Shown here in pieces: positions 1 through 64,000 of a stretch of DNA of 64,000 nt. The stretch is from positions 3,348,001 to 3,412,000 of the forward strand of contig NZ_CP095042.1 of the NCBI RefSeq assembly GCF_022919715.1, given 5' to 3'. The first letter of the stretch is position 1. Each line of letters begins with the position of its first letter. The position numbers and the translations under genes are program-made. Source of the stretch: Agromyces sp. H17E-10. GTDB lineage: Bacteria > Actinomycetota > Actinomycetes > Actinomycetales > Microbacteriaceae. The notes under the pieces were generated by a model. It saw only the letters and a program-made list of their open reading frames with translations, was not told where the DNA came from and did not search any database.

Positions 1-468
1 GGGCTGCACGGTGCCGACCTCGTTGTTGGCGAGCTGCGCCGAGACGAGCGTCGTGTCGGGGCGGAGCACCGCCGCGAGGAGGTCGGGCGACACCCGCCCG
101 GCGCCGTCGACCGCGACCTCGTCGAGCGCGAACCCGTGGAGCCTGGCGAGGGCGCGCGCCGACTCGAGCACCGCCTCGTGCTCGACGGCCGAGACGACGA
201 CGTGCCGGCCGCGCGGGTTCGCGAGCGCGAGCCCCGTGACCGCGAGGTTGTCGGCCTCGGTGCCGCCGCTCGTGAAGATCACGTCGCCCGGGCGGCAGCC
301 GACGACCTCGGCGACGCTCGCGCGCGCGTCGCCGAGCGCCCGCGCGGCCTCGTCGCCGAGGCCGTGCCGGCTCGACGGGTTGCCGAAGGCGCCGGTCAGG
401 TAGGGCCACATCGCCTCGAGCACCTCGCGGCGCACGGGCGTGGTCGCCGCGTGGTCGAGGAAGATCAC
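1..468 (-). CDS. Cysteine desulfurase (NifS/IscS-like), 5' part only
   Basis: Read on the minus strand, the protein begins IFLDHAATTPVRREVLEAM and continues through a SGGTEADN motif, both typical of class V PLP-dependent cysteine desulfurases, which take sulfur from cysteine for Fe-S cluster assembly. Only about 156 residues are present; the gene runs off the left edge, so the PLP lysine and catalytic cysteine cannot be seen. I place the start at a GTG (466-468) that overlaps the nadC stop as GTGA, which implies translational coupling. It is the last visible gene of the nad operon. A NifS-like enzyme linked to nadABC is known in other Gram-positives and fits a role in maturing the 4Fe-4S cluster of NadA; that specific role is inferred from position. 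A housekeeping SufS/IscS function is the alternative. Confidence 0.88.
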   Translation of the reverse strand, partial: MIFLDHAATTPVRREVLEAMWPYLTGAFGNPSSRHGLGDEAARALGDARASVAEVVGCRPGDVIFTSGGTEADNLAVTGLALANPRGRHVVVSAVEHEAVLESARALARLHGFALDEVAVDGAGRVSPDLLAAVLRPDTTLVSAQLANNEVGTVQP

Positions 469-1379
469 GGATGCCCCGCTGGCACGCCGGCGTCGGCGTC
501 GGCGTCGGCCGCGCGCTGGTCTCCGGGTGCTTCGACGACGACGTCCAGCCCGAGGTCGAGCGAGCGCACCGAGTGGGTGAGCGCGCCGACCGAGACGACG
601 TCGACTCCCGTCGCGGCGATCGCCGCGACGGTGTCGAGGTTCACGCCGCCCGAGGCCTCGACGACCGCGCGCCCGTCGATGAGCGCGACGCCCTCGCGCA
701 GCTCGTCGACGGTGAAGTTGTCGAGCATGATCGTGTCGGCGCCGCCGTCGAGCACGGCCGCGATCTGGTCGATGCGATCGACCTCGACCTCGAGGTGCGC
801 GGTGTGCGGCATCCGGTCACGGGCTGCCCGCAGCGCGGTCGCGAGATCGACGCCGCCCGCGGTGAGCACGGCGAGGTGGTTGTCCTTCGCCATGATCGCG
901 TCCGACAGCGAGCGGCGGTGGTTGCGGCCGCCGCCGTCGCGCACGGCCTGGCGTTCGAGGCTGCGCAGGCCGGGGGTCGTCTTGCGCGTGTCGACGATGC
1001 GGGCGCGGGTACCGTCGACCGCAGCGACGTAGCGCGCGGTGAGCGTCGCGATGCCCGACATGCGCTGGAGCAGGTTGAGGGCGACGCGCTCGGCGCGGAG
1101 GATGCCGCGGGCGGGACCCTGCACCGTCGCGAGCACGGCGCCCGCGGCGAACGGCTCACCGTCGCGGGCGAGCGGCTCGACCGCGATGCTCGGGTCGACC
1201 AGGCGGAACGCCGCTGCGAACACGTCGACGCCGCTGAGCACCCCCGGCTCGCGCGCGACGAGTTCGGCGGTCGCGGTGGCGTCGGCGGGGATGAGCGTCT
1301 CGCCGGTGAGGTCTCCCCACGGGGCGTCCTCGTCGAGGGCGGCGGAGACGATGCGCTCGATCTCGCGGGTGTCGGTCAT
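465..1379 (-). CDS. nadC: Nicotinate-nucleotide pyrophosphorylase (carboxylating), quinolinate phosphoribosyltransferase
   Basis: This 304-residue protein converts quinolinate and PRPP to nicotinate mononucleotide, CO2 and pyrophosphate, the third step of de novo NAD synthesis. Diagnostic stretches are ILRAERVALNLLQRMSGIAT, VDTRKTTPGLR, the glycine-rich VRDGGGRNHR, the KDNH segment, LEVEVD, DTIMLDNF and the C-terminal EASGG. All are signatures of the type II phosphoribosyltransferase family, and the length matches the usual 280-300 residues. The ATG at 1379 overlaps the nadB stop by one base, and its own stop overlaps the GTG of the cysteine desulfurase, so the operon is tightly coupled. The last roughly 15 residues are Ala/Asp-rich and probably not conserved. 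Confidence 0.96.
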   Translation of the reverse strand: MTDTREIERIVSAALDEDAPWGDLTGETLIPADATATAELVAREPGVLSGVDVFAAAFRLVDPSIAVEPLARDGEPFAAGAVLATVQGPARGILRAERVALNLLQRMSGIATLTARYVAAVDGTRARIVDTRKTTPGLRSLERQAVRDGGGRNHRRSLSDAIMAKDNHLAVLTAGGVDLATALRAARDRMPHTAHLEVEVDRIDQIAAVLDGGADTIMLDNFTVDELREGVALIDGRAVVEASGGVNLDTVAAIAATGVDVVSVGALTHSVRSLDLGLDVVVEAPGDQRAADADADAGVPAGHP

Positions 1380-3043
1380 CAGGCGGCCTCCTCGAGGTCT
1401 GGGCGGGTGGTGGTGGTCGGACGGCCGGTCGATGCCGAGGATGCCGCCGTCGGGGGGACCGACGCGGTCGGGTCGTCGGTGCGGAAGTGCGCGCCGACGC
1501 TCTCGCGGCGGGCCTGCGCCGCCGCGACCGTCAGCCGTGCGAGGCCGAGCAGGTTGCGGTCCTCGGCGGATCGTCGGTCGACGGGCGCGGGGGCGCTCCA
1601 CGCGTCGAGCCGTTCGGCGGCCTCGGCGAGTCCGCGCGCGTCGCGCTCGAGGCCCACCCGGTTCCACATGAGCTCCTGCAGGGCTACCCGGTCGACCCGG
1701 GCCCCGGCCATTCCTGCGGATATACGATCCGCCGCGCCGGGCGTCGGGCCCGAAACCTCGGGGTGGCGGATCGTATATCCGCGATGCTGCTCGGCGGGAG
1801 CGGAGGGGCGGAGAGCAGCAGGCGTCGTGGGAGCGGCAGGGGCAGGAGCCGTAGCGCGGGGCGCACCGCCCGTGATCGCGCGGGCGGCGCGCTCGCCGAA
1901 GACGGCCGCCTCGAGCAGCGAGTTCGACGCGAGTCGGTTCGCGCCGTGCACCCCGGTGCAGGCGCACTCGCCGACGGCGTACAGCCCCGGAAGGCTCGCC
2001 CGCCCGTCGAGGTCGGTGACGATGCCGCCCATCGCGTAGTGCGCGGCGGGCGTCACCGGCACGGCCTCGCGGCCCCAGTCGAATCCGGCCTCGCGCACGA
2101 CCCGGTCGAGCCCTGGGAACCGCGAGGCGAGGAACGCGGCGCCGAGCGCGGTCGCGTCGAGCCGCACGGGCTCGCCGTCCTGCTCGGCCATGCGCCGCCA
2201 CACGGCCCGCGCGACGACGTCGCGCGGCGCGAGTTCGGCATCGGAGTGCACGTCGAGCATGAACCGGGCTCCCGATGCGTCGCGCAGCACGGCGCCCTCG
2301 CCGCGAACGGCCTCGGAGATGAGGGGAGTGCCCGGCGCGGCGAGCGCGGTCGGGTGGAACTGGGTGAACTCGAGGTCGGCGACCGCCGCACCGGCGCGCC
2401 AGGCGGCCGCGACGCCGTCGCCCGTCGCGACGTCGGGGTTCGTCGTGTGCCGGTAGAGGCGTCCGCTGCCACCGGTCGCGAGCACGACGGCGTCGGCGCG
2501 ACGCTCGACGATCGTGCCGTCGGCGCCGAGCAGCCGGGCGCCGACGACGACGGGGCGGCCGTCGGCTCGGGGCTCGACGAGGAGGTCGACGAGCATCGTG
2601 CGCTCGTCGATGCGCACGGCGCGCCGACGCACGGTCGCGACGAGCGCGGCCTCGATCGCCGCTCCGGTCGCGTCGCCGCCGGCGTGCACGATGCGGGCGC
2701 GCGAGTGCGCTGCCTCGAGGCCGCGCGAGAGTCCCGACTCGCCCCGGTCGAACGCGACCCCGAACCTGATCAGGTCGCGCACGCGCGCCGGCCCCTCGTC
2801 GCACAGCACGCGCACCGCGTCGGGATCGGCGAGTCCGGCCCCCGCGGCGATCGTGTCGGCGAGGTGGCGCTCGGCCGAGTCGTCGGGGAACAGTGCAGCG
2901 GCGATGCCGCCCTGCGCGTAGCGGGTGTTCGTCTCGGCGAGCTCGGTCTTCGTGACGAGCTCGACGCTCGCTCCGGCGTCGGCGGCGCGTACGGCGGCCC
3001 AGAGCCCGCCGATGCCACCGCCGACCACGAGCACGCGGGTCAT
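1379..3043 (-). CDS. nadB: L-aspartate oxidase
   Basis: The 554-residue flavoprotein oxidises L-aspartate to iminoaspartate, the first step of de novo NAD synthesis. The N-terminus carries the Rossmann FAD motif VLVVGGGIGGLWAAVRAADAG, followed by the succinate-dehydrogenase-fold signatures NTRYAQGGIAA, HSRARIVHAGGDATG, EFTQFHPTAL and HYAMGGI and the CTGVHGANRLASNSLLE block. The linker between the flavin domain and the C-terminal helical domain (LQELMWNRVGL) is long and Pro/Ala-rich and contains a perfect 18-bp inverted repeat, listed separately. The start at 3043 lies one base after the nadA stop, so the two genes are probably co-translated. The overall length is normal to slightly long because of the linker. 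Confidence 0.96.
   Translation of the reverse strand: MTRVLVVGGGIGGLWAAVRAADAGASVELVTKTELAETNTRYAQGGIAAALFPDDSAERHLADTIAAGAGLADPDAVRVLCDEGPARVRDLIRFGVAFDRGESGLSRGLEAAHSRARIVHAGGDATGAAIEAALVATVRRRAVRIDERTMLVDLLVEPRADGRPVVVGARLLGADGTIVERRADAVVLATGGSGRLYRHTTNPDVATGDGVAAAWRAGAAVADLEFTQFHPTALAAPGTPLISEAVRGEGAVLRDASGARFMLDVHSDAELAPRDVVARAVWRRMAEQDGEPVRLDATALGAAFLASRFPGLDRVVREAGFDWGREAVPVTPAAHYAMGGIVTDLDGRASLPGLYAVGECACTGVHGANRLASNSLLEAAVFGERAARAITGGAPRATAPAPAAPTTPAALRPSAPAEQHRGYTIRHPEVSGPTPGAADRISAGMAGARVDRVALQELMWNRVGLERDARGLAEAAERLDAWSAPAPVDRRSAEDRNLLGLARLTVAAAQARRESVGAHFRTDDPTASVPPTAASSASTGRPTTTTRPDLEEAA
1716..1782. repeat. 67-bp inverted-repeat element inside nadB
   Basis: GCGGATATACGATCCGCC at 1716-1733 is repeated in perfect inverse orientation at 1765-1782, with a 31-bp centre. 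Each arm is itself palindromic (GCGGAT..ATCCGC). The AT-rich cores stand out from the surrounding GC-rich codons. The element reads through in frame and encodes part of the variable NadB interdomain linker (YTIRHPEVSG to ADRISAG). I saw no second copy in the window. Confidence 0.8.
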
Positions 3044-3044
3044 C

Positions 3045-4424
3045 TCAGGCTCCGGTCTCGGCGAGCGTCGGCGCGAGCACCGGCGCGGGCGCGGATGCCG
3101 CAGCCGGAGGCTTCGCCGCGAGCATGCGCTCGAGCGCCAGCCGAGCCGGGTCCGCCACGTCGGACGGCACGGTGATGCGGTTGACGACGCGGCCTTCGAC
3201 GAGCTCCTCGAGTACCCAGGCGAGGTAGCCGGGGTGGATGCGGTACATCGTCGAGCACGGGCACACCACCGGGTCGAGGCAGAAGATCGTGTGCTCGGGG
3301 TGCTCGGCGGCGAGCCGCTGCACGAGGTTGATCTCGGTGCCGATCGCGAACGTCGAGCCGGCGGGCGCCGCGGCGATCGCCTTCACGATGAAGTCGGTCG
3401 AGCCCGCCGCGTCGGCGGCGTCGACGACGGGCATCGGGCACTCGGGGTGCACGATGACCTGCACGCCGGGGTGCGTCGCGCGCGCCTGGGCGATCTGGTC
3501 GACGGTGAACCGCTTGTGCACCGAGCAGAAGCCGTGCCAGAGGATCACCTTCGCGTCGGCGAGCTCGTCGGCGGTGGAGCCGCCGAGCGGCCTGCGCGGG
3601 TTCCACATCGGCATCTGCTCGAGGGGCACGCCCATCGCCTTCGCGGTGTTGCGGCCGAGGTGCTGGTCGGGGAAGAAGAGCACCCGCTGCCCGCGTTCGA
3701 AGACCTGCTCGAGCACGGTGCGCGCGTTCGACGAGGTGCACACGATGCCGCCGTGGCGCCCGACGAAGCCCTTCAGCGCGGCCGAGGAGTTCATGTAGGT
3801 CACCGGCACGACCGGCACCCGCCCCGCGGCATCCACGGCGTCGAGGTCGCCGTAGACCGACTCGAGCTGCTCCCAGCACTCCTCGACGCTCGAGAGGTCG
3901 GCCATGTCGGCCATCGAGCAGCCGGCGGCGAGGTTCGGCAGGATCACGGCCTGGTCGGGGCGCGAGAGCAGGTCGGCGGTCTCGGCCATGAAGTGCACCC
4001 CGCAGAACACGATCGCCTCGGCGTCGGGCCGGGTGAGCGCCGCGTTCGCGAGCTGGAACGAGTCGCCCACGAAGTCGGCGTGCTGCACGACCTCGTCGCG
4101 CTGGTAGAAGTGTCCGAGCACGACGACGCGGTCGCCGAGCGTGGCCTTCGCGGCGCGGATGCGATCGTGCAGCTCGTCGTCGGAGGCCCGGCGGTACGCC
4201 TCGGGCAGCGCACCCTGCCGGGGCGACCCCGTCGGGATGACGTCGCCCATCGACGCCCCGGGGCCGTAGCCGGAGGGCCCGGCGTCGAACTCCCACGGCC
4301 CCTTCGCGAGCTCGGGCGCGCAACTGGCGCCGGACGCGGCGCCCGTCGCGATGAGCTGCAGGCTGCGGTCGACGGATGCCGCGCGGCGGGTGGCGGCCGT
4401 GGTGTCGGGCGTCGTGATGGTCAT
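3045..4424 (-). CDS. nadA: Quinolinate synthase A
   Basis: The 459-residue 4Fe-4S enzyme condenses iminoaspartate with dihydroxyacetone phosphate to give quinolinate. Supporting motifs in order are VVVLGHFYQRDEVVQHADFV, GDSFQLA, IVFCGVHFMAETA, ILPNLAAGCSMADMA, the CTSSNA block, FFPDQHLGRNTA, VIVHPECPMPVV and CPCSTMYRIHP. The cysteines in FCGVHF, HPECP and PVVCPC are candidate cluster ligands. An N-terminal extension of about 85 residues before the first family block makes it longer than E. coli NadA, as is common in actinobacteria. The ATG at 4424 overlaps the nrtR stop by 4 bp (ATGA). It is the first enzyme gene after the regulator. Confidence 0.96.
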   Translation of the reverse strand: MTITTPDTTAATRRAASVDRSLQLIATGAASGASCAPELAKGPWEFDAGPSGYGPGASMGDVIPTGSPRQGALPEAYRRASDDELHDRIRAAKATLGDRVVVLGHFYQRDEVVQHADFVGDSFQLANAALTRPDAEAIVFCGVHFMAETADLLSRPDQAVILPNLAAGCSMADMADLSSVEECWEQLESVYGDLDAVDAAGRVPVVPVTYMNSSAALKGFVGRHGGIVCTSSNARTVLEQVFERGQRVLFFPDQHLGRNTAKAMGVPLEQMPMWNPRRPLGGSTADELADAKVILWHGFCSVHKRFTVDQIAQARATHPGVQVIVHPECPMPVVDAADAAGSTDFIVKAIAAAPAGSTFAIGTEINLVQRLAAEHPEHTIFCLDPVVCPCSTMYRIHPGYLAWVLEELVEGRVVNRITVPSDVADPARLALERMLAAKPPAAASAPAPVLAPTLAETGA

Positions 4425-5125
4425 GAGGCGGGCCTCTCGCTCTGGAACGGTTCTCGCACCTCGCCCGTGCGGGCGGCGGCGACGTAGCGGTACAGCTTCG
4501 GTGGGCGGTGCGCCGCGCCGGCGAGGAGCTCGCCGGTCTCGCGCAGGCGCCCCGACGCGATCATGGTGCGGCGGAAGTTCGCGGGGTCGAGCGGCCGCTG
4601 GAGCACCGCCTCGTACACCTCGCGGAGCTCGGCGAGCGTGAACGTCTCGCCGAGGAAGGCGTGCGCGATCTCGGTGTACTCGACCTTCGTGCGCAGTCGC
4701 CAGAGGGCGTACTCGACGATGCGGTTGTGGTCGAACGCGAGGCCTGGCAGCGTGTCGGCGGGCACCCAGCGCACGTTCGGTCCGGCGGTCGCGCGGGCTG
4801 CCTCGTCGCTCTGCACGAGCGCCCAGTAGACGACCGAGATCACGCGGGCATCGGGGGAGCGGTCGACCTCGCCGAACGTGTACAGCTGCTCGAGGTACTT
4901 GGGTGCGAGGCCCGTCGTCGCCCGCAGCGTGCGGGCCGCTGCGACCTCGAGCTCCTCGTTCACGGGAAGCCAGCCGCCCGGGAGCGCCCACAGGCCGAGC
5001 TGCGGCTCGCGGGTGCGGCGCACGAGCGGGGTCCAGAGCACGGCCCGCCCCGAGGCATCCGGCCGCAGCGCGAAGATGACGGTCGACACGGCGAGGCGCA
5101 TGGGGGCGTCGAGCTCGTGCGGCAT
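4421..5125 (-). CDS. nrtR: NrtR-type transcriptional regulator of NAD synthesis (degenerate Nudix plus winged helix)
   Basis: The 234-residue protein has a Nudix fold in its first half (VSTVIFAL, LPGGWLPVNEELEVAAAR at about residues 49-66) and a C-terminal winged-helix part (FTLAELREVYEAVLQRPLDP, FRRTMIASG). The Nudix box is broken: the RExxEE metal-binding core of true hydrolases is replaced by ARTLRATTG, so catalysis is unlikely. That is the known pattern of NrtR regulators, which sense ADP-ribose or related NAD metabolites. It leads the nad operon and overlaps nadA by 4 bp, so it probably represses its own operon through the palindromes upstream. The start is supported by GAAGGAGG 6 nt before the ATG at 5125. 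A catalytic Nudix hydrolase is the weaker alternative. Confidence 0.87.
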   Translation of the reverse strand: MPHELDAPMRLAVSTVIFALRPDASGRAVLWTPLVRRTREPQLGLWALPGGWLPVNEELEVAAARTLRATTGLAPKYLEQLYTFGEVDRSPDARVISVVYWALVQSDEAARATAGPNVRWVPADTLPGLAFDHNRIVEYALWRLRTKVEYTEIAHAFLGETFTLAELREVYEAVLQRPLDPANFRRTMIASGRLRETGELLAGAAHRPPKLYRYVAAARTGEVREPFQSERPAS

Positions 5126-5154
5126 GCTGCGCCTCCTTCGGGCGAACCGTTCAG

Positions 5155-5203
5155 GTCACGGTGACTCGAACTCTGATGGACAGCAGCTTACAGTCACATT
5201 GAC
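5155..5203. promoter_or_regulatory. Two putative NrtR operators ahead of the nad operon
   Basis: GTCACGGTGAC (5155-5165) and GTCACATTGAC (5193-5203) are two 11-bp palindromes of the form GTCAC-N2-TGAC, 38 bp apart centre to centre. A -10-like TAAGCT for the leftward nad transcript lies at 5190-5185 between them, so bound repressor could block both promoter and early elongation. Assignment to NrtR is inferred from position. Confidence 0.6.
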
Positions 5204-5330
5204 CAGAACACGAACTCGGTGACGCCGCTGACCTCGGATCGGTGCGGACCCTGATGCCCGGCCGTCGCGCCGCGAGCACGATCGAGGCATCCCATCAACA
5301 CCCCCACCCCAACCCGAAAGGAGGCGCGCC

Positions 5331-5831
5331 ATGAAGAAGGCGTTCCTCGTGACCACCGTCCTGTTCGTCGTCGACGCGATGCTGCAGGTCTATCTCGCAG
5401 CGTTCGGCACCTTCGGCATGGAGGCGGGCGACGACACCGCGTTCAGCGCGCACGGCATCAACGGCCAGATCGTGCTGCGCGTGCTCGCGCTCGCCATGAT
5501 CGTGTTCGCCGCCCTCGCCCGGGCCGGCAAGCGCACCATCTGGATGACCGTCACGGTCTTCCTGCTGACGGTGCTGCAGCTGCTCATCTTCATCCTGACC
5601 GGCGTCATCTTCGGCGTCGGGCCCGAGTCCTCGACCGTGCCGCTGCCCGCGATGCTGACGGTCAGCCTGCACGGACTCAACGGCGCGCTGATCATCGTGC
5701 TCGGCGTCGCCCTCTTCTTCCGGGCGCGCAAGCTCGTTCGCGAGGGCTCGCCGCAGCAGGCGGCCGCGTCGACCACGGCGACCGCAACCCCCGAGGTCGC
5801 GCAGTCGACCCAGCCGTCGAGCGTCGCTTGA
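5331..5831 (+). CDS. DUF6220-type four-helix membrane protein
   Basis: The 166-residue protein has four hydrophobic helices at about residues 5-25, 46-64, 70-93 and 108-131, then a hydrophilic Ala/Thr tail. The positive-inside rule (RAGKR after helix 2, RARK after helix 4) puts both ends in the cytoplasm. It is a clear internal duplication: an HG[IL]NG motif starts helix 2 (H41) and again helix 4 (H114), placing both histidines on the outer face. That geometry could hold heme or a metal ion, but this is inference. AAAGGAGG lies 8 nt before the ATG. It sits 34 bp upstream of the multicopper oxidase and is probably co-transcribed with it. The family name is from memory of similar annotations; function unknown. 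Confidence 0.8.
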   Translation: MKKAFLVTTVLFVVDAMLQVYLAAFGTFGMEAGDDTAFSAHGINGQIVLRVLALAMIVFAALARAGKRTIWMTVTVFLLTVLQLLIFILTGVIFGVGPESSTVPLPAMLTVSLHGLNGALIIVLGVALFFRARKLVREGSPQQAAASTTATATPEVAQSTQPSSVA

Positions 5832-5865
5832 CCGGCCGAACCACCACGGCGAGGAGGGATGCCCG

Positions 5866-7857
5866 ATGAACACGGCAGCCCTCCTCGCCCTGTACGGCGT
5901 CGTCGTCATCGCGGCGGCCGGCCTGTGGGCGGCCGCCGCGACGACCGGGAACCGCGCGCCCCGATGGCTCGCGCTGGGCGGATGCCTCGCGGTCGCGTCG
6001 GCCGCGGCCATCGCGGTCGTGCTCGCGACGCGCGACCTCGCGTTCGCCGACGAGAAGCTGTTCGTCGGCGTCCCGCTCGCCGCCGCCGGTTGCGTCGCGG
6101 GCCTCGTGGGGCTGCGACGGCGCCGTCACGACCCCGACGACACCGCCGGCCGGGTCGCACTCGTCGCGGGGGTCGCTGCCACGGCGGCCGCCGCCGCGGA
6201 GACCTGGCTCATCGGCGGGCCGGTGCGGCTCATGCCGACGGTCGTGCTGCTCGGCGTCGTCGTGCTCGCGGTCGGCACGACGTGGGCGATCGTCGCACGC
6301 CGCGGGCGCCGAGCGGTCACCGGTTTCGCTGGTCTCGCCGGGATCGCGATCGTCGCGTCCGTCGGCTGGGTGTGGCTCGCCGACACCGCCGCACCGAACC
6401 TCGAGGCCGCGCCGTCGCACCACGCGGTCGCCGCCGCGGCAGCGACCCCGGGCGACACGGGACCGGCGGGCGGCGCCGGCACCGGCGCATCCGTCTCGGT
6501 CGCCGACCTGCGCACGCCGGCCGACCCCGACCGACGCACCGACCGATTCACGCTCACCGCGAAGCGCTCGCTCGTCGCCCTCGACGACGGCTCCACGATC
6601 GACGCCTGGACCTTCGACGGGCGCGTGCCCGGCCCCGAGCTGCGGGTGCGCGAGGGCGACCTCGTCGAGGTGACCCTGCACAACGACGACATCGCCGCGG
6701 GCGTCACCCTGCACTGGCACGGGGTCGACGTACCCAACGGCGAGGACGGCGTCGCCGGCGTCACCCAGGACGCGGTCATGCCGGGCGACTCGTTCGACTA
6801 CCGGTTCGTCGCCGATGTGCCGGGCACCTACTGGTACCACACGCACCAGGGGTCGGCCGAGGGCGTGCGCAAGGGCCTCTACGGCATGCTCGTCGTCGAA
6901 CCGGCCCGCCCGGCCGGCACCGACGCCGGTGCCGTCGCACCGGACGCCGCGTCCGACACGCTCGACGTCGTCGCGCCCGTGCACACGTTCGGGTCGCACG
7001 TCGTCGTCGGCGAGCACGCGCTCGCCGAGAACCGCACGGTCGCACCCGGTACACGCGTCCGCGTGCGGATCGCCGACACCGACCTCGAACCGCTCGCAGT
7101 GCGGCTCGCCGGGGTACCGTTCCGGGTGGTCGCCGTCGACGGTCGCGACCTCGCGGGCGGCGCGGAGGTCGACGACCGGTCGTTGCGGCTCCCCGCCGGC
7201 GGTCGCGTCGACCTCGAGTTCACGATGCCCGACGAGCGGGTCGCGCTCGGCGTCGACCGCTCGGCCGAGGCGGGGCTCGTCTTCGTGCCCGGTGAGGCGG
7301 ATGCCGCGGGCGCGTCGCCGACCTCGACCGACTCGCCGATGCCCGTGCCCTCGGCCGTGCCCGAGCTCGACCTGCTGACCTACGGCGAACCCGACGCGGT
7401 CGCCTCGCGGCTGGCCGCGACGACGCCCGACGTCGATGCGAAGCTCGTGCTCGACCGCCTGCCCAGGTTCGTCGGCGGCGCACCGAAATACGCGTACACC
7501 GTCGACGGACGGGTCTTCCCGCACATCGACCCGGTGAGCGTGCGGGAGGGCGATGTCGTGCGGCTCACGATCGTGAACCGCGGGTTCGAACCGCACCCGA
7601 TGCACGTGCACGGGCACCACGTGCTCGTGCTCTCACGCGACGGCGTCGCCGCGACCGGCGCACCGCTCTGGCTCGACTCGGTCGACGTGCGGCCGGGCGA
7701 GGTCTGGCAGGTGCTCCTCGTCGCCGACAACCCGGGCATCTGGATGGACCACTGCCACAACCTCGAGCACGCGGCCGAGGGCATGATGATGTCGCTCGCC
7801 TACGCGGGGGTCACGAGCCCGTTCGAGCACGACGCGCACGGCAACCGGCCCGAGTGA
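5866..7857 (+). CDS. Membrane-anchored multicopper oxidase
   Basis: The 663-residue protein combines about six transmembrane helices (residues 1-171) with a linker of about 40 residues and three cupredoxin-like domains. Copper motifs are complete: HWHG (H283-G286), WYHTHQG, HPMHVHGHH and HCHNLEHAAEGMMM (T1 Cys C630, with H635 and probable axial M640). It therefore should oxidise a substrate and reduce O2 to water on the outer face of the membrane. The methionine-rich end suggests cuprous or other metal oxidase activity, but the substrate cannot be read from the sequence. There is no Tat signal; the helical region replaces it. The ATG at 5866 follows GGAGGG by 6 nt. It pairs with the DUF6220 gene just upstream. 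Confidence 0.92.
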   Translation: MNTAALLALYGVVVIAAAGLWAAAATTGNRAPRWLALGGCLAVASAAAIAVVLATRDLAFADEKLFVGVPLAAAGCVAGLVGLRRRRHDPDDTAGRVALVAGVAATAAAAAETWLIGGPVRLMPTVVLLGVVVLAVGTTWAIVARRGRRAVTGFAGLAGIAIVASVGWVWLADTAAPNLEAAPSHHAVAAAAATPGDTGPAGGAGTGASVSVADLRTPADPDRRTDRFTLTAKRSLVALDDGSTIDAWTFDGRVPGPELRVREGDLVEVTLHNDDIAAGVTLHWHGVDVPNGEDGVAGVTQDAVMPGDSFDYRFVADVPGTYWYHTHQGSAEGVRKGLYGMLVVEPARPAGTDAGAVAPDAASDTLDVVAPVHTFGSHVVVGEHALAENRTVAPGTRVRVRIADTDLEPLAVRLAGVPFRVVAVDGRDLAGGAEVDDRSLRLPAGGRVDLEFTMPDERVALGVDRSAEAGLVFVPGEADAAGASPTSTDSPMPVPSAVPELDLLTYGEPDAVASRLAATTPDVDAKLVLDRLPRFVGGAPKYAYTVDGRVFPHIDPVSVREGDVVRLTIVNRGFEPHPMHVHGHHVLVLSRDGVAATGAPLWLDSVDVRPGEVWQVLLVADNPGIWMDHCHNLEHAAEGMMMSLAYAGVTSPFEHDAHGNRPE

Positions 7858-7900
7858 GCACCGCGGGTGGGCATCGTTCGGGGATCGCGGCCCGCGCCGC

Positions 7901-10900
7901 TCACTCGCCGGGGGTGGAGCCGGTCACCCGCTGGGCGTCGATGCGCTCGCACATCTCGGCGCCGAGGCCCGACTCCTTCGTCGTCTCGTCGTCGCGCTCG
8001 AAGAGCCGCGGCAACCGGTCGAGCCCCGGGTAGTGGCTGCTCGCGGCGGCCCGCTCGCCGGCCGAGTCCTGCCCGCAGTGCGCGGCCGTGCTGAGCGCCT
8101 CGGTGAACCGGTCGCGGCTGGCCTTCGAGAGCGCCCAGCCGAGCGGTGGCACCACGGCGGGCTCCGAGGCCGGTGCGACCACGATGACGCCGCCGTCGAT
8201 GCGCCCATTGCTGCCGATCAGCGCGTCGACCGCGTCGGCGCAGCGGTCGTCGTCCTCGGGGCACGCCTCGGGGAGCGTGAGGGCGATGCGCTGGATCCAG
8301 GCGTCCTGCGCGGTGAGCCGGACGCGCGCCGCGTTGCCCGTGATCGGGGCCAGCGGCTCCGCCTCGGCGCGCGTCACGTCGGTGACGAGGTCGTAGCCCT
8401 GCGAGTTGCGGAGGTAGAGCAGCACGGGCACGAGCTTCGTCGCCGACGACGACTGGGCGTTCACGTCCTCGAACACCTTCATGAGCGCGGGAGCGATGTC
8501 GGCGATCGTCGCGAGCGAGGTGGGTTCGACGTACCCGCCGTCGACGAACTGGGCGCCGGCACGCCCGCCGACCTTGGCGCACGGTCCGGTCCCGGGCATG
8601 CTGCCGGTCGGGGTGATGACCGCGAACCGCGCCGAGAGCATCGCGGCGGTGGACCAGTCGAGGCCGGCGAGGCACTTCGCGGCGTCCTTCGCGCCGTCGA
8701 CGCCGGGGAGCTCGCCGAACTGCAGCATCGACGGCAGGCCGCCCGTGCCGTCGCATGGCCCGATCGCGGCACCGCCCGCCGGCGCGAGGTCCGAGGCTGC
8801 CCGCTCGGCCGTGACCGGCGCCTGCTGCACGAGCAGCCGGCACTTCGTGACGACATCCGCCGAGTTCATGAGCAGGGCGCCGGTGCGCGGGTCGATCGTG
8901 TTCGAGAAGGGTCGGCCGAGCGCCGTGCCCTGCTCCCAGAACGACTCGATGAGCGCGGCGCGGTCGCGCCAGCGCCAACCGGGGTCGTCCTCGGTGTCCG
9001 ACGGCGCGAGGTACGACGGCATGTGCACGCCCCAGCCGCCCGCGACCGCGTCGCCGACGACGAGGGCGAGCGCAGCGGTCGAGACCGCGCCCGGCGCCGA
9101 CAGCCGCGCAGCCGAGTCGACGAGCGAGTCGACGCCGGCCGGGTCGGTGCCCGCCGAGCTCGCGAGGGCGAGCCCGACGGAGCCGCCGCTGATGCCGCTC
9201 GCGACGAGCCCGGACTTCGCAGCGCACCCGGGGAGTGCGTCGAGCACCGATGCCGTCCAATAGGCGGCGCGGATGCCGCCGCCCTCCGAGGCGATGAGGA
9301 ACACCGGCCTGATGCGCGTGCCGTCCTCGGCCACGTAGACGCACTCGGTCTCGGCGCGCATGGCACGCAGCTGCGCGGCGAGCGCGTCGGGCTTCACCGG
9401 GTTGGCGTCGGGCTCGTCGTCCGACACGTGCACGCGATGCAGCGCGGTGTCCGACCATCCCCACGGCACCGCCGAGAGCGCCACGTTCACGACGAGCGGC
9501 ATCACGAGTGCGAGCGCGATGACCGGGCTCGCCTTCATGTTGAGCACCCGGAACGGGAACACGAGCGCGCGCGACTGCAGGATCAGGGTGAACGCTCCGA
9601 GCACCGCCACCCACGCGCCGAGCCCGAGGAGGACGACCGCGACGGCGCCGAGCGACGCCCCGAGCTGCGCGGGCCAGAGCATCGCGGCGATGAGCGCCGC
9701 CGAGCCGACGACGAGGGCGATCCACTCGACGAGCCCCGCCCGCGACACCATGCCGTCGCCCGCGGGCCGGTGCACCGTCGGGTCGAGCCGTCCGACGTGC
9801 ATCGCCTTCCGGCCGAACGCCGAGCGGTCGGCGAACGCGATCACGGCGAACGGGGCGAGCACGGCGACGCCGGCCGACACCGGAACGAGCAGCCAGCCGA
9901 GCAGGCCGGCCGCGGACCCGCCGAGCACGAGCGGCACCAGGAAAGACCGGACGACGCCGACCGCACCGACGACGAGCACCACCGCGGCGAGCGAGTCGCC
10001 GATGATCCAGCTGTCGGCGGCGCGCTGGACCGAGGCCTTGCGGGGCTTCTCCGGTCTACGGGCGACCCAGCCCGCGCCGAACGCGGCGAGTGCCGCGATC
10101 GCGAGCTCGATGCCGAGCACCGCGAAGAAGGTCGGCGGGTGCACCGAGAAGCCGCCGTCGGGGTCGACGGGACCGACGATCGCGATCGTCGCGACCGCGA
10201 GGCCGACCTGGGCGATGGGCGCGATGAGCCAGGGGAGCGCGGCGTCGATCGGTCGCGGGGTCGGCCGGCCGACCCATCCGTGCACACGGGTCTCGATCAT
10301 GTAGCGGGTGCGTCGCCGGCCGAGGGCGAGGGTGAGTGCTCCGGTGATGAGCATCGCGACGATCGCCGCGAACGCGTGCGCCGCACCGAGCGGGCCGTCG
10401 GCCCATTGGCGCTGCACGTCGGGGAGCTGGTCGAGGAGGTCGGCCGCCGGGATGCAGGCGAGCACGAGGAGCACGACGATCGCGAGTGCCGCGAGCCGGT
10501 GCACCCAGATCGCCCGGCCGAGCCTGGCCGTCCGGCTGCCGAGCCAGCGCCGGTACGCGGGGATCCGCAGCACCGCGACCGCGAAGACGACGAACCCGAG
10601 CACTTTGAGGGCCGTCGCCCAGACCATGACGGCGCCGACGGCCGCCGACGCGGGTTGCAGGCCGTTCGCGACGGTGATGCCGGCGACGACCTGCAGCACG
10701 TCCTCGAGGAGTTCGGCGCCGACGATCGTGATGAGCGCGACCTTCGGCACGACCTGGACGTCGACCGGCGCCTTGCGGATGAGGCCGCGCAGGAGCGTCG
10801 CGTACGCGGCGACCATGAAGAGGTCGAGCACGGCTGAGAGGATGATCCATCCGCCGAGGTCGGCGTGCCAGGGCATTCGGGCCCATGCGGCCCAGCTGTC

Positions 10901-11167
10901 GACCTGGAACGGGCCGAGCGGGCCGAGGACGAGGTTCAGGGAGTGGCTGCGCCCCTGGTGATCGGGAACGCTCGCGATCAGCCGGTCGAGCTCGGCGAGC
11001 GCGACCGCGATGAGCAGCACGGCGGCCAGCAGCGAGAGCGTGCGGGCGGCGCGCTTCCAGGTGCCGTCGCCGATGCCCGGCCAGTCGGGTCGCGGCGCCC
11101 CGGGTCCCACCTCCGCCCGGTCGTGCTCGCCCGTCGCGCGCGCGCGCTCCACCTGCGTCACCAGCAT
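7901..11167 (-). CDS. Large polytopic membrane protein with C-terminal patatin-like lipase domain
   Basis: This protein of about 1088 residues has roughly 13 hydrophobic helices spread over residues 40-590, then a soluble patatin-like domain. The lipase signatures are the oxyanion block SEGGGIRAAYW, the nucleophile motif SGISGGSVG (Ser660) and FVDGGYVEPT, whose DGG supplies the catalytic aspartate of the Ser-Asp dyad. It is probably a phospholipase or acyl hydrolase acting at the membrane; the side of the membrane and the substrate are unknown. Bacterial patatins are usually 300-400 residues and soluble, so the long membrane half is unusual. A GTG at 11170 directly precedes the ATG used here; neither has a strong ribosome binding site. 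It converges on the multicopper oxidase gene. Confidence 0.82.
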   Translation of the reverse strand: MLVTQVERARATGEHDRAEVGPGAPRPDWPGIGDGTWKRAARTLSLLAAVLLIAVALAELDRLIASVPDHQGRSHSLNLVLGPLGPFQVDSWAAWARMPWHADLGGWIILSAVLDLFMVAAYATLLRGLIRKAPVDVQVVPKVALITIVGAELLEDVLQVVAGITVANGLQPASAAVGAVMVWATALKVLGFVVFAVAVLRIPAYRRWLGSRTARLGRAIWVHRLAALAIVVLLVLACIPAADLLDQLPDVQRQWADGPLGAAHAFAAIVAMLITGALTLALGRRRTRYMIETRVHGWVGRPTPRPIDAALPWLIAPIAQVGLAVATIAIVGPVDPDGGFSVHPPTFFAVLGIELAIAALAAFGAGWVARRPEKPRKASVQRAADSWIIGDSLAAVVLVVGAVGVVRSFLVPLVLGGSAAGLLGWLLVPVSAGVAVLAPFAVIAFADRSAFGRKAMHVGRLDPTVHRPAGDGMVSRAGLVEWIALVVGSAALIAAMLWPAQLGASLGAVAVVLLGLGAWVAVLGAFTLILQSRALVFPFRVLNMKASPVIALALVMPLVVNVALSAVPWGWSDTALHRVHVSDDEPDANPVKPDALAAQLRAMRAETECVYVAEDGTRIRPVFLIASEGGGIRAAYWTASVLDALPGCAAKSGLVASGISGGSVGLALASSAGTDPAGVDSLVDSAARLSAPGAVSTAALALVVGDAVAGGWGVHMPSYLAPSDTEDDPGWRWRDRAALIESFWEQGTALGRPFSNTIDPRTGALLMNSADVVTKCRLLVQQAPVTAERAASDLAPAGGAAIGPCDGTGGLPSMLQFGELPGVDGAKDAAKCLAGLDWSTAAMLSARFAVITPTGSMPGTGPCAKVGGRAGAQFVDGGYVEPTSLATIADIAPALMKVFEDVNAQSSSATKLVPVLLYLRNSQGYDLVTDVTRAEAEPLAPITGNAARVRLTAQDAWIQRIALTLPEACPEDDDRCADAVDALIGSNGRIDGGVIVVAPASEPAVVPPLGWALSKASRDRFTEALSTAAHCGQDSAGERAAASSHYPGLDRLPRLFERDDETTKESGLGAEMCERIDAQRVTGSTPGE

Positions 11168-11284
11168 CACCCGCCCAAGCTCGACCGTGCCCTTCGGTTG
11201 AGGCTATCGCTCGGCGACACCCGTCGTCCGTACCGCGTACGGGGGACGGCGGGGGACAGCATCGGCGGTCGGGCCGGGCGCTGC

Positions 11285-11290
11285 TAGGAT
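11285..11290 (+). promoter_or_regulatory. Extended -10 of the gcv operon
   Basis: TGCTAGGAT (TGnTAGGAT, hexamer 11285-11290) lies about 32 nt before the first glycine aptamer. It fits an extended -10 promoter; no convincing -35 is visible. Confidence 0.5.
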
Positions 11291-11321
11291 CTCGGTACAA
11301 CCTCATACCGGGCCATCGACG

Positions 11322-11521
11322 CGTCGCGGGAGAGCCGGAGCCACGTTCAGTTCGATCGGACGGGCCGCCCGGCACCGAAGGAGCAAGCCTCCCTGCCAAT
11401 CTCTCAGGTCACACACCGCGATGACGAGGCCGCTCTGAAAAGAGGTCGCCCGCCGGCGACCCGCCCACGGTGAAAGCGCGTCTCCGCGTGAAACTCTCAG
11501 GCCCATGACAGAGGGGGAGTT
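11322..11521 (+). ncRNA. Tandem glycine riboswitch
   Basis: Two glycine aptamers lie in tandem ahead of gcvT. The first (about 11322-11412) contains CGGGAGAGCC, GGCACCGAAGGAGCAAGCC and CTCTCAGGT. The second (about 11433-11521) contains the matching CGGTGAAAGCGC, GAAACTCTCAGG and GACAGAGGGGGA. These are the conserved core elements of the gcvT RNA family. Glycine binding should switch on expression of the glycine cleavage operon. With the promoter it accounts for most of the gene-free stretch 11168-11589. Confidence 0.94.
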
Positions 11522-11589
11522 CTCATGCGGCATCCGCCGCACGAATCGCGACCGCGCCGGCGACGACCGCAGGCCAGTCTGGAGAACTC

Positions 11590-12780
11590 GTGACGAACGA
11601 CCCCGGTACCACCAGCCCCGCCACGGCCGAGCCCGTCGAGGAGCGACGCAGCCCGCTCGACGCCGTGCACCGCGCGGCCGGCGCGAGCTTCACCGACTTC
11701 GCCGGCTGGCAGATGCCGGTGCGCTACTCCTCCGACCTCGCCGAGCACCACGCCGTGCGCACCGCGTCGGGCATCTTCGACCTGTCGCACATGGGCGAGA
11801 TCGTGCTCGTCGGCCCCGAGGCCGCGGCCGCCCTCGACCACGCGCTCGCGGGCAAGCTGTCGGCGATCGAGGTCGGCCAGGCGAAGTACTCGCTCCTGCT
11901 CGCCGACGACGGCGGCATCATCGACGACCTCGTCGTCTACCGCACGGGCGACGACCGCTACATGGTCGTCGCGAACGCCTCGAACGCGGCCGTCGTCGCC
12001 GACGAGCTGCGCGCCCGCGCCGAGGGCTTCGACACGCTCGTCTCCGACGAGAGCGACGACATCGCGCTCGTCGCGCTGCAGGGCCCCGACGCGCGCGCCG
12101 TGCTGCTGGAGACCCCGGGCTTCGGCGTCGACGGCCCCGGCAACGATGCAGAGGACTTCGACGCGCAGATCGCCGCACTCAAGTACTACCGCGCGTTCCC
12201 GGCGACCTTCGAGGGGCAGCCCGTGCTCGTCGCCCGCACGGGCTACACCGGCGAAGACGGTTTCGAGCTCTACCTCGCACCCGAGCGCGCCGCAGGCCTG
12301 TGGGACGCGCTGACCGAGACCGGCGGCCCCCGTGTGGTGCCGTGCGGGCTCGCGAGCCGCGACACCCTCCGCCTCGAGGCGGGCATGCCACTCTACGGCC
12401 ACGAGCTCGGCCGCGACATCCTGCCCGTGCAGGCCGGCCTCGGCCGCGTGGTCGCACTCTCGAAGGAGGGCGACTTCGTCGGCCGCGCCGCGATCGAGCA
12501 GGGTCCGGCCGAGGGCGCGCGCGTGCTCGTCGGCCTCGCCGCCGAAGGCCGTCGCGCCGCCCGCGCCGACTACGAGGTGTACGACGGCGACGGCGCGGAC
12601 GCGACCCTGGTCGGCGTCATCACGAGCGGCGCGCTGTCGCCGACGCTCGGCCACCCCGTCGCGATGGCCTTCGTCGACCCGGCGGTGAGCGAGCAGGGCA
12701 CCGGCCTCTTCGTCGACGTGCGCGGCACGCGCATCCCGGCCACCGTCGTCGCGCTGCCCTTCTACAAGCGCGCCTCCTGA
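11590..12780 (+). CDS. gcvT: Glycine cleavage system T protein (aminomethyltransferase)
   Basis: The 396-residue folate enzyme takes the aminomethyl group from lipoylated H protein, releasing ammonia and forming methylene-tetrahydrofolate. Typical blocks are [23 protein letters not shown], the DDLVVYR segment, [21 protein letters not shown] and [20 protein letters not shown], ending with [18 protein letters not shown]. Length is as expected, with a somewhat longer Thr/Pro-rich N-terminus. The GTG at 11590 is preceded by TGGAGA at about 8 nt. It is the first gene of the gcvT-gcvH-gcvP operon and lies directly behind the glycine riboswitch. Confidence 0.97.
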
Positions 12781-12853
12781 TCCCGGCGCCGCGCGACCCC
12801 CAGGGGTCGGACGGCGCGAACCCCGAGTCATCCCACACCACAAGGAGCACCCC

Positions 12854-13225
12854 ATGACCGACCTCAACGCCCTCCAGTACACCGAAGAGCACGAGTGGGT
12901 CGTCGTCGACGGCGACGTCGCGACGATCGGCATCACCGACTACGCCGCCGAGAAGCTCGGCGACGTCGTCTACGTCGACCTCCCCTCGGCCGGCACCGCG
13001 ATCACCGAGGGCACCGTCGTCGGCGAGATCGAGTCGACGAAGTCGGTCGGCGAGCTCTTCGCCCCCGTGAACGGCGAGGTCGTCGAGGCGAACCAGGCCG
13101 TCGTCGACGCGCCCGAACTCGTCAACAGCGACCCGTTCGGCGAGGGCTGGCTCGTCAAGGTCAAGGTCGGCGACCTGCCGAAGCTGCTCACCCGCGACGA
13201 GTACGTCGCCCTCACCGGAGAGTAA
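12854..13225 (+). CDS. gcvH: Glycine cleavage system H protein
   Basis: The 123-residue lipoyl carrier shuttles the methylamine group between P and T proteins. The start [20 protein letters not shown] and the lipoylation site [17 protein letters not shown] are diagnostic; K63 is the lipoylated lysine. The C-terminal WLVKVK segment is also typical. It lies 73 nt after gcvT, a gap that holds a small GC-rich hairpin (core GACCCCCAGGGGTC), and 12 nt before gcvP. AAGGAG precedes the ATG at 12854. Expression should follow the riboswitch. Confidence 0.97.
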
Positions 13226-13237
13226 GGAACCACCCGG

Positions 13238-16141
13238 ATGACTTCGCCCTCGTCGGCCTTCGATGTCGATGCCTTCGGCCGCCGCCACATCGGCACGTCC
13301 CCGAGCGACCACTCGCTCATGCTCGCCGAGCTCGGCTACGACTCGCTCGACGCGCTCATGGCCGCGGCCGTGCCGTCGTCGATCCGCATGGGCGAGGTGC
13401 TGAACTCGGCCATCCCCGCCGCGGCGACGGAGCGCGAGGCGCTCGCCGAGCTCGCCGGGCTCGCCGCGCAGAACACCGTGCGCACGCCCATGATCGGCCT
13501 CGGCTACTACGGCACGGTCACGCCCGCGGTGATCCAGCGCAACGTGCTCGAGAACCCGAGCTGGTACACGGCATACACGCCGTACCAGCCCGAGATCAGC
13601 CAGGGCCGGCTCGAGGCGCTCATCAACTTCCAGACGATGGTCGAGAACCTCACGGGCCTCGACATCGCCAACGCGTCGATGCTCGACGAGGGCACCGCCG
13701 TCGTCGAGGCGATGCTGCTCGCCCGCCGCGGCTCGAAGTCGGCCTCGAACCGCTTCGTCGTCGATGCCGACGCGCTGCCGCAGACGAAGGCGCTGCTCGT
13801 CTCGCGCGCCGAGGCCGTCGGCATCGAGCTCGTCGAGGCCGAACTCTCCGAGGGCACGGATGCCGCCGCCTTCGGCGACCACTTCGGCGTCTTCGTGCAG
13901 TACCCCGGCGCCTCGGGCCGCGTGTGGGACCCGTCGCGGGTGATCGCCGCGTCGAAGTCGCAGGGCGCACTCGCCGTCGTCGCGGCCGACCTGCTCGCGC
14001 TCGCGCTCGTCACGAGCCCCGGCGAGCTCGGCGCCGACGTCGCCGTCGGCACCTCGCAGCGCTTCGGCGTGCCGATGGGCTTCGGTGGACCGCACGCCGG
14101 CTACATGGCCGTGCGCAAGGGTCTCGAGCGACAGATGCCCGGCCGCCTCGTCGGCGTCTCGCAGGACGCCGCCGGCCACCCCGCCTACCGCCTCAGCCTG
14201 CAGGCGCGCGAGCAGCACATCCGCCGCGAGAAGGCGACCTCGAACATCTGCACCGCGCAGGTGCTGCTCGCGGTCATGGCGTCGATGTACGCCGTGTACC
14301 ACGGCCCGCGCGGCATCCGCGCGATCGCGACGCAGACCGCCGCGAAGGCGAAGCTGCTCGCCGGCTGGCTCGCAGACCTCGGCCAGCACGTCGCCCACGA
14401 CGCGTACTTCGACACGCTCGCGGTGCACGTGCCCGGGCTCGCCGAGAACGTCGTGGCCCGAGGTCGCGACCTCGGCGTGCTGCTCTGGGCCGCCGACGAG
14501 GCGACCGTGTACGTCTCCGTCGACGAGACGACGACGCTCGCCGACCTGCACCTCGTCGCGCGCGCCTTCGGCGGCCCCGACGAGCGCCCGACGACCGACA
14601 CGGCCGCCGAGCGCGTGCCGACCGAGACCGCGATCCCCGAGGCGCTGCGCCGCACGTCGGGCTACCTCGAGCACCCGGTGTTCAACACGCACCACTCCGA
14701 GACGCAGATGATGCGGTACCTCAAGCAGCTCGCCGACCGCGACTACGCGCTCGACCGCGGCATGATCCCGCTCGGCTCGTGCACGATGAAGCTCAACGCC
14801 GCCACCGAGATGCAGGCCGTCACCTGGCCCGAGTTCGCGAACCTGCACCCGTTCGCGCCCGAGGCCGACGTCGTCGGCTCGCTCGGGCTCGTCGAGCAGC
14901 TCGAGTCGTGGCTCGCCGAGGTCACCGGGTACGACACCGTCTCGCTGCAGCCGAACGCCGGCAGCCAGGGCGAGCTCGCGGGCCTCCTCGCGATCCGCGG
15001 CTACCACCGTGCCAACGGCGAGGGCGAGCGCGACGTGTGCCTCATCCCGTCGAGCGCGCACGGCACGAACGCGGCCTCGGCCGTGCTCGCGGGCATGCGC
15101 GTGGTCGTCGTCGCGACCGACGAGCTCGGCAACGTCGACCTCGACGACCTGCGCGCGAAGATCGCCGAGCACGCGGCATCCATCGCGGCCCTCATGATCA
15201 CGTACCCGTCGACGCACGGCGTGTACGAGCACGAGGTGAAGTCGATCACGCAGGCCGTGCACGACGCCGGCGGCCAGGTCTACGTCGACGGCGCGAACCT
15301 CAACGCCCTGCTCGGTTACTCGCGCTTCGGCGACTTCGGCGGCGACGTCTCGCACCTCAACCTGCACAAGACGTTCTGCATCCCGCACGGCGGAGGCGGC
15401 CCCGGCGTCGGCCCGGTCGCGGCGAAGGCGCACCTCGCCCCGTACCTGCCCGGCCACCCGATGGCGCAGCGCCCCGACCACGCGGGCGGCTTCGTGCACG
15501 GCGGCGGACCGGTCTCGGCGGCGCCGTACGGCAGCCCGTCGATCCTGCCGATCTCGTGGGCGTACGTGCGCATGATGGGCTCCGAGGGGCTCAAGCAGGC
15601 GACCGCGACGGCCGTGCTCGCGGCGAACTTCGTCGCGTCGCGCCTGCGCGAGCACTTCCCGGTGCTCTACACGGGCGAGAACGGGCTCGTCGCGCACGAG
15701 TGCATCCTCGACCTGCGCCCGCTCACGGCCGAGACCGGCGTCACGGTCGACGACGTCGCGAAGCGCCTCATCGATTACGGCTTCCACGCGCCCACCATGT
15801 CGTTCCCGGTCGCGGGCACGCTCATGGTCGAGCCGACCGAGTCGGAGGACCTCGCCGAGCTCGAGCGCTTCGTCGAGGCGATGGTCGCGATCAAGGCCGA
15901 GGCGGACGCCGTCGGCCGCGGCGAGTGGCCCGCCGACGACAACCCGCTGCGCAACGCCCCCCACACGGCCGAGTCGGTCATCGCGGGGGAGTGGGAGCAC
16001 CCCTACACGCGTGAGCAGGCCGTCTACCCGGTGCGCTCGCTCGTGCGCAACAAGTACTGGGCCCCGGTGCGGCGCATCGACCAGGCGTACGGCGACCGCA
16101 ATCTCGTGTGCGCGTGCCCGCCAGTGGAGGCCTTCGCGTAG
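13238..16141 (+). CDS. gcvP: Glycine dehydrogenase (decarboxylating), P protein
   Basis: The 967-residue PLP enzyme decarboxylates glycine and loads the methylamine on lipoyl-GcvH. It is the single-chain form, with the N-terminal half ([43 protein letters not shown]) and the C-terminal half ([30 protein letters not shown]) in one protein. The PLP lysine is K711 in [17 protein letters not shown]. Length agrees with the usual 950 residues. AAGGA lies 8 nt before the ATG. It is the last gene of the operon, and two GC-rich hairpins follow the stop. Confidence 0.97.
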
Positions 16142-16145
16142 GCAC

Positions 16146-16165
16146 GGGCGCGCGAACGCGCGCCC
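16146..16165. terminator. Hairpin between gcvP and the DUF2231 gene
   Basis: GGGCGCGCG-AA-CGCGCGCCC is a perfect 9-bp stem just after gcvP. A second imperfect stem bounded by CCTGCTC and GAGCAGG follows at about 16170-16202. Neither has a U tract. Lying between convergent genes, they could stop transcription in both directions. Confidence 0.6.
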
Positions 16166-16208
16166 TCGACCTGCTCGCGCGCACGCGCGCGCGGGAGCAG
16201 GTATCGAC

Positions 16209-16736
16209 TCAGCCCGTGAGCCCGCCCCACACGGCGCGGGCTCCCGAGTCGCCGATGAGCACGATGAGCACGAGCGTGCCCACGCCGACGACGACGGCGG
16301 CCACGGCGATCACGACGCGCACGACGCGCGCGGTGCCGGGCGAGTCCCGTCGCAGGCGCTCGTCGGCGAACCGGAACCACGCCCACTGACCCGCCGCCAC
16401 GACGAAGAGCGCGATGGCCCACGGCAGCAGCATCTCGCCGAACCCCTGATGCCGGGCGACCGCGGGGATGGGTCCGAGCAGCGCCGCGAGCGAGCGACCG
16501 GCGAGCACGGTGACCGGCACGAGCACGAGCACGAGGGCCGCCCCGAGCGCGGTGACGATGCCGAGCCGGCGCCGCGCCTGCGGCCAGAACGTGCCGAGCA
16601 GCAGGGCGAGTACCGTGAGCGGGGTGAGCACGACCACCGCGTGCACGACGAGCGGATGCAGCGGCAGCCCCGCGACCTGGATGAGGTCATCGGCGGCGAA
16701 CGGTGTGGCGAGCGGTGCGACGCGCGTGGGATCCAT
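16209..16736 (-). CDS. DUF2231-family membrane protein
   Basis: The 175-residue protein has four hydrophobic helices and the family hallmark LPLHPLVVHAVVVLTPL (HPxxxH) at the first helix. A charged loop, RFADERLRRDSPGTARVVR, precedes the last helix. DUF2231 proteins are often encoded near redox or heme-linked genes, and the paired histidines may bind a cofactor, but no function is established. I choose the ATG at 16736 because the ECF promoter at 16770-16743 ends 6 nt before it, implying a leaderless transcript; the longer upstream frame would run across the divergent promoters. It belongs to the same putative regulon as the sigma factor transcribed in the opposite direction. Confidence 0.84.
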   Translation of the reverse strand: MDPTRVAPLATPFAADDLIQVAGLPLHPLVVHAVVVLTPLTVLALLLGTFWPQARRRLGIVTALGAALVLVLVPVTVLAGRSLAALLGPIPAVARHQGFGEMLLPWAIALFVVAAGQWAWFRFADERLRRDSPGTARVVRVVIAVAAVVVGVGTLVLIVLIGDSGARAVWGGLTG

Positions 16737-16742
16737 GCCGAG

Positions 16743-16770
16743 TACACGTGCTGCGGCGCCGGCCGGTTCA
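16743..16770 (-). promoter_or_regulatory. ECF (SigL-like) promoter of the DUF2231 gene
   Basis: On the minus strand TGAACC (16770-16765), 16 bp, then CGTGTA (16748-16743). The -10 ends 6 nt before the DUF2231 ATG. It matches the TGAACC...CGT form known for SigL-type ECF promoters. Confidence 0.75.
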
Positions 16771-16783
16771 TTCCCGCCCACGG

Positions 16784-16811
16784 TGAACCGTTCGGCTCGC
16801 GCTCTCGTTCT
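16784..16811 (+). promoter_or_regulatory. ECF (SigL-like) promoter of the sigma/anti-sigma operon
   Basis: TGAACC (16784-16789), 16 bp, then CGTTCT (16806-16811), 25 nt before the sigma factor ATG. It implies autoregulation and is divergent from the promoter of the DUF2231 gene. Confidence 0.75.
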
Positions 16812-16836
16812 CCCTGCAGAGGGCAGGAGGTGAGGG

Positions 16837-17367
16837 ATGCCGCGCGACGACGATCCCCGTGACGACGACCGTCGGCTGGTCGCGCTGTACGAGGCGCACG
16901 GGCCGTCGGTCTGGCGGTACGTCGTGCACCTGACGGGCGATGCCGCAGGCGCCGACGACATCGTGCAGGAGACGTTGCTGCGCGCCTGGCGCACGCCTCG
17001 CATCCTCGCGCAGGAGCCCGCCTCCACGCGGTCGTGGATGATCACCGTCGCCCGCAACCTCGTCATCGACGAGGCCCGCAGCGCCCGGCGCCGGCACGAG
17101 GTCGACGTCGCCGAAGCTCCCGAGCCGCCCGCCCCGGCGATGCGCGACGCGACCGACGCCCTCTTCGAGAGCCTCCTGATCGAGGAGGCCCTCGTGTCGT
17201 TGACGATCGAGCATCGTGCCGTCATCGTGCACGCCTACTACGGCGGATGCAGCGTGGCCGAGGTCGCCCGGCGGCTCGGCATCCCCGAGGGCACGGTGAA
17301 GTCCAGATTGCACTACGGGCTCCGCGCGCTCCGACTCGCCCTGCAGGAGAAGGGAGTGACGCGATGA
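16837..17367 (+). CDS. ECF RNA polymerase sigma factor, SigL-like
   Basis: This 176-residue sigma-70 family protein has only regions 2 and 4. Region 2 spans about residues 12-80 (LYEAHGPSVWRYVVHLTG, ADDIVQETLLRAW, RSWMITVARNLVIDEARS). Region 4 spans about 115-172 (LVSLTIEHRAVIVHAYYGG, SVAEVARRLGIPEGTVKSRL), the latter being the -35 recognition helix-turn-helix. AGGAGG lies 6 nt before the ATG. Its stop overlaps the anti-sigma start as ATGA. The three TGAACC-N16-CGT promoters at this locus match the consensus described for mycobacterial SigL, so I call it SigL-like on promoter grounds; sequence assignment to that subgroup needs phylogeny. Confidence 0.93.
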   Translation: MPRDDDPRDDDRRLVALYEAHGPSVWRYVVHLTGDAAGADDIVQETLLRAWRTPRILAQEPASTRSWMITVARNLVIDEARSARRRHEVDVAEAPEPPAPAMRDATDALFESLLIEEALVSLTIEHRAVIVHAYYGGCSVAEVARRLGIPEGTVKSRLHYGLRALRLALQEKGVTR

Positions 17368-18080
17368 GCCCCGATCACGCGCACTTCGCGGAGTGGGACT
17401 CCGCCTACGTGCTGGGCGCGCTGTCGCCGCTCGAGCGCGCCGAGTACGAGCAGCACCTCGAGACGTGCGAGCGGTGCCGCAGGGCGGTCGCCGAGCTCGC
17501 GCCGATGCCCGGGCTGCTCGCCCGCCTCACCCCCGAACGTGCCGCGACGCTCCTCGACGACACCGGCGCAGCCGCGCCCGGGCCGCGCGAGGACCTCCTG
17601 GACGTGGTGCGGCTCGAGGACCGCCGTCGCCGCGTCCGCCGACGCCGCACCGCGTGGATCGCCGCGGCCGTCGCGGCCGTCGTCGTCGCTGCGGCGGTCG
17701 CGATACCGCTCGCGCTCGCCCGCACCGCGATCGTGACGGAGTCGGTCGCGTTCGAGCCCGTCGCCGAGGTGCCGCTCGTCGCGACGGCGAAGCTCACGCA
17801 GGTCGGGTGGGGCACGAGGATCGAGCTCGACTGCCGCTACGCCGAGATCGCGGGCGCCGAGACCGCGGGCGCCGACGGCGGGTCGACGGCCCGCTGGCCG
17901 TACGCCCTCGTCGTCGTGGGCCGCGACGGCGAGCGGACCGACGTCTCGAGCTGGCAGGCGAGCCCGGGGGCCGACGCGCGGCTGTCGGCCGGCGCTGCGC
18001 TCGATCTCGACGAGATCGCATCGCTCGAGATCCGCGCGGTCGGCAGCGACGACGTGCTCATGCGGGTCGCGGTCGACTGA
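17364..18080 (+). CDS. Zinc-type anti-sigma factor
   Basis: The 238-residue protein starts with a zinc-binding anti-sigma domain carrying the HxxxCxxC motif HLETCERC (H31, C35, C38), which in this family holds the sigma factor and can release it on thiol oxidation. One transmembrane helix follows at about residues 97-119 (TAWIAAAVAAVVVAAAVAI), then an exported domain of about 115 residues, as in RskA/RslA-type proteins. The start ATG overlaps the sigma factor stop by 4 bp, so the partners are made together. It is likely degraded or oxidised to free the sigma factor; the signal is unknown. Confidence 0.92.
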   Translation: MSPDHAHFAEWDSAYVLGALSPLERAEYEQHLETCERCRRAVAELAPMPGLLARLTPERAATLLDDTGAAAPGPREDLLDVVRLEDRRRRVRRRRTAWIAAAVAAVVVAAAVAIPLALARTAIVTESVAFEPVAEVPLVATAKLTQVGWGTRIELDCRYAEIAGAETAGADGGSTARWPYALVVVGRDGERTDVSSWQASPGADARLSAGAALDLDEIASLEIRAVGSDDVLMRVAVD

Positions 18081-18114
18081 CCCGATCTGCGGCACGACAT
18101 CCGTTCGAACCGGT

Positions 18115-18142
18115 TGAACCGTTCCGCGCCGGGCCTCGTGTT
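18115..18142 (+). promoter_or_regulatory. ECF (SigL-like) promoter of the lipoprotein gene
   Basis: TGAACC (18115-18120), 16 bp, CGTGTT (18137-18142), 48 nt before the lipoprotein ATG. The decamer TGAACCGTTC is identical to that in the sigma factor promoter. Confidence 0.75.
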
Positions 18143-18190
18143 CCGGGAAGAGCCGCGTCCGCGGCCGACGGCACGAGAGAGGGACCTCGC

Positions 18191-18703
18191 ATGAAACTGC
18201 GCATCGCAACCGGAATGGCCGCCATCGGCCTCGTCGTCGCGCTGGCCGGATGCACCGGCACCGGATCGGACTCGGGCGGGTCGATGTACGGCGAGTCCAC
18301 GCCCACCCAGTCCGAGACCCAGGCGCCGGACACCGGCGGTGCCGCCTCGGGCGCCGCACTCGCGACGGCCGACTCCTCGCTCGGCCAGATCGTCGTCGAC
18401 GGCACGGGCATGACGGTCTACATGTTCGACACCGACACCCAGGGCAGCGGCAAGAGCAGCTGCGAGGGCCAGTGCGCCACGAACTGGCCGGCCGTGACGA
18501 CCGACTCCGACGCCCCGCAGGTCGAGGGCGTCACGGGCGAGGTCGGCACGATCACGGGCGTCGACGGCTCCACCCAGGTGACGCTGAACGGATGGCCGCT
18601 CTACACCTACGCGGGCGACAGCGCCGCCGGCGACGTGAACGGCCAGGGCGTCGGCGGCGTCTGGTGGGTGCTGAGCCCCACCGGGGACAAGATCAGCGGC
18701 TGA
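18191..18703 (+). CDS. COG4315-type secreted-repeat lipoprotein
   Basis: The 170-residue protein has a lipoprotein signal ending in LVVALAGC (lipidated C21), a Ser/Thr/Gly-rich spacer of about 40 residues, and two copies of the secreted repeat: GQIVVDGTGMTVYMFDTDTQ with CEGQCATNWPAV, and TQVTLNGWPLYTYAGD with GGVWWVLSP. The SCEGQC cysteine pair is typical. The molecular function of this family is not established. A GAGAGAGGGA ribosome binding site precedes the ATG at 18191. Its own SigL-like promoter makes it the likely output of the sigma/anti-sigma pair just upstream. Confidence 0.88.
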   Translation: MKLRIATGMAAIGLVVALAGCTGTGSDSGGSMYGESTPTQSETQAPDTGGAASGAALATADSSLGQIVVDGTGMTVYMFDTDTQGSGKSSCEGQCATNWPAVTTDSDAPQVEGVTGEVGTITGVDGSTQVTLNGWPLYTYAGDSAAGDVNGQGVGGVWWVLSPTGDKISG

Positions 18704-18712
18704 CCCGGGCGA

Positions 18713-18925
18713 CTACGCGGGGCGCGGCGCCACGTGGCGGCCGCGCTCCGTGAGGTCCCGCTTCGCGGGCGCGACGCGAGCCGTCGCGTCTGCGGCGACG
18801 AGGGCGGCCCGCCGGGCCGCGACGCGCTGCTCGGCCGCGCGGACCTCGGACTCCGTCGTGCCGAAGCGGCGGTCGGCCGCGCGCGCGGCGAGGTGGCCGG
18901 CGGCGAAGGCGGCGGCGATGCTCAT
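18713..18925 (-). CDS. Small hypothetical protein, 70 residues
   Basis: A short frame encodes MSIAAAFAAGHLAARAADRR followed by a charged, probably helical segment with an Arg/Ala pattern (SEVRAAEQRVAARRAALVAA). GAGAGGA about 7 nt before the ATG supports translation. It converges on the lipoprotein gene with only 9 nt between the stops. I recognise no family. High GC content makes chance frames common here, so the call is moderate. Confidence 0.45.
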   Translation of the reverse strand: MSIAAAFAAGHLAARAADRRFGTTESEVRAAEQRVAARRAALVAADATARVAPAKRDLTERGRHVAPRPA

Positions 18926-19047
18926 GGTGCTGTCCTCTCTCGGGCCGGCTCGGCCGGCGGATGCACCCCGGAAACGAGGGGCAATCCCATGCTCGTCAGC
19001 GTGGCGGAGCCCCGGATCAGGGGACCCCCGAACGCCACCCCCGGGAG

Positions 19048-19053
19048 TACACT
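19048..19053 (+). promoter_or_regulatory. Possible -10 for the 19116 gene
   Basis: TACACT about 62 nt before the start of the next gene, in the intergenic stretch 18926-19115. No clear -35 is visible. Confidence 0.3.
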
Positions 19054-19115
19054 GAGAATCGCTCGGACTTCCCGTCTCGGGTCGCCCGCTGAGCACTCGC
19101 ACGGGGAGGTGCGGC

Positions 19116-19592
19116 ATGCCGGGTATCGACGTCATCGCAGGCATCGCGATCATCGCGACCTTCGTCATCGTGAGCGTCGCGACCGCCGACACGGGTGCGC
19201 TCGAGCAGCGCATGCGTCGTCGGGGCAGCGTCGGGGAGTCGGCCGAGGCGATGCGGCACGCGCAGGACGTGATGGACTTCGCGCGCGGCGGCTACCTCGG
19301 GGTCGTCTGCACGCCGAGCCGTCGCCTGCAGCTGTCGGGCGATCTCGAGTCCGAGTCGGCGACGGGCATCACGACGCCACCCGAGCCGTCGGCCGCCGTG
19401 GTCGCGGTGGCGACTCCCGTGCCCGGGCCCCGGCACCTCGTCCCGGTGCGCAGGGCGACGCGGTCGCGGCGAGCCGGGGGCATCCGCGCCATCGTGGGAA
19501 CCCGGCGTCGCGCCGGCCGAGCGCATCGCGCGATCAGGCCGGCGGGGCGAAGAGTCCGGGCCACCACGCGACCGCCAGGGGATACCCGATGA
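19116..19592 (+). CDS. Hypothetical protein with N-terminal membrane helix
   Basis: The frame encodes 158 residues. One hydrophobic helix (DVIAGIAIIATFVIVSVATA, about residues 5-24) is followed by a charged cytoplasmic part (EQRMRRRGSVGESAEAMRHA) and an Arg-rich tail. GGGGAGGTG lies 8 nt before the ATG, which is strong support for the start. The last 59 nt overlap the convergent CPBP gene, so the true end may matter less than the first 90 residues. I recognise no family. Confidence 0.5.
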   Translation: MPGIDVIAGIAIIATFVIVSVATADTGALEQRMRRRGSVGESAEAMRHAQDVMDFARGGYLGVVCTPSRRLQLSGDLESESATGITTPPEPSAAVVAVATPVPGPRHLVPVRRATRSRRAGGIRAIVGTRRRAGRAHRAIRPAGRRVRATTRPPGDTR

Positions 19593-20358
19593 ACGACGCC
19601 ATGTCGAGCGCCCAGTGCGCGATGACGAGCGGCATCGTGCGACCCCAGCGCGTGTAGCACCAGCCGAACACGACGCCCATCGCCACGTTGCCCGCGAACG
19701 GCCCGAAGCCCTGGTAGAGGTGGTACGAGCCGCGGAGGAGCGCGCTCGAGACGATCGTCGCCCAGGGCCCCACGCCGAGCTGACGCAGGCGCGTGAAGAG
19801 GTAGCCGACGACGATGATCTCCTCGGTCAGCGCAGCCTTGAGCGCGGCCAGCACGAGGATCGGCACGGTCCACCAGTGCGTGTCGAGGGGTGACGGCACG
19901 ACGTTCACGGTGATGCCGGCCGCCCTGCCGATCGCGTAGAGGGCGAGGCCGGGCACTCCGATCACCAGCACGAGCGCGATACCGGATGCCGCATCCCGGC
20001 CCGGCCTCGTGAGGTCGAAGCCGATCCGGCGGAAGCCGCTGCGGGTCGGCTGCCAGAGCAGGTACAGCGCGAGCGCGACGACGAACAGCCCGAAGAAGAC
20101 GTCGAGGAACTGGTAGGTGAAGTCGAGCCACTCGCGGCTCGAGCGCGACTGGTTCAGGGCGGCGGACTGCTTCGCGAGCGGGGTCGTGTCGGTCAGGCGA
20201 GCGACGATCGACACGATCGAGTACACGGCCGACGCACCGAGCGAGAGCCCGAGCACGATGACGATCTCGGCGCGCAGGCGGAACGCCCAGCGCGCCCGGA
20301 GACCACGAACCTTGGGAACGCCTGCACGTGGGCTGTGCAGTGGTCGTGCATCCGACAT
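19534..20358 (-). CDS. CPBP-family intramembrane protein (CAAX protease-like)
   Basis: The 274-residue protein has about seven or eight hydrophobic helices. The ABI/CPBP motifs are present: TEEIIVVGYL (motif 1, with the two glutamates but Val in place of the usual Arg), SYHLYQG (motif 2 histidine) and HWALDMASF (motif 3). It could be an intramembrane peptidase or an immunity-like protein; the substrate is unknown. I use the ATG at 20358 rather than the longer frame, because upstream residues overlap the divergent promoter region and lack family features. GATGAT ends 6 nt before this ATG, consistent with leaderless transcription. Confidence 0.82.
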   Translation of the reverse strand: MSDARPLHSPRAGVPKVRGLRARWAFRLRAEIVIVLGLSLGASAVYSIVSIVARLTDTTPLAKQSAALNQSRSSREWLDFTYQFLDVFFGLFVVALALYLLWQPTRSGFRRIGFDLTRPGRDAASGIALVLVIGVPGLALYAIGRAAGITVNVVPSPLDTHWWTVPILVLAALKAALTEEIIVVGYLFTRLRQLGVGPWATIVSSALLRGSYHLYQGFGPFAGNVAMGVVFGWCYTRWGRTMPLVIAHWALDMASFIGYPLAVAWWPGLFAPPA

Positions 20359-20470
20359 GCAGTAATCATCGCACGGACGGTCGCGGCGCAACGATCGTGC
20401 GTGATCTCGGCGAAATACGCCGCGACCCCGGTCGCTAGGTTGCGCATCGGTAACGGTTTCCGTCTCGACT

Positions 20471-20498
20471 TTGCATCTCAGGGAACGATTCGTAGTCT
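20471..20498 (+). promoter_or_regulatory. Candidate promoter of the peptide ABC transporter operon
   Basis: TTGCAT (20471-20476), 16 bp, TAGTCT (20493-20498). The transcript would start about 60 nt before the TTG start of the binding protein. The element is assigned by eye. Confidence 0.45.
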
Positions 20499-20564
20499 GG
20501 CACCACGAAGCGCACAGCCCGGCCAAGAGCCGTGCCGTTCCGCGCACATCTCACAGGAGGAACA

Positions 20565-22196
20565 TTGAAGAACAAGAGAATCGGCGCTGCAGCCATTGCT
20601 CTTGCTGCCGCCGGCGCACTGGTGCTCACCGGCTGCACGAGCGGCGGCGGGGGCGAGTCCACCGAGGCCGCCGGCGACCCGAACGCGATCATCACGACCA
20701 ACGGCTCCGAGCCGCAGAACCCGCTGATCCCGACCAACACCACCGAGACCGGTGGCGGCAAGATCGTCACCTCGATCTTCTCGGGTCTCGTGTCGTACAC
20801 GGCCGAGGGTGAGATCGTGAACGACGCTGCCGAGTCGATCGAGTCCGACGACAAGCAGAGCTGGACCGTCACCCTGAAGGACGGCCTGAAGTTCACCGAC
20901 GGCACCGACGTCACGGCGCAGTCGTTCGTCGACGCGTGGAACTACGGCGCGAAGTTCAGCAACGCCCAGAGCGCTTCGTACTTCTTCGACGACATCCAGG
21001 GCTTCAGCTACACCGAGGACTCGGAGCTGACCGGTCTCAACGTCGTCGACGACAAGACCTTCACGGTCGACCTGGTCGCGCCCGAGGCGGACTGGCCGCT
21101 GCGCCTCGGCTACTCGGCCTACTACCCGCTCCCCGCGTCGGCTTACGACGACATGGAGGCCTTCGGCGAGCACCCGATCGGCAACGGTCCGTACATGCTC
21201 GACGGCGACGACGCTTGGACCCACGAGGAGAACATCAAGCTCGTCACGAACCCCGACTACGACGGTGTTCGCAAGGCCAAGAACGGTGGCCTGACCATCG
21301 TCTTCTACGCCTCGCAGGACGCGGCCTACGCCGACGTGCAGGCCGGTAACCTCGACGTGCTCGACGCCGTGCCCGACTCGGCGTTCGCGACCTACGAGGA
21401 CGAGTTCGGCGACCGTGCGGTCAACCAGCCGGCAGCCATCTTCCAGGGCTTCAACATGCCGTACTACCTCGAGCACTGGAGCGGCGACGAGGGCAAGCTC
21501 CGTCGCGCCGCCATCTCGATGGCGATCAACCGCGACGAGATCACCGACGTGATCTTCCAGGGCACCCGCACTCCGGCCTCCGACTTCACCTCGCCGGTCA
21601 TCGCCGGCTGGTCGGACAGCCTCGACGGCGCAGACGTGCTGAAGTACGACCCCGAGAAGGCGAAGGAGCTGTGGGCCGAGGCCGACAAGATCTCGCCCTA
21701 CGGCGACACCGTCTTCGACATCGCCTACAACGCCGACGGCGGCCACCAGGCCTGGGTCGACGCGGTCGTGAACTCGATCTCGAACACCCTCGGCATCCAG
21801 GCCGTGGGCAAGCCCTACCCGACGTTCGCCGCGGCCCTCGATGACCGCGAGAACAAGAAGCTGACCGGTGGCACGCGCGCCGGCTGGCAGGGCGACTACC
21901 CCTCGATGTACAACTTCCTCGCGCCGCTCTACCAGACCGGTGCCGGATCGAACTACGAGGGCTACTCGAGCGCTGAGTTCGACGGTCTCCTGAAGGAGGG
22001 CGCCACCGCCTCGACCCCCGAGGACGCGACCGCGACCTACCAGAAGGCAGAGGAGGTCCTGCTCAAGGACCTGCCCGCCATCCCGCTGTGGTACTCGAAC
22101 GTGACCGGCGTCTCGGCCGACACGGTCGACAACGTGCAGTTCGGCTGGGACTCGGTGCCGCTGTACACCGAGATCACCAAGGCGGCGCAGAACTAA
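20565..22196 (+). CDS. Peptide ABC transporter substrate-binding lipoprotein (family 5)
   Basis: The 543-residue lipoprotein captures oligopeptides or similar solutes outside the cell and passes them to the permeases encoded downstream. I start it at TTG (20565) because AGGAGG lies 4 nt upstream and the resulting protein opens with a standard lipoprotein signal (KNKRIGAAAIALAAAGALVL then TGC, Cys24). Starting further upstream would add an unlikely extension. The family 5 fold shows in NAIITTNGSEPQNPLIPTNT, LKDGLKFTDGTDVTAQSFVD, HPIGNGPYMLDG, RRAAISMAINRDEIT and AIPLWYSN. A strong hairpin follows the gene and may keep its mRNA in excess over the permease mRNAs. Confidence 0.93.
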   Translation: MKNKRIGAAAIALAAAGALVLTGCTSGGGGESTEAAGDPNAIITTNGSEPQNPLIPTNTTETGGGKIVTSIFSGLVSYTAEGEIVNDAAESIESDDKQSWTVTLKDGLKFTDGTDVTAQSFVDAWNYGAKFSNAQSASYFFDDIQGFSYTEDSELTGLNVVDDKTFTVDLVAPEADWPLRLGYSAYYPLPASAYDDMEAFGEHPIGNGPYMLDGDDAWTHEENIKLVTNPDYDGVRKAKNGGLTIVFYASQDAAYADVQAGNLDVLDAVPDSAFATYEDEFGDRAVNQPAAIFQGFNMPYYLEHWSGDEGKLRRAAISMAINRDEITDVIFQGTRTPASDFTSPVIAGWSDSLDGADVLKYDPEKAKELWAEADKISPYGDTVFDIAYNADGGHQAWVDAVVNSISNTLGIQAVGKPYPTFAAALDDRENKKLTGGTRAGWQGDYPSMYNFLAPLYQTGAGSNYEGYSSAEFDGLLKEGATASTPEDATATYQKAEEVLLKDLPAIPLWYSNVTGVSADTVDNVQFGWDSVPLYTEITKAAQN

Positions 22197-22224
22197 GACG
22201 ACACCCTCGTCTATAATCCCGTCT

Positions 22225-22264
22225 AGCATGATGTCCGGGGCGTAGCCGCCCCGGACATCATGCT
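22225..22264 (+). terminator. 18-bp hairpin between binding-protein and permease genes
   Basis: AGCATGATGTCCGGGGCG (22225-22242) and its exact inverse (22247-22264) are separated by the loop TAGC. There is no U tract. In this position it probably attenuates readthrough or protects the upstream mRNA rather than ending the operon. A TATAAT sequence sits just before it at 22212-22217. Confidence 0.75.
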
Positions 22265-22329
22265 GATATCCGAACAACTCTGTGATTGCGGCCCAAAATG
22301 CTCTCAGCACTAGACACTGAGGAGCGCTG

Positions 22330-23256
22330 ATGCTCTGGTACACCGGAAAGCGACTCCTCCAAATCATCCCCGTGCTCCTCGGAGCCACCTTCCTCATCTA
22401 TTTCATGGTGTTCTCCATGCCCGGAGACCCGATCGCGGCGCTCTTCGGCGACCGGCCACCGGCGCCCGGCGTCATCGAACAGCTCCGCGAGCAGTACCAC
22501 CTGAACGAACCGTTCATCGTGCAGTACTTCTACTACCTCGCCGGTATCTTCCAGGGTGACTTCGGCGTCACCTACTCGGGCCAGCCGGTCAGCGAGGTCC
22601 TGGCGCGCACCTTCCCGGTGACGATCCGACTCGCGCTTCTCGCGATCTTCTTCGAAATGGTGGCCGGCATCGGCGTCGGTCTCATCAGCGGCCTCCGCAA
22701 GGGCGGCATCTTCGACGCGACCGGTCTCGGCGTGAGCCTCGTGCTCATCTCGCTGCCGATCTTCGTGCTCGGCTTCGTCGCCCAGTACTTCATGGGCATC
22801 CAATGGGGCTGGTTCAGCCCGACGGTCGGGGCCGGTGCACCGACGGTCGACCTCATCCTGCCGGCGATCGTGCTGGCGACCATCAGCTTCGCGCAGATCT
22901 CGCGATTGACGCGCTCCTCGGTCATCGAGACCCAGGGGCTCGACTTCGTGCGCACCGCGTACAGCAAGGGACTCGGGCGTCGACGCATCGTGCCCGTGCA
23001 CATCCTGCGCAACTCGCTGATCCCGGTCGTCACGTACCTCGGCACCGACTTCGGCACGCTGCTCGTGGGCGCGACCGTCACCGAGGGCATCTTCAACGTG
23101 CCCGGCGTCGGCCGCACGCTCTACCAGGCGGTCATTCGGAGTGAAGGACCCACCGTCGTGTCCTTCGTCACGATCATGGTGCTCCTGTACCTCATCGTGA
23201 ACCTCCTGATCGACCTTCTCTACGCCGTGCTCGACCCGAGGATCCGCTATGCCTGA
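22330..23256 (+). CDS. Peptide ABC transporter permease (DppB/OppB-like)
   Basis: The 308-residue inner-membrane permease has six predicted helices. It starts with the OppB-type block RLLQIIPVLLGATFLIYFMV, contains the PGDPIAALFGDR loop and the cytoplasmic EAA-like segment DFVRTAYSKGLGRRRIVPVHILRNSLIPVV (residues about 200-229) that docks on the ATPase. GAGGAGCG precedes the ATG by about 4 nt. Its end overlaps the next permease by 8 bp. Substrate specificity cannot be read. Confidence 0.94.
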   Translation: MLWYTGKRLLQIIPVLLGATFLIYFMVFSMPGDPIAALFGDRPPAPGVIEQLREQYHLNEPFIVQYFYYLAGIFQGDFGVTYSGQPVSEVLARTFPVTIRLALLAIFFEMVAGIGVGLISGLRKGGIFDATGLGVSLVLISLPIFVLGFVAQYFMGIQWGWFSPTVGAGAPTVDLILPAIVLATISFAQISRLTRSSVIETQGLDFVRTAYSKGLGRRRIVPVHILRNSLIPVVTYLGTDFGTLLVGATVTEGIFNVPGVGRTLYQAVIRSEGPTVVSFVTIMVLLYLIVNLLIDLLYAVLDPRIRYA

Positions 23257-24208
23257 CCAGTCTTCATCGAAGCCCCCCATCGAGCACTACGTCGCTCCCC
23301 TGGAGGAGACGCCGCTCAGTGCCATCGACTCGGTCAAGACCGAGGGCAAGCCGTCGAACCTCTGGATCGACGCCTGGGCCGACCTGCGTCGCCGACCGAT
23401 GTTCTGGATCTCCTCCGCGCTGATCCTCATCATCGTGTTCATCGCGCTGTTCCCCGGCCTGTTCACCTCGGTCGACCCGAGCCACGGCTGCCTGCTGGCG
23501 AACAGCAACGGAGCGCCCGAGGCCGGGCACCCGCTCGGCTTCACGCGCCAGGGCTGCGACGTGTGGTCGCGCATCGTTCACGGTGCCGGCACCTCGCTCG
23601 CGGTCGGCATCATCGTCACCATCCTCGTGTTCACCCTCGGCGTGCTCTTCGGCGCGTTCGCGGGCTACTACGGCGGCTGGACCGACGGTGTGCTCTCGCG
23701 CGTCGGCGACATCTTCTTCTCGATCCCCTACATCCTCGCGGCCGTCGTGATCATGTCGGTGCTCGCGAACTACCGCAACGTGTGGGTCATCTCACTCGCG
23801 ATCGGCATCTTCGCCTGGCCGGCGACGGCCCGTGTGCTGAGGTCCGAGATTCTGCGGGTCAAGAACTCCGACTTCGTCACCGCCGCGACGGCGATCGGCG
23901 TCTCGCGGTTCAAGATCCTCTGGGCGCACGTCGTGCCGAACTCGATCGCTCCGGTCATCGTCATCGCGACGATCTCGCTCGCCGGTGCGATCGTCGCCGA
24001 GGCGACGCTGTCGTTCCTCGGCGTCGGCCTGCCGTCGAACATCATGTCCTGGGGCAACGACATCGCCCAGGCGCAGACGACGCTGCGCACCGCTCCGCAG
24101 GTGCTGATCTACCCGTCGATCGCGCTCTCCCTGACCGTGTTCTCGTTCATCATGCTCGGTGAAGTCGTGCGAGACGCACTCGACCCGAAGGCGAGGGCAC
24201 AGCGATGA
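23249..24208 (+). CDS. Peptide ABC transporter permease (DppC/OppC-like)
   Basis: The 319-residue partner permease has a soluble N-terminal stretch of about 45 residues, then helices beginning at RRRPMFWISSALILIIVFIALF. The OppC marker region HPLGFTRQGCDVWSRIVHGAGTSL is present (here with an unusual tyrosine-to-phenylalanine and tandem Cys content), as is the EAA loop VKNSDFVTAATAIGVSRFKI. It overlaps the upstream permease by 8 bp and the ATPase gene by 4 bp (ATGA), so the three are translationally coupled. It forms the channel with the OppB-like protein. Confidence 0.94.
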   Translation: MPDQSSSKPPIEHYVAPLEETPLSAIDSVKTEGKPSNLWIDAWADLRRRPMFWISSALILIIVFIALFPGLFTSVDPSHGCLLANSNGAPEAGHPLGFTRQGCDVWSRIVHGAGTSLAVGIIVTILVFTLGVLFGAFAGYYGGWTDGVLSRVGDIFFSIPYILAAVVIMSVLANYRNVWVISLAIGIFAWPATARVLRSEILRVKNSDFVTAATAIGVSRFKILWAHVVPNSIAPVIVIATISLAGAIVAEATLSFLGVGLPSNIMSWGNDIAQAQTTLRTAPQVLIYPSIALSLTVFSFIMLGEVVRDALDPKARAQR

Positions 24209-25923
24209 GCACCCCCCTGCTGCAAGTCAAAGACCTCAAGGTCGCATTCCGCACCCAGAACGGCGTCGTGGAGGCCGTGCGCGGCGTGAGCTTCAACCTC
24301 GACCGGGGCTCGAGCCTCGCGATCGTGGGGGAGTCGGGCTCCGGCAAGTCGACGACCGCGCACGCGATCATCAACCTGCTGCCCGGCACGGGTCACATCT
24401 CCGGCGGGCAGATCCTGCTCGACGGCGAAGACCTCGCCCAGGCGTCGCAGAAGGAGATGGAGCAGATCCGCGGTCGCAAGATCGGCTTCGTCCCCCAGGA
24501 CCCGATGTCGAACCTCAACCCCGTGTGGTCGATCGGCTTCCAGGTCGAGGAGGCGATCCGTGCGAACGGCATCGCCAGCGGCCGCAAGGAGGTCAAGGCG
24601 CGCGCCATCCAGGTGCTGAAGGAGGCGGGCCTGCAAGACGCCGACCGGCGCCTCAAGCAGTACCCGCACCAGTTCTCGGGCGGCATGCGCCAGCGCGTGC
24701 TGATCGGCATGGGCCTCGCGGCGAACCCGCAGCTGCTCATCGCCGACGAGCCCACCTCGGCGCTCGACGTCACGGTGCAGCGCGTCATCCTCGACCACCT
24801 CGAATCGCTCACCCGCGAGCTCGGCACGACGCTGCTGTTCATCACGCACGACCTCGGCCTCGCCGCCGAGCGTGCCGAGCAGCTGCTCGTCATGTACAAG
24901 GGCCAGGTCGTCGAGGCCGGTCCGTCGCGCGAGATCCTGCAGAACCCGCAGCACCCGTACACGCAGCGTCTCGTCGCCGCGGCACCGAGCCTCGCGTCGC
25001 GTCGCATCCAGGCGACCGGCAGCATCTCGGCGGCCGAGTCGGCCATCGCGAGCGACGCGTCGGCGGCTGCGGGCGAGGCTATCGACCTCATCGCGACGGC
25101 CGAGGCACGTGCCGAGGCCCTCGAGGCGGCTGAGTCGCAGCCGCCCGCGATCGTGGTCGAGAACCTCACCAAGGTGTTCAAGATCCGCGGTTCGGGCGAC
25201 TTCACCGCGGTCGACCAGGTCTCGTTCCAGATCCCCAAGGGCACCACGATGGCGCTCGTCGGCGAGTCGGGTTCGGGCAAGTCGACGGTCGCGAAGATGC
25301 TGCTGAAGCTCGAAGAGGCGACCAGCGGCAAGATCGTGGTCGGCGGCAGGGACCTGGCTGCGACCAAGGGCAAGGAGCTGTTCGAGCTCCGCAGCCGCAT
25401 GCAGCCGGTCTTCCAGGACCCGTACGGTTCGCTCAACCCGCTCCGCAACATCGGCAACACGATCGCCGAGCCGCTGCAGACCCACAAGGTGGGCACGTCG
25501 AAGTCGCGCCGCGAGCGCGTCTTCGAGCTGCTCGACCAGGTGTCGCTGCCGCGCACGCTCGTCAGTCGCTACCCGAACGAGCTGTCGGGCGGTCAGCGCC
25601 AGCGCATCGCGATCGCGCGCGCGCTCGCGCTGAAGCCCGAGATCGTCATCCTCGACGAGGCGGTCTCGGCGCTCGACGTGCTCGTGCAGGCGCAGATCCT
25701 GCGCCTGCTCGCCGAACTCCAGTCGGAGCTCAACCTCACGTACCTCTTCATCACCCACGACCTCGCGGTCGTGCGCGTCATCGCCGACCACGTCAGCGTG
25801 ATGCAGAAGGGCCGTATCGTCGAGGCCGCCACGACCGACGAGGTCTTCGGCAGCCCGAAGGAGCAGTACACGCGCGACCTGCTCGCCGCCATTCCCGGCG
25901 CGAACATCGAGCTGGGGGCGTAG
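24205..25923 (+). CDS. Fused double ATPase of the peptide ABC transporter (OppD-OppF)
   Basis: The 572-residue protein has two complete ABC ATPase domains in one chain. Domain 1 has Walker A GESGSGKST at residues 42-50, signature FSGGMRQRV and Walker B LLIADEPTSALD. Domain 2 has Walker A at about 353-361, signature LSGGQRQRIAIARAL and Walker B IVILDEAVSALD. An Ala/Glu-rich linker of about 50 residues joins them. Such fusions occur naturally in this transporter family, so this is not a frameshift product. It energises uptake through the two permeases and is the last gene of the operon. Confidence 0.95.
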   Translation: MSTPLLQVKDLKVAFRTQNGVVEAVRGVSFNLDRGSSLAIVGESGSGKSTTAHAIINLLPGTGHISGGQILLDGEDLAQASQKEMEQIRGRKIGFVPQDPMSNLNPVWSIGFQVEEAIRANGIASGRKEVKARAIQVLKEAGLQDADRRLKQYPHQFSGGMRQRVLIGMGLAANPQLLIADEPTSALDVTVQRVILDHLESLTRELGTTLLFITHDLGLAAERAEQLLVMYKGQVVEAGPSREILQNPQHPYTQRLVAAAPSLASRRIQATGSISAAESAIASDASAAAGEAIDLIATAEARAEALEAAESQPPAIVVENLTKVFKIRGSGDFTAVDQVSFQIPKGTTMALVGESGSGKSTVAKMLLKLEEATSGKIVVGGRDLAATKGKELFELRSRMQPVFQDPYGSLNPLRNIGNTIAEPLQTHKVGTSKSRRERVFELLDQVSLPRTLVSRYPNELSGGQRQRIAIARALALKPEIVILDEAVSALDVLVQAQILRLLAELQSELNLTYLFITHDLAVVRVIADHVSVMQKGRIVEAATTDEVFGSPKEQYTRDLLAAIPGANIELGA

Positions 25924-25935
25924 CCCAGCAGCGCC

Positions 25936-25973
25936 CGAACGCCCGGCATCCGACCTCGGATGCCGGGCGTTCG
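25936..25973 (+). terminator. Terminator of the peptide transporter operon
   Basis: CGAACGCCCGGCATCCGA and its exact inverse form an 18-bp stem around CC, 12 nt after the ATPase stop. It has no U tract and is of the I-shaped type common in high-GC actinobacteria. Confidence 0.8.
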
Positions 25974-25995
25974 GCATTCACTCGGCTGGGCACGG

Positions 25996-26001
25996 TAGGC
26001 T
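25996..26001 (+). promoter_or_regulatory. Possible -10 of typA
   Basis: TAGGCT about 140 nt before typA. It would give a long leader. No recognisable riboswitch was seen in the stretch to 26140. Confidence 0.35.
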
Positions 26002-26140
26002 GTCATGGCGCGAACCGTCGATCCACGGTCGTCCGCGCTCCCACAGACTCCCATCCAGCGCATCCGCGCGGCCCGGGCGAGCCCGTTTCCGGGTCGGCCG
26101 GCCGAAACCGGCGGATGCCTCACCGCGAGGACGAAAATCC

Positions 26141-28045
<1,905 letters not shown>

Positions 28046-28066
28046 GCGCCGCTCTCGCCCGTCACA

Positions 28067-28107
28067 CGATGCGGATGCTCCGGGGTCGCCCCGGAGCATC
28101 CGCATCG
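28067..28107 (+). terminator. Terminator of typA
   Basis: CGATGCGGATGCTCCGGGG (28067-28085) and its exact inverse (28089-28107) form a 19-bp stem with loop TCG. There is no U tract. Confidence 0.85.
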
Positions 28108-28195
28108 TCGTCTTCGGCGAGGGCTGAGGAGAGCGCGCGTACGACGCACGGGTTGTATGCATGCGTATCGGAGGTACTTCCCAGAATCGGTGCGT

Positions 28196-28234
28196 ACGGT
28201 AGCCGAGTTCGTCTCGACTTCGAGACAGTACCGT
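28196..28234 (+). promoter_or_regulatory. Nested palindromes upstream of the M23 peptidase gene
   Basis: A perfect GTCTCGA-CT-TCGAGAC (28211-28226) is flanked by ACGGTA (28196-28201) and its inverse TACCGT (28229-28234). It could be an operator or a bulged leader hairpin. The gene start is 41 nt downstream. Confidence 0.45.
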
Positions 28235-28274
28235 TTCTGCCACGAAACCCGACCCCCCTGATACGTAACGCGTG

Positions 28275-29054
28275 ATGACTTTCCCCCAACATGGCCGCCG
28301 TGCGGCCCCCGCCGCCCCTGCCCGCCCCCGTCAGACCCGTCGCTCGGCGATCACCCGCCAGGCGCTCCCCATGCTCGCCATGGGCTTCGTCGGTGCGATG
28401 CTCGTCGCCACGAGCGTCCCGGCCCTCGCCGTGACCGCGACCGATTCGACGGCGCGCGCCTCCGTGTACGCGCCCGTCGAGGACACCGTGACCTTCACCC
28501 CCCAGCACGTCGAGGTCGGCGCCGACGCCGTCGAGGCCGAGCTCGCCGCGGAGTCGTACGACGTCGTCCAGGCGCCGCCGCCCATCGTCTCCCAGGTCGC
28601 CGGACTCGGCTCGGTGTCGATCATCGAGTCCGACCGCATCGTCTGGCCCGTGCAGAGCCCCGACCGCCGAAGCGACGGGTTCGGACCGCGCGACGCGCCG
28701 TGCGCCGGCTGCTCGACCGCCCACGACGGCGTCGACTTCACGCCCGGCGAAGGGACGCCGGTCATGTCGATCGCCGACGGCGTCGTCGTGAAGGCGACCG
28801 AGAACGGCGGGGGCCTCGGCGTCAACGTCGAGGTCGAGCACAACATCGGCGGCGAGCTCATCACGAGCTCCTACGCCCACATGCAGTTCGGCTCGATCGC
28901 GGTCTCCGTCGGTCAGCGCGTCACCGCGGGCCAGCAGGTCGGCAACGTCGGCAACACGGGCCAGTCGACCGGGCCGCACATGCACCTCGAGATGTTCGGT
29001 GCCGATGGCGTGCGTTTCGACGGCTTCGCGTGGCTCGGCGCCCGGATCGGCTGA
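28275..29054 (+). CDS. Secreted M23-family peptidoglycan peptidase
   Basis: The protein of about 259 residues has a basic N-terminus, a signal or anchor helix (LPMLAMGFVGAMLVATSVPA) and a C-terminal lysostaphin-like zinc endopeptidase domain. The zinc and catalytic motifs are TAHDGVDF (HxxxD) and GPHMHLEMFG (HxH). It should cut peptide cross-links in peptidoglycan outside the membrane. The start is uncertain: GTG 28272 and ATG 28275 are adjacent and neither has a clear ribosome binding site. The upstream 230 nt contain the typA terminator and nested palindromes. Confidence 0.88.
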   Translation: MTFPQHGRRAAPAAPARPRQTRRSAITRQALPMLAMGFVGAMLVATSVPALAVTATDSTARASVYAPVEDTVTFTPQHVEVGADAVEAELAAESYDVVQAPPPIVSQVAGLGSVSIIESDRIVWPVQSPDRRSDGFGPRDAPCAGCSTAHDGVDFTPGEGTPVMSIADGVVVKATENGGGLGVNVEVEHNIGGELITSSYAHMQFGSIAVSVGQRVTAGQQVGNVGNTGQSTGPHMHLEMFGADGVRFDGFAWLGARIG

Positions 29055-29060
29055 TCGAGC

Positions 29061-29888
29061 CTATGCGCCCGTGAACCGAGGCTCGCGCTTCTCGATGAAC
29101 GCGGCGACGCCCTCGCGCATGTCGTCGGTTCGGAAGGCGTCGCCGAAGCCCTCGATCTCGAGCTCCGTCGCGGTCGCGGTCGGCGTGCCGGTCGCGGCGA
29201 CGAGCACGCGCTTGGCGAGGCCGACCGCCGGTGCGGCGTTCTGCGCGACGAGTGCGATCGTCTCGCGGGCGCCCGCGAACAGCGCCTCCCGATCCGCGTA
29301 GCGGCGTGCGACGAGCCCGGCCGCGACCGCCTCGTCGATGCCGATGCGACGGCCGGTGTAGATGAGCTCCTTCGCTGCGGCGAGGCCGACCGCGCGGGGC
29401 AGCCGCACGGTGCCGCCGAAGCCCGGGATGAGCCCCAGGTGGACCTCGGGCTGACCGAAGGTCGAGGCATCCGTCGCATAGATGAGGTCGCAGGCGAGGG
29501 CCATCTCGAGTCCGCCGCCGAGCGCGAAGCCGTCGACGCACGCGATGACGGGCACCGGGAGCGCCTCGATGGCTGCGGCCACCCGATGACCGGCCCGGGC
29601 GGCGTCCGCGCCGGCCTCGGGCGTGAGCCCCGACATCGCCCGGATGTCGGCTCCGGCGATGAAGGCACGGCCGCCTTCGCCCGCGAGCAGCACGCCGCGC
29701 ACGGAGGTGCCATCGTGGGCGATGTCGGCGGCGAGCCCGGCGAACGCCGCCTCGAGCGCCGCCAGCACCGCGGGGGAGAGGGCGTTGAGCGCCCTGGGCC
29801 GGTCGATCGTGACGACGGCCACGTCGCCGTCGCGGTCGACCCGCACCTCGGGGGCGTCGTTCGGGGTCCCGGTCGCGGCGTCGGTCAT
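29061..29888 (-). CDS. Enoyl-CoA hydratase/isomerase family protein
   Basis: The 275-residue crotonase-fold protein shows VDRDGDVAVVTIDRPRALNA at the start, the oxyanion-hole segment FIAGADIRAM, GFALGGGLEMALACD and FGQPEVHLGLIPGFGGT, which carries a glutamate at the usual catalytic position. It is likely to hydrate enoyl-CoA in fatty-acid or amino-acid breakdown, though crotonase members also act as isomerases or lyases. GAGAGGA lies just before the ATG at 29888. It stands alone, convergent with the M23 peptidase gene, and has no beta-oxidation partners in the window. Confidence 0.9.
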   Translation of the reverse strand: MTDAATGTPNDAPEVRVDRDGDVAVVTIDRPRALNALSPAVLAALEAAFAGLAADIAHDGTSVRGVLLAGEGGRAFIAGADIRAMSGLTPEAGADAARAGHRVAAAIEALPVPVIACVDGFALGGGLEMALACDLIYATDASTFGQPEVHLGLIPGFGGTVRLPRAVGLAAAKELIYTGRRIGIDEAVAAGLVARRYADREALFAGARETIALVAQNAAPAVGLAKRVLVAATGTPTATATELEIEGFGDAFRTDDMREGVAAFIEKREPRFTGA

Positions 29889-29985
29889 CGTCGATCCTCT
29901 CGTGCATGGGCGGGTGCCGTCCACGCTACGGCATCGCACCGACCGGAGCCGGTGTCGGGCACGCCTCGGCGGCGGACGGCGCCGG

Positions 29986-29991
29986 TAGACT
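29986..29991 (+). promoter_or_regulatory. -10 of a leaderless transcript
   Basis: TAGACT ends 6 nt before the ATG of the DUF6113 gene, so transcription should begin at or next to the start codon. No Shine-Dalgarno sequence is present. Confidence 0.65.
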
Positions 29992-29997
29992 CGGCAC

Positions 29998-30387
29998 ATG
30001 CCCACCAGCCTCGCCGGCCGCATCGGCGCGCTCCTCGTCGCGGCGCTCGTCGGCGCCGTCTACGGCACCATCGCGACCGTCGGCCATCGTCAGGTGCTGC
30101 GCATCGGCGACGCCGTGATCCCGTGGGGACTCGTCGTCGCACTCATCGGCATCGCAGCGCTCCTCGTGGGCTTCCGGCTGCTCACGCGAGGGCGAGCGAT
30201 CACGGCGGCGGCCGCGGCGGGACTCGTGGTGATGGTCGCCGTGCTGACCTACCTGCCCGGGCCCGGCGGATCGGTGCTCGTGGTCGGCGACCTGCTCGGC
30301 ACGATCTGGTCGTTCGCCCCGGCGCTCATCGGCGTGCTCGTCGTGGCGTGGCCCGAGCTGCCGTCGCGAGCCCCCGCCCGCGCATAG
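29998..30387 (+). CDS. Small four-helix membrane protein, DUF6113-like
   Basis: The 129-residue protein is almost entirely hydrophobic, with four helices (about residues 8-28, 40-60, 66-87 and 95-120) and a short Ala/Arg tail. The segment IATVGHRQVLRIGDAVIPWG between helices 1 and 2 is characteristic. Function is unknown. It lies directly ahead of fdxA and dapC, an arrangement I recall as common in related genomes. The ATG is selected because a -10 hexamer ends 6 nt upstream. Confidence 0.75.
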   Translation: MPTSLAGRIGALLVAALVGAVYGTIATVGHRQVLRIGDAVIPWGLVVALIGIAALLVGFRLLTRGRAITAAAAAGLVVMVAVLTYLPGPGGSVLVVGDLLGTIWSFAPALIGVLVVAWPELPSRAPARA

Positions 30388-30390
30388 ACT
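30385..30390 (+). promoter_or_regulatory. -10 of fdxA, overlapping the upstream stop codon
   Basis: TAGACT at 30385-30390 includes the TAG stop of the preceding gene. It would give a leader of about 28 nt for fdxA, with the ribosome binding site GAAGGAG inside it. Confidence 0.45.
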
Positions 30391-30425
30391 GAAGACCCAG
30401 CCTCTCCGAAGGAGCACGAACCACC

Positions 30426-30746
30426 GTGACCTATGTCATCGCCCTCCCGTGCGTCGATGTGAAAGACCGTGCGTGCATCGACGAGTGCCCCGTCGACTGC
30501 ATCTACGAGGGTGAGCGTTCGCTCTACATCCACCCTGACGAGTGCGTCGACTGCGGTGCGTGCGAACCGGTGTGCCCCGTCGAGGCGATCTACTACGAGG
30601 ACGACCTGCCCGACGAGTGGGCCGACTACTACAAGGCCAACGTCGAGTTCTTCGACGACATCGGCTCGCCGGGCGGCGCCGCGAAGGTCGGCGTCATCCC
30701 CAAGGACCACCCGATCATCGCCGCGCTGCCGCCGCAGGCGCACTGA
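30426..30746 (+). CDS. fdxA: Seven-iron ferredoxin
   Basis: The 106-residue soluble electron carrier has the FdxA pattern: [20 protein letters not shown] for the 3Fe-4S side and [20 protein letters not shown] for the 4Fe-4S side. The C-terminal part ([20 protein letters not shown]) is also typical of actinobacterial FdxA. The GTG start is preceded by GAAGGAG at about 11 nt. It lies 14 nt before dapC, so co-transcription is likely. Its redox partner cannot be told from the window. Confidence 0.96.
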
Positions 30747-30760
30747 CGGCGGTCGACGAC

Positions 30761-31876
30761 GTGGCGCGGGGCGAGCTGCCCGACTACCCGTGGGACCTCA
30801 TGGTCCCGTACCGCGAGCGCGCGGCGGCGCACCCCGACGGCGCGGTCGACCTGTCGATCGGTTCGCCCGTCGACGAGACCCCGGCGATCGTTCGCGAGGC
30901 GCTCGCCGCGTCGACCGACGCGCACGCCTACCCCCAGACGGTCGGCACCGACGTGCTGCGCGACGAGATCGTCGCCTGGTTCGCCCGGCGCCGCGGGGTG
31001 ACCGGGCTCACGCGCGAGAACGTGCTCCCGACGGTCGGCTCGAAAGAGCTGGTCGCGCTGCTGCCGTTCCTGCTCGGGCTCGGCGAGGGTGATGTGGTCG
31101 TGCACCCGAAGGCCGCCTATCCGAGCTACGAGATGGGCGCCGTGCTCGCGGGGGCGACGCCCATGGCGTCGGACGACCCCGCCGAGTGGCCCGAGGCGAC
31201 GAAGCTCGTCTGGATCAACAGCCCCGGCAACCCCGACGGGCGGGTGCTCACGATCGACGAGCTCCGCGCGGCGCGCGAGCGTGCCCTCGAGCTCGACGCC
31301 GTGATCGTCGGCGACGAGTGCTACGCCGAGCTCGGGTGGGCGGGCGAGTGGGCCGAGACGCCGGTGCCGAGCCTGCTCGATCCGCGAGTCGTCGGCGACA
31401 GCCGGCGCAACACGCTCGTCGCCTACTCGCTCTCGAAGCAGTCGAACATGGCCGGGTACCGAACGGCGTTCATCGCGGGCTGCCGTACGGTCGTCGGCCG
31501 CCTCACGAACGTGCGCAAGCACGCGGGGCTCATGCTCGCCCAACCGCTGCAGCAGGCGATGATCGCCGCCCTGCGCGACGATGCGCACGTCGCCGAGCAG
31601 AAGGAGCGCTACCGCGCTCGTCGTGCCGCGCTCAAGCCCGCCCTCGAGGCCGCCGGCTTCCGCATCGACCGCAGCGAGGCGGGACTCTACCTCTGGGCCA
31701 CCGAGGGCCGGGACGCGTGGGAGTCGATCGGCCGGCTCGCCGACCTCGGCATCATCGGCGGTCCCGGCCACTTCTACGGCGTGCACCACCCCGAGCACGT
31801 GCGCCTCTCGCTGACCGCGAGCGACGAGCGAATCGCCGCAGCGGCCTCGCGCCTGCTGGAGGGCGCCGGCGCGTAG
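30761..31876 (+). CDS. dapC: Succinyldiaminopimelate aminotransferase
   Basis: This class I aminotransferase of about 371 residues makes N-succinyl-LL-diaminopimelate in the lysine and peptidoglycan pathway. Motifs include LPDYPWDLMVPYRERA, LSIGSPVDETP, LPTVGSKELVALLPFLLGLG, NSPGNPDG and the PLP lysine block YSLSKQSNMAGYR, a good marker of the actinobacterial DapC group. The start is uncertain: GTG 30761, 14 nt after fdxA, gives the expected length, but there is no clear ribosome binding site. The next pathway enzymes, dapD and dapE, lie 8 kb away in the same window. Confidence 0.9.
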   Translation: MARGELPDYPWDLMVPYRERAAAHPDGAVDLSIGSPVDETPAIVREALAASTDAHAYPQTVGTDVLRDEIVAWFARRRGVTGLTRENVLPTVGSKELVALLPFLLGLGEGDVVVHPKAAYPSYEMGAVLAGATPMASDDPAEWPEATKLVWINSPGNPDGRVLTIDELRAARERALELDAVIVGDECYAELGWAGEWAETPVPSLLDPRVVGDSRRNTLVAYSLSKQSNMAGYRTAFIAGCRTVVGRLTNVRKHAGLMLAQPLQQAMIAALRDDAHVAEQKERYRARRAALKPALEAAGFRIDRSEAGLYLWATEGRDAWESIGRLADLGIIGGPGHFYGVHHPEHVRLSLTASDERIAAAASRLLEGAGA

Positions 31877-31920
31877 CATCCGCACCCGTTCCGAATCTCG
31901 CCGCGTCGCACCCCGCAGCC

Positions 31921-31973
31921 GGCGGATGTGACAAGCCGCCAATGCATGTCGTGATCTCTTGGCGGATGCGACA
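31921..31973. repeat. Direct and inverted repeats upstream of citrate synthase
   Basis: GGCGGATGTGACA (31921-31933) recurs as GGCGGATGCGACA (31961-31973), 40 bp apart. CCGCCAA (about 31937-31943) and TTGGCGG (31959-31965) form an inverted pair between them. A -10-like TAGGCT follows at 31992-31997. The cluster looks like a regulator binding region for the citrate synthase promoter. Confidence 0.5.
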
Positions 31974-32076
31974 GTGTGCCTCGAGCACGTCTAGGCTGTA
32001 GGTCGGGCCGTGGTCACCCCTACACCACGAGCCCGAAAGGCAGGTGACCGCACAAGTGACGATCACAGGAGGCGCC

Positions 32077-33387
32077 GTGAGCGACGTCGTGAACCCCGCG
32101 GCGGGGCAGAACCCCGAGACCGCGACCCTGAGCTTCCCCGGCGGCACCGCCGAGTTCCCCGTTCGACCCGCGGTCGAGGGCAACTCGAGCATCGACCTGT
32201 CGACGCTGACCCGTCAGACCGGGCTCACGGGGCTCGACTACGGGTTCGTCAACACCGCATCGACGCGGTCGGCGATCACGTACATCGACGGCGAGCAGGG
32301 CATCCTGCGCTACCGCGGGTACCCGATCGAGCAGCTCGCCGAGCACTCGACCTACCTCGAGGTCGCGTGGCTGCTCATCTACGGCGAACTGCCGACGGGC
32401 GAGCAGCTCGCCGACTTCGACGAGAAGGTCCGCCGGCACACGCTGCTGCACGAAGACCTCAAGCGCTTCTTCTCGGCGCTGCCGCACACGGCGCACCCGA
32501 TGTCGGTGCTCTCGAGCGCGGTCGCGGCCCTGTCGACCTACTACGAGGACTCGTCAGACCCGCACGACCCCGACCACGTCGAGCTGACGACGCTGCGCCT
32601 GCTCGCGAAGCTGCCGGTGATCGCCGCCTACGCGCACAAGAAGAGCGTCGGCCAGGCGTTCCTCTATCCCGACAACTCGCTGAACTTCGTCGAGAACTTC
32701 CTGCGCCTGAACTTCGGCAACATGGCCGAGCAGTACCGCATCGACCCCACCCTCGCGCAGGCGCTCGACCGCCTGCTCATCCTGCACGAAGACCACGAGC
32801 AGAACGCGTCGACCTCGACCGTGCGGCTCGTCGGGTCGACCGGTGCCAACCTCTACTCGTCGATCTCGGCGGGCATCCAGGCGCTCTCGGGCCCGCTGCA
32901 CGGCGGCGCCAACGAGGCCGTGCTGCAGATGCTCGGCCGCATCCAGGAGTCGGGCGAGGGCGTCGCCCGCTTCGTCGAGCGCGTCAAGAACAAGGAAGAC
33001 GGCGTGAAGCTCATGGGCTTCGGGCACCGCGTCTACAAGAACTACGACCCGCGCGCGAAGATCGTCAAGGAGTCGGCCGACGCCGTGCTCGAGAGCCTCG
33101 GCATCGACGACCCGCTGCTCGACATCGCGAAGGAGCTCGAGCAGTTCGCGCTGCAGGACGACTACTTCAAGGAGCGCCGTCTCTACCCGAACGTCGACTT
33201 CTACACGGGCGTCATCTACAAGGCGATGGGCTTCCCGACGCGCATGTTCACCGTGCTCTTCGCGATCGGCCGCCTGCCCGGCTGGATCGCGCACTGGCGC
33301 GAGATGAACCTCGATCCGCAGACGAAGATCGGTCGTCCGCAGCAGCTCTACACGGGCGAGCCCGAGCGGCACTACCCGGGCGCCTGA
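32077..33387 (+). CDS. gltA: Citrate synthase (type II)
   Basis: The protein of about 436 residues condenses acetyl-CoA and oxaloacetate at the entry of the TCA cycle. Catalytic blocks are SGPLHGGANEAVLQML (substrate-binding His), GFGHRVYKNYDPRAK (second His) and NVDFYTG (catalytic Asp). The N-terminal YIDGEQGILRYRGYPIEQLA is also typical. I use GTG 32077, which lies 4 nt after AGGAGG; an in-frame GTG at 32044 would add 11 residues without such support. Repeats upstream suggest transcriptional control. It is monocistronic, followed by hairpins. Confidence 0.96.
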   Translation: MSDVVNPAAGQNPETATLSFPGGTAEFPVRPAVEGNSSIDLSTLTRQTGLTGLDYGFVNTASTRSAITYIDGEQGILRYRGYPIEQLAEHSTYLEVAWLLIYGELPTGEQLADFDEKVRRHTLLHEDLKRFFSALPHTAHPMSVLSSAVAALSTYYEDSSDPHDPDHVELTTLRLLAKLPVIAAYAHKKSVGQAFLYPDNSLNFVENFLRLNFGNMAEQYRIDPTLAQALDRLLILHEDHEQNASTSTVRLVGSTGANLYSSISAGIQALSGPLHGGANEAVLQMLGRIQESGEGVARFVERVKNKEDGVKLMGFGHRVYKNYDPRAKIVKESADAVLESLGIDDPLLDIAKELEQFALQDDYFKERRLYPNVDFYTGVIYKAMGFPTRMFTVLFAIGRLPGWIAHWREMNLDPQTKIGRPQQLYTGEPERHYPGA

Positions 33388-33429
33388 GCCGAGGCGCCAC
33401 TCGCGTCGCGGCATCCGCGCGCACGATGC

Positions 33430-33550
33430 CGAAAGCGCACTCGTCGCCCTGATCGGGGCGGCGAGTGCGCTTTCGTCGGTGTCGGGGACGTCGGGCATCG
33501 CGTCGAGCGTGCACTTCTCGCCGTGAACGGGGCGACGAGTGCACGCTCGA
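33430..33550. repeat. Two related hairpins between citrate synthase and the MFS gene
   Basis: Hairpin 1 (33430-33475) pairs CGAAAGCGCACTCGTCGCCC with its inverse (one wobble pair). Hairpin 2 (about 33504-33550) pairs CGAGCGTGCACTTCTCGCC with GGCGACGAGTGCACGCTCG (two mismatches). Both share the core GCACT..TCGCC and GGGGCGRCGAGTGC, so they look like two copies of one element. They lie between convergent genes and may be bidirectional terminators. Confidence 0.65.
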
Positions 33551-33563
33551 GCGCGTCGGCGGC

Positions 33564-34982
33564 TCAGGCGGCGTCGACGAGTTCGACCGCCGGCGCGGCA
33601 TCCAGCTCGTCGACGGTCGCCGAGCGAGCCGGCCGACCCACGGCGAGCACGATCACGGCGGCGAGCACCGCCATGAGCGCGACCGTCAGCCACGCGATGT
33701 CGTAGCCCGTCTGCGTCGGAGCCGCGGTGCCGCCCGCGCCGCCGAAGACGATCGCGCTCACGAGCGCCGACCCGATCGCCGACCCGATGGTGCGCAGGTT
33801 CGCGTTGACGCCTGTGGCGACGCCCGTGCGGTCGGCCGGTACGCTCTCGACCACGATGCTCGCCGCCGACGCGTAGGCGAGCCCGATGCCGAGGCCGAAG
33901 ACGCCGCCCGCGACCGCGAGCTTCCAGACCGCGTCGTGGTCGAACACGGCGAACCCGACGCCGGCGGCCATGAGCAGCGCACCCCCGGCGAGCATGAGGC
34001 GAAGCGGGATGACGCGGCTGAGCGCTCCCGCTGCGAAGCCGACGCCCGACATGCCGATGAGCAGCGGCAGCAGCGCGAGACCGGCGGCCTGCACGTCGAG
34101 GCCGAGCCCCCAGCCGGCGGTCGTCTCGAGGAACTGCGGCAGGTACCCCCAGAACCCGAACGCTGCGGCGCCGAGCAGGAGCGATGCCGCGTTGACCGGC
34201 CAGAGCTCTCGGGCGAACAGCAGGCGCAGGTCGACGAGCGGCTCGGCCGCGCGCAGCTCGGTGACGGCCCAAGCGGCCATCAGCAGGGCGGCGAGCACGA
34301 ACAGGCCGACCGTGAGGGGCGAGCCCCAACCCCAGCGGGCGCCAGAGCTGAGCGGCACGAGCAGGGCGACGAGCCAGCCCGAGAGCAGCACGCCCGCGAG
34401 CACGTTGACACGGCCGGTCGCGCGGGTGCCGGCGGCCGGAACGAGGAGCGCGACCAGCACGATGCCGGCGATGGCGGTGACGAGCGGAACGGCGAACACG
34501 GCCCGCCAGCTGAGCGCCGCGGCGATCGGTCCGGCGAGCACGCTGCCCGCGGCGCCGCCGATGCCGATGATCGCGCTCGTGGCGCCGATCGCGCCGGTGA
34601 GGCGTTCACGCGGCATCACGTCGCGCAGCAGGCCGAACGCGAGGGGGAACAGTGCGCCGCCGACGCCCTGCAGGATGCGCCCGGCGATGAGCGTCGTGAG
34701 GTCGGGTGCGACCGCGGCGACGATGTCGCCCACGGCGACGACCGCGAGCACGGCGAGGAATGTCGCGCGCCGGCCGCGGAGATCGCCGATACGGCCGAGC
34801 AGGGGAGTGGCGACGGCCGCGGCGATGAGCCAGGCCGTGTTGGTCCACGAGGCGGTGTCGGCGGCCACGCCGAAGTCGGCGGCGATGGTGGGGATGACGG
34901 GGATGACGAGGTTCTGGAGCAGCGCGAGCGATGCGACGCTCACGGCGATGGCCGCGAATGCGGCGCGGGAGGTGGTTGGCAA
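33564..34982 (-). CDS. MFS drug exporter of the DHA2 type (14 helices)
   Basis: The 472-residue membrane protein has about 14 hydrophobic helices. Family features are IAADFGVAADTASWTNTAWLIAAAVATPL, motif A-like GRIGDLRGRRATFLAVL and GRILQGVGGALFPLAFGLLRD. It should expel small toxic compounds with the proton gradient. The start is TTG at 34982, with a weak GAAGGG upstream; no better start keeps helix 1 whole. The gene is divergent from a TetR regulator, with three palindromes between them, the usual arrangement for a drug-induced pump. Confidence 0.92.
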   Translation of the reverse strand: MPTTSRAAFAAIAVSVASLALLQNLVIPVIPTIAADFGVAADTASWTNTAWLIAAAVATPLLGRIGDLRGRRATFLAVLAVVAVGDIVAAVAPDLTTLIAGRILQGVGGALFPLAFGLLRDVMPRERLTGAIGATSAIIGIGGAAGSVLAGPIAAALSWRAVFAVPLVTAIAGIVLVALLVPAAGTRATGRVNVLAGVLLSGWLVALLVPLSSGARWGWGSPLTVGLFVLAALLMAAWAVTELRAAEPLVDLRLLFARELWPVNAASLLLGAAAFGFWGYLPQFLETTAGWGLGLDVQAAGLALLPLLIGMSGVGFAAGALSRVIPLRLMLAGGALLMAAGVGFAVFDHDAVWKLAVAGGVFGLGIGLAYASAASIVVESVPADRTGVATGVNANLRTIGSAIGSALVSAIVFGGAGGTAAPTQTGYDIAWLTVALMAVLAAVIVLAVGRPARSATVDELDAAPAVELVDAA

Positions 34983-35030
34983 CGGTGGACCCTTCGGTCA
35001 GGTGCGCGAACACGATGGGCGAGGTAAAGT

Positions 35031-35096
35031 GGAGTATGGCTCCGAGTGGAGGACGCCTCCGGTTTGACGATGTCGACATTACTGGAGGGCGCCTCC
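35031..35096. promoter_or_regulatory. Three palindromic operators between the MFS and TetR genes
   Basis: GGAGTATGGCTCC (35031-35043), GGAGGACGCCTCC (35048-35060) and GGAGGGCGCCTCC (35084-35096) share the 13-bp form GGAG-N5-CTCC. They lie between divergent starts (34982 and 35173) and are likely sites for the TetR protein. Confidence 0.65.
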
Positions 35097-35172
35097 GCTT
35101 TGCAAGGGGTCGACCGGAATTCGTCGTCGCCGGACCCGGTTCCACGAAGCGAGCGGCCCAGAGACCTGAGGA

Positions 35173-35754
35173 ATGGAGCGCGGTTTGACCGACGTGGTGC
35201 ACGTGCACACGCTCGAGGCGAGGAGGCCTCGCCGAGCCGACGCCGCCCGGAACTTCGACGCCCTCGTCGCTGCCGGCCGCCAGGCGTTCGCCGAAGACGG
35301 GTCGTCGGCGTCCCTCGAGGACATCGCGCGCCGTGCGGGCGTCGGCATCGGCACGCTCTACCGCAACTTCCCGACCCGCGACGACCTGATCGAGACGCTC
35401 TACCTCGGCGAGGTCGAGGCGCTCGCGCAGGCGGCCGACGAGGTCGCAGACCTCGAGCCCTGGCCGGCACTCGAGGCCTGGCTCGGACGCTTCGTCGCGT
35501 ACGTCGGCACGAAGCACGCCCTGCTCGACGGACTCAACCGCGAGTCCACCGTGCTCCTCGAGTGCCGCTCGATCATGCTCGGCGCGGGCGAGCCGTTGCT
35601 CGAACGCGCGCAGGCCGCCGGTGACGTGCGACCCGACATCACGATCGGCGACGTCGTGAAGCTCGTCTCCGGGGTGGCCGCGGTCGCCTCCTTCGACGAC
35701 GACGTCCAGCGCAACCGCGTGCTCGGGCTCGCGATCAACGCGATCCGCACCTGA
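35173..35754 (+). CDS. TetR-family transcriptional repressor
   Basis: The 193-residue protein has an N-terminal TetR DNA-binding domain (residues about 25-70: FDALVAAGRQAFAEDG, SLEDIARRAGVGIGTLYRNF, TRDDLIETLY) and a C-terminal ligand-binding part with the SbtR-like VGTKHALLDGLN segment. It probably represses the divergent MFS exporter and itself through the three GGAG-N5-CTCC palindromes. The ATG at 35173 has GAGGA about 5 nt upstream. The ligand is unknown. Confidence 0.92.
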   Translation: MERGLTDVVHVHTLEARRPRRADAARNFDALVAAGRQAFAEDGSSASLEDIARRAGVGIGTLYRNFPTRDDLIETLYLGEVEALAQAADEVADLEPWPALEAWLGRFVAYVGTKHALLDGLNRESTVLLECRSIMLGAGEPLLERAQAAGDVRPDITIGDVVKLVSGVAAVASFDDDVQRNRVLGLAINAIRT

Positions 35755-35802
35755 GCGCGGCGGTCGCGCGACGACGAGGCGTCCGGAGCCGACGCCTCGC
35801 GT

Positions 35803-38406
35803 CTACTCGGCCGCCGCCACCGCCCGCAGCAGCAGCGTGTCGCGTGCCGCGTCCATGACGGCCTCGTGCGTGAAGGGCCACGTGCGCGTCTCACCGTGCT
35901 GCCAGAGCGGGGCCTGGTCGTCGTAGTGCGGGTTGAAGGCGTGACCCGAGGCGCCCGTGAGGTTGATCCACGTCGACCGGTCGACGTCGTCGAGGTCGAC
36001 CACCATGCGCATCGACGGCACCCAGTCGACGCCGTACCCCTGCGACGCGTCCCAGCCGATCGCGTTGACGATCGCCGATCCGCCGCCGAGCTCGTACGGC
36101 CCGCGGTTGAACAGCCACTCGACGGGGCCGATGCCCGACTCGCCGAAGCTCTGGTTGGTCAGCGTCAACGTGTGCAGGTCGCCCCAACGCCACCCGTCGG
36201 GGTCGTCGCCCATGAGCTCGGATGCCTCGCCCCAGGCCTTCGCGAGGGCGGCCGTGATCGCCGCGTCGCGCGCGGACCCCTCGGCGGGCGCCTCGCCCCA
36301 CCATGCGGAGTCGGGCTCGCCGAGCAGGGTGCCCACCACCGTGAACCAGCGGTCGCCGCCGACCGGGCGGGTCGGCTCGGGAAGGTCCCCGAACAGTTCG
36401 TCGAGCAGGCTCCGCCAGAAGATGTTGAAGTAGGCGGCCTCGCCGCTGTCGGCATCCGCTCGCGCATCCCAGCCCTCGAGCAGCTTCGCCCCGCGGGCGG
36501 CGTCGCCCGAGAGCGAGAGCTCGGCGATCACGGGCAGGAACCGGGCGGCGTTCGCGTCGGCGGTGTCGAGCTGGATCGACGTCATGTCGTCGGCCGTGAG
36601 CTTCGCCCCGCCCTCGAGCGCCTCGCGCAGACGGGTGTCGATGCCGGTCGCGCGGTACCCGTAGTCCCAGTCCTTCGTGAGCAGCGGCCCGTCGGGGCCG
36701 GCCGCCGCGTTGTTCGCCGTCACGATGTAGCCCGCCGCCGGGTTCTCGACGCTCGGCAGGGCGTCGAACGGCAGCATGCCGCTCCAGCCGTTCGCGCTCG
36801 TCCAGCCGGGCAGCGGCATCGTGCCGTCGCCCGACTTGCGCACCGGGATCTTGCCGGGTGCCTGGTAGCCGATGTTGCCCTCGTCGTCGGCGTAGATGAG
36901 GTTCTGGGCCGGGACGTCGAACAGCGACGCCGCCTGGCGGAAGCCCTTCCAGTCGCGGGCCCGGTCGAGCGCGAAGATCGCCTGGGCGGTCGTGCCGGGC
37001 GTGAGGGCGGTCCACTGCAGCGACACCTGCAGGTCGGCGTTCTCGTCGGGGGATGCTGCGGCCGCGGCATCCGCGACGGCTGCGAAGTCGTCGCCGATGT
37101 CGGTGACGATCGGTCCGCGGCCGGTGGAGCGCACCGTGATCGTCACGGGGTCGCCGCCGGCGACGTCGATGACCTCCTCGCGCACCGTGAGCGGCACCAT
37201 CGCGCCGTCGAGCTCGTACGAGTCGCCCTCGACCCGTTCGAGGTAGAGGTCGGCCACGTCGGGGCCGAGGTTCGTGAAGCCCCACGCGATGCGCTCGTTG
37301 TGGCCGATGATGACGCCGGGAAGGCCCGAGAAGGTGTAGCCGGCGACGTCGAACGCGCACTCCTTCGAGAGCTCGACGCAGTGCAGGCCCATCTGCGCCC
37401 AGATCGACGGCATCGCCGGGCCGAGGTGCGGGTCGTTCGCGAGCAGCGGCTTGCCGCTCTCGGTGAGGCTCCCGGAGACGACCCACGAGTTCGACCCGAT
37501 GTCGCCGCCGTCGGGGCCGAGCAGGTGGGGCAGCTCGTCGAGCGTCGCCGCGAGCGCCGTCAGCGATGCGCCGTACGCGGGCATCGCGGCATCCGGTTCG
37601 GTGACCGTGGCGGAGCCGGAGGCGGCCACCGGCGCGCCGTCGGCACCGAGCAGGGCCATCTCGCTGGCCGCGGGGGCTGCGGCGATCGGTCCGCCGACGA
37701 TCGTCGGCATCGAGCCCCAGGCGTAGTCGGGGTGCAGCTCGGCGACCTGCTCGGGGGTGAGCTCCGTCGCGAGGAGCGCCCGGTCGATCTCGTCGCCGAG
37801 GTTCGACCGGAGGTCCCACGCCATTGCCTTCAGCCAGGCGATCGAGTCGACGGGCGTCCACGGTTCGGGGGAGTAGCCGGGGTTCTGCAAGCCCAGCACG
37901 ACGTACTCGAGGGAGAGGTCGGCGCCCTCGTGCTCACCGAGGTACGCGTTCACCCCGGCGGCGTAGGCGTCGTAGTAGGCGCGCGACTCGTCGTCGAGCA
38001 GGTCGTACTCCTGCTCGGCGATGCCGCGCCAGTCGAGCGTGCGGATGAAGGCGTCGGTGCCGACCTGCGACTCGCCGAACAGCTCGGAGAGGCGGCCGGC
38101 CGTGACGTGGCGGCGGAAGTCCATCTCCCAGAAGCGGTCCTGCGCGTGCACGAAGCCCTGGGCGAAGAAGAGGTCGTGGTTCGTCTCGGCGACGAGCTGC
38201 GGGATGCCCGCGTCGTCGCGGTAGACGGTGACGTTCGCGTCGAGACCCGGCACGTCGATGCGCCCGCTCGTCGCGGGGAAGGAGCGCTGCACCGTCCACC
38301 AGCCGACGCCCGCGCCGACGACGCCGAGCACGAGCACCGTGACGAGCAGGCCGATGAGCAGTCGCAGGCCGGTACGGCGGCGGGTTCTCGGGGCGTCGGT
38401 ACCCAC
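35803..38406 (-). CDS. Penicillin acylase family N-terminal nucleophile hydrolase
   Basis: The protein of about 867 residues has a membrane or signal helix (RLLIGLLVTVLVLGVVGAGV), then the acylase alpha chain (GIPQLVAETNHDLFFAQGFV, QDRFWEMDFRRHVTAGRLSE), a spacer, and a beta chain that would start at Ser305 in GDIGSNSWVVSG. That serine is the autocatalytic cleavage site and nucleophile. Later blocks include LLANDPHLG and WTSANGWSGMLPFD. It may hydrolyse beta-lactams or acyl-homoserine lactones, or other amides; specificity cannot be read. The GTG at 38406 follows GAAGGAG by 4 nt, better than any upstream start. Confidence 0.92.
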   Translation of the reverse strand: MGTDAPRTRRRTGLRLLIGLLVTVLVLGVVGAGVGWWTVQRSFPATSGRIDVPGLDANVTVYRDDAGIPQLVAETNHDLFFAQGFVHAQDRFWEMDFRRHVTAGRLSELFGESQVGTDAFIRTLDWRGIAEQEYDLLDDESRAYYDAYAAGVNAYLGEHEGADLSLEYVVLGLQNPGYSPEPWTPVDSIAWLKAMAWDLRSNLGDEIDRALLATELTPEQVAELHPDYAWGSMPTIVGGPIAAAPAASEMALLGADGAPVAASGSATVTEPDAAMPAYGASLTALAATLDELPHLLGPDGGDIGSNSWVVSGSLTESGKPLLANDPHLGPAMPSIWAQMGLHCVELSKECAFDVAGYTFSGLPGVIIGHNERIAWGFTNLGPDVADLYLERVEGDSYELDGAMVPLTVREEVIDVAGGDPVTITVRSTGRGPIVTDIGDDFAAVADAAAAASPDENADLQVSLQWTALTPGTTAQAIFALDRARDWKGFRQAASLFDVPAQNLIYADDEGNIGYQAPGKIPVRKSGDGTMPLPGWTSANGWSGMLPFDALPSVENPAAGYIVTANNAAAGPDGPLLTKDWDYGYRATGIDTRLREALEGGAKLTADDMTSIQLDTADANAARFLPVIAELSLSGDAARGAKLLEGWDARADADSGEAAYFNIFWRSLLDELFGDLPEPTRPVGGDRWFTVVGTLLGEPDSAWWGEAPAEGSARDAAITAALAKAWGEASELMGDDPDGWRWGDLHTLTLTNQSFGESGIGPVEWLFNRGPYELGGGSAIVNAIGWDASQGYGVDWVPSMRMVVDLDDVDRSTWINLTGASGHAFNPHYDDQAPLWQHGETRTWPFTHEAVMDAARDTLLLRAVAAAE

Positions 38407-38430
38407 GTCACTCCTTCGTGATGCGCATGA

Positions 38431-38495
38431 CGAGGCCGCCATGCGGCGGCCTCGGAGCACCACTGTACCCCGAGAAAGTGGGTCGGATGACCCAC
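38431..38495 (-). promoter_or_regulatory. Promoter, operator and 5' hairpin of the acylase gene
   Basis: On the minus strand, TACAGT (38467-38462) is a good -10. The palindrome GTGGGTCGGATGACCCAC (38478-38495) covers the -35 region. A 10-bp hairpin (38431-38454, loop ATGC) would start almost at the first transcribed base. The palindrome resembles the sequence at 45061-45075. Confidence 0.6.
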
Positions 38496-38511
38496 CCTCG
38501 GCGGGAGGCGC

Positions 38512-39462
38512 CTACGCGTGTAGCGCCGAGTTGAGCACGATGCCGTGACCGTCGCGCGCGAGCACCTCGACGCGCCCGCTGAGCGAGTTGCGCCGGAACA
38601 GCAGGCTCGGCTGCCCCGACAGCTCGACGGCCTTCACGGTGCGCTCCTCGCCGCCCTCGCCCACGATGACGACCTTGGTGCCCGCCGTGACGTAGAGGCC
38701 GGCCTCGACGACCGAGTCGTCGCCGATCGAGATGCCGATGCCCGAGTTCGCGCCGAGCAGCGCCCGCTCGCCGATCTCGACGCGCTGGGTGCCGCCGCCC
38801 GAGAGCGTGCCCATGATGGATGCTCCGCCGCCGATGTCGCTGCCGTCGCCGACGACGACGCCCTGCGAGATGCGGCCCTCGACCATCGAGGTGCCGAGGG
38901 TGCCGGCGTTGAAGTTGACGAAGCCCTCGTGCATGACCGTGGTGCCGGGGGCGAGGTGGGCGCCGAGGCGCACGCGCGAGGCGTCCGCGATGCGCACCCG
39001 CTCGGGCGTGACGTAGTCGAGCAGGCGCGGGAACTTGTCGAGTCCCGTCGCGTGGATGCCGGCCCGCTGCAGCGCGGGACGCAGCCGGTCGAAGTCGGCG
39101 GGGTGCACCGGGCCGGCGTTCGTCCACACGACGGCCGGCAGGTGGGCGAAGATGCCGTCGAGGTTGACCGAGTTCGGCGCGGCGAGCAGGTGCGAGAGCA
39201 CGTGCAGGCGCAGGTACGCGTCGGCGGTGCCCGCGGGCGCGGCGTCGAGGTCGATCGTGAGCTCGACGACCTCGATGCGAACGTTGCGGCGTGCGTCGTC
39301 GCCCGCGAGCGCCGCGTGCTCGGCGGCGAGCGGCTCGGCCGTACCTCCGAGCATCGGCTTCGGGAACCAGGCGTCGAGCACCGTGCCGTCGCCGGCGATC
39401 GTCGTGAGCCCGGCGGCGGAGGCCGCGCGGGCAGGGGAGATGGCGTCGTCGTTCGCGGGCAT
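38512..39462 (-). CDS. dapD: Tetrahydrodipicolinate N-succinyltransferase
   Basis: The 316-residue enzyme transfers succinyl from succinyl-CoA to tetrahydrodipicolinate in the succinylase branch to diaminopimelate. The C-terminal half is a left-handed beta-helix with hexapeptide-like turns ([56 protein letters not shown]), and [19 protein letters not shown] fits the actinobacterial DapD type. The ATG at 39462 lies 6 nt after a TACCCT -10, implying a leaderless message. It is divergent from dapE, with 84 bp between the starts. Confidence 0.96.
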
Positions 39463-39468
39463 GCACCA

Positions 39469-39474
39469 AGGGTA
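39469..39474 (-). promoter_or_regulatory. -10 of leaderless dapD
   Basis: TACCCT on the minus strand ends 6 nt before the dapD ATG. Confidence 0.6.
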
Positions 39475-39501
39475 CCGAGCAGCCCCGCCGCGATCCCGCG
39501 T

Positions 39502-39516
39502 GTGACGCCGCGTCAC
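39502..39516. promoter_or_regulatory. Palindrome between dapD and dapE
   Basis: GTGACG-CCG-CGTCAC is a perfect inverted repeat in the 84-bp divergent region. It overlaps the expected -35 of dapE and lies just upstream of the dapD -35, so one factor could control both genes. Confidence 0.5.
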
Positions 39517-39534
39517 GCTCCGCACCGCCCCGAA

Positions 39535-39540
39535 TAGACT
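39535..39540 (+). promoter_or_regulatory. -10 of leaderless dapE
   Basis: TAGACT ends 6 nt before the dapE ATG; no ribosome binding site is present. Confidence 0.65.
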
Positions 39541-39546
39541 CGGGGA

Positions 39547-40638
39547 ATGCCCGCCACGCCCCCTGCTCCGCTCGATCTGACCGCCGACGTCGTCGCGATC
39601 ACGCAGGCGATCTGCGACATCGAGAGCGTCTCCGGCGACGAGACGCCGCTCGCCGACCTCATCGAGCGGGCGCTCGCTGCGGCATCCCACCTCGAGGTGA
39701 TCCGCGACGGCGACACGATCGTCGCCCGAACGAACCTCGGCCGCGATCGTCGCGTCGTGATCGCGGGGCACATCGACACCGTGCCGATCAACGCGAACCT
39801 GCCGACGCGTTTCGAGACGATCGACGGCGTCGAGTACCTCTGGGGCCGCGGCACGGTCGACATGAAGGCGGGCGTCGCGGTGCAGCTGAAGCTCGCGCTC
39901 GAGCTCACCGATCCCATCGTCGACCTGACCTGGATGTGGTACGACCACGAGGAGGTCGCCGCCTCGCTCAACGGGCTCGGCCGGCTCTCGCGCAACCGGC
40001 CCGACCTGTTCGCGGGCGACTTCGCGATCCTCGGGGAGCCGTCGAACGGACAGGTCGAGGGCGGCTGCAACGGCACGCTGCGCGCCGAGGTGCGCACGAG
40101 CGGCCTGCGCGCGCACTCCGCGCGCAGCTGGGTCGGCGACAACGCGATCCACAAGCTCGCGCCCGCGCTCACCCGCTTGGCCGAGTTCGAGGCCGAGACC
40201 GTCGAGGTCGACGGGCTCGCGTATCGCGAGGGCCTCAACGCCGTGCTCGTCGAGGGCGGCGTCGCCGGCAACGTCATCCCCGACCAGGCGGTGCTCACCG
40301 TCAACTACCGGTTCGCGCCGAGCCGCAGCGTCGCCGAGGCGTCCGCCCTCGTGCGTGAGGTCTTCGACGGCTTCGAGGTCGACATCGTCGACAGCGCCGA
40401 GGGCGCCCGCCCCGGCCTCGACGCACCCCTCGCGCAGCAGTTCGTCGCCGCGGTCGGTGCCGAGGCGCGCCCCAAGTACGGCTGGACCGACGTCGCGCGG
40501 TTCAGCGCGCTCGGCATCCCCGCGGTGAACTTCGGCCCGGGCGACCCGCTCAAGGCGCACGCCGACGACGAGCGGGTCGAGGTCGCGCAGATCCTCGACA
40601 GCGAGCGGGCGCTGCGCGCCTGGCTCACCGGGGCATGA
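39547..40638 (+). CDS. dapE: Succinyl-diaminopimelate desuccinylase
   Basis: The 363-residue M20-type zinc hydrolase removes succinate from N-succinyl-LL-diaminopimelate. Metal and catalytic motifs are [23 protein letters not shown] and YDHEEVA (general-base glutamates), with [20 protein letters not shown] and the dimerisation domain segment [39 protein letters not shown] near the end supplies the last ligand. Length is normal. It starts without a leader and overlaps the next gene by 4 bp (ATGA). Confidence 0.95.
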
Positions 40639-41909
40639 GCGCAGACCCCGCGAGCCCCGGGGCCGGGAGCCCCGGCCCGACCGTGCGCGAGCCCGACCCC
40701 TTGCGGGCGACGCGCCGGTCGCCCCGGGTGCGCTGGCGCCTCCTGCCGTGGTGGGTCAAGGTCACCCTCGTCTACGCGGGGGCGCGCGTGCTCACGACGA
40801 TCATGGCGATCGAGGTCGCCCGCACCCAGGGCCCGAACGCCTGGACTGGCGCGAAACCCGGCTACCTCGACTTCGCGAACCTGTGGGATGCCCGCTGGTA
40901 CGAGATCATCGGCATCGGCGGCTATCCGCGCGAACTGCCGCTGACCGACGACGGTCACATCGGCGAGAACGCGTGGGCGTTCCTGCCGCTCTACCCGGGC
41001 ACGACCGAGGCGCTGACGCTCGTCGGCCTCCCCTGGAAACTCGCGGCCGTCGTCGTCGCGGTCGCCGCCGGGTACGGCGCCGCGCTCGTGCTGCACCGGC
41101 TCATGTCGCGGTTCCTCGAGCCCGACCGGGCGCTCTTCGCGGTCGTGCTCTTCTGCATCGCGCCGGTCTCGCCGATCATGCAGTTCGGCTACGCCGAATC
41201 ACTGGGGTTCCTGTGGCTCGCCCTGGCGCTGCTGCTGCTCGTGGATCGGCGTTACGGATGGCTCGTGCCCGTCGTCATCGCGTGGGCGTTCACACGACCC
41301 GGGGCGCTCGCGTTCGCCCTCACCCTCGCCATGCACTTCGTGTGGCGGTGGTGGCACCGCGAGCGCGACCCGTTCCCCGTGCGCGAGCGGCTCGTGGTCA
41401 TCGGGGTCGGGCTGTTCACGGCGTTCGCCGGGTTCGCGTGGCCGCTCATCGTCTGGGGCGTGACCGGGCAGTTCGACGGCTACACCGAGACCGAGCTCGC
41501 ATGGCGCTCGGCCTACATCGGGCAGCAGGAGCTGCTGCCGTTCACACCCTGGTTCCAGGGCGGCGCGTGGTGGGCGACGTGGAACGATCTGCCCGCGTGG
41601 TTCGGCATGGCGGCCGTCGCGCTGCTCGCGGTCGCGTTCGGCGTCATGCTGTTCCTCCCGGCCGTGAAGCGGCTCGGCGTGGACATCCGGTTCTGGCTCG
41701 CGAGCTACGGGCTGTACCTGTTCGCCGTGTTCTTCCCGCAGTCGTCGACGTTCCGCATCCTCTCGCCGATGTTCCCGATCGTGGGCGCGCTCGCCGTGCC
41801 GCGGTCGCGGTGGTACCGATGGTCGATGGTGTTGCTCTTCGTGGTCTTGCAGTACCTGTGGATCGCCGGCGTCTGGCGCGTCGACGACTACGACTGGACG
41901 CCGCCCTGA
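40635..41909 (+). CDS. PIG-V-type GT-C mannosyltransferase, probable
   Basis: The 424-residue polytopic protein has about nine or ten helices after a Pro-rich N-terminus. The first outer loop contains [19 protein letters not shown], the WDxxWY block typical of PIG-V/PMT-like GT-C enzymes, and later FWPL-like and [18 protein letters not shown] segments. Such enzymes transfer mannose from a polyprenyl-phosphate donor to lipids or proteins on the outer face. The acceptor is unknown. It overlaps dapE by 4 bp, so it is expressed with it although the functions are unrelated. Family assignment is by motif only. Confidence 0.75.
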
Positions 41910-41991
41910 TCGGGGCAGGAATCCTGACAGAAACGATCGCCGGATCCGGCGCCGACGACCGGTGAACGGCCGGCGAATCAGGGTCGACCGG

Positions 41992-42000
41992 TTATCCACA
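41992..42000 (+). promoter_or_regulatory. Perfect DnaA box
   Basis: TTATCCACA, the exact DnaA consensus, lies 13 bp upstream of the -35 of the DUF3117 promoter. No second box is visible nearby, so it is more likely a regulatory site than an origin. Confidence 0.6.
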
Positions 42001-42013
42001 TCTTCGCGGCGAT

Positions 42014-42043
42014 TTCACAGCAACGCTCGGGATGTCCGATAAT
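42014..42043 (+). promoter_or_regulatory. Promoter of the DUF3117 gene
   Basis: TTCACA (42014-42019), 18 bp, GATAAT (42038-42043). The transcript would start about 22 nt before the ATG. It is among the most canonical sigma-70 promoters in the window. Confidence 0.6.
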
Positions 42044-42071
42044 GGAATCTCAGCAGCGAAAGGGGAGCTCA

Positions 42072-42245
42072 ATGGCGGCCATGAAGCCACGCACCGGAGA
42101 CGGGCCTATGGAGGCTGTGAAGGAGGGGCGACTCATCATCGTGCGCGTGCCGCTCGAGGGTGGCGGGCGCCTCGTCGTCTCGGTGAACGACGCTGAGGCC
42201 AAGGAGCTCTACGACGTCCTCGGCGGCGTCGTGAACCCTGCCTGA
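42072..42245 (+). CDS. DUF3117 small conserved protein
   Basis: The 57-residue protein reads AAMKPRTGDGPMEAVKEGR, then LIIVRVPLEGGGRLVVSVND and AEAKELYDVLGGVV. This is the whole of the DUF3117 family, which is short, widespread and highly conserved in actinobacteria but of unknown function. AGGGGAG lies 5-6 nt before the ATG at 42072; the upstream in-frame ATG at 42042 has no such support. It has its own promoter with a DnaA box upstream and is followed by a hairpin, so it is monocistronic. Confidence 0.93.
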   Translation: MAAMKPRTGDGPMEAVKEGRLIIVRVPLEGGGRLVVSVNDAEAKELYDVLGGVVNPA

Positions 42246-42260
42246 GTCAGACGCACTGAT

Positions 42261-42288
42261 CGAGCCCCGAGGATGTTCTCGGGGCTCG
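42261..42288. terminator. Terminator after DUF3117
   Basis: CGAGCCCCGAG-GATGTT-CTCGGGGCTCG, an 11-bp perfect stem between convergent genes (DUF3117 and the methyltransferase). Confidence 0.8.
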
Positions 42289-42302
42289 CTGGCGTTAACG
42301 GG

Positions 42303-42935
42303 TCAGGCGCCGAGCTTGACGATCTGCAGCAGACCCTCGCCCGCCGGCGAGATCGCCGTCGCCACCGCCGACGACGAGGCGAGCTCGGTGATGAGCGTGC
42401 GGAACGCGCTCGCCGCCTCGTCGCGCTTGGCGGGGTCGGCGACCCGGCCCTTCCAGAGGGCGCGGGCCACGAGCACGCTGCCGCCGGGCTTCGCGAGCCG
42501 CAGCCCGTGCTCGGCGTACTCGATCACCGAGGGAGCGTCGGCGTCGACGAAGACGATGTCGTACGAGCTCTCGTTCATGCGCGGCAGCACGTCGCCGGCA
42601 CGGCCGGCGATGAGCCGGACGCGCGCAGCGGCGATGCCCGCGTCGGCGAAGTGCTGCCGGGCGTGCTGCTGGTACTCGTTCTCGGTGTCGATCGACGTGA
42701 GCATCGCGTGGCGCGCGGTCTGCAGCATCCAGAGGCCCGAGACGCCGAGGCCGGTGCCGACCTCGATGATCGAGCTCGCGCGCGAGGCGGCGGCGATGAC
42801 GGCGAGCTGGGCGCCCACGGCCGGAGAGACCGGATCGACGCCGAGCTCGAGCGACTGCTGGCGGGCCTTCGCGATCGGCTCGGACTCGACGACCGACTCG
42901 TCGACGTACTTCCAGTTCAGGTCGTGTTCGGACAC
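42303..42935 (-). CDS. SAM-dependent O-methyltransferase (COMT-like family 3)
   Basis: The 210-residue protein has the SAM motif IIEVGTGLGVSGLWML (residues about 56-71), LTSIDTENEYQQHARQHFAD, and the metal-site region SYDIVFVDADAPSVIEYAEH, typical of cation-dependent O-methyltransferases. It would methylate a hydroxyl group on a small aromatic or similar acceptor; the natural substrate is unknown. The start is GTG 42935, with GGGAG about 7 nt upstream. It is convergent with DUF3117 and divergent from the tatB-like gene. Confidence 0.9.
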   Translation of the reverse strand: MSEHDLNWKYVDESVVESEPIAKARQQSLELGVDPVSPAVGAQLAVIAAASRASSIIEVGTGLGVSGLWMLQTARHAMLTSIDTENEYQQHARQHFADAGIAAARVRLIAGRAGDVLPRMNESSYDIVFVDADAPSVIEYAEHGLRLAKPGGSVLVARALWKGRVADPAKRDEAASAFRTLITELASSSAVATAISPAGEGLLQIVKLGA

Positions 42936-43017
42936 GGTTCAGCTCCCTGGTGGCGGCTCTCTCGACACCCCAGCCTAGGGGCCGTACGCTGTGGCGTTCG
43001 CATGCCTCGCCGCCGAC

Positions 43018-43023
43018 TATCCT
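43018..43023 (+). promoter_or_regulatory. -10 of leaderless tatB-like gene
   Basis: TATCCT ends 6 nt before the ATG at 43030. Confidence 0.65.
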
Positions 43024-43029
43024 GTAGGC

Positions 43030-43425
43030 ATGTTCGGTCTGACGTTCGAGAAGCTCCTCATCATCGGGGTGATCGCCGTCTTCCTGCTCGGACCCGAACG
43101 TCTGCCGCACTACGCGGCGCAGCTCGGCCGGCTCGTGCGATCGCTGCGCGACATGGCCAACGGGGCGAAAGACCGCATGCGCGAGGAGATGGGCCCCGAC
43201 TTCGACGACGTCGACTGGAAGAAGCTCGACCCGCGCCAGTACGACCCGCGCCGCATCATCCGCGAGGCGCTCACCGACGCCGACCCGTTCGCCGAGGAGC
43301 CCGCTGCGGCTCCCGTCGTCGCCCGTGCGGGCGTGAACGAGAACTCCGCCTACCTGCAGCGCAAGCGCAAGCGCGAGGCACTCGGCGCGGGTGAGCCCGC
43401 GCCGTTCGACACCGAGGCCACCTGA
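43030..43425 (+). CDS. tatB: Twin-arginine translocase subunit, TatB-like
   Basis: The 131-residue protein has the Tat membrane helix with its short amphipathic continuation: FGLTFEKLLIIGVIAVFLLG then PERLPHYAAQLGRLVRSLRD, with an acidic cytoplasmic tail. The PERLP hinge and length suit TatB rather than TatA, which is usually shorter. It would take part in recognising folded Tat substrates. tatA and tatC are not in the window. It starts with no leader, judged by the -10 position. Confidence 0.88.
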   Translation: MFGLTFEKLLIIGVIAVFLLGPERLPHYAAQLGRLVRSLRDMANGAKDRMREEMGPDFDDVDWKKLDPRQYDPRRIIREALTDADPFAEEPAAAPVVARAGVNENSAYLQRKRKREALGAGEPAPFDTEAT

Positions 43426-43433
43426 TCGATCGG

Positions 43434-43453
43434 GATGCCTCGGCCGAGGCATC
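43434..43453. terminator. Palindrome between tatB and the aldehyde dehydrogenase gene
   Basis: GATGCCTCGG and its inverse CCGAGGCATC are adjacent, a perfect 20-bp palindrome between convergent genes. It is probably a bidirectional terminator. Confidence 0.65.
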
Positions 43454-43497
43454 CCCGCCGTCAGGAGTTCGACCGACGAGGATGCCTCGCGCCCGCG

Positions 43498-45048
43498 TCA
43501 GGCGCGGCCCACGGCCTTGAGCGCGCGGGCGAGCAGGAGCAGCAGCGGCGCCTGCGCCTCGTACTCGGCAGAGGTGCGCGGCAGCTGCAGGAGGCCCGTC
43601 GTCTGCGAGACCGTGACGGGTTCGACGAAGCGCAGCAGGCCCGCCTCGCCGTTGCGGCGTCCGACGCCCGACTGCTTCACGCCGCCCATGGGGGCGGCGA
43701 CCGAGGCGAACGAGCCCCGGTAGCCCTCGTTGATGTTGACGCTGCCGGCCTCGAGGGCGTCGGCGACGCGCTGTCCGCGCCGGGTCGAGCCGGTGAACAC
43801 CGCCGCGTTGAGCCCGTACTCGCTCGCGTTCGCGGCGAGCACCGCCTCGTCGTCGCTCCCGACGAGATAGAGCGACGCGATCGCACCGAACGTCTCCTCG
43901 GCGTAGACGCGCATGTCGGGGGTGACGCCGGTGAGGATGGTCGGCTCGAACACCCACGGCCCGAGGTCGGGGCGGGCGTTGCCGCCCACGAGCACGGTCG
44001 CGCCCTTCTCGACGGCGTCGTCGAGGTGCGCCTGCACGCGGGCGAGCTGGGCGGCGCTCGCGAGCGAGCCGAAGTCGGACCCGAAGCCGAGCGCCGTGCC
44101 GAGCTTCGCCGTGCGCAGGCGTTCGACGAGCTCACGCTCGAAGTCGCCGGCGATCTTGCGGTCGACGAAGATGCGCTCGATCGAGACGCACAGCTGGCCC
44201 ATCGCCGAGAAGCAGGCGTGCGCGGCGTTCGCGGCTGCGCGAGCCGGGTCGGCGTCGTCGAGCACGAGCAGGGCGTTCTTGCCGCCGAGCTCGAGCGAGG
44301 CCCCGACCAGGCGCCGGCCGGCCTTCTCGGCGATGCGTCGGCCGGTCGCGGTCGAGCCCGTGAAGCAGATGTAGTCGACGGTGTCGGTGAGCGCCTCGCC
44401 GACCTCGGCTGCCTCGCCCGTCACGACGGCCCACAGGGCCTCGGGCACGCCCGCGTCGACGAACGCACGGCGCAGCGCGAGGATCGACAGCGCGCCCTGG
44501 TCGTCGGCCTTCTGCACGACGCCGCAGCCGGCGGCGAGCGCCGGCACGACGTCCATCGCGGCGAGGCTGAGCGCGTAGTTCCACGGGGTGATGACGCCGA
44601 CGACGCCCTTCGGCGCGAAGCGCACGCGCGAGGTCGCGACGGTCGGGATGCCGGAGCGCACGGGGCGCCCGCGCAGCACCCTGCGGGCGGCGATCGCGTT
44701 GTAGCGCGTGACCGAGGCCGCCTCGAAGATCTCCTCGAAGCCCTGCCCGCGGGTCTTGCCGCTCTCGAGCTGGATGAGGTCGAGCAGCTCCTCGCGGCGC
44801 TCGAGCAGCAGGTCGTGGGCGCGCAGCAGCACGCGGCGCCGCTCGGCGAAGCCGGCGCGGGCCCACGCGAGTTGTGCGAGGCGCGCGCGGTCGACCGCGT
44901 CGCGCACGTCGTCGGCGCTCGAGCGGGGCAGTTCGTGCAGGGTCTCGCCCGTCATGGGCGTCGGCACGGCGGCGGTGTCGGAGCCGCTCGCGACGACGTC
45001 GTCGACGAGGCTCCGGAACAGATCGGAGGAGGTGGTCTGGGCGGGCAT
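43498..45048 (-). CDS. gabD2: Succinate-semialdehyde dehydrogenase (NADP+), GabD2-like
   Basis: The 516-residue aldehyde dehydrogenase has FAPKGVVGVITPWNYALSLA, the FTGSTATGRRI cofactor loop, SLELGGKNALLVLDDAD (general-base Glu) and AMGQLCVSIERIFV, whose Cys is the nucleophile. The overall pattern suits the actinobacterial GabD2 group, which oxidises succinate semialdehyde to succinate; other aldehydes are possible. The ATG at 45048 lies 6 nt after a TAGACT -10, so the message is probably leaderless. It diverges from a transporter-decarboxylase pair, 55 bp away. Confidence 0.9.
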   Translation of the reverse strand: MPAQTTSSDLFRSLVDDVVASGSDTAAVPTPMTGETLHELPRSSADDVRDAVDRARLAQLAWARAGFAERRRVLLRAHDLLLERREELLDLIQLESGKTRGQGFEEIFEAASVTRYNAIAARRVLRGRPVRSGIPTVATSRVRFAPKGVVGVITPWNYALSLAAMDVVPALAAGCGVVQKADDQGALSILALRRAFVDAGVPEALWAVVTGEAAEVGEALTDTVDYICFTGSTATGRRIAEKAGRRLVGASLELGGKNALLVLDDADPARAAANAAHACFSAMGQLCVSIERIFVDRKIAGDFERELVERLRTAKLGTALGFGSDFGSLASAAQLARVQAHLDDAVEKGATVLVGGNARPDLGPWVFEPTILTGVTPDMRVYAEETFGAIASLYLVGSDDEAVLAANASEYGLNAAVFTGSTRRGQRVADALEAGSVNINEGYRGSFASVAAPMGGVKQSGVGRRNGEAGLLRFVEPVTVSQTTGLLQLPRTSAEYEAQAPLLLLLARALKAVGRA

Positions 45049-45054
45049 GCGCAC

Positions 45055-45060
45055 AGTCTA
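45055..45060 (-). promoter_or_regulatory. -10 of leaderless gabD2
   Basis: TAGACT on the minus strand ends 6 nt before the gabD2 ATG. Confidence 0.65.
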
Positions 45061-45075
45061 GGTCAGATGACCCAC
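45061..45075. promoter_or_regulatory. Putative operator shared with the acylase promoter
   Basis: GGTCAGATGACCCAC differs at one base from GGTCGGATGACCCAC in the acylase promoter (38481-38495). It abuts the gabD2 -10 and covers the -35 position of the divergent transporter gene. Confidence 0.55.
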
Positions 45076-45091
45076 TTCGTCGCCGAGTGAG

Positions 45092-45097
45092 TACACT
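45092..45097 (+). promoter_or_regulatory. -10 of leaderless transporter gene
   Basis: TACACT ends 6 nt before the ATG at 45104. Confidence 0.65.
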
Positions 45098-45103
45098 TCC
45101 TCC

Positions 45104-46555
45104 ATGACCGCAGCGGAGCGCTCCCTGTCCCGCGGCGTCGTCGCCCGCTATGCGATCGGTTCGCTCGGCACCGGTGGGTTCGCGACGCTGCCGGGGCTCG
45201 TCCTCGTGTACTACCTCACCGACACCCTCGGGGTGAGCGCCCTCGTCGCGGGCCTCGTCGTCACGGCGGCCAAGGTCTGGGACGTCGTGATCGACCCCTG
45301 GATCGGCGGTCGCAGCGACCGTGCGCTCGTGCGCACGGGCACGCGCCGCACCTGGATGCTCGTGGGCGCGATCGCGCTGCCGGTCGGCTTCGCGCTCACC
45401 TTCGCCGTTCCGGCCGGCGTCGGCCCCGTGGCATCCGGGTTCTGGGTGTTCATCGCGTTCCTCGCGACCGCGACCGCGTTCAGCCTGTTCCAGGTGCCGT
45501 ACATCGCGCTGCCCGCGGAGCTCACCGCCGACTACGACGAGCGCACGCGCCTGCTGACGTGGCGCGTGGTCGTGCTGACGCTCGCGATCCTGCTGTTCGG
45601 TGCGGGCGGGCCCGAGATCCGCAACGCATTCGACGACGAGGCGACCGGCTACCTCGTGATGGCGCTCGTCGCGGGCGTGGTCATCGGGGTGGGCATGCTC
45701 ATCGCGGCGGGCACCGCGAAGCGGGGGGATGCCGCGGGCGCGGCGCGCGCCGGCACGTCGACACCGTCCGCCTCGACGCCGTCGGGCTCGACCGAGGGCG
45801 GCTACCGCGAGGGCTTCGACGCGCTCCGGCGCAGCCGCGCGTTCCGGGTGCTGCTCACGGTGTTCGTGCTGCAGGGGCTCGCGACGGGCCTCATGCTCGC
45901 CGGAGCCCAGTTCACCGCGACCTGGGTGCTCCGCTCGGAGGCGGCGGTCACCCTGCTGTTCGTGGCGCTCATCGCGCCCGCGCTCGTGTTCGCACCCCTG
46001 TGGGGTCGGCTCGCGCGTCGCATCGGCAAGGAGCGGGGCTTCCGCATCGCGAGCATCGTCTTCGCGGTCGCGACCCTCAGCATGGTCCTGCTCGTCTGGG
46101 CACCCGGGCCCTGGGTCTACCTGCCCGTCGCCGTGGCGGGCGCGGCCTACGCGGGCATGCAGTCGCTGCCGATGGCGATGCTGCCCGACGTGATCTCGCA
46201 CGACGCCCGCGCGACCGGCCGCGACCGCGCCGGCAGCTTCGGCGGCATCTGGACGGCGGGGGAGACGGCCGGCATGGCGCTCGGCGCGACCCTGCTCACG
46301 CTCATGCTCGCCGCGACCGGCTACCTCGAGTCGACCGGGTCCGAGACCGTCGACCAGTCGCCCGCGGCCATCGCCGGCATCGCATTGTCGTTCAGCCTCG
46401 TGCCCGCCGTGCTCGTCGCGACCAGCGTTCTCGTCCTGCGCCGCTACCCGTTGCGGCGTGGCGACGTGAACGCCGATGCGGACGCCCTCGCGGGCATGGC
46501 CGGCACGACCGACCCGACCGGCTCCGCCGGCACCACCGAAGGGATCACCCGATGA
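45104..46555 (+). CDS. GPH-family (MelB-like) cation symporter
   Basis: The 483-residue protein has 12 predicted helices and the GPH family opening RYAIGSLGTGGFATLPGLVL followed by VTAAKVWDVVIDPWIGGRSD, which includes the DPxxGxxSD cation-site region. Family members import sugars or sulfonated and other small solutes with Na+ or H+. The C-terminus is Thr/Gly/Asp-rich and overlaps the next gene by 4 bp (ATGA). It probably imports the substrate of the decarboxylase encoded with it. Confidence 0.88.
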   Translation: MTAAERSLSRGVVARYAIGSLGTGGFATLPGLVLVYYLTDTLGVSALVAGLVVTAAKVWDVVIDPWIGGRSDRALVRTGTRRTWMLVGAIALPVGFALTFAVPAGVGPVASGFWVFIAFLATATAFSLFQVPYIALPAELTADYDERTRLLTWRVVVLTLAILLFGAGGPEIRNAFDDEATGYLVMALVAGVVIGVGMLIAAGTAKRGDAAGAARAGTSTPSASTPSGSTEGGYREGFDALRRSRAFRVLLTVFVLQGLATGLMLAGAQFTATWVLRSEAAVTLLFVALIAPALVFAPLWGRLARRIGKERGFRIASIVFAVATLSMVLLVWAPGPWVYLPVAVAGAAYAGMQSLPMAMLPDVISHDARATGRDRAGSFGGIWTAGETAGMALGATLLTLMLAATGYLESTGSETVDQSPAAIAGIALSFSLVPAVLVATSVLVLRRYPLRRGDVNADADALAGMAGTTDPTGSAGTTEGITR

Positions 46556-48147
46556 CCGGTTTCCGCCGCGAGACCTCCGACATCCTGCGCGAGCTCGACG
46601 CGCTGCGCGCCGCCGACGCCCCGACGCACGGCGGGCACGTGCTCTCGTACGTGTACGACTCGGGCCTCGACGAACTCGACGAGCTCGCCGGCCGGGCCGC
46701 CCGGCGGGTGCAGCCCGTGAACGGGCTCGACCCGACGACCTTCGGTTCGGTCGCCGCGATGGAGCGCGACGTCGTCGGCTTCGCCCGGCGCGTGCTCGGG
46801 GGCGCGGATGACGGCGACGGCGCCGATGGCCTCGGCGGGTTCGGGGGAGCGCCCAGCGCCCAGCGCGAGGTCGTCGTCGGCTCGGTGACCTCGGGCGGCA
46901 CCGAGAGCTGCCTGCTCGCGGTGAAGACCGCGCGCGACGCCTGGCGCGCCGCCAGGATCGGTTCGCCGAGGATGCCCCGCATCGTCGCCCCCGTGACCGT
47001 GCACGCGGCATTCCACAAGGCGGCCCACTACTTCGGGCTCGAACTCGACCTCGTGCCCGTCGACCCCGCGACCGGCACGCTCGCGCCGTCGGCGATCGAA
47101 GAACGCCTCGGCGACGACGTCGCCCTCGTCGTCGTGAGCGCGCCGTCGTACCCGTTCGCGAGCCTCGACCCCGTGGCCGACGTCGCCGCGATCACCGCGG
47201 CCCGCGGCATCTGGCTGCACGTCGACGCGTGCATCGGCGGATTCGCCCTCGCGTTCTGGCCCGACGCCCTCCCCGCCTGGGACTTCTCGGTGCCCGGCGT
47301 GACGAGCATCTCGGCCGACCTGCACAAGTACGGCTACGCGCCCAAGGGCGCCTCGGTGCTGCTCACCCGTGGGCGCGACCGGCAGCGTCGCCAGTACTTC
47401 GCGACGACGGGCTGGCCGGGCTACCCGGTCGTCAACCCCACGATGACCGGCTCGAAGCCCGCAGGCCCCCTCGCCGCGGCGTGGGCGATCATCGAGGCGC
47501 TCGGCACGGAGGGGTTCCGGGATCTCACCGCACAGGCGGCCCGCGCCACCGCGGAGCTGCGCTCGGCGATCGACGGCATCGAGGGCCTGCGCGTGGTGGG
47601 GGAGCCGACGGGACCGCTGCTCGCGGTGGCCGCCGACGAGGAGGCTCCGGTCGCCTCGCGCGTCGACCCGCACCACTGGGCCGACGCCGCGCGCTCGGCG
47701 GGCTGGCAGCTGCAGCTGCAGCCGGGGCTCGTGCAGTCCGACGGCTCGCGCCTGCCGCACACGACCCACCTCACCGTCACTCCGGTCACCGAGCAGGTGC
47801 TGCCGGGGCTCATCGGTGCACTCGTGGCTGCGGCCGACGAGGTCCGCGGCATCCCGCAGATCGACGGGCGAGCCGCGCTCGCCGGCCTCGTCGCGGCACT
47901 GCCGGGCGAGTTCGGCGGTGCACTCGCGGCCGGCGACCCCGAGGAGCTCGCCGCGTTCGCCGCGTCGATCGACGCCGACTCGGCAGCGGGCGTGCTCGCC
48001 GCCGCGGGGCTCCTCGGCGGGGAGGGCGCACTGCCCGACCAACTCGCGCCCGTGCTGGCGCTCGTCGAGGCCCTGCCGGGGCCGCTCACCGAGCGACTCC
48101 TCGTCGAACTGCTCGCCCGTGTCGTGGAGCCGCCGGCCGCCGGTTGA
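46552..48147 (+). CDS. PLP-dependent decarboxylase/lyase (group II, sphingosine-phosphate-lyase-like)
   Basis: The 531-residue protein has the fold-type I pattern VGSVTSGGTESCLLAVKTAR, APVTVHAAFHKAAHYFGLEL, GIWLHVDACIGGFALAFW and the PLP lysine K259 in SADLHKYGYAPKGASVLL. This order matches the aspartate-aminotransferase-like decarboxylases close to glutamate decarboxylase and dihydrosphingosine phosphate lyase. An Ala/Glu/Leu-rich C-terminal extension of about 110 residues follows, unlike most members. It overlaps the GPH transporter gene, suggesting uptake then decarboxylation or lyase cleavage. The substrate is unknown. Confidence 0.85.
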   Translation: MTGFRRETSDILRELDALRAADAPTHGGHVLSYVYDSGLDELDELAGRAARRVQPVNGLDPTTFGSVAAMERDVVGFARRVLGGADDGDGADGLGGFGGAPSAQREVVVGSVTSGGTESCLLAVKTARDAWRAARIGSPRMPRIVAPVTVHAAFHKAAHYFGLELDLVPVDPATGTLAPSAIEERLGDDVALVVVSAPSYPFASLDPVADVAAITAARGIWLHVDACIGGFALAFWPDALPAWDFSVPGVTSISADLHKYGYAPKGASVLLTRGRDRQRRQYFATTGWPGYPVVNPTMTGSKPAGPLAAAWAIIEALGTEGFRDLTAQAARATAELRSAIDGIEGLRVVGEPTGPLLAVAADEEAPVASRVDPHHWADAARSAGWQLQLQPGLVQSDGSRLPHTTHLTVTPVTEQVLPGLIGALVAAADEVRGIPQIDGRAALAGLVAALPGEFGGALAAGDPEELAAFAASIDADSAAGVLAAAGLLGGEGALPDQLAPVLALVEALPGPLTERLLVELLARVVEPPAAG

Positions 48148-48156
48148 ACGCTCGGT

Positions 48157-48187
48157 GGTCGAGTAGCGACGAAAGAGCTACTCGACC
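48157..48187. terminator. Hairpin between the decarboxylase and mrp genes
   Basis: GGTCGAGTAGC, a 9-nt loop, GCTACTCGACC. The 11-bp perfect stem separates convergent genes. The GGTCGAGTAGC sequence resembles dispersed intergenic repeats I recall from Microbacteriaceae genomes. Confidence 0.7.
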
Positions 48188-48198
48188 GCCATCGGCCC

Positions 48199-49422
48199 TC
48201 AGCGCACCGAGACGTCGAGGCGGCGACCGGAGAGGTCGCGCGGCATCCCGGCCAGGCGGGCCGCGACCTGCTCGATCGCTCGGGCGGCGGGGTCGTCGGG
48301 TGCCGCGACCACGACGGGCACGCCGTCGTCGCCGCCCTGCCGCAGCGCCATGCTGAGCGGCACGCTCGCGAGGAGCGGAACGGGCTCGGGCTGGCCCGTC
48401 GAGAGCCGCTCGGCGACGAGTTCGCCGCCGCCCGACCCGAACAGGTCGAGCACCTGCCCGTCGGGCTGCACCAGCCCGGCCATGTTCTCGATGACGCCGA
48501 CGATGCGCTGACCGGTCTGCCGTGCGACCACGCCCGAGCGTTCGGCCACGTCGGCCGCCGCGGCCTGCGGGGTCGTGACGACGACGACCTCGGCGTTGGG
48601 CAGCAACTGCCCGAGCGAGATGGCGATGTCGCCCGTGCCGGGCGGCAGGTCGACGAGCAGCACGTCGAGATCGCCGAAGTAGACGTCGGTGAGGAACTGC
48701 GAGAGCGTGCGGTGCAGCATCGGCCCGCGCCAGGCGACCGCCGTCGACGACGCGCGACCGCCCGGCCCCGAAGGCTCGATGAACATGCCGATCGAGATGA
48801 CCTTCACGCCGTGCGCGACGGGCGGCAGGATCATCTCGTCGACCCGGGTCGGCCGGGCGGCGAGGCCCTCGTCGTCGACGAGCCCGAGCAGCCCCGGGAT
48901 GGAGAACCCGTGCACGTCGGCGTCGACGAGCCCGACCGAGAGGCCGCGTGCCGCGAGCGCGACCGCGAGGTTGGCCGTGACCGTCGACTTGCCGACACCG
49001 CCCTTGCCGCTCGTGACCGCGATCACCTTCGTGAGCGTGCCCGGGCCGAAGGGGTTGCCGCGTGCGGCCCGGCCACCGCGGAGGCGCTCAGTGAGGGCGG
49101 CCCGCTGCGCGGGGGTCATGACCGAGAGCTCGACGGATGCGTTGCCGGGGCCGACGACGGACTCGGCGGCCTGCCGCACGTCGCGCTCGATGCGGTCGGA
49201 GGCGGGGCATCCCACGATCGTCAGCCGGATGCCGACCTCGACCCGGCCGCTGGCGACCTCGACGACGCGATCGACCATGTCGAGATCGGTGACGGGCTTG
49301 CGGATCTCGGGGTCGATGACCGACTCGAGCGCGCGCCGGACGGCGCGCTCGATCGTCGTGACGGCGGGGGCGGCATCCTCGCCGGAAGCGCCGCCGGGCG
49401 CGTCGGGAGCGTCAGCCGGCAC
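48199..49422 (-). CDS. mrp: Mrp/NBP35-family Fe-S carrier ATPase
   Basis: The 407-residue protein has an N-terminal MIP18/DUF59 domain (VRRALESVIDPEIRKPVTDL) and a P-loop ATPase with the deviant Walker A VIAVTSGKGGVGKSTVTANL, VDADVHGFSIPGLL and VDLPPGTGD. It should carry or deliver Fe-S clusters. The CxxC pair present in many family members after ENM is absent here (ENMAGLVQPDGQVLDLFG). The GTG start lies inside the end of the DUF1003 gene (11-bp overlap). It is the last gene of an overlapping three-gene cluster. Confidence 0.93.
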   Translation of the reverse strand: MPADAPDAPGGASGEDAAPAVTTIERAVRRALESVIDPEIRKPVTDLDMVDRVVEVASGRVEVGIRLTIVGCPASDRIERDVRQAAESVVGPGNASVELSVMTPAQRAALTERLRGGRAARGNPFGPGTLTKVIAVTSGKGGVGKSTVTANLAVALAARGLSVGLVDADVHGFSIPGLLGLVDDEGLAARPTRVDEMILPPVAHGVKVISIGMFIEPSGPGGRASSTAVAWRGPMLHRTLSQFLTDVYFGDLDVLLVDLPPGTGDIAISLGQLLPNAEVVVVTTPQAAAADVAERSGVVARQTGQRIVGVIENMAGLVQPDGQVLDLFGSGGGELVAERLSTGQPEPVPLLASVPLSMALRQGGDDGVPVVVAAPDDPAARAIEQVAARLAGMPRDLSGRRLDVSVR

Positions 49423-49930
49423 GCTCGGCCTCCTCGTCGTCGCGCCGGTCGAGCTCCTCGAGCATCGCGCGCAGCTCGGCGCGGATGAACTCCTTCGAGG
49501 CCAGGTCCTTCACGGCGAGACGCAGCGCCACGACCTCACGGGCGAGGTACTCGGTGTCGGCGAGGTTGCGCTCGGCGCGCTGCCGGTCCTGCTCGATCTG
49601 CACGCGGTCGCGGTCGTCCTGCCGGTTCTGCGCGAGCAGGATGAGCGGGGCCGCGTACGACGCCTGCAGCGAGAGCACGAGCGTGAGGGCGGTGAAGCCG
49701 AACGCGAACGAGTCGAAGCGCCACGCCTCGGGGCCGAACGTGTTCCAGGCCATCCAGCCGAGGGCGAACACCGACAGCCCGACGAGGAAGCCGGGCGTGC
49801 CCATGGCACGCGCGACCCACTCGGTGAAGCGGCCGAACCGGTCGCTGTCGCCCGAGCCGCGGAACGGGGCGTTGCGGCGGATGCCCTTCGGTGTGTCGAA
49901 TCGACGGTCTTCCGACTCAGCGCGTGCCAT
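49412..49930 (-). CDS. DUF1003-family membrane protein
   Basis: The 172-residue protein has two helices (FLVGLSVFALGWMAWNTFG and FTALTLVLSLQASYAAPLIL) and the family run FDSFAFGFTALTLVLSLQAS then LLAQNRQDDRDRVQIEQDRQ, followed by a long charged, probably coiled-coil C-terminus. Function is unknown. It overlaps the upstream CBS gene by 14 bp and mrp by 11 bp, so the three are almost certainly translated from one mRNA. A link to metal or Mg2+ handling is suggested only by the neighbour. Confidence 0.92.
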   Translation of the reverse strand: MARAESEDRRFDTPKGIRRNAPFRGSGDSDRFGRFTEWVARAMGTPGFLVGLSVFALGWMAWNTFGPEAWRFDSFAFGFTALTLVLSLQASYAAPLILLAQNRQDDRDRVQIEQDRQRAERNLADTEYLAREVVALRLAVKDLASKEFIRAELRAMLEELDRRDDEEAERAG

Positions 49931-51245
49931 CTGCGCCCCTCCTTCCGTACGGGATGGGGATGCTCCCCGTGGTCAGCTGGGCCCGCGCCGTGCTGCGTTT
50001 GGCCAGCTCCTGTTCATCGGGGTGACTTCGCCAGTCATCGGGCAGCAGGTAGTCGAGCACGTCGTCAATCGTCACCACCCCGACGAGTCGATGCTTCTCG
50101 TCGACCACCGGCACCGAGACGAGGTCGTAGCTCGCGAGGATGCGGCTGACCTCGGCGGCGGAGGTGTCGGCGGTCACGGGCTCGAGGCCCTGGTCGATGA
50201 GGGTGCCGAGCCGCTCGTGCGGCGGGTAGCGCAGCATGCGCTGGAAGTGCACGATGCCGAGGAACCGGCCGGTCGGCGGCTCGTACGGCGGCAGCGTCAC
50301 GCACACGGCCGCGCCGAGCGCGGGCGGCAGGTCGTGCCGGCGGATGAGCGCGAGCCCCTCGGCGACGGTCGCGTCGGCCGACACGATGATCGGCTCGGTC
50401 GTCATGAGTCCGCCCGCGGTGTCGGGGCCGTACGACAGCAGGAACCGCACGTCCTCGGCCTCTTCGGGCTCCATGAGCTCGAGCAGGTGCTCGCCGCGCT
50501 CCTCGGGCAGCTGCGCGATGAGGTCGGCCGCATCGTCGGGCTGCATGTGGTCGAGCACGTCGGCGGCGCGATCGTCGCCGAGGCCCGCGAGGATGTCGAC
50601 CTGGTCGGCCTCGGGCATCTCTTCCAGCACGTCGGCGAGGCGGTCGTCGGGGAGTTCCTCGGCCACCTCCTGGCGGCGCTGCGCGGGCAGGTCGAGCAGC
50701 GTGTTGGCGAGGTCGGCGGGCTTCAGCTCGGAGTAGGTGGCGATGAGCTGCTCGGCCGACTGCGCCTCTCCGACGGCGGCGTGCTCGCGCACCTCGCGCC
50801 ACGTGACGTACGCCGACTGGCCCTTCGAGAACGGCGACGCGCCCTTGGGTCGGCGCACGAAGAGCTGGTCGACCTCCCACTCGCCGGGCTCCTGCTCCTC
50901 GATCGCGACGTCTTCGATCGTCGCGGTGCCCGAGCCGTCGTTGAAGCGCACCTTGCGACCGAGCATCTCGGCGATCACGCGCACCTCGCCGCCGCGCTGC
51001 TCGAAGCGGCGCAGGTTGATGAGCCCCGTCGTGATGATCTGGCCCCCGCCGATCGAGGTGACGCGTCCGATCGAGACGAACACGCGACGCTTGCCGGGGA
51101 TCTCGACGATGAGCCCGACCACGCGCGGGGGGTCGCTCTTGCGGTACACGACGAGGACGTCGCGCACCTTGCCCACTCGATCGCCATTGGGGTCGAAGAC
51201 GGCGCACCCGGCGAGTCGGGCGACGAAGACTCTCGTGGCGCTCAC
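49917..51245 (-). CDS. MgtE-N/CBS domain protein without a membrane channel
   Basis: The 442-residue protein begins with a PRC-barrel-like domain (FDPNGDRVGKVRDVLVVYRK), then the MgtE N-terminal superhelix (SELKPADLANTLLDLPAQRR, LEEMPEADQVDILAGLGDDR) and two CBS domains (TTEPIIVSADATVAEGLALI and VSVPVVDEKHRLVGVVTIDD). In MgtE Mg2+ channels these domains gate the pore, but here no transmembrane part follows. It is therefore probably a soluble Mg2+ or nucleotide sensor acting on a partner. The GTG at 51245 is the start; the end overlaps the DUF1003 gene by 14 bp. Confidence 0.9.
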   Translation of the reverse strand: MSATRVFVARLAGCAVFDPNGDRVGKVRDVLVVYRKSDPPRVVGLIVEIPGKRRVFVSIGRVTSIGGGQIITTGLINLRRFEQRGGEVRVIAEMLGRKVRFNDGSGTATIEDVAIEEQEPGEWEVDQLFVRRPKGASPFSKGQSAYVTWREVREHAAVGEAQSAEQLIATYSELKPADLANTLLDLPAQRRQEVAEELPDDRLADVLEEMPEADQVDILAGLGDDRAADVLDHMQPDDAADLIAQLPEERGEHLLELMEPEEAEDVRFLLSYGPDTAGGLMTTEPIIVSADATVAEGLALIRRHDLPPALGAAVCVTLPPYEPPTGRFLGIVHFQRMLRYPPHERLGTLIDQGLEPVTADTSAAEVSRILASYDLVSVPVVDEKHRLVGVVTIDDVLDYLLPDDWRSHPDEQELAKRSTARAQLTTGSIPIPYGRRGADGTR

Positions 51246-51323
51246 GCTACAAACTTAGCCCCCGGATGCCTCGGGGCGGGCGCCATCCGGACGCGTGACG
51301 CCGCATCGTGGGATGATGGCCGG

Positions 51324-52091
51324 GTGACGAACCAGAGCCCGTTCGGCGGCCGTGCCGGCCGCGAACTCCCGACCATGCCGAAGGGCGAGACGGTCGCGAG
51401 CTTCGAGACCTACGCCGAGGCGCAGGCCGCCGTCGACCGGCTGTCGAAGGCCGAGTTCCCCGTGAAGGAGCTCGCGATCATCGGCACCGACCTGGCCACC
51501 GTCGAGCGCATCACCGGCAAGCTCACCTGGAGTCGTGCCGCGGGCGCCGGGGCGATCTCGGGCGCGTGGTTCGGACTCTTCCTCGGGCTGCTGTTCTTCA
51601 TCTTCGCGCCGAGCGGGGCGTCGTTCGGCATCCTCGGCGCGGCCGTGCTCATCGGCGCCGGCTTCGGCATGATCTTCAGCGTCGTCTCGTACTCGGTGAA
51701 CCGTCGCCGCCGCGACTTCACCTCGAACATCCAGGTGCTCGCGACCCACTACGCGATCATCATCACCGACCCCTCGCACGTCGCGCGGGCGCGCAACCTG
51801 CTCGGCACCGCGGGGGAGGCGGCGCCTGCGGCGCCTGCGCCGCCGGCCGCACATTCGACGCCGGCACCGCCCGCGCCGCCGTCGCCGCCTTCGGTGCCGG
51901 TGCCGCCGGTCGCCGCTGCGGTCGACGACCGATCTGCGACCGACGCCGGCGACGAGGCATCCGATTCAGCGGCTGCGCAGGGCGACGAACCGCGCGCGCT
52001 CACCTACGGCGAGGCGCAGGATGCCGCGCGCCGGGCCGCACGGGAGGCCGAGGCCGCCCGCCGTCGTGGCTCGGAGGGCGACGGCGCCTGA
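51324..52091 (+). CDS. General stress protein, YflT/GSP17M-like, with two membrane helices
   Basis: The protein of about 255 residues has the GSP17M-type N-terminus ETVASFETYAEAQAAVDRLS, KAEFPVKELAIIGTDLATVE, then two helices (residues about 75-120), a folded segment (DFTSNIQVLATHYAIIITD) and a long Pro/Ala linker with a charged Arg-rich end. Its role is unknown. I use GTG 51324 because GATGAT ends 6 nt before it, suggesting a leaderless message, and no family sequence lies upstream. It diverges from the CBS gene. Confidence 0.82.
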   Translation: MTNQSPFGGRAGRELPTMPKGETVASFETYAEAQAAVDRLSKAEFPVKELAIIGTDLATVERITGKLTWSRAAGAGAISGAWFGLFLGLLFFIFAPSGASFGILGAAVLIGAGFGMIFSVVSYSVNRRRRDFTSNIQVLATHYAIIITDPSHVARARNLLGTAGEAAPAAPAPPAAHSTPAPPAPPSPPSVPVPPVAAAVDDRSATDAGDEASDSAAAQGDEPRALTYGEAQDAARRAAREAEAARRRGSEGDGA

Positions 52092-52119
52092 GCCGATTCG
52101 GGTCTGAGCCGATTCGGGC

Positions 52120-53553
52120 CTACCAGGTGGTCGGCTTCTCGGGCGCGTACAGCCAGGTCTGGAAGAAGGCGTCGAGCTGCGTGCCCGACACCTCCTCGGC
52201 GAGGGCGGTGAAGTCGGCGGTGGTCGCCGTGCCGCCGCCGAAGCGCTCCACCCACTCCTTCGCGAGCTCGAAGAAGGCGTCGTCGCCGATCTTCACGCGC
52301 AGGGCGTGCAGGGTGGCGGCGCCGCGGTCGTAGACGGCGCCCGCGAAGAGCCCGTGCGGCTGCGGGTCGGCGACCACGAGGCTCCAGAACTCGTCATCGG
52401 CGGGCGTCGACATCACCTCATCGAAGTTCGTTTGCGCGGTGGCCCGGCCCTGCTCCTCGCTCCACATCCACGAGGCGTAGCTCGCCCAGCCTTCGTTGAG
52501 CCAGATGTCGGCCCAGCGCCCGGGGCTGACCTGATCGCCCATCCATTGGTGGGCGAGCTCGTGCGCCGCCGTCCCCTCGCTCGCCCGTCGCGAGAAGAAC
52601 GAACGCGTCTGCGTCTCGAGCGCGTAGCCGACCGAGTCGTCGTCGACGATCGCGCCGTAGGCGACGAACGGGTAGGGCCCGAAGCGGTCCTCGAAGAACG
52701 CGATCATCTCCGGAGCGAGGGCGAGCGACGCCGATGCGGATGCGGGCAGTGCCGGGTCGACGGCGTCGATGATCTCGAGCCCGTCGGGCGTCGTGTAACG
52801 GTTGAGGGTGTAGTCGCCGACACTCGCGGTCGCGAGGTACGCCGCCATCTGGTCGGGCGCATGCCAGGTCCACGTCGTGCGTCCATCGTTCGTCGACTGG
52901 TCGGCCAGCGTGCCGTTGGCGACCGCGACGAGCCCGTCGGGGACGGTGATCTCGAAGTCGTAGCTCGCCTTGTCGCTCGGGTGATCGCTCACGGGGAACC
53001 AGGTGGCCGCTCCGTCGGGCTCGGAGACGACCATCGCGCCGTCGCGCGTCGTCACCCAGCCGTAGAGTTCGTCGTCGATGTCTCGGGGTTGCGTCGTGGT
53101 GCCGCCGTACTCGACGACGACCTGTGAGCCCTGCCCGGCCTTCAGCTTCGGTCGTGGGGTGATGACGAGCTCGTTCTCGGTCTGCGTGAACGCCATCGGC
53201 TTGCCGCCGACCGTGACGCGATGCACGGTGAGCCCCCGCAGGTCGAGGTTGAAGCGATCGAGGTCCTGCGTGGCGCGCAGGTCGATCGTCGCGACGCCGT
53301 CGAGCTGCCCTTCGAGTGGAGCGGGTTCGGGTGCGGGCGGCGTGTAGTCGAGGTCGAGGTCGATGTGCTGCAGGTCGATGCCGCCGTTGCCGGCGAGCGG
53401 GAAGTACGGGTCGCCGGCCCCATCGGCGCCGGCGCTGTACCGTGGCTGGCCGGGCTTGCCGGGCGCCGCCGTGGCGACCGCGGGAGCGGCGACGACCGCG
53501 AGCGCGAGGCCGGCGGCACTGAGGGCGGCGAGCATGGTGCGACGGTGCGACAT
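52120..53553 (-). CDS. Secreted M1-family metallopeptidase
   Basis: The 477-residue protein starts with a Sec signal (LAALSAAGLALAVVAAPAVA then TAAPG). An aminopeptidase N-like beta domain follows, then the gluzincin catalytic core: EGTAAHELAHQWMGDQVSP (HExxH zinc site) and, 18 residues on, LNEGWASY (third zinc ligand). The usual upstream GAMEN exopeptidase motif is not evident; the equivalent region reads YALETQTR. It is shorter than full M1 aminopeptidases (about 850 residues) because the C-terminal helical domain is missing. GGAGG precedes the ATG at 53553. It would act outside the cell. Confidence 0.92.
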   Translation of the reverse strand: MSHRRTMLAALSAAGLALAVVAAPAVATAAPGKPGQPRYSAGADGAGDPYFPLAGNGGIDLQHIDLDLDYTPPAPEPAPLEGQLDGVATIDLRATQDLDRFNLDLRGLTVHRVTVGGKPMAFTQTENELVITPRPKLKAGQGSQVVVEYGGTTTQPRDIDDELYGWVTTRDGAMVVSEPDGAATWFPVSDHPSDKASYDFEITVPDGLVAVANGTLADQSTNDGRTTWTWHAPDQMAAYLATASVGDYTLNRYTTPDGLEIIDAVDPALPASASASLALAPEMIAFFEDRFGPYPFVAYGAIVDDDSVGYALETQTRSFFSRRASEGTAAHELAHQWMGDQVSPGRWADIWLNEGWASYASWMWSEEQGRATAQTNFDEVMSTPADDEFWSLVVADPQPHGLFAGAVYDRGAATLHALRVKIGDDAFFELAKEWVERFGGGTATTADFTALAEEVSGTQLDAFFQTWLYAPEKPTTW

Positions 53554-53663
53554 GGGGTCCTCCAGCACGTGGGTGCGATCGGCTTCGTGCCGACCCTAGC
53601 GCGGCCCCGAAGCGACCCGCCAGACCCGGCGGGCTCCCAGACTCGCGATATATCGTGTCGCAC

Positions 53664-54032
53664 ATGGCCACCGGACGAGACGCCCAGCGGACCGCGCTCG
53701 AAGCCGAACTCGCTCACGAGATCGCCGAGGCGGAGCATCCCGACCGCCCGGTCAGGCGGGTGCTCCGGCGGCTGCGGCAGGCGATCGGTCGCCGCCCCGG
53801 CCTGCTGCGCGCCTACCGGGTGCTCGTCGGGGTGCTCGGCGGAACCATCGCCGTCGGCGGTCTGCTGCTCGTGCCGCTGCCCGGTCCGGGCTGGCTCGTC
53901 GTGTTCCTCGGGCTCGCGATCCTCGGCACCGAGTTCGCCTGGGCGAAGCGCCTCGCGGCGTTCACCAAGCGGCAGCTCGCCCGGTTCTGGGACTGGTGGC
54001 GCGCGCGGCGTGCGGCTCGTACCACCGCCTGA
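53664..54032 (+). CDS. PGPGW-motif membrane protein (TIGR02611-like)
   Basis: The protein of about 122 residues has a charged N-terminal half and two helices flanking the family signature LVPLPGPGWLVVFLGLAILGTEF. A Trp/Arg-rich C-terminus follows (RFWDWWRARRAAR). Function is unknown. The start may be ATG 53664 or GTG 53655; TATCGT ends 7 nt before the ATG, so I favour a leaderless start there. It is divergent from the M1 peptidase gene and convergent with the Xaa-Pro aminopeptidase gene. Confidence 0.82.
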   Translation: MATGRDAQRTALEAELAHEIAEAEHPDRPVRRVLRRLRQAIGRRPGLLRAYRVLVGVLGGTIAVGGLLLVPLPGPGWLVVFLGLAILGTEFAWAKRLAAFTKRQLARFWDWWRARRAARTTA

Positions 54033-54050
54033 GTCCGCGCCCGCGACGGG

Positions 54051-55625
54051 TCAGCGCCCGGCGCCGCGCACCCACGCCTCGACGTCGTCGGCCGTGCGCG
54101 GGATGCGCACCGACAGGTTCTCGGCGCCGTCGGCGGTGACGAGGATGTCGTCCTCGATTCGCACGCCGATGCCGCGGAACTCCTCGGGCACGGTGAGGTC
54201 GTCGGGCTGGAAGTAGAGGCCCGGCTCGATCGTGAAGATCATGCCCGCCTCGACGACGCCGTCCATGTAGAGCCCGCGTCGGGCCTGCGCGCAGTCGTGC
54301 ACGTCGAGACCCAGGTGGTGGCTCGTGCCGTGCACCATGTAGCGGCGGTGGAACTGGTTGTCGGGCTCGAGCGACTCCTCGGCCGACACCGGCAGGAAGC
54401 CCCACTCGGCGGTCTTGCGGGCGATCACCTGCATCGCGGCCGCGTGCACCTCGCGGAAGACGATGCCGGGTCGCACGATGGCGAACGCCGCGTCGGCCGC
54501 TTCGAGCACGGCCTCGTAGACCTGGCGCTGCACGGGGGAGAAGGTGCCGTTCACGGGGAAGGTGCGCGTGATGTCGGCCGTGTAGTACGTGTCGAGCTCG
54601 ACGCCCGCGTCGAGCAGCACCAGGTCGCCCGGCACGACGGCGCCGTCGTTGCGGGTCCAGTGCAGGATCGTCGCGTGCGGGCCGGCGGCGGCGATCGAAC
54701 CGTAGCCGACGTCGTTGCCCTCGAGGCGGGCGCGGGTCGCGAAGACTCCCTCGATCACGCGCTCGCCCCGCACCTCGGAGGTGATGCGGGGAAGTTCGGC
54801 GAGCACTTCGCCGAACCCGCGTTCGGTCGCGTCGATCGCTGCGCGCATCTCGGCGATCTCGAAGTCATCCTTCACGAGGCGGAGCTCGCTGACGGCACGA
54901 GCGAGTTCGCCGTCGGGCTCGTGCTCGTCGCCGATCTCGAGCGAGAACGCGGCGTCCTGCGCGTTCTCGCTGAGCACGCGCTCGGCCGCGTAGCGGATGC
55001 GGGCGTGGTCGACGCGCTCGGTGAGGGACGCGTCGGCCTCGCGCACGACGAGCGTCGCCGTGTCGACCGCGTCGATGACGGCGTCGAACTCGCGGATGTC
55101 GCGGGTCGCGACCGCCAGGTCGGCGGCGACGTGCGCGAGCGAGGGACGCGGGCCGATCCAGAACTCGCCGATCGCGGCGTTCGCGTAGAACTCCTCGGAG
55201 TCGCGGCCCGCGCGCTCGCGGAAGTAGACGGTCGCGTCGTGACCCGTGTCGCCGGTCGGCTCGAGCACGAGCACGGCGCCGGGCTCGGAGTCGGAGCCCC
55301 AGCCGGTGAGGTGCGCGAACGCGGAGTGGGCGCGGAAGGGATACTCGGTGTCGTTGGCGCGCTGCTTCATGTCACCCGCGGGGATGATGAGCCGCTGGCC
55401 GGGGAACTCGGCCGAGACCCGAGCTCGCCGTGCCGCGGCGTAGGCGGCCTGCGGGCGAGCGGCGGGCAGCGTCTCGTCGCGATCGGCCCAGCCGCTCGAG
55501 ATGAAGGACTTGAAACCCTCAGAGCCCGGCGTCGTCGACCGGTTCGCGTTGCGCCCGGCCTCGTCGCCGGAGGGGTTCGCCGCGGCCGCGGTCTCGGTGG
55601 TGGAGGTGTCGCTCGAGTTCGCCAT
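54051..55625 (-). CDS. pepP: Xaa-Pro aminopeptidase (aminopeptidase P)
   Basis: The 524-residue M24 metallopeptidase removes N-terminal residues that precede proline. The dinuclear metal ligands are visible in VLLDAGVELDTYYTADITRTF (two Asp), VHGTSHHLGLDVHD (His), FTIEPGLYF (Glu) and GIGVRIEDDILVT (Glu). The N-terminal creatinase-like domain has NDTEYPFRAHSAFAHLTGWG. An N-terminal extension of about 40 residues, rich in Ser/Thr, precedes the fold. The ATG at 55625 is the best start. It follows the EEP-family gene on the same strand, with a repeat hairpin between them. Confidence 0.94.
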   Translation of the reverse strand: MANSSDTSTTETAAAANPSGDEAGRNANRSTTPGSEGFKSFISSGWADRDETLPAARPQAAYAAARRARVSAEFPGQRLIIPAGDMKQRANDTEYPFRAHSAFAHLTGWGSDSEPGAVLVLEPTGDTGHDATVYFRERAGRDSEEFYANAAIGEFWIGPRPSLAHVAADLAVATRDIREFDAVIDAVDTATLVVREADASLTERVDHARIRYAAERVLSENAQDAAFSLEIGDEHEPDGELARAVSELRLVKDDFEIAEMRAAIDATERGFGEVLAELPRITSEVRGERVIEGVFATRARLEGNDVGYGSIAAAGPHATILHWTRNDGAVVPGDLVLLDAGVELDTYYTADITRTFPVNGTFSPVQRQVYEAVLEAADAAFAIVRPGIVFREVHAAAMQVIARKTAEWGFLPVSAEESLEPDNQFHRRYMVHGTSHHLGLDVHDCAQARRGLYMDGVVEAGMIFTIEPGLYFQPDDLTVPEEFRGIGVRIEDDILVTADGAENLSVRIPRTADDVEAWVRGAGR

Positions 55626-55653
55626 GGCTCCATTCTCGCACCGGCGCGCCGAT

Positions 55654-55696
55654 GGGTTTCGAGACGCGTGCTCCTGCGTCGCGCGCTCCTCAACCC
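55654..55696. repeat. Imperfect intergenic hairpin repeat
   Basis: GGGTTTCGAGACGCG faces CGCGCTCCTCAACCC around a short centre, overlapping the stop codon of the EEP gene. The GGTTTCGAGACGC...CTCAACC form resembles a dispersed repeat I recall from Microbacteriaceae. It may end the EEP transcript. Confidence 0.5.
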
Positions 55697-56727
55697 GCCG
55701 AGGCGCGGCGCAGGGTCGCGACGATCGGGCGATGGTCGCTGCCCGCGTCGTCGAGCGACTCGACGACACGGAAGCCCTCGACCGTCCACCCCGGGGTCGC
55801 GAGCACGTGGTCGATCGGGCTGCCGAGCAGCGGCGGCAGGTCGGTGGGCCACGTGCCGACGGCGGCCGAGCGCGCCTGCACCGCGGCATCCCGGCAGAGC
55901 CCGAGATCGCCGCCGTCGACGCCGCGCCAGGCGAAGTGGTCGACCGTCGCGTTGAAGTCGCCGGCCATGATCGTGTTCTCGCGCGAGCACTGCTCGGCGA
56001 GCCAGTCGAGGTCGCTGCGCCAGTTGCGCAGCTCCCACCGGATCGGGGCGACCGCATGCACCGCGACGATGCGCGGTCCGTCGCCCGACGTCGGGTCGGC
56101 GACGACGCTCGGCAGCGTGTTCGTGTTGCCCGGCGGGCCGGGGTAGTCGGCCGAGACGACCTCGTAGTCGCCGAGGTCGGGGCTGATGAGCAGCGTCGTC
56201 GATCGCGCTTTCGCGATGTCGTCGTACGCCTGCGTGTGCACCCACATGGGCGACCCGCCCTCGCGCATCGCGACGGCCACGTCCTCGCCGAGGGAGTCCG
56301 TCGTCTCGGGCAGCACGACGACGTCGGCCCCCTCGTCGAGCGCGAGCCCGGCGATGGTGGCCGCGTCGGGCACTTCGCCGAGCGTGTTCCACGAGACCAC
56401 CGTGACCGTGTCGGGCGTCGCCTCGGCCGCGGCATCCGGTGCCGTCGTCTCTGCGCCCCGCACCGCGAGCACCGCGACGTTGCCCGCGGCGAAGAGGGCG
56501 AGCACGGTCGCCATGGCGAGCGCGAAGCGGCGCGGCCGACGCGGGATGGCGAGCAGGCAGAACAGCACCGCCGCGACCGTCCCGCCGATGGCCGCGACGC
56601 CGCGGAGCGCGACGACGTGGGCGGCGATCCACTGGTTCTGCAGGCCGAACGCCTGCGGCCAGACGAGCATGGCGGCGATGGCGGCCGTGCCGATGACCAC
56701 GACCCATCCGAGGATGCGGGGGAGCAT
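55690..56727 (-). CDS. Membrane-anchored endonuclease/exonuclease/phosphatase-family hydrolase
   Basis: The 345-residue protein has three N-terminal helices (residues about 5-85) and an EEP domain on the outer side. Core motifs are VVSWNTLGE, VVLPETTDSL (metal Glu), AVHAVAPIRWELRN, IMAGDFNAT and GSDHRPIVATL (catalytic Asp/His). Members cleave phosphodiesters in nucleic acids or lipids; in this membrane-linked form the substrate is unknown. The ATG at 56727 is preceded by TAGGGT ending 7 nt away, again suggesting little or no leader. Confidence 0.9.
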   Translation of the reverse strand: MLPRILGWVVVIGTAAIAAMLVWPQAFGLQNQWIAAHVVALRGVAAIGGTVAAVLFCLLAIPRRPRRFALAMATVLALFAAGNVAVLAVRGAETTAPDAAAEATPDTVTVVSWNTLGEVPDAATIAGLALDEGADVVVLPETTDSLGEDVAVAMREGGSPMWVHTQAYDDIAKARSTTLLISPDLGDYEVVSADYPGPPGNTNTLPSVVADPTSGDGPRIVAVHAVAPIRWELRNWRSDLDWLAEQCSRENTIMAGDFNATVDHFAWRGVDGGDLGLCRDAAVQARSAAVGTWPTDLPPLLGSPIDHVLATPGWTVEGFRVVESLDDAGSDHRPIVATLRRASAG

Positions 56728-56791
56728 TCCACCAACCCTACGGGTCCGCCGCCACCCGCTTCTGGGAGGCCACCGTGAGCGCCCCCCTCGA

Positions 56792-56797
56792 TACGAT
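56792..56797 (+). promoter_or_regulatory. -10 of the leaderless PHP gene
   Basis: TACGAT followed by six G and the ATG at 56804; the run of G is not a ribosome binding site spacing. Confidence 0.6.
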
Positions 56798-56803
56798 GGG
56801 GGG

Positions 56804-57679
56804 ATGTCGCGAGCCCCCGTCGCGATCGGCGAGGCCGATCTGCACACCCATTCGGTGGTGTCCGACGGCACCGAGTCGCCCGCGGAGCTCATGCGGCAGG
56901 CCGCCGCGATCGGACTCCCGGCCGTCGCGCTCACCGACCACGACTCCACGAGCGGGTGGGCCGAGGCCGCCGCGGCCGTGCCCGAGACGGGCGTCGCGCT
57001 CATCCCGGGCATGGAGTTCTCGACGCGCGAGGGATTCACGAGCGTGCACGTGCTCGGCTATCTCGTCGACCCGCTCGACGAGGCCCTCCTGGCCGAGACG
57101 GCCCGTATCCGCGAGTCGCGGCTCACCCGCGCCGAGGCGATCGTGCGCCGCATCGGCCGCGACTACGAGCTCAGCTGGGACGACGTGCTCGCCCAGACCG
57201 CAGAGGGCGCCACCATCGGCCGGCCGCACATCGCCGATGCGCTCGTCGCGCGCGGGCATGCGCCGACGCGCTCGGCCGCGTTCGACGGCATCCTGCACCC
57301 GCGTTCCGGGTACTCGCAGCCGCACTACGCGCCCGACCCGTTGACCGGCGTACGGCTCATCCGCGCCGCCGGCGGGGTTCCGGTGCTCGCGCACCCCGGC
57401 GCGCGGGGCATCGAGCACGTCGTGCCGCCCGCGCGTCTCGCGAAGCTCGTCGACGCCGGACTGTTCGGGCTCGAGATCGAGCATCCCGAGAACCGCCCAG
57501 AGGCGAAACCGCGGCTCCGCGAGCTCGCGGCCGAGTTCGGGCTCGAGATCACCGGGTCGAGCGACTACCACGGTTCGGGAAAGCCGAACCGGCTGGGAGA
57601 GTGCCGCACGCCCGCCGACGTCGTCGCGCGGCTCGTCGCCGAGGGGCGCGGGGCGCAACCCGTGCTGCCGCCCGCCTAG
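56804..57679 (+). CDS. PHP-domain phosphoesterase
   Basis: The 291-residue protein has all PHP metal motifs: EADLHTHSVVSDG, ALTDHDSTSGW, LIPGMEFST, VLAHPG and GSSDYHGSGKPN. The standalone form resembles YciV/RnaseAM-type 3',5'-nucleotide phosphatases, and is known to act on nucleotide or short RNA ends. The exact substrate is not shown. The start follows the -10 at 56792-56797. It ends about 110 nt before the convergent DEAD-box helicase gene. Confidence 0.92.
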   Translation: MSRAPVAIGEADLHTHSVVSDGTESPAELMRQAAAIGLPAVALTDHDSTSGWAEAAAAVPETGVALIPGMEFSTREGFTSVHVLGYLVDPLDEALLAETARIRESRLTRAEAIVRRIGRDYELSWDDVLAQTAEGATIGRPHIADALVARGHAPTRSAAFDGILHPRSGYSQPHYAPDPLTGVRLIRAAGGVPVLAHPGARGIEHVVPPARLAKLVDAGLFGLEIEHPENRPEAKPRLRELAAEFGLEITGSSDYHGSGKPNRLGECRTPADVVARLVAEGRGAQPVLPPA

Positions 57680-57789
57680 CGCGGCCGGTGCTCCCGCCCG
57701 CTTAGCGCGAGCCGCTCGGATGCGACGAGCGCGCCGCACCGGTCGACGACCAGGTGCCGGCGCGCTCGAGCGACCGGTGGGATTCGGGG

Positions 57790-59301
57790 TCAGGCCTGCG
57801 GCGCCGCGGGAGCGGTGGTCTGCCCGCCGCCCGAGCCGCCGCTGCGACGGCGACGACGGCGACGCGGTGCCGGCTTGCCGTCGTGGTGCTCGTGACCCTT
57901 GCCGTCGTGCGTGCCGGTTCCGGGGGCCTTCGACGCGACGTCGTCGGTCGACTCCGCGGACGACGCGGTCTCGGCGGAGTCGCCGGTCGCGGCATCCGTG
58001 CCGGTGGGCTTGCCGTTGCGGGTGCGGCGACGGCTGCGGTTGCGCGGTGCGCGCTCGGCGTCGCCCTCGCTGCGGCCGGCCGTCGACGAACGCGTCGCGC
58101 TCGCAGCGGGGGCCGCCGGCTTCAGCCGGCCCTTCGTGCCCTCGGGGATGTCGAGGTCGGTGTAGAGGTGCGGGCTCGACGAATAGGTCTCGGTCGGCTC
58201 GGGCTGGCCGAACTCGAGGGCGCGGTTGATGAGCGCCCACTTGTGCAGGTCGTCCCAGTCGACGAACGTCACCGCGATGCCGGTCTTGCCCGCGCGACCA
58301 GTGCGGCCCGCGCGGTGCAGGTACGTCTTCTCGTCGTCGGGGATCGTGTGGTTGATGACGTGGGTCACGTCGTCGACGTCGATGCCGCGGGCGGCGACGT
58401 CGGTCGCGATGAGCACGTCCTTCTTGCCGGCCTTGAACGCGGCCATGGCGCGCTCGCGCTGGTCCTGGTTCAGGTCGCCGTGCACCGCAGCGGCGTTGAA
58501 GCCGCGGTCGTTGAGCTCCTCGACGAGCTTCGCCGCGGCGCGCTTCGTCCGCGTGAAGATGACCGTCTTGCCACGGCCGTCGGCCTGCAGGATGCGCGCG
58601 ATCACCTCGTCCTTGTCGAGCGAGTGCGCCCGGTAGATGAGGTGCTTGATGTTCGCCTGCGTGAGTCCCTCGTCGGGGTCGTTCGCGCGGATGTGGATCG
58701 GCTTCGACATGAAGCGACGGGCGAGCGCCACGATCGGGCCGGGCATCGTCGCCGAGAAGAGCATGGTGTGCCGCACCGCGGGAACCTTCGAGAAGATCTT
58801 CTCGATGTCGGCGAGGAAGCCGAGGTCGAGCATCTTGTCGGCCTCGTCGAGCACGACCTCGCGCACGTCGGCGAGCGAGAGGATGCGCTGGTTCGCGAGG
58901 TCGATGAGCCGGCCCGGCGTGCCCACGACGATCTGCGCGCCGGCCTTGAGCTGCTCGATCTGGCCCTCGTACGCCTTGCCGCCGTAGATCGAGACGATCT
59001 TGGTGGGCCGGTTCGAGGTGGCGAGCTCGAGGTCTTCGGTCACCTGCACCGCGAGTTCGCGCGTCGGCACGACGACGAGCGCCTTGACGCCGTGCTCGGG
59101 GTCGTCGCCGAGACGCTGGATGAGCGGCAGGCCGAACCCGAAGGTCTTGCCCGTGCCGGTCTTGGCCTGGCCGATGATGTCCTGCCCGGTGAGGGCGAGG
59201 GGGATGGTCTGCTCCTGGATGGGGAAGGCATCGACGATGCCCTTGCCCGCGAGCGCGTCGACGATGTCGGACGCGATGCCGAGGTCGGTGAATGTGGTCA
59301 A
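57790..59301 (-). CDS. DEAD-box RNA helicase (RhlE-like)
   Basis: The 503-residue protein has the full helicase core: TFTDLGIASDIVDALAGKGI (Q-motif region), AKTGTGKT, PTRELAVQV, TPGRL, VLDEADKMLDLGF, SATMP, and HRAGRTGRAGKTG. A basic, low-complexity C-terminus (RNRSRRRTRNGKPTG, RRRRRRSGGSGGG) would help RNA binding. It unwinds RNA in ribosome assembly or decay. The start is TTG 59301, the only one that keeps the Q-motif segment; the ribosome binding site is weak. It diverges from the ferritin-like gene. In mycobacteria a related helicase gene lies near the same neighbours. Confidence 0.95.
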   Translation of the reverse strand: MTTFTDLGIASDIVDALAGKGIVDAFPIQEQTIPLALTGQDIIGQAKTGTGKTFGFGLPLIQRLGDDPEHGVKALVVVPTRELAVQVTEDLELATSNRPTKIVSIYGGKAYEGQIEQLKAGAQIVVGTPGRLIDLANQRILSLADVREVVLDEADKMLDLGFLADIEKIFSKVPAVRHTMLFSATMPGPIVALARRFMSKPIHIRANDPDEGLTQANIKHLIYRAHSLDKDEVIARILQADGRGKTVIFTRTKRAAAKLVEELNDRGFNAAAVHGDLNQDQRERAMAAFKAGKKDVLIATDVAARGIDVDDVTHVINHTIPDDEKTYLHRAGRTGRAGKTGIAVTFVDWDDLHKWALINRALEFGQPEPTETYSSSPHLYTDLDIPEGTKGRLKPAAPAASATRSSTAGRSEGDAERAPRNRSRRRTRNGKPTGTDAATGDSAETASSAESTDDVASKAPGTGTHDGKGHEHHDGKPAPRRRRRRRSGGSGGGQTTAPAAPQA

Positions 59302-59433
59302 AGATCTGCCTGTCGGTCGTGCTTCGAGAGTGAAGGTCGTGAGGTGCGCCTCGACTCAATCCCGGGCGCACGGCCGCGGATCCAGCGTCCGCATGCCCCT
59401 CCACCCTATCCGAGACTGCCTGTGAGCCTCGGA

Positions 59434-59439
59434 TAGGCT
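59434..59439 (+). promoter_or_regulatory. -10 of the leaderless ferritin-like gene
   Basis: TAGGCT ends 6 nt before GTG 59446, which decides the start against GTG 59440. Confidence 0.6.
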
Positions 59440-59445
59440 GTGCTC

Positions 59446-60162
59446 GTGGTGTTCTGGTCCAACCGGCGCGGTGCGCGTCAAGAGCTTCCGCGGCTGCGTC
59501 CGCGGGTCGCGCCGACCGAGGTCGCGAAGGTCGACTTCACCGAACTCGTGCCCGACCCGGTGCCGTTCCTCGGCCAGGCCGCGTACATCCAGCTCGAGTT
59601 CTTCGAGAGCCTCTCGAAGGCCGTGATCGGTGCCACCTCGATGCACTCGAAGGAGCGGCTGAGTGCCGCGGCCGGCATTGCACTGCGCAAGCACCACGAG
59701 CTCATCGCCGAGCTCCGACGGCTCGGCGTCGAGCCCGACGAGGTCATGGCCCCGTTCGCGCCGGCCACCGACCGCCTCGGCCAGGCCACGGCGGGTGCCG
59801 ACCAGTACGAGCTCATGCTCGGCATCCACGTGACGTCGGGCATGCTCGACGACTACTTCGCGCGCCTCGCCGAGGGGCTGCCGGCCGACCTGCGAACGCG
59901 GGTGCGATCGATCCTCGCCGCCGGCGGCATCGGCGAAGTGCTCGACGCCGAACTGCGGGCCGCGATCGAGTCGCAGCCCGGGCTCGCCGACCGGCTCGCC
60001 CTGTGGGGGCGCAGCATCGTCGGCGACACGCTGCTCATCGCGCGCTCGGCACTGCGCGGATCCGAGCCGGCCGAGCGCGCCGGCGATCGTGTCGAGCCGG
60101 TGTTCACCGAGCTCATCGCCGAGCACACGCGTCGCATGGACGCGCTCGGCCTCACGGCCTGA
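59446..60162 (+). CDS. Ferritin-like fold protein (MiaE-like)
   Basis: The protein of about 238 residues is helical and rich in Glu/His positions that suit a diiron four-helix bundle: LGQAAYIQLEFFESLSKAVI, SAAAGIALRKHHELIAELRR, QYELMLGIHVTSGMLDDYFA and LIAEHTRRMDAL. Related actinobacterial proteins are annotated as ferritin-like or tRNA hydroxylase-like; activity has not been shown. GTG 59446 is chosen from the -10 position. It lies among helicase, DUF3107 and adnA genes, as I recall for M. tuberculosis Rv3211 to Rv3202c. Confidence 0.82.
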   Translation: MVFWSNRRGARQELPRLRPRVAPTEVAKVDFTELVPDPVPFLGQAAYIQLEFFESLSKAVIGATSMHSKERLSAAAGIALRKHHELIAELRRLGVEPDEVMAPFAPATDRLGQATAGADQYELMLGIHVTSGMLDDYFARLAEGLPADLRTRVRSILAAGGIGEVLDAELRAAIESQPGLADRLALWGRSIVGDTLLIARSALRGSEPAERAGDRVEPVFTELIAEHTRRMDALGLTA

Positions 60163-60204
60163 GCGACGTCGCCGAACTGCCCGGGATGCCCCGGGGCCGG
60201 CGCG

Positions 60205-60510
60205 TCAGGCCTTGCCGAGGCCGTGTCGCGAGAGGTGCTCGAACCGCGCCGCATCCGCCTTCTCGCGGCCGGGGCCGACCAGCCACGCCGACAGGGCCGA
60301 GGCGACCGCCGAAGCGCCGAGCGAGGCGACCCAGATCCAGCCGCCGTCCCACGCCCAGCCGAGCCACGTGAGCGCGACCCAGACCACCGCGGCGACGCCG
60401 GCGCCGATCGCGGGCACGAGCACGACGCCGCGCAGCTTGCGCAGCGGGAAGAGGAAGTGCGCCGCGATGCCGAGGATGGCGCCGCCGAGGGTGACGAAGA
60501 GGAGTTCCAT
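60205..60510 (-). CDS. Small membrane protein
   Basis: The 101-residue protein has three helices (LLFVTLGGAILGIAAHFLF, VVLVPAIGAGVAAVVWVALT and WIWVASLGASAVASALSAWL) and a charged C-terminal tail. I recognise no named family. It starts 2 nt after the DUF3107 stop on the same strand, so both are probably one transcript. Confidence 0.75.
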   Translation of the reverse strand: MELLFVTLGGAILGIAAHFLFPLRKLRGVVLVPAIGAGVAAVVWVALTWLGWAWDGGWIWVASLGASAVASALSAWLVGPGREKADAARFEHLSRHGLGKA

Positions 60511-60512
60511 GC

Positions 60513-60737
60513 TCAGGCGACGAACCCGACGCGGCGCGACTCCTCCGAGCCGATCTCGACGTACGCGAGCGCCGCGGCCGGCACGACGTAGACGGTGCCC
60601 TTGTCGTCGGCGAGCTTCAGCAGCGCGGACTGCCCGGCGAGCGCCGCGGCGACCGCCTGCTCGACCTCTGCGGCCGACTGCGAGGTCTCGAACCCGAGTT
60701 CACGGGGGGAGTTCTGGATGCCGATGCGAACGTCCAC
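60513..60737 (-). CDS. DUF3107 protein
   Basis: The 74-residue protein reads DVRIGIQNSPRELGFETSQS, AAEVEQAVAAALAGQSALLK and GTVYVVPAAALAYVEIGSEE, which covers the actinobacterial DUF3107 family (mycobacterial relative Rv3208A/TB9.4). Function is unknown. I start at GTG 60737, giving the normal family length, with AAAGG about 7 nt upstream; the longer frame adds an unlikely Arg-rich leader. TAGGGT at 60768-60763 is a possible -10. Confidence 0.92.
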   Translation of the reverse strand: MDVRIGIQNSPRELGFETSQSAAEVEQAVAAALAGQSALLKLADDKGTVYVVPAAALAYVEIGSEESRRVGFVA

Positions 60738-60830
60738 GGTACGCCTTTCTGCTCTTGCTGAAACCCTACACATCGGGGGCACGCGAGCCGTTCGCGTTCA
60801 CTGTCGGCGGAACCGGTTAACGTTGCCGAC

Positions 60831-63800
60831 ATGCAGGGCACCCGAACCGCTCCAGAGCTCGTCCGACGACTCGCCGGCGGCGGGCACGCGGCGGTGTTCG
60901 GCGCGCCCGGCAGCGGCAAGACGACGCTCGCGATCGAGCTCGTCGCCGACCACGTCGAGCACGAGGGCGGCACGACCGACGAGGTGCTCGTGGTGTCGGC
61001 GACGCGCACGGCGGCGACCTCGCTGCGCGATGCGCTCGCCGTGCGCCTGGGGCTCACGACGCGCGGCCCCCTCGCGCGCACCGCGAACTCGATCGCGTTC
61101 GAGCTGGTTCGCGCGTACACGGGCCGGCCCGTGACCCTCCTCACGGGCGCCGAGCACGACCACATCATCGGCGAGCTGCTCGAGGGCGGCGTGCGCGACG
61201 GGTTCGGCCCGGCCTGGCCCGATCCGCTCACGGCAGAGGTGCGGGCGCTGCGCGGATTCCGCACCGAGCTCCGCGATCTCATGATGCGCGCCGTCGAGCA
61301 CGGCGTCGACGCCGAGACCCTCGCCCGCCTCGGCGAGCGGTGCGATCGCCCCGAATGGGTGGCCGCCGCCGCGTTCCTCGCCGAGTACGACGAGGTCAAG
61401 GCCCAGTTGCGCCCCACCCAGTACGACTCGGCCGAACTCGCCGCGTTCGCGGCGGCGATCGTGCGCCGCAGCACGGTAGAGGCCGAGGCCGTCGAGGCGC
61501 TCGGGCGGCTCGCGGCGCTGCGGCTCGTCGTGGTCGACGACGCGCAGGAGGCGACGGAGGCGACGGCCGCGCTCCTCGGGGCGTTCGCCGCGCGCGGGGT
61601 GAAGGTCGTCGCGATCGGCGACCCCGACGTGGCGAGCAACGGCTTCCGCGGCGGGCGGCCCGAGCTGCTCGGCGCGCTCTCGGGGGTGCTCGACGGTGCC
61701 ACGGTCGACCGCCACGTGCTGCCCGTGGTGCACCGTGGCGGCGCCGAGCTCCGCGCCGTCGTGCAGTCGGCGACGGCGCACATCGGCACCGCTCTGGGCG
61801 GGGCTCATCGTGCGGTCGGGGTCGAGCCGGCCGAGCACGACGCGGCGCGGGGCGCCGACCGCGATCGGCCCGCCCTGCTGCCGGTGATCGGCCTCGAGGC
61901 GCCGTCGCACGCGGCCGAGTGCCGAGCGGTGTCGGCGCTGCTGCGCGAGCGCCACCTGCTCGACGGGGTGCCGTGGTCGAAGATGGCCGTGGTGCTGCGG
62001 TCGGGCGGCGACGTGCCCGCGTTCGAGCGCGGGCTCGCACTGGCCGACGTCCCCACCGCCGGCAGCGCCGCGCGCACGGCCCTGCGCGACGCTCCGGCTG
62101 CGGCCGCGCTCCTGTCGGCGGCGTCGCTCGTGCTCGATCGCGAACCGCTCACCTCCGACCTCGCCGTCTCGTTGCTCACGGGTCCGATCGGGCGCCTCGA
62201 CGCCGTCGGGCTGCGGCGGCTGCGTCTCGCCCTGCGCCACGAGGAGCTCGCGAACGGGGGCGACCGAACGGGCGACGAGCTGCTCGTCGAGGCGCTTGCC
62301 GCCCCGGGCGGGTTCGACTCGATCGACGCGGCACCGGCACGCCGAGCGGCGCGACTCGCGAAACTGCTCGCCGCGGCCCGCTCAGAGGCCGACCGCGGCT
62401 GCACCGTCGAAGAACTCCTCTGGTCGCTGTGGGAGTCGAGTGCGCTCGCCGCTGAATGGGGCGCGCAGGCGTCGGGTACCGGCGTGCTCGCCGACGAGGC
62501 GAACCGGTCGCTCGACGCGGCCGTCGCGCTGTTCGCGGCGGCGCAGCGGTTCGTCGAGCGAGAACCCGACGCGCCCGCCCTGCGGTTCGTCGACGAGGTG
62601 CTCGCGAGCGAACTGCCCGAAGACTCGCTCGCCCCGCAGCGCACCGCCGAGTCGGTCGTCGTCACGACGCCACCCGCCCTCATCGGCCGTTCATTCGACG
62701 TGGTCGTCGTCGCGGGGCTCCAAGAGGGGGTCTGGCCGAACCTGCGACCACGCGGCACGCTGCTGCACGCGGGGCTGCTCGCGCGCACCGCGACGGCGCT
62801 GCGAGCGGGCGCGCCGACGCCGACGGTCGAGACGGTCGCCGAGGCGCGCACGTCGGTGCGCAGCGACGAGCTGCGGCTGTTCGCACTCGCCGCCTCCCGC
62901 GCCGAGCGGCAGCTCGTACTCAGCTGCACCGCGAACGACGACGAACAGCCCTCCATGCTCATGGGCTACGCGCCCGACCGGGTGCGGGCGCCCCGGGTGC
63001 GACCGCTCCACCTCCGCGGACTCGTCGGCGCGCTTCGCCGCGAGACCGTGGCGTCGCCGACGGGCGAGGCGCCCGCCGCGCTCGCGCTGCTCGCCGAGGA
63101 GGGGGTGCCCGGCGCGCATCCCGACGACTGGTACGGGCTCGCCGAGCCCTCGACCACGGCGCCGCTCGTCGACCTCGACGGCGACCCCGAGGCGGTCGTC
63201 GCGGTCTCGCCGTCGCAGATCGACCGGGTCGAGGAGTCGCCGCTCGGCTGGTTCATCGACCACGTCGCGTCACCGCCGTCCGGCATCGCCGCGTCGATCG
63301 GCACGATCGTGCACGCGGTCGTCGAAGCGGCCGGCAACGACCCCGAGGGCGACACGAGCGTCGAGACCCTCTGGGCGGCAGTGTCGGCCCGGCTCGACGA
63401 GCTGCGGTTCGAGGCGGGCTGGGTGGCCGAGCGCGAGCGCCGGGGGGCGCGCACGATGACCGAGGGAGCCGCCGACTATCTCGCGAACTTCGCCGATGAC
63501 GGCAAGGTGCTGCTCGGGGCGGAGGGCCGTTTCACGCTCGAGCTCGACCGGGTGCGCATCACCGGCACGATCGACCGCGTCGAGGTCTCGCCCGACGGCA
63601 CGACCGTGATCGTCGACCTGAAGACGGGGCGCACACCCCCGACCGCCGCGCAGACCGCGGCGCATCCGCAGCTCGCCGCGTACCAGCTCGCGGCGAGGTC
63701 GGGCGCGGTTCCGGGCGGCGGCACGCTGGGCGGCGCGAAGCTCGTCTACGTGGCCAGACCCGCCTCCGGTCGCGGGTATACCGAACGCGCACAGCAGCCG

Positions 63801-63959
63801 TTCGACGACGAGGCCGAGGCGGCGTTCCGCGAGCGGCTCGCCGAGGTCGCACGCACGATGGCGGCCGCCGGCTTCGACGGACCGGCCGAGCTCGGCTTCG
63901 GGTCGCCGTTCGGGGCCTGGCAGTACCGCGTGCACCTCATCCCGGCGGTGTCGGCATGA
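60831..63959 (+). CDS. adnA: AdnA-type helicase-nuclease subunit
   Basis: The 1042-residue protein has a UvrD-like motor with Walker A FGAPGSGKTT (residues about 23-32), a Walker B-like VVVDDAQEATEA (Asp-Asp where most helicases have Asp-Glu), and a C-terminal RecB-type nuclease. The nuclease residues are in GTIVHAVVEAAG (His), GTIDRVEV (Asp) and VIVDLKTG (Asp and Lys). It matches the first subunit of mycobacterial AdnAB, which resects double-strand DNA ends. Its stop overlaps the next gene as ATGA, as in adnA-adnB. TAACGT ends 7 nt before the ATG, suggesting a leaderless message. Confidence 0.9.
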   Translation: MQGTRTAPELVRRLAGGGHAAVFGAPGSGKTTLAIELVADHVEHEGGTTDEVLVVSATRTAATSLRDALAVRLGLTTRGPLARTANSIAFELVRAYTGRPVTLLTGAEHDHIIGELLEGGVRDGFGPAWPDPLTAEVRALRGFRTELRDLMMRAVEHGVDAETLARLGERCDRPEWVAAAAFLAEYDEVKAQLRPTQYDSAELAAFAAAIVRRSTVEAEAVEALGRLAALRLVVVDDAQEATEATAALLGAFAARGVKVVAIGDPDVASNGFRGGRPELLGALSGVLDGATVDRHVLPVVHRGGAELRAVVQSATAHIGTALGGAHRAVGVEPAEHDAARGADRDRPALLPVIGLEAPSHAAECRAVSALLRERHLLDGVPWSKMAVVLRSGGDVPAFERGLALADVPTAGSAARTALRDAPAAAALLSAASLVLDREPLTSDLAVSLLTGPIGRLDAVGLRRLRLALRHEELANGGDRTGDELLVEALAAPGGFDSIDAAPARRAARLAKLLAAARSEADRGCTVEELLWSLWESSALAAEWGAQASGTGVLADEANRSLDAAVALFAAAQRFVEREPDAPALRFVDEVLASELPEDSLAPQRTAESVVVTTPPALIGRSFDVVVVAGLQEGVWPNLRPRGTLLHAGLLARTATALRAGAPTPTVETVAEARTSVRSDELRLFALAASRAERQLVLSCTANDDEQPSMLMGYAPDRVRAPRVRPLHLRGLVGALRRETVASPTGEAPAALALLAEEGVPGAHPDDWYGLAEPSTTAPLVDLDGDPEAVVAVSPSQIDRVEESPLGWFIDHVASPPSGIAASIGTIVHAVVEAAGNDPEGDTSVETLWAAVSARLDELRFEAGWVAERERRGARTMTEGAADYLANFADDGKVLLGAEGRFTLELDRVRITGTIDRVEVSPDGTTVIVDLKTGRTPPTAAQTAAHPQLAAYQLAARSGAVPGGGTLGGAKLVYVARPASGRGYTERAQQPFDDEAEAAFRERLAEVARTMAAAGFDGPAELGFGSPFGAWQYRVHLIPAVSA

Positions 63960-64000
63960 GCGGCACCCCCGCCGGCGGCGCGCTGAGCGCGCTCGACATC
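63956..64000 (+). CDS. adnB: AdnB-type helicase-nuclease subunit, first 15 codons
   Basis: Only MSGTPAGGALSALDI is inside the window. The ATGA overlap with adnA and the LSALDI start, which fits the N-terminus of the partner helicase, suggest AdnB. The call rests mainly on gene order. Confidence 0.6.
   Translation, partial: MSGTPAGGALSALDI

Follow-up and report, generated by a model that had tools for sequence, protein, structure and literature searches.

A SigL/RslA-type sigma factor locus of Agromyces sp. H17E-10 with predicted promoters before DUF2231 and COG4315 genes

The DNA analysed here (the window, 64,000 nt) comes from Agromyces sp. H17E-10 (GCF_022919715.1, NZ_CP095042.1, positions 3,348,001-3,412,000) and contains a compact locus in which an ECF sigma/anti-sigma pair lies between a membrane protein gene and a lipoprotein gene:

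16209..16736, minus strand: DUF2231 membrane protein gene (175 aa; ATG at 16736-16734; LPLHPLVVH near the N-terminus)
16770-16743, minus strand: predicted SigL-type promoter before the DUF2231 gene (TGAACC-N16-CGTGTA)
16784-16811, plus strand: predicted promoter for autoregulation of the sigma/anti-sigma operon (TGAACC-N16-CGTTCT)
16837..17367, plus strand: sigL orthologue, encoding an ECF sigma factor (176 aa)
17364..18080, plus strand: RslA-like anti-sigma factor (238 aa; H31-xxx-C35-xx-C38; one hydrophobic segment)
18115-18142, plus strand: predicted SigL-type promoter before the lipoprotein gene (TGAACC-N16-CGTGTT)
18191..18703, plus strand: COG4315-type lipoprotein gene (170 aa; ATG at 18191; two Lipoprotein_15 repeats; lipobox C21)

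The start codon region of the anti-sigma gene overlaps the stop of the sigma gene. The three TGAACC-N16-CGT(G/T) sites had been picked out in a sequence-only reading, and all of them lie where it placed them, with a spacer of 16 bp in each. We infer that they would correspond to transcription starts used by SigL, and the CGTT form is presumably a weaker promoter than CGTG. A gene for a CAAX-type protease is also found near the locus, and we read no SigL-type site before it.

The assignment of the sigma factor to SigL, proposed in that reading, is confirmed by its score of 223.5 bits against NF007227 (SigL subfamily, PRK09645; cut-off 202); other families gave at most 103 bits and, the general superfamily model excepted, remained below their cut-offs. 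Its closest solved relative is M. tuberculosis SigL (6dv9_F, 173 bits), the next different sigma factor scoring 60.7 bits. In M. tuberculosis, SigK, likewise of the ECF type, is paired with the membrane anti-sigma factor RskA, but the SigK match is far weaker (60 bits as against 173 for SigL, and 85 bits for NF007228, whose cut-off is 226). The anti-sigma factor does bear the HxxxCxxC motif attributed to it (H31, C35 and C38), matches the RslA domain (3hug_B, E 2.4e-14) and PF13490 zf-HC2 (34.5 bits, cut-off 22.2), and reaches 50 bits, below the cut-off of 100, for the general anti-sigma equivalog NF052375. Among 112 sampled RslA matches, the motif was present in 108 and a hydrophobic segment in 109.

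The locus resembles M. tuberculosis sigL-rslA in that both sigma factors belong to the same NCBIfam subfamily and are overlapped downstream by an anti-sigma gene with HxxxCxxC. An autoregulatory site of TGAACC-N16-CGT type is common to the two, in line with the suggestion that the Agromyces sites have the form of the mycobacterial SigL consensus. Also shared is a -10 preceded by CG, with a preference for G at '-11' (available part of PMC6372665). The -10 specificity residues of M. tuberculosis SigL differ in the Agromyces protein (H54 to T and D60 to Q), which counts against reading the locus as a SigL module, and the base after CGT in the genus sigL promoter is T in 20 of 21 cases. A coupling between SigL residue 60 and this base was considered and found unsupported, Q being combined with T in 31 cases and with G in 22. 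Among the genes controlled by SigL in M. tuberculosis, mpt53 is a target. The SigL promoters named in the available part of PMC6372665 are P-sigL, P-pks10 and P-Rv1139c; compared with the latter two, the Agromyces outputs are DUF2231 and COG4315 genes, neither of them named there, in keeping with the earlier view that they fall outside the described SigL regulon.

TGAACC-N16-CGT occurs four times in the window, as against a mean of 0.28 in 100 dinucleotide shuffles (sd 0.49, maximum 2). Because the fourth match (23912-23888, minus strand) lies inside strongly coding DNA by the codon-usage test, the statement that the window holds no further intergenic match stands. The genome-wide scan that had been recommended yielded 64 exact matches, of which 29 were forward and 35 reverse and most were intragenic, and none for the pattern read backwards. 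Sites were taken as non-coding-looking when their best-frame codon-usage score was below 1, and this test, applied to all 64, retained seven, namely the three sites of the locus and four others with -10 ends CGTCCA, CGTTCG, CGTCGT and CGTCGG. Only the three locus sites combined a non-coding look with CGT(G/T)N(T/A); the next-ranked site (L095, CGTGCA) had a borderline score of 3.5 and a coding-like centre. A looser pattern, TGAACN-N16-CGT(G/T)HH, gave 87 sites compared with five in the backward control. Twenty of the 84 off-locus sites, chosen for a good -10, were followed up (some of the rest were among the 64 already tested), and 19 scored as coding. The only non-coding-looking one, L238 (TGAACA / CGTGTT), whose -35 is poor and which is followed by an MFS-like gene 142 nt on, was not counted as an additional regulon member.

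Comparison with related genomes, a check proposed in the sequence-only reading, disclosed that the sites are conserved before sigL, COG4315 and DUF2231 genes. We found sigL in 21 of 60 congeners, in all 21 with the site before it, and the same was true of 42 of 49 sampled family matches and 36 of 42 order or class matches; the absence of the site in the others (7/49 and 6/42, respectively) was counted against the SigL-module reading. At 110 sampled sigL loci, the site preceded the COG4315 lipoprotein match in 40 out of 40 cases, in several arrangements, and DUF2231 in 30 of 38, the figures for the in-operon control RslA and for the background being 1/112 and about 0.008-0.011 per 150 nt. In the genus loci, the DUF2231 promoter site is kept in 14/14 with a DUF2231 match, and the lipoprotein promoter site is present in 14/14 with a lipoprotein HMM match. 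It could be argued, from the number of exact matches and their mostly intragenic position, that in a GC-rich genome a short motif happens by chance to match at the three sites. We regard this explanation as practically negligible, given that the sites keep their positions in different genera and orders, and given the complete absence of the backward pattern before COG4315 genes (0/58) and the fixed distance from CGT at which DUF2231 starts.

The lipoprotein, for which the label COG4315 was taken from the source names of its relatives, matches PF03640 in two stretches (109.2 bits, cut-off 24.4), and C21, the lipobox cysteine, is shared by 90% or more of 59 sequences. The NF040526 (SCO0930 family) lipoproteins likewise have two PF03640 repeats, a lipobox and repeats of Yx(FWY)xxD type, but the Agromyces protein has about half the length of SCO0930 and is not its equivalent, since it scores 131.5 bits, below the NF040526 cut-off of 275. 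When the search was started from COG4315 genes, the site was found at 34 of the 36 beside sigL, at 6 of 14 located elsewhere in sigL-positive family genomes, and at one of eight in genomes without detected sigL; those lacking it in sigL-positive genomes (8/14 distant and 2/36 linked) were counted against the SigL-module reading. Within the genus, Lipoprotein_15 occurs in 15 of 21 sigL-positive and in none of 39 sigL-negative genomes. As shown by sequence and comparison, the predicted COG4315 promoter site tracks with sigL.

The contrast between 40 of 50 COG4315 genes with the site in sigL-positive genomes and one of eight in the others counts against a different explanation, namely that the promoters are real but mainly read by some other ECF sigma factor whose AAC/CGT code is similar, so that the link to sigL would be one of neighbourhood. 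We consider this improbable, although AAC and CGT are widespread ECF elements (available part of PMC8103513), the genome holds 46 first-look candidates for sigma-like proteins, and two genomes with no sigL detected carry motif-led genes, a COG4315 gene in G234 and the alternative locus described below in G021, both of which count against the SigL-module reading. However, sigL may have been missed in them because the assemblies are incomplete or fragmented (G234 is 88% complete and has its COG4315 gene on a contig of 3 kb, whereas G021 consists of about 810 contigs), and a site of identical type stands before sigL itself.

The DUF2231 protein scores 33.5 bits for PF09990 (cut-off 26.4) and shares the LPLHPxxxH histidines with that family; H27, H32 and H96 are invariant in 56 sequences, and the AlphaFold2 model shows four long helices (pLDDT 88). 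Its ATG begins 9 nt after CGT in Agromyces sp. H17E-10 and the distance is 9-10 nt in 28/28 motif-led DUF2231 loci. Since the start codon lies so close, the mRNA is probably leaderless; the distance is approximately that of +1 in the SigL promoter of M. tuberculosis (available part of PMC6372665). This SigL-linked protein differs in type from the DUF2231 copies with higher scores found elsewhere in the genus, for which, at 13 loci, no SigL-type site was found in 3.2-3.5 kb (nine loci) or within 500 nt upstream on the strand of the gene (the remaining four).

A different motif-led locus, made up of a small membrane protein and a phospholipid-type locus, was present in seven sigL-positive congeners without an intact lipoprotein gene and absent from the 14 with one. 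A scan of 12 congeners with TGAACC-N16-CGTG(G/T)(C/T) gave 48 sites in the five without the lipoprotein and 43 in the seven with it. Loci were scored for 60 of these 91 sites and, besides the sigL and alternative loci, few were non-coding-looking; in eight further stretches that were read, every site fell within at least one long open frame. In other lineages, Rieske, YceI or FMN-binding genes lie behind a SigL-type site. The regulon had been described as self-contained, and this holds at the exact consensus in the Agromyces sp. H17E-10 genome but not as a general property of the system, because of these genes, of the motif-led COG4315 genes away from sigL in family genomes and of the alternative genes, which lie far from sigL in the seven congeners. 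The distribution suggests that the sigL switch exchanges target genes between lineages while keeping its promoter code, an apparent case of a sigma factor swapping effectors within one genus.

We believe that a SigL/RslA-type ECF module with DUF2231 and COG4315 genes as new outputs is the best explanation of these data, and a likely one. In such a module, the membrane-anchored anti-sigma factor with its zinc motif would hold SigL until a signal, by which the zinc site is oxidised or the anti-sigma factor is cleaved, freed SigL to transcribe its own operon from the CGTT promoter and the two effectors from the CGTG promoters, that is, a leaderless mRNA for the four-helix DUF2231 membrane protein and the mRNA of the COG4315 lipoprotein. 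The effectors may serve electron transfer or redox protection outside the cytoplasm, a role to which the protein families point. In M. tuberculosis RslA, oxidation releases zinc and lowers the affinity about 8-fold in vitro (available part of PMC2877774), and the Rieske and FMN_bind genes that other lineages have behind this site fit a redox theme. On the other hand, M. tuberculosis SigL is among the targets of the Rip1 protease and is required for growth in low iron (available part of PMC10449499), about 48% of membrane-bound class I anti-sigma factors carry zinc motifs, which in some groups may have a structural role (available part of PMC7406223), and the nearby CAAX-type protease gene, though not motif-led, could be seen in the same light. 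It is therefore plausible, if not quite probable, that the system is a SigL one responding to proteolysis or metal limitation, with a structural zinc motif and effectors for envelope or metal handling. A broader version of the redox reading, which we put forward with more doubt than belief, is that SigL is an old actinobacterial switch controlling an electron-transfer module outside the cytoplasm, in which DUF2231, by way of its conserved histidines, would pass electrons across the membrane to exported lipoprotein carriers of interchangeable kind (COG4315, Rieske or FMN-binding) that keep the envelope reduced upon oxidation of the RslA zinc site; lineages would retain the switch with its promoter code and swap carriers, with the COG4315 lipoprotein and the small membrane protein/phospholipid-type locus mutually exclusive within the genus.

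In the literature searched (main texts), almost nothing was found on COG4315 and DUF2231 proteins: no text paired DUF2231 with a sigma factor and none dealt with COG4315 or its description. Conserved SigL outputs beyond mycobacteria appear to be undescribed there. The small regulon of three predicted promoters would provide a first regulatory context for both families and allows the redox hypothesis to be tested in an organism other than a pathogen.

With regard to structure, Foldseek with the DUF2231 model gave no match at E ≤0.001 (cytochrome b561, 4o7g, appeared only at E 3.8-4.8), no relative with E up to 1 turned up when solved structures were searched by sequence, and a second structural aligner returned generic four-helix bundles. 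The AlphaFold2 model of the lipoprotein was poor (mean pLDDT 43), and its sequence had only weak matches among solved structures, to LpqN, at E 0.05 and in the N-terminal part.

The sequence-only reading had assigned the locus to a SigL-type ECF system, and this was borne out: the sigma factor scored above the NF007227 cut-off (223.5 vs 202 bits) and its nearest solved relative was M. tuberculosis SigL (173 bits, against 60.7 for the next different sigma factor). The anti-sigma factor matched RslA (E 2.4e-14), and the best-named relatives of both effectors, a DUF2231 membrane protein and a COG4315-type lipoprotein (Lipoprotein_15), come from Agromyces. Each of the three predicted promoters (TGAACC, 16-bp spacer, CGT) was exact and lay where it had been placed. 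The genes are arranged as follows:

gcvP, ending at 16141, plus strand: neighbour, before the DUF2231 gene
16736-16209, minus strand: DUF2231 gene
16837-17367, plus strand: sigma gene (sigL)
17364-18080, plus strand: anti-sigma gene, its start overlapping the sigma stop
18191-18703, plus strand: lipoprotein gene

Where gcvP and the DUF2231 gene converge, a GC-rich stretch resembling an inverted repeat (16141-16205, seen by eye) is perhaps a two-way terminator. Convergent with the lipoprotein gene is a 77-aa frame without a Pfam match (18713-18946, minus strand); comparable frames occur close to sigL at most loci of the congeners, with a tblastn match at E 1e-3 at 15 of 21.

Genome-wide, TGAACC-N16-CGT occurs 64 times. 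By a codon-usage score trained on the window, seven sites look non-coding, namely the three at the locus and four with other -10 ends, and an eighth (L095) is borderline. Among 84 looser matches outside the locus, 20 were fetched for their good -10; 19 are coding, and the remaining non-coding one has a poor -35. At the exact consensus, the predicted regulon of this genome is local. Elsewhere in the genome (C1:1927089-1928136), TGAAC-N16-CGTGCC is matched three times in near-identical form at intervals of about 510 bp, which suggests a 510-bp tandem repeat within a gene.

Within the genus, sigL (match at E 1e-30) was present in 21 of 60 genomes, our own included, and adjoined gcvP in every one. 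All 21 carry the motif before sigL. The locus erodes in place among congeners: DUF2231 was not found at seven loci and the lipoprotein gene at six, and the divergent and downstream motifs, respectively, were absent from all of these. One genome (G010), with a short lipoprotein frame (43 aa), keeps the motif; frame and site lie at a distance of about 1.3-1.45 kb from where sigL starts. Lipoprotein_15 occurred in 15/21 sigL-positive vs 0/39 sigL-negative congeners, an association inflated by linkage and shared descent.

We then sampled 110 sigL loci: 21 from the genus, 49 from the family (the 29 best by score plus 20 hand-picked from the remaining matches) and 40 hand-picked from the order/class sigL matches. 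With TGAAC-N15..17-CGT at most 500 nt upstream of the domain as criterion, sigL was motif-led in 21/21 genus, 42/49 family and 36/42 order/class matches, COG4315 in 14/14, 18/18 and 8/8, and DUF2231 in 15/15, 13/21 and 2/2, while RslA, the in-operon control, had the motif in 1/112. In six of the eight DUF2231 misses (L067, L071, L073, L154, L156 and L157) the site is followed first by a Rieske gene and then by DUF2231; the other two (L070, L074) were plain misses. The position of COG4315 relative to sigL varies by lineage (downstream, divergent or upstream), with its own site each time. Also motif-led beside sigL were Rieske proteins (12/13), YceI (6/6), FMN_bind (2/2), CHRD (1/2) and a secreted protein that is about 211-227 aa long and has no Pfam match (3/3; L112, L118 and L125, in three order/class genomes). 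At locus L119 (G663), a gene resembling a thiamine-diphosphate enzyme (by eye), 1.2 kb after the sigL start, has TGAACC-N16-CGTGTC immediately upstream, 3' of rslA.

In the search starting from the lipoprotein, Lipoprotein_15 was found in 55 of 299 family genomes, and sigL in 47/55 of these vs 62/244 of the others (lists matched by hand). Reading upstream of 58 Lipoprotein_15 genes, we found the motif at 34/36 sigL-linked genes, at 6/14 located elsewhere in sigL-positive genomes, and at 1/8 in genomes without sigL, meaning no match at E 1e-30 among scored candidates, so that some absences may be false; the backward pattern gave 0/58. Of the six unlinked motif-led genes, one (G137) shares a contig with sigL at a distance of about 430 kb; the other five are on non-sigL contigs, where linkage is not always judgeable. 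The sole motif-led gene from a genome in which sigL was not detected (G234) sits on a contig of 3 kb; this genome is 88% complete, and its genus has sigL-positive members. A sigL-less genome of that genus (G112) has the gene and lacks the motif. The outputs look new, as had been proposed, and "self-contained" holds for this genome at the exact consensus but is too narrow overall, given the 6/14 unlinked genes.

Searching five of the six sigL-positive congeners without the lipoprotein gene for TGAACC-N16-CGTG(G/T)(C/T) led to a conserved alternative locus with motif-led promoters, encoding a small membrane protein (no Pfam match), a dehydrogenase-like protein (scoring under the ADH_zinc_N cut-off) and a CDP-alcohol phosphatidyltransferase. 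The small protein occurs, always motif-led, in 8 of 60 genus genomes (those six congeners, G010 and G021) and in 0/14 congeners with an intact lipoprotein gene; the phosphatidyltransferase occurs in the same eight plus G036, which has neither sigL nor the motif there. Motif and distribution point to SigL as the putative driver of this locus; G021, which carries the locus with no sigL detected, speaks against it, unless sigL was missed in that assembly of about 810 contigs. On a sigL/gcvP tree (1,101 columns from pieces of both genes, several nodes weakly supported) effector state changes at least four times (mean with shuffled labels, 6.1), and is therefore not the history of one clade.

Every one of the 28 motif-led DUF2231 loci has an in-frame start codon close behind CGT, at 9 nt in 23 cases and at 10 nt in 5, a constancy that further supports this promoter; starts 8-11 nt after CGT were found at 4/39 lipoprotein, 16/96 sigL, 1/12 Rieske and 1/6 YceI genes. 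Since the best scaffold among the M. tuberculosis SigL structures in PMC6372665 has, by our own reading of the offset, +1 about 9-10 nt after CGT, the DUF2231 gene probably has a leaderless mRNA. In the genus, CGT is followed by T in 20/21 sigL promoters and by G in 28/28 effector promoters. As this position ("-11") has the strongest specificity in M. tuberculosis, for G, the autoregulatory promoter may be set to a lower strength than those of the effectors. The T is a genus feature, because G is commonest at sigL elsewhere too (26/42 and 21/35).

In its overall layout the module resembles an ordinary ECF system; it stands out for the firm support from genome comparison, its new outputs, a probably leaderless effector mRNA and an apparent exchange of effectors within one genus. 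By analogy with accounts of the SigL family (PMC2877774, PMC6372665), SigL would be sequestered by the anti-sigma factor, released and then transcribe, release proceeding via zinc and thiol oxidation or via Rip1-type cleavage (PMC10449499). Histidines of DUF2231 that are invariant among the sequences compared, together with motif-led Rieske-DUF2231 pairs and FMN_bind proteins, suggest a possible redox role for the effectors. Structure prediction gave no usable model of the lipoprotein, and a fold search with the DUF2231 model returned no informative match; that model comprises four long helices (pLDDT 88).
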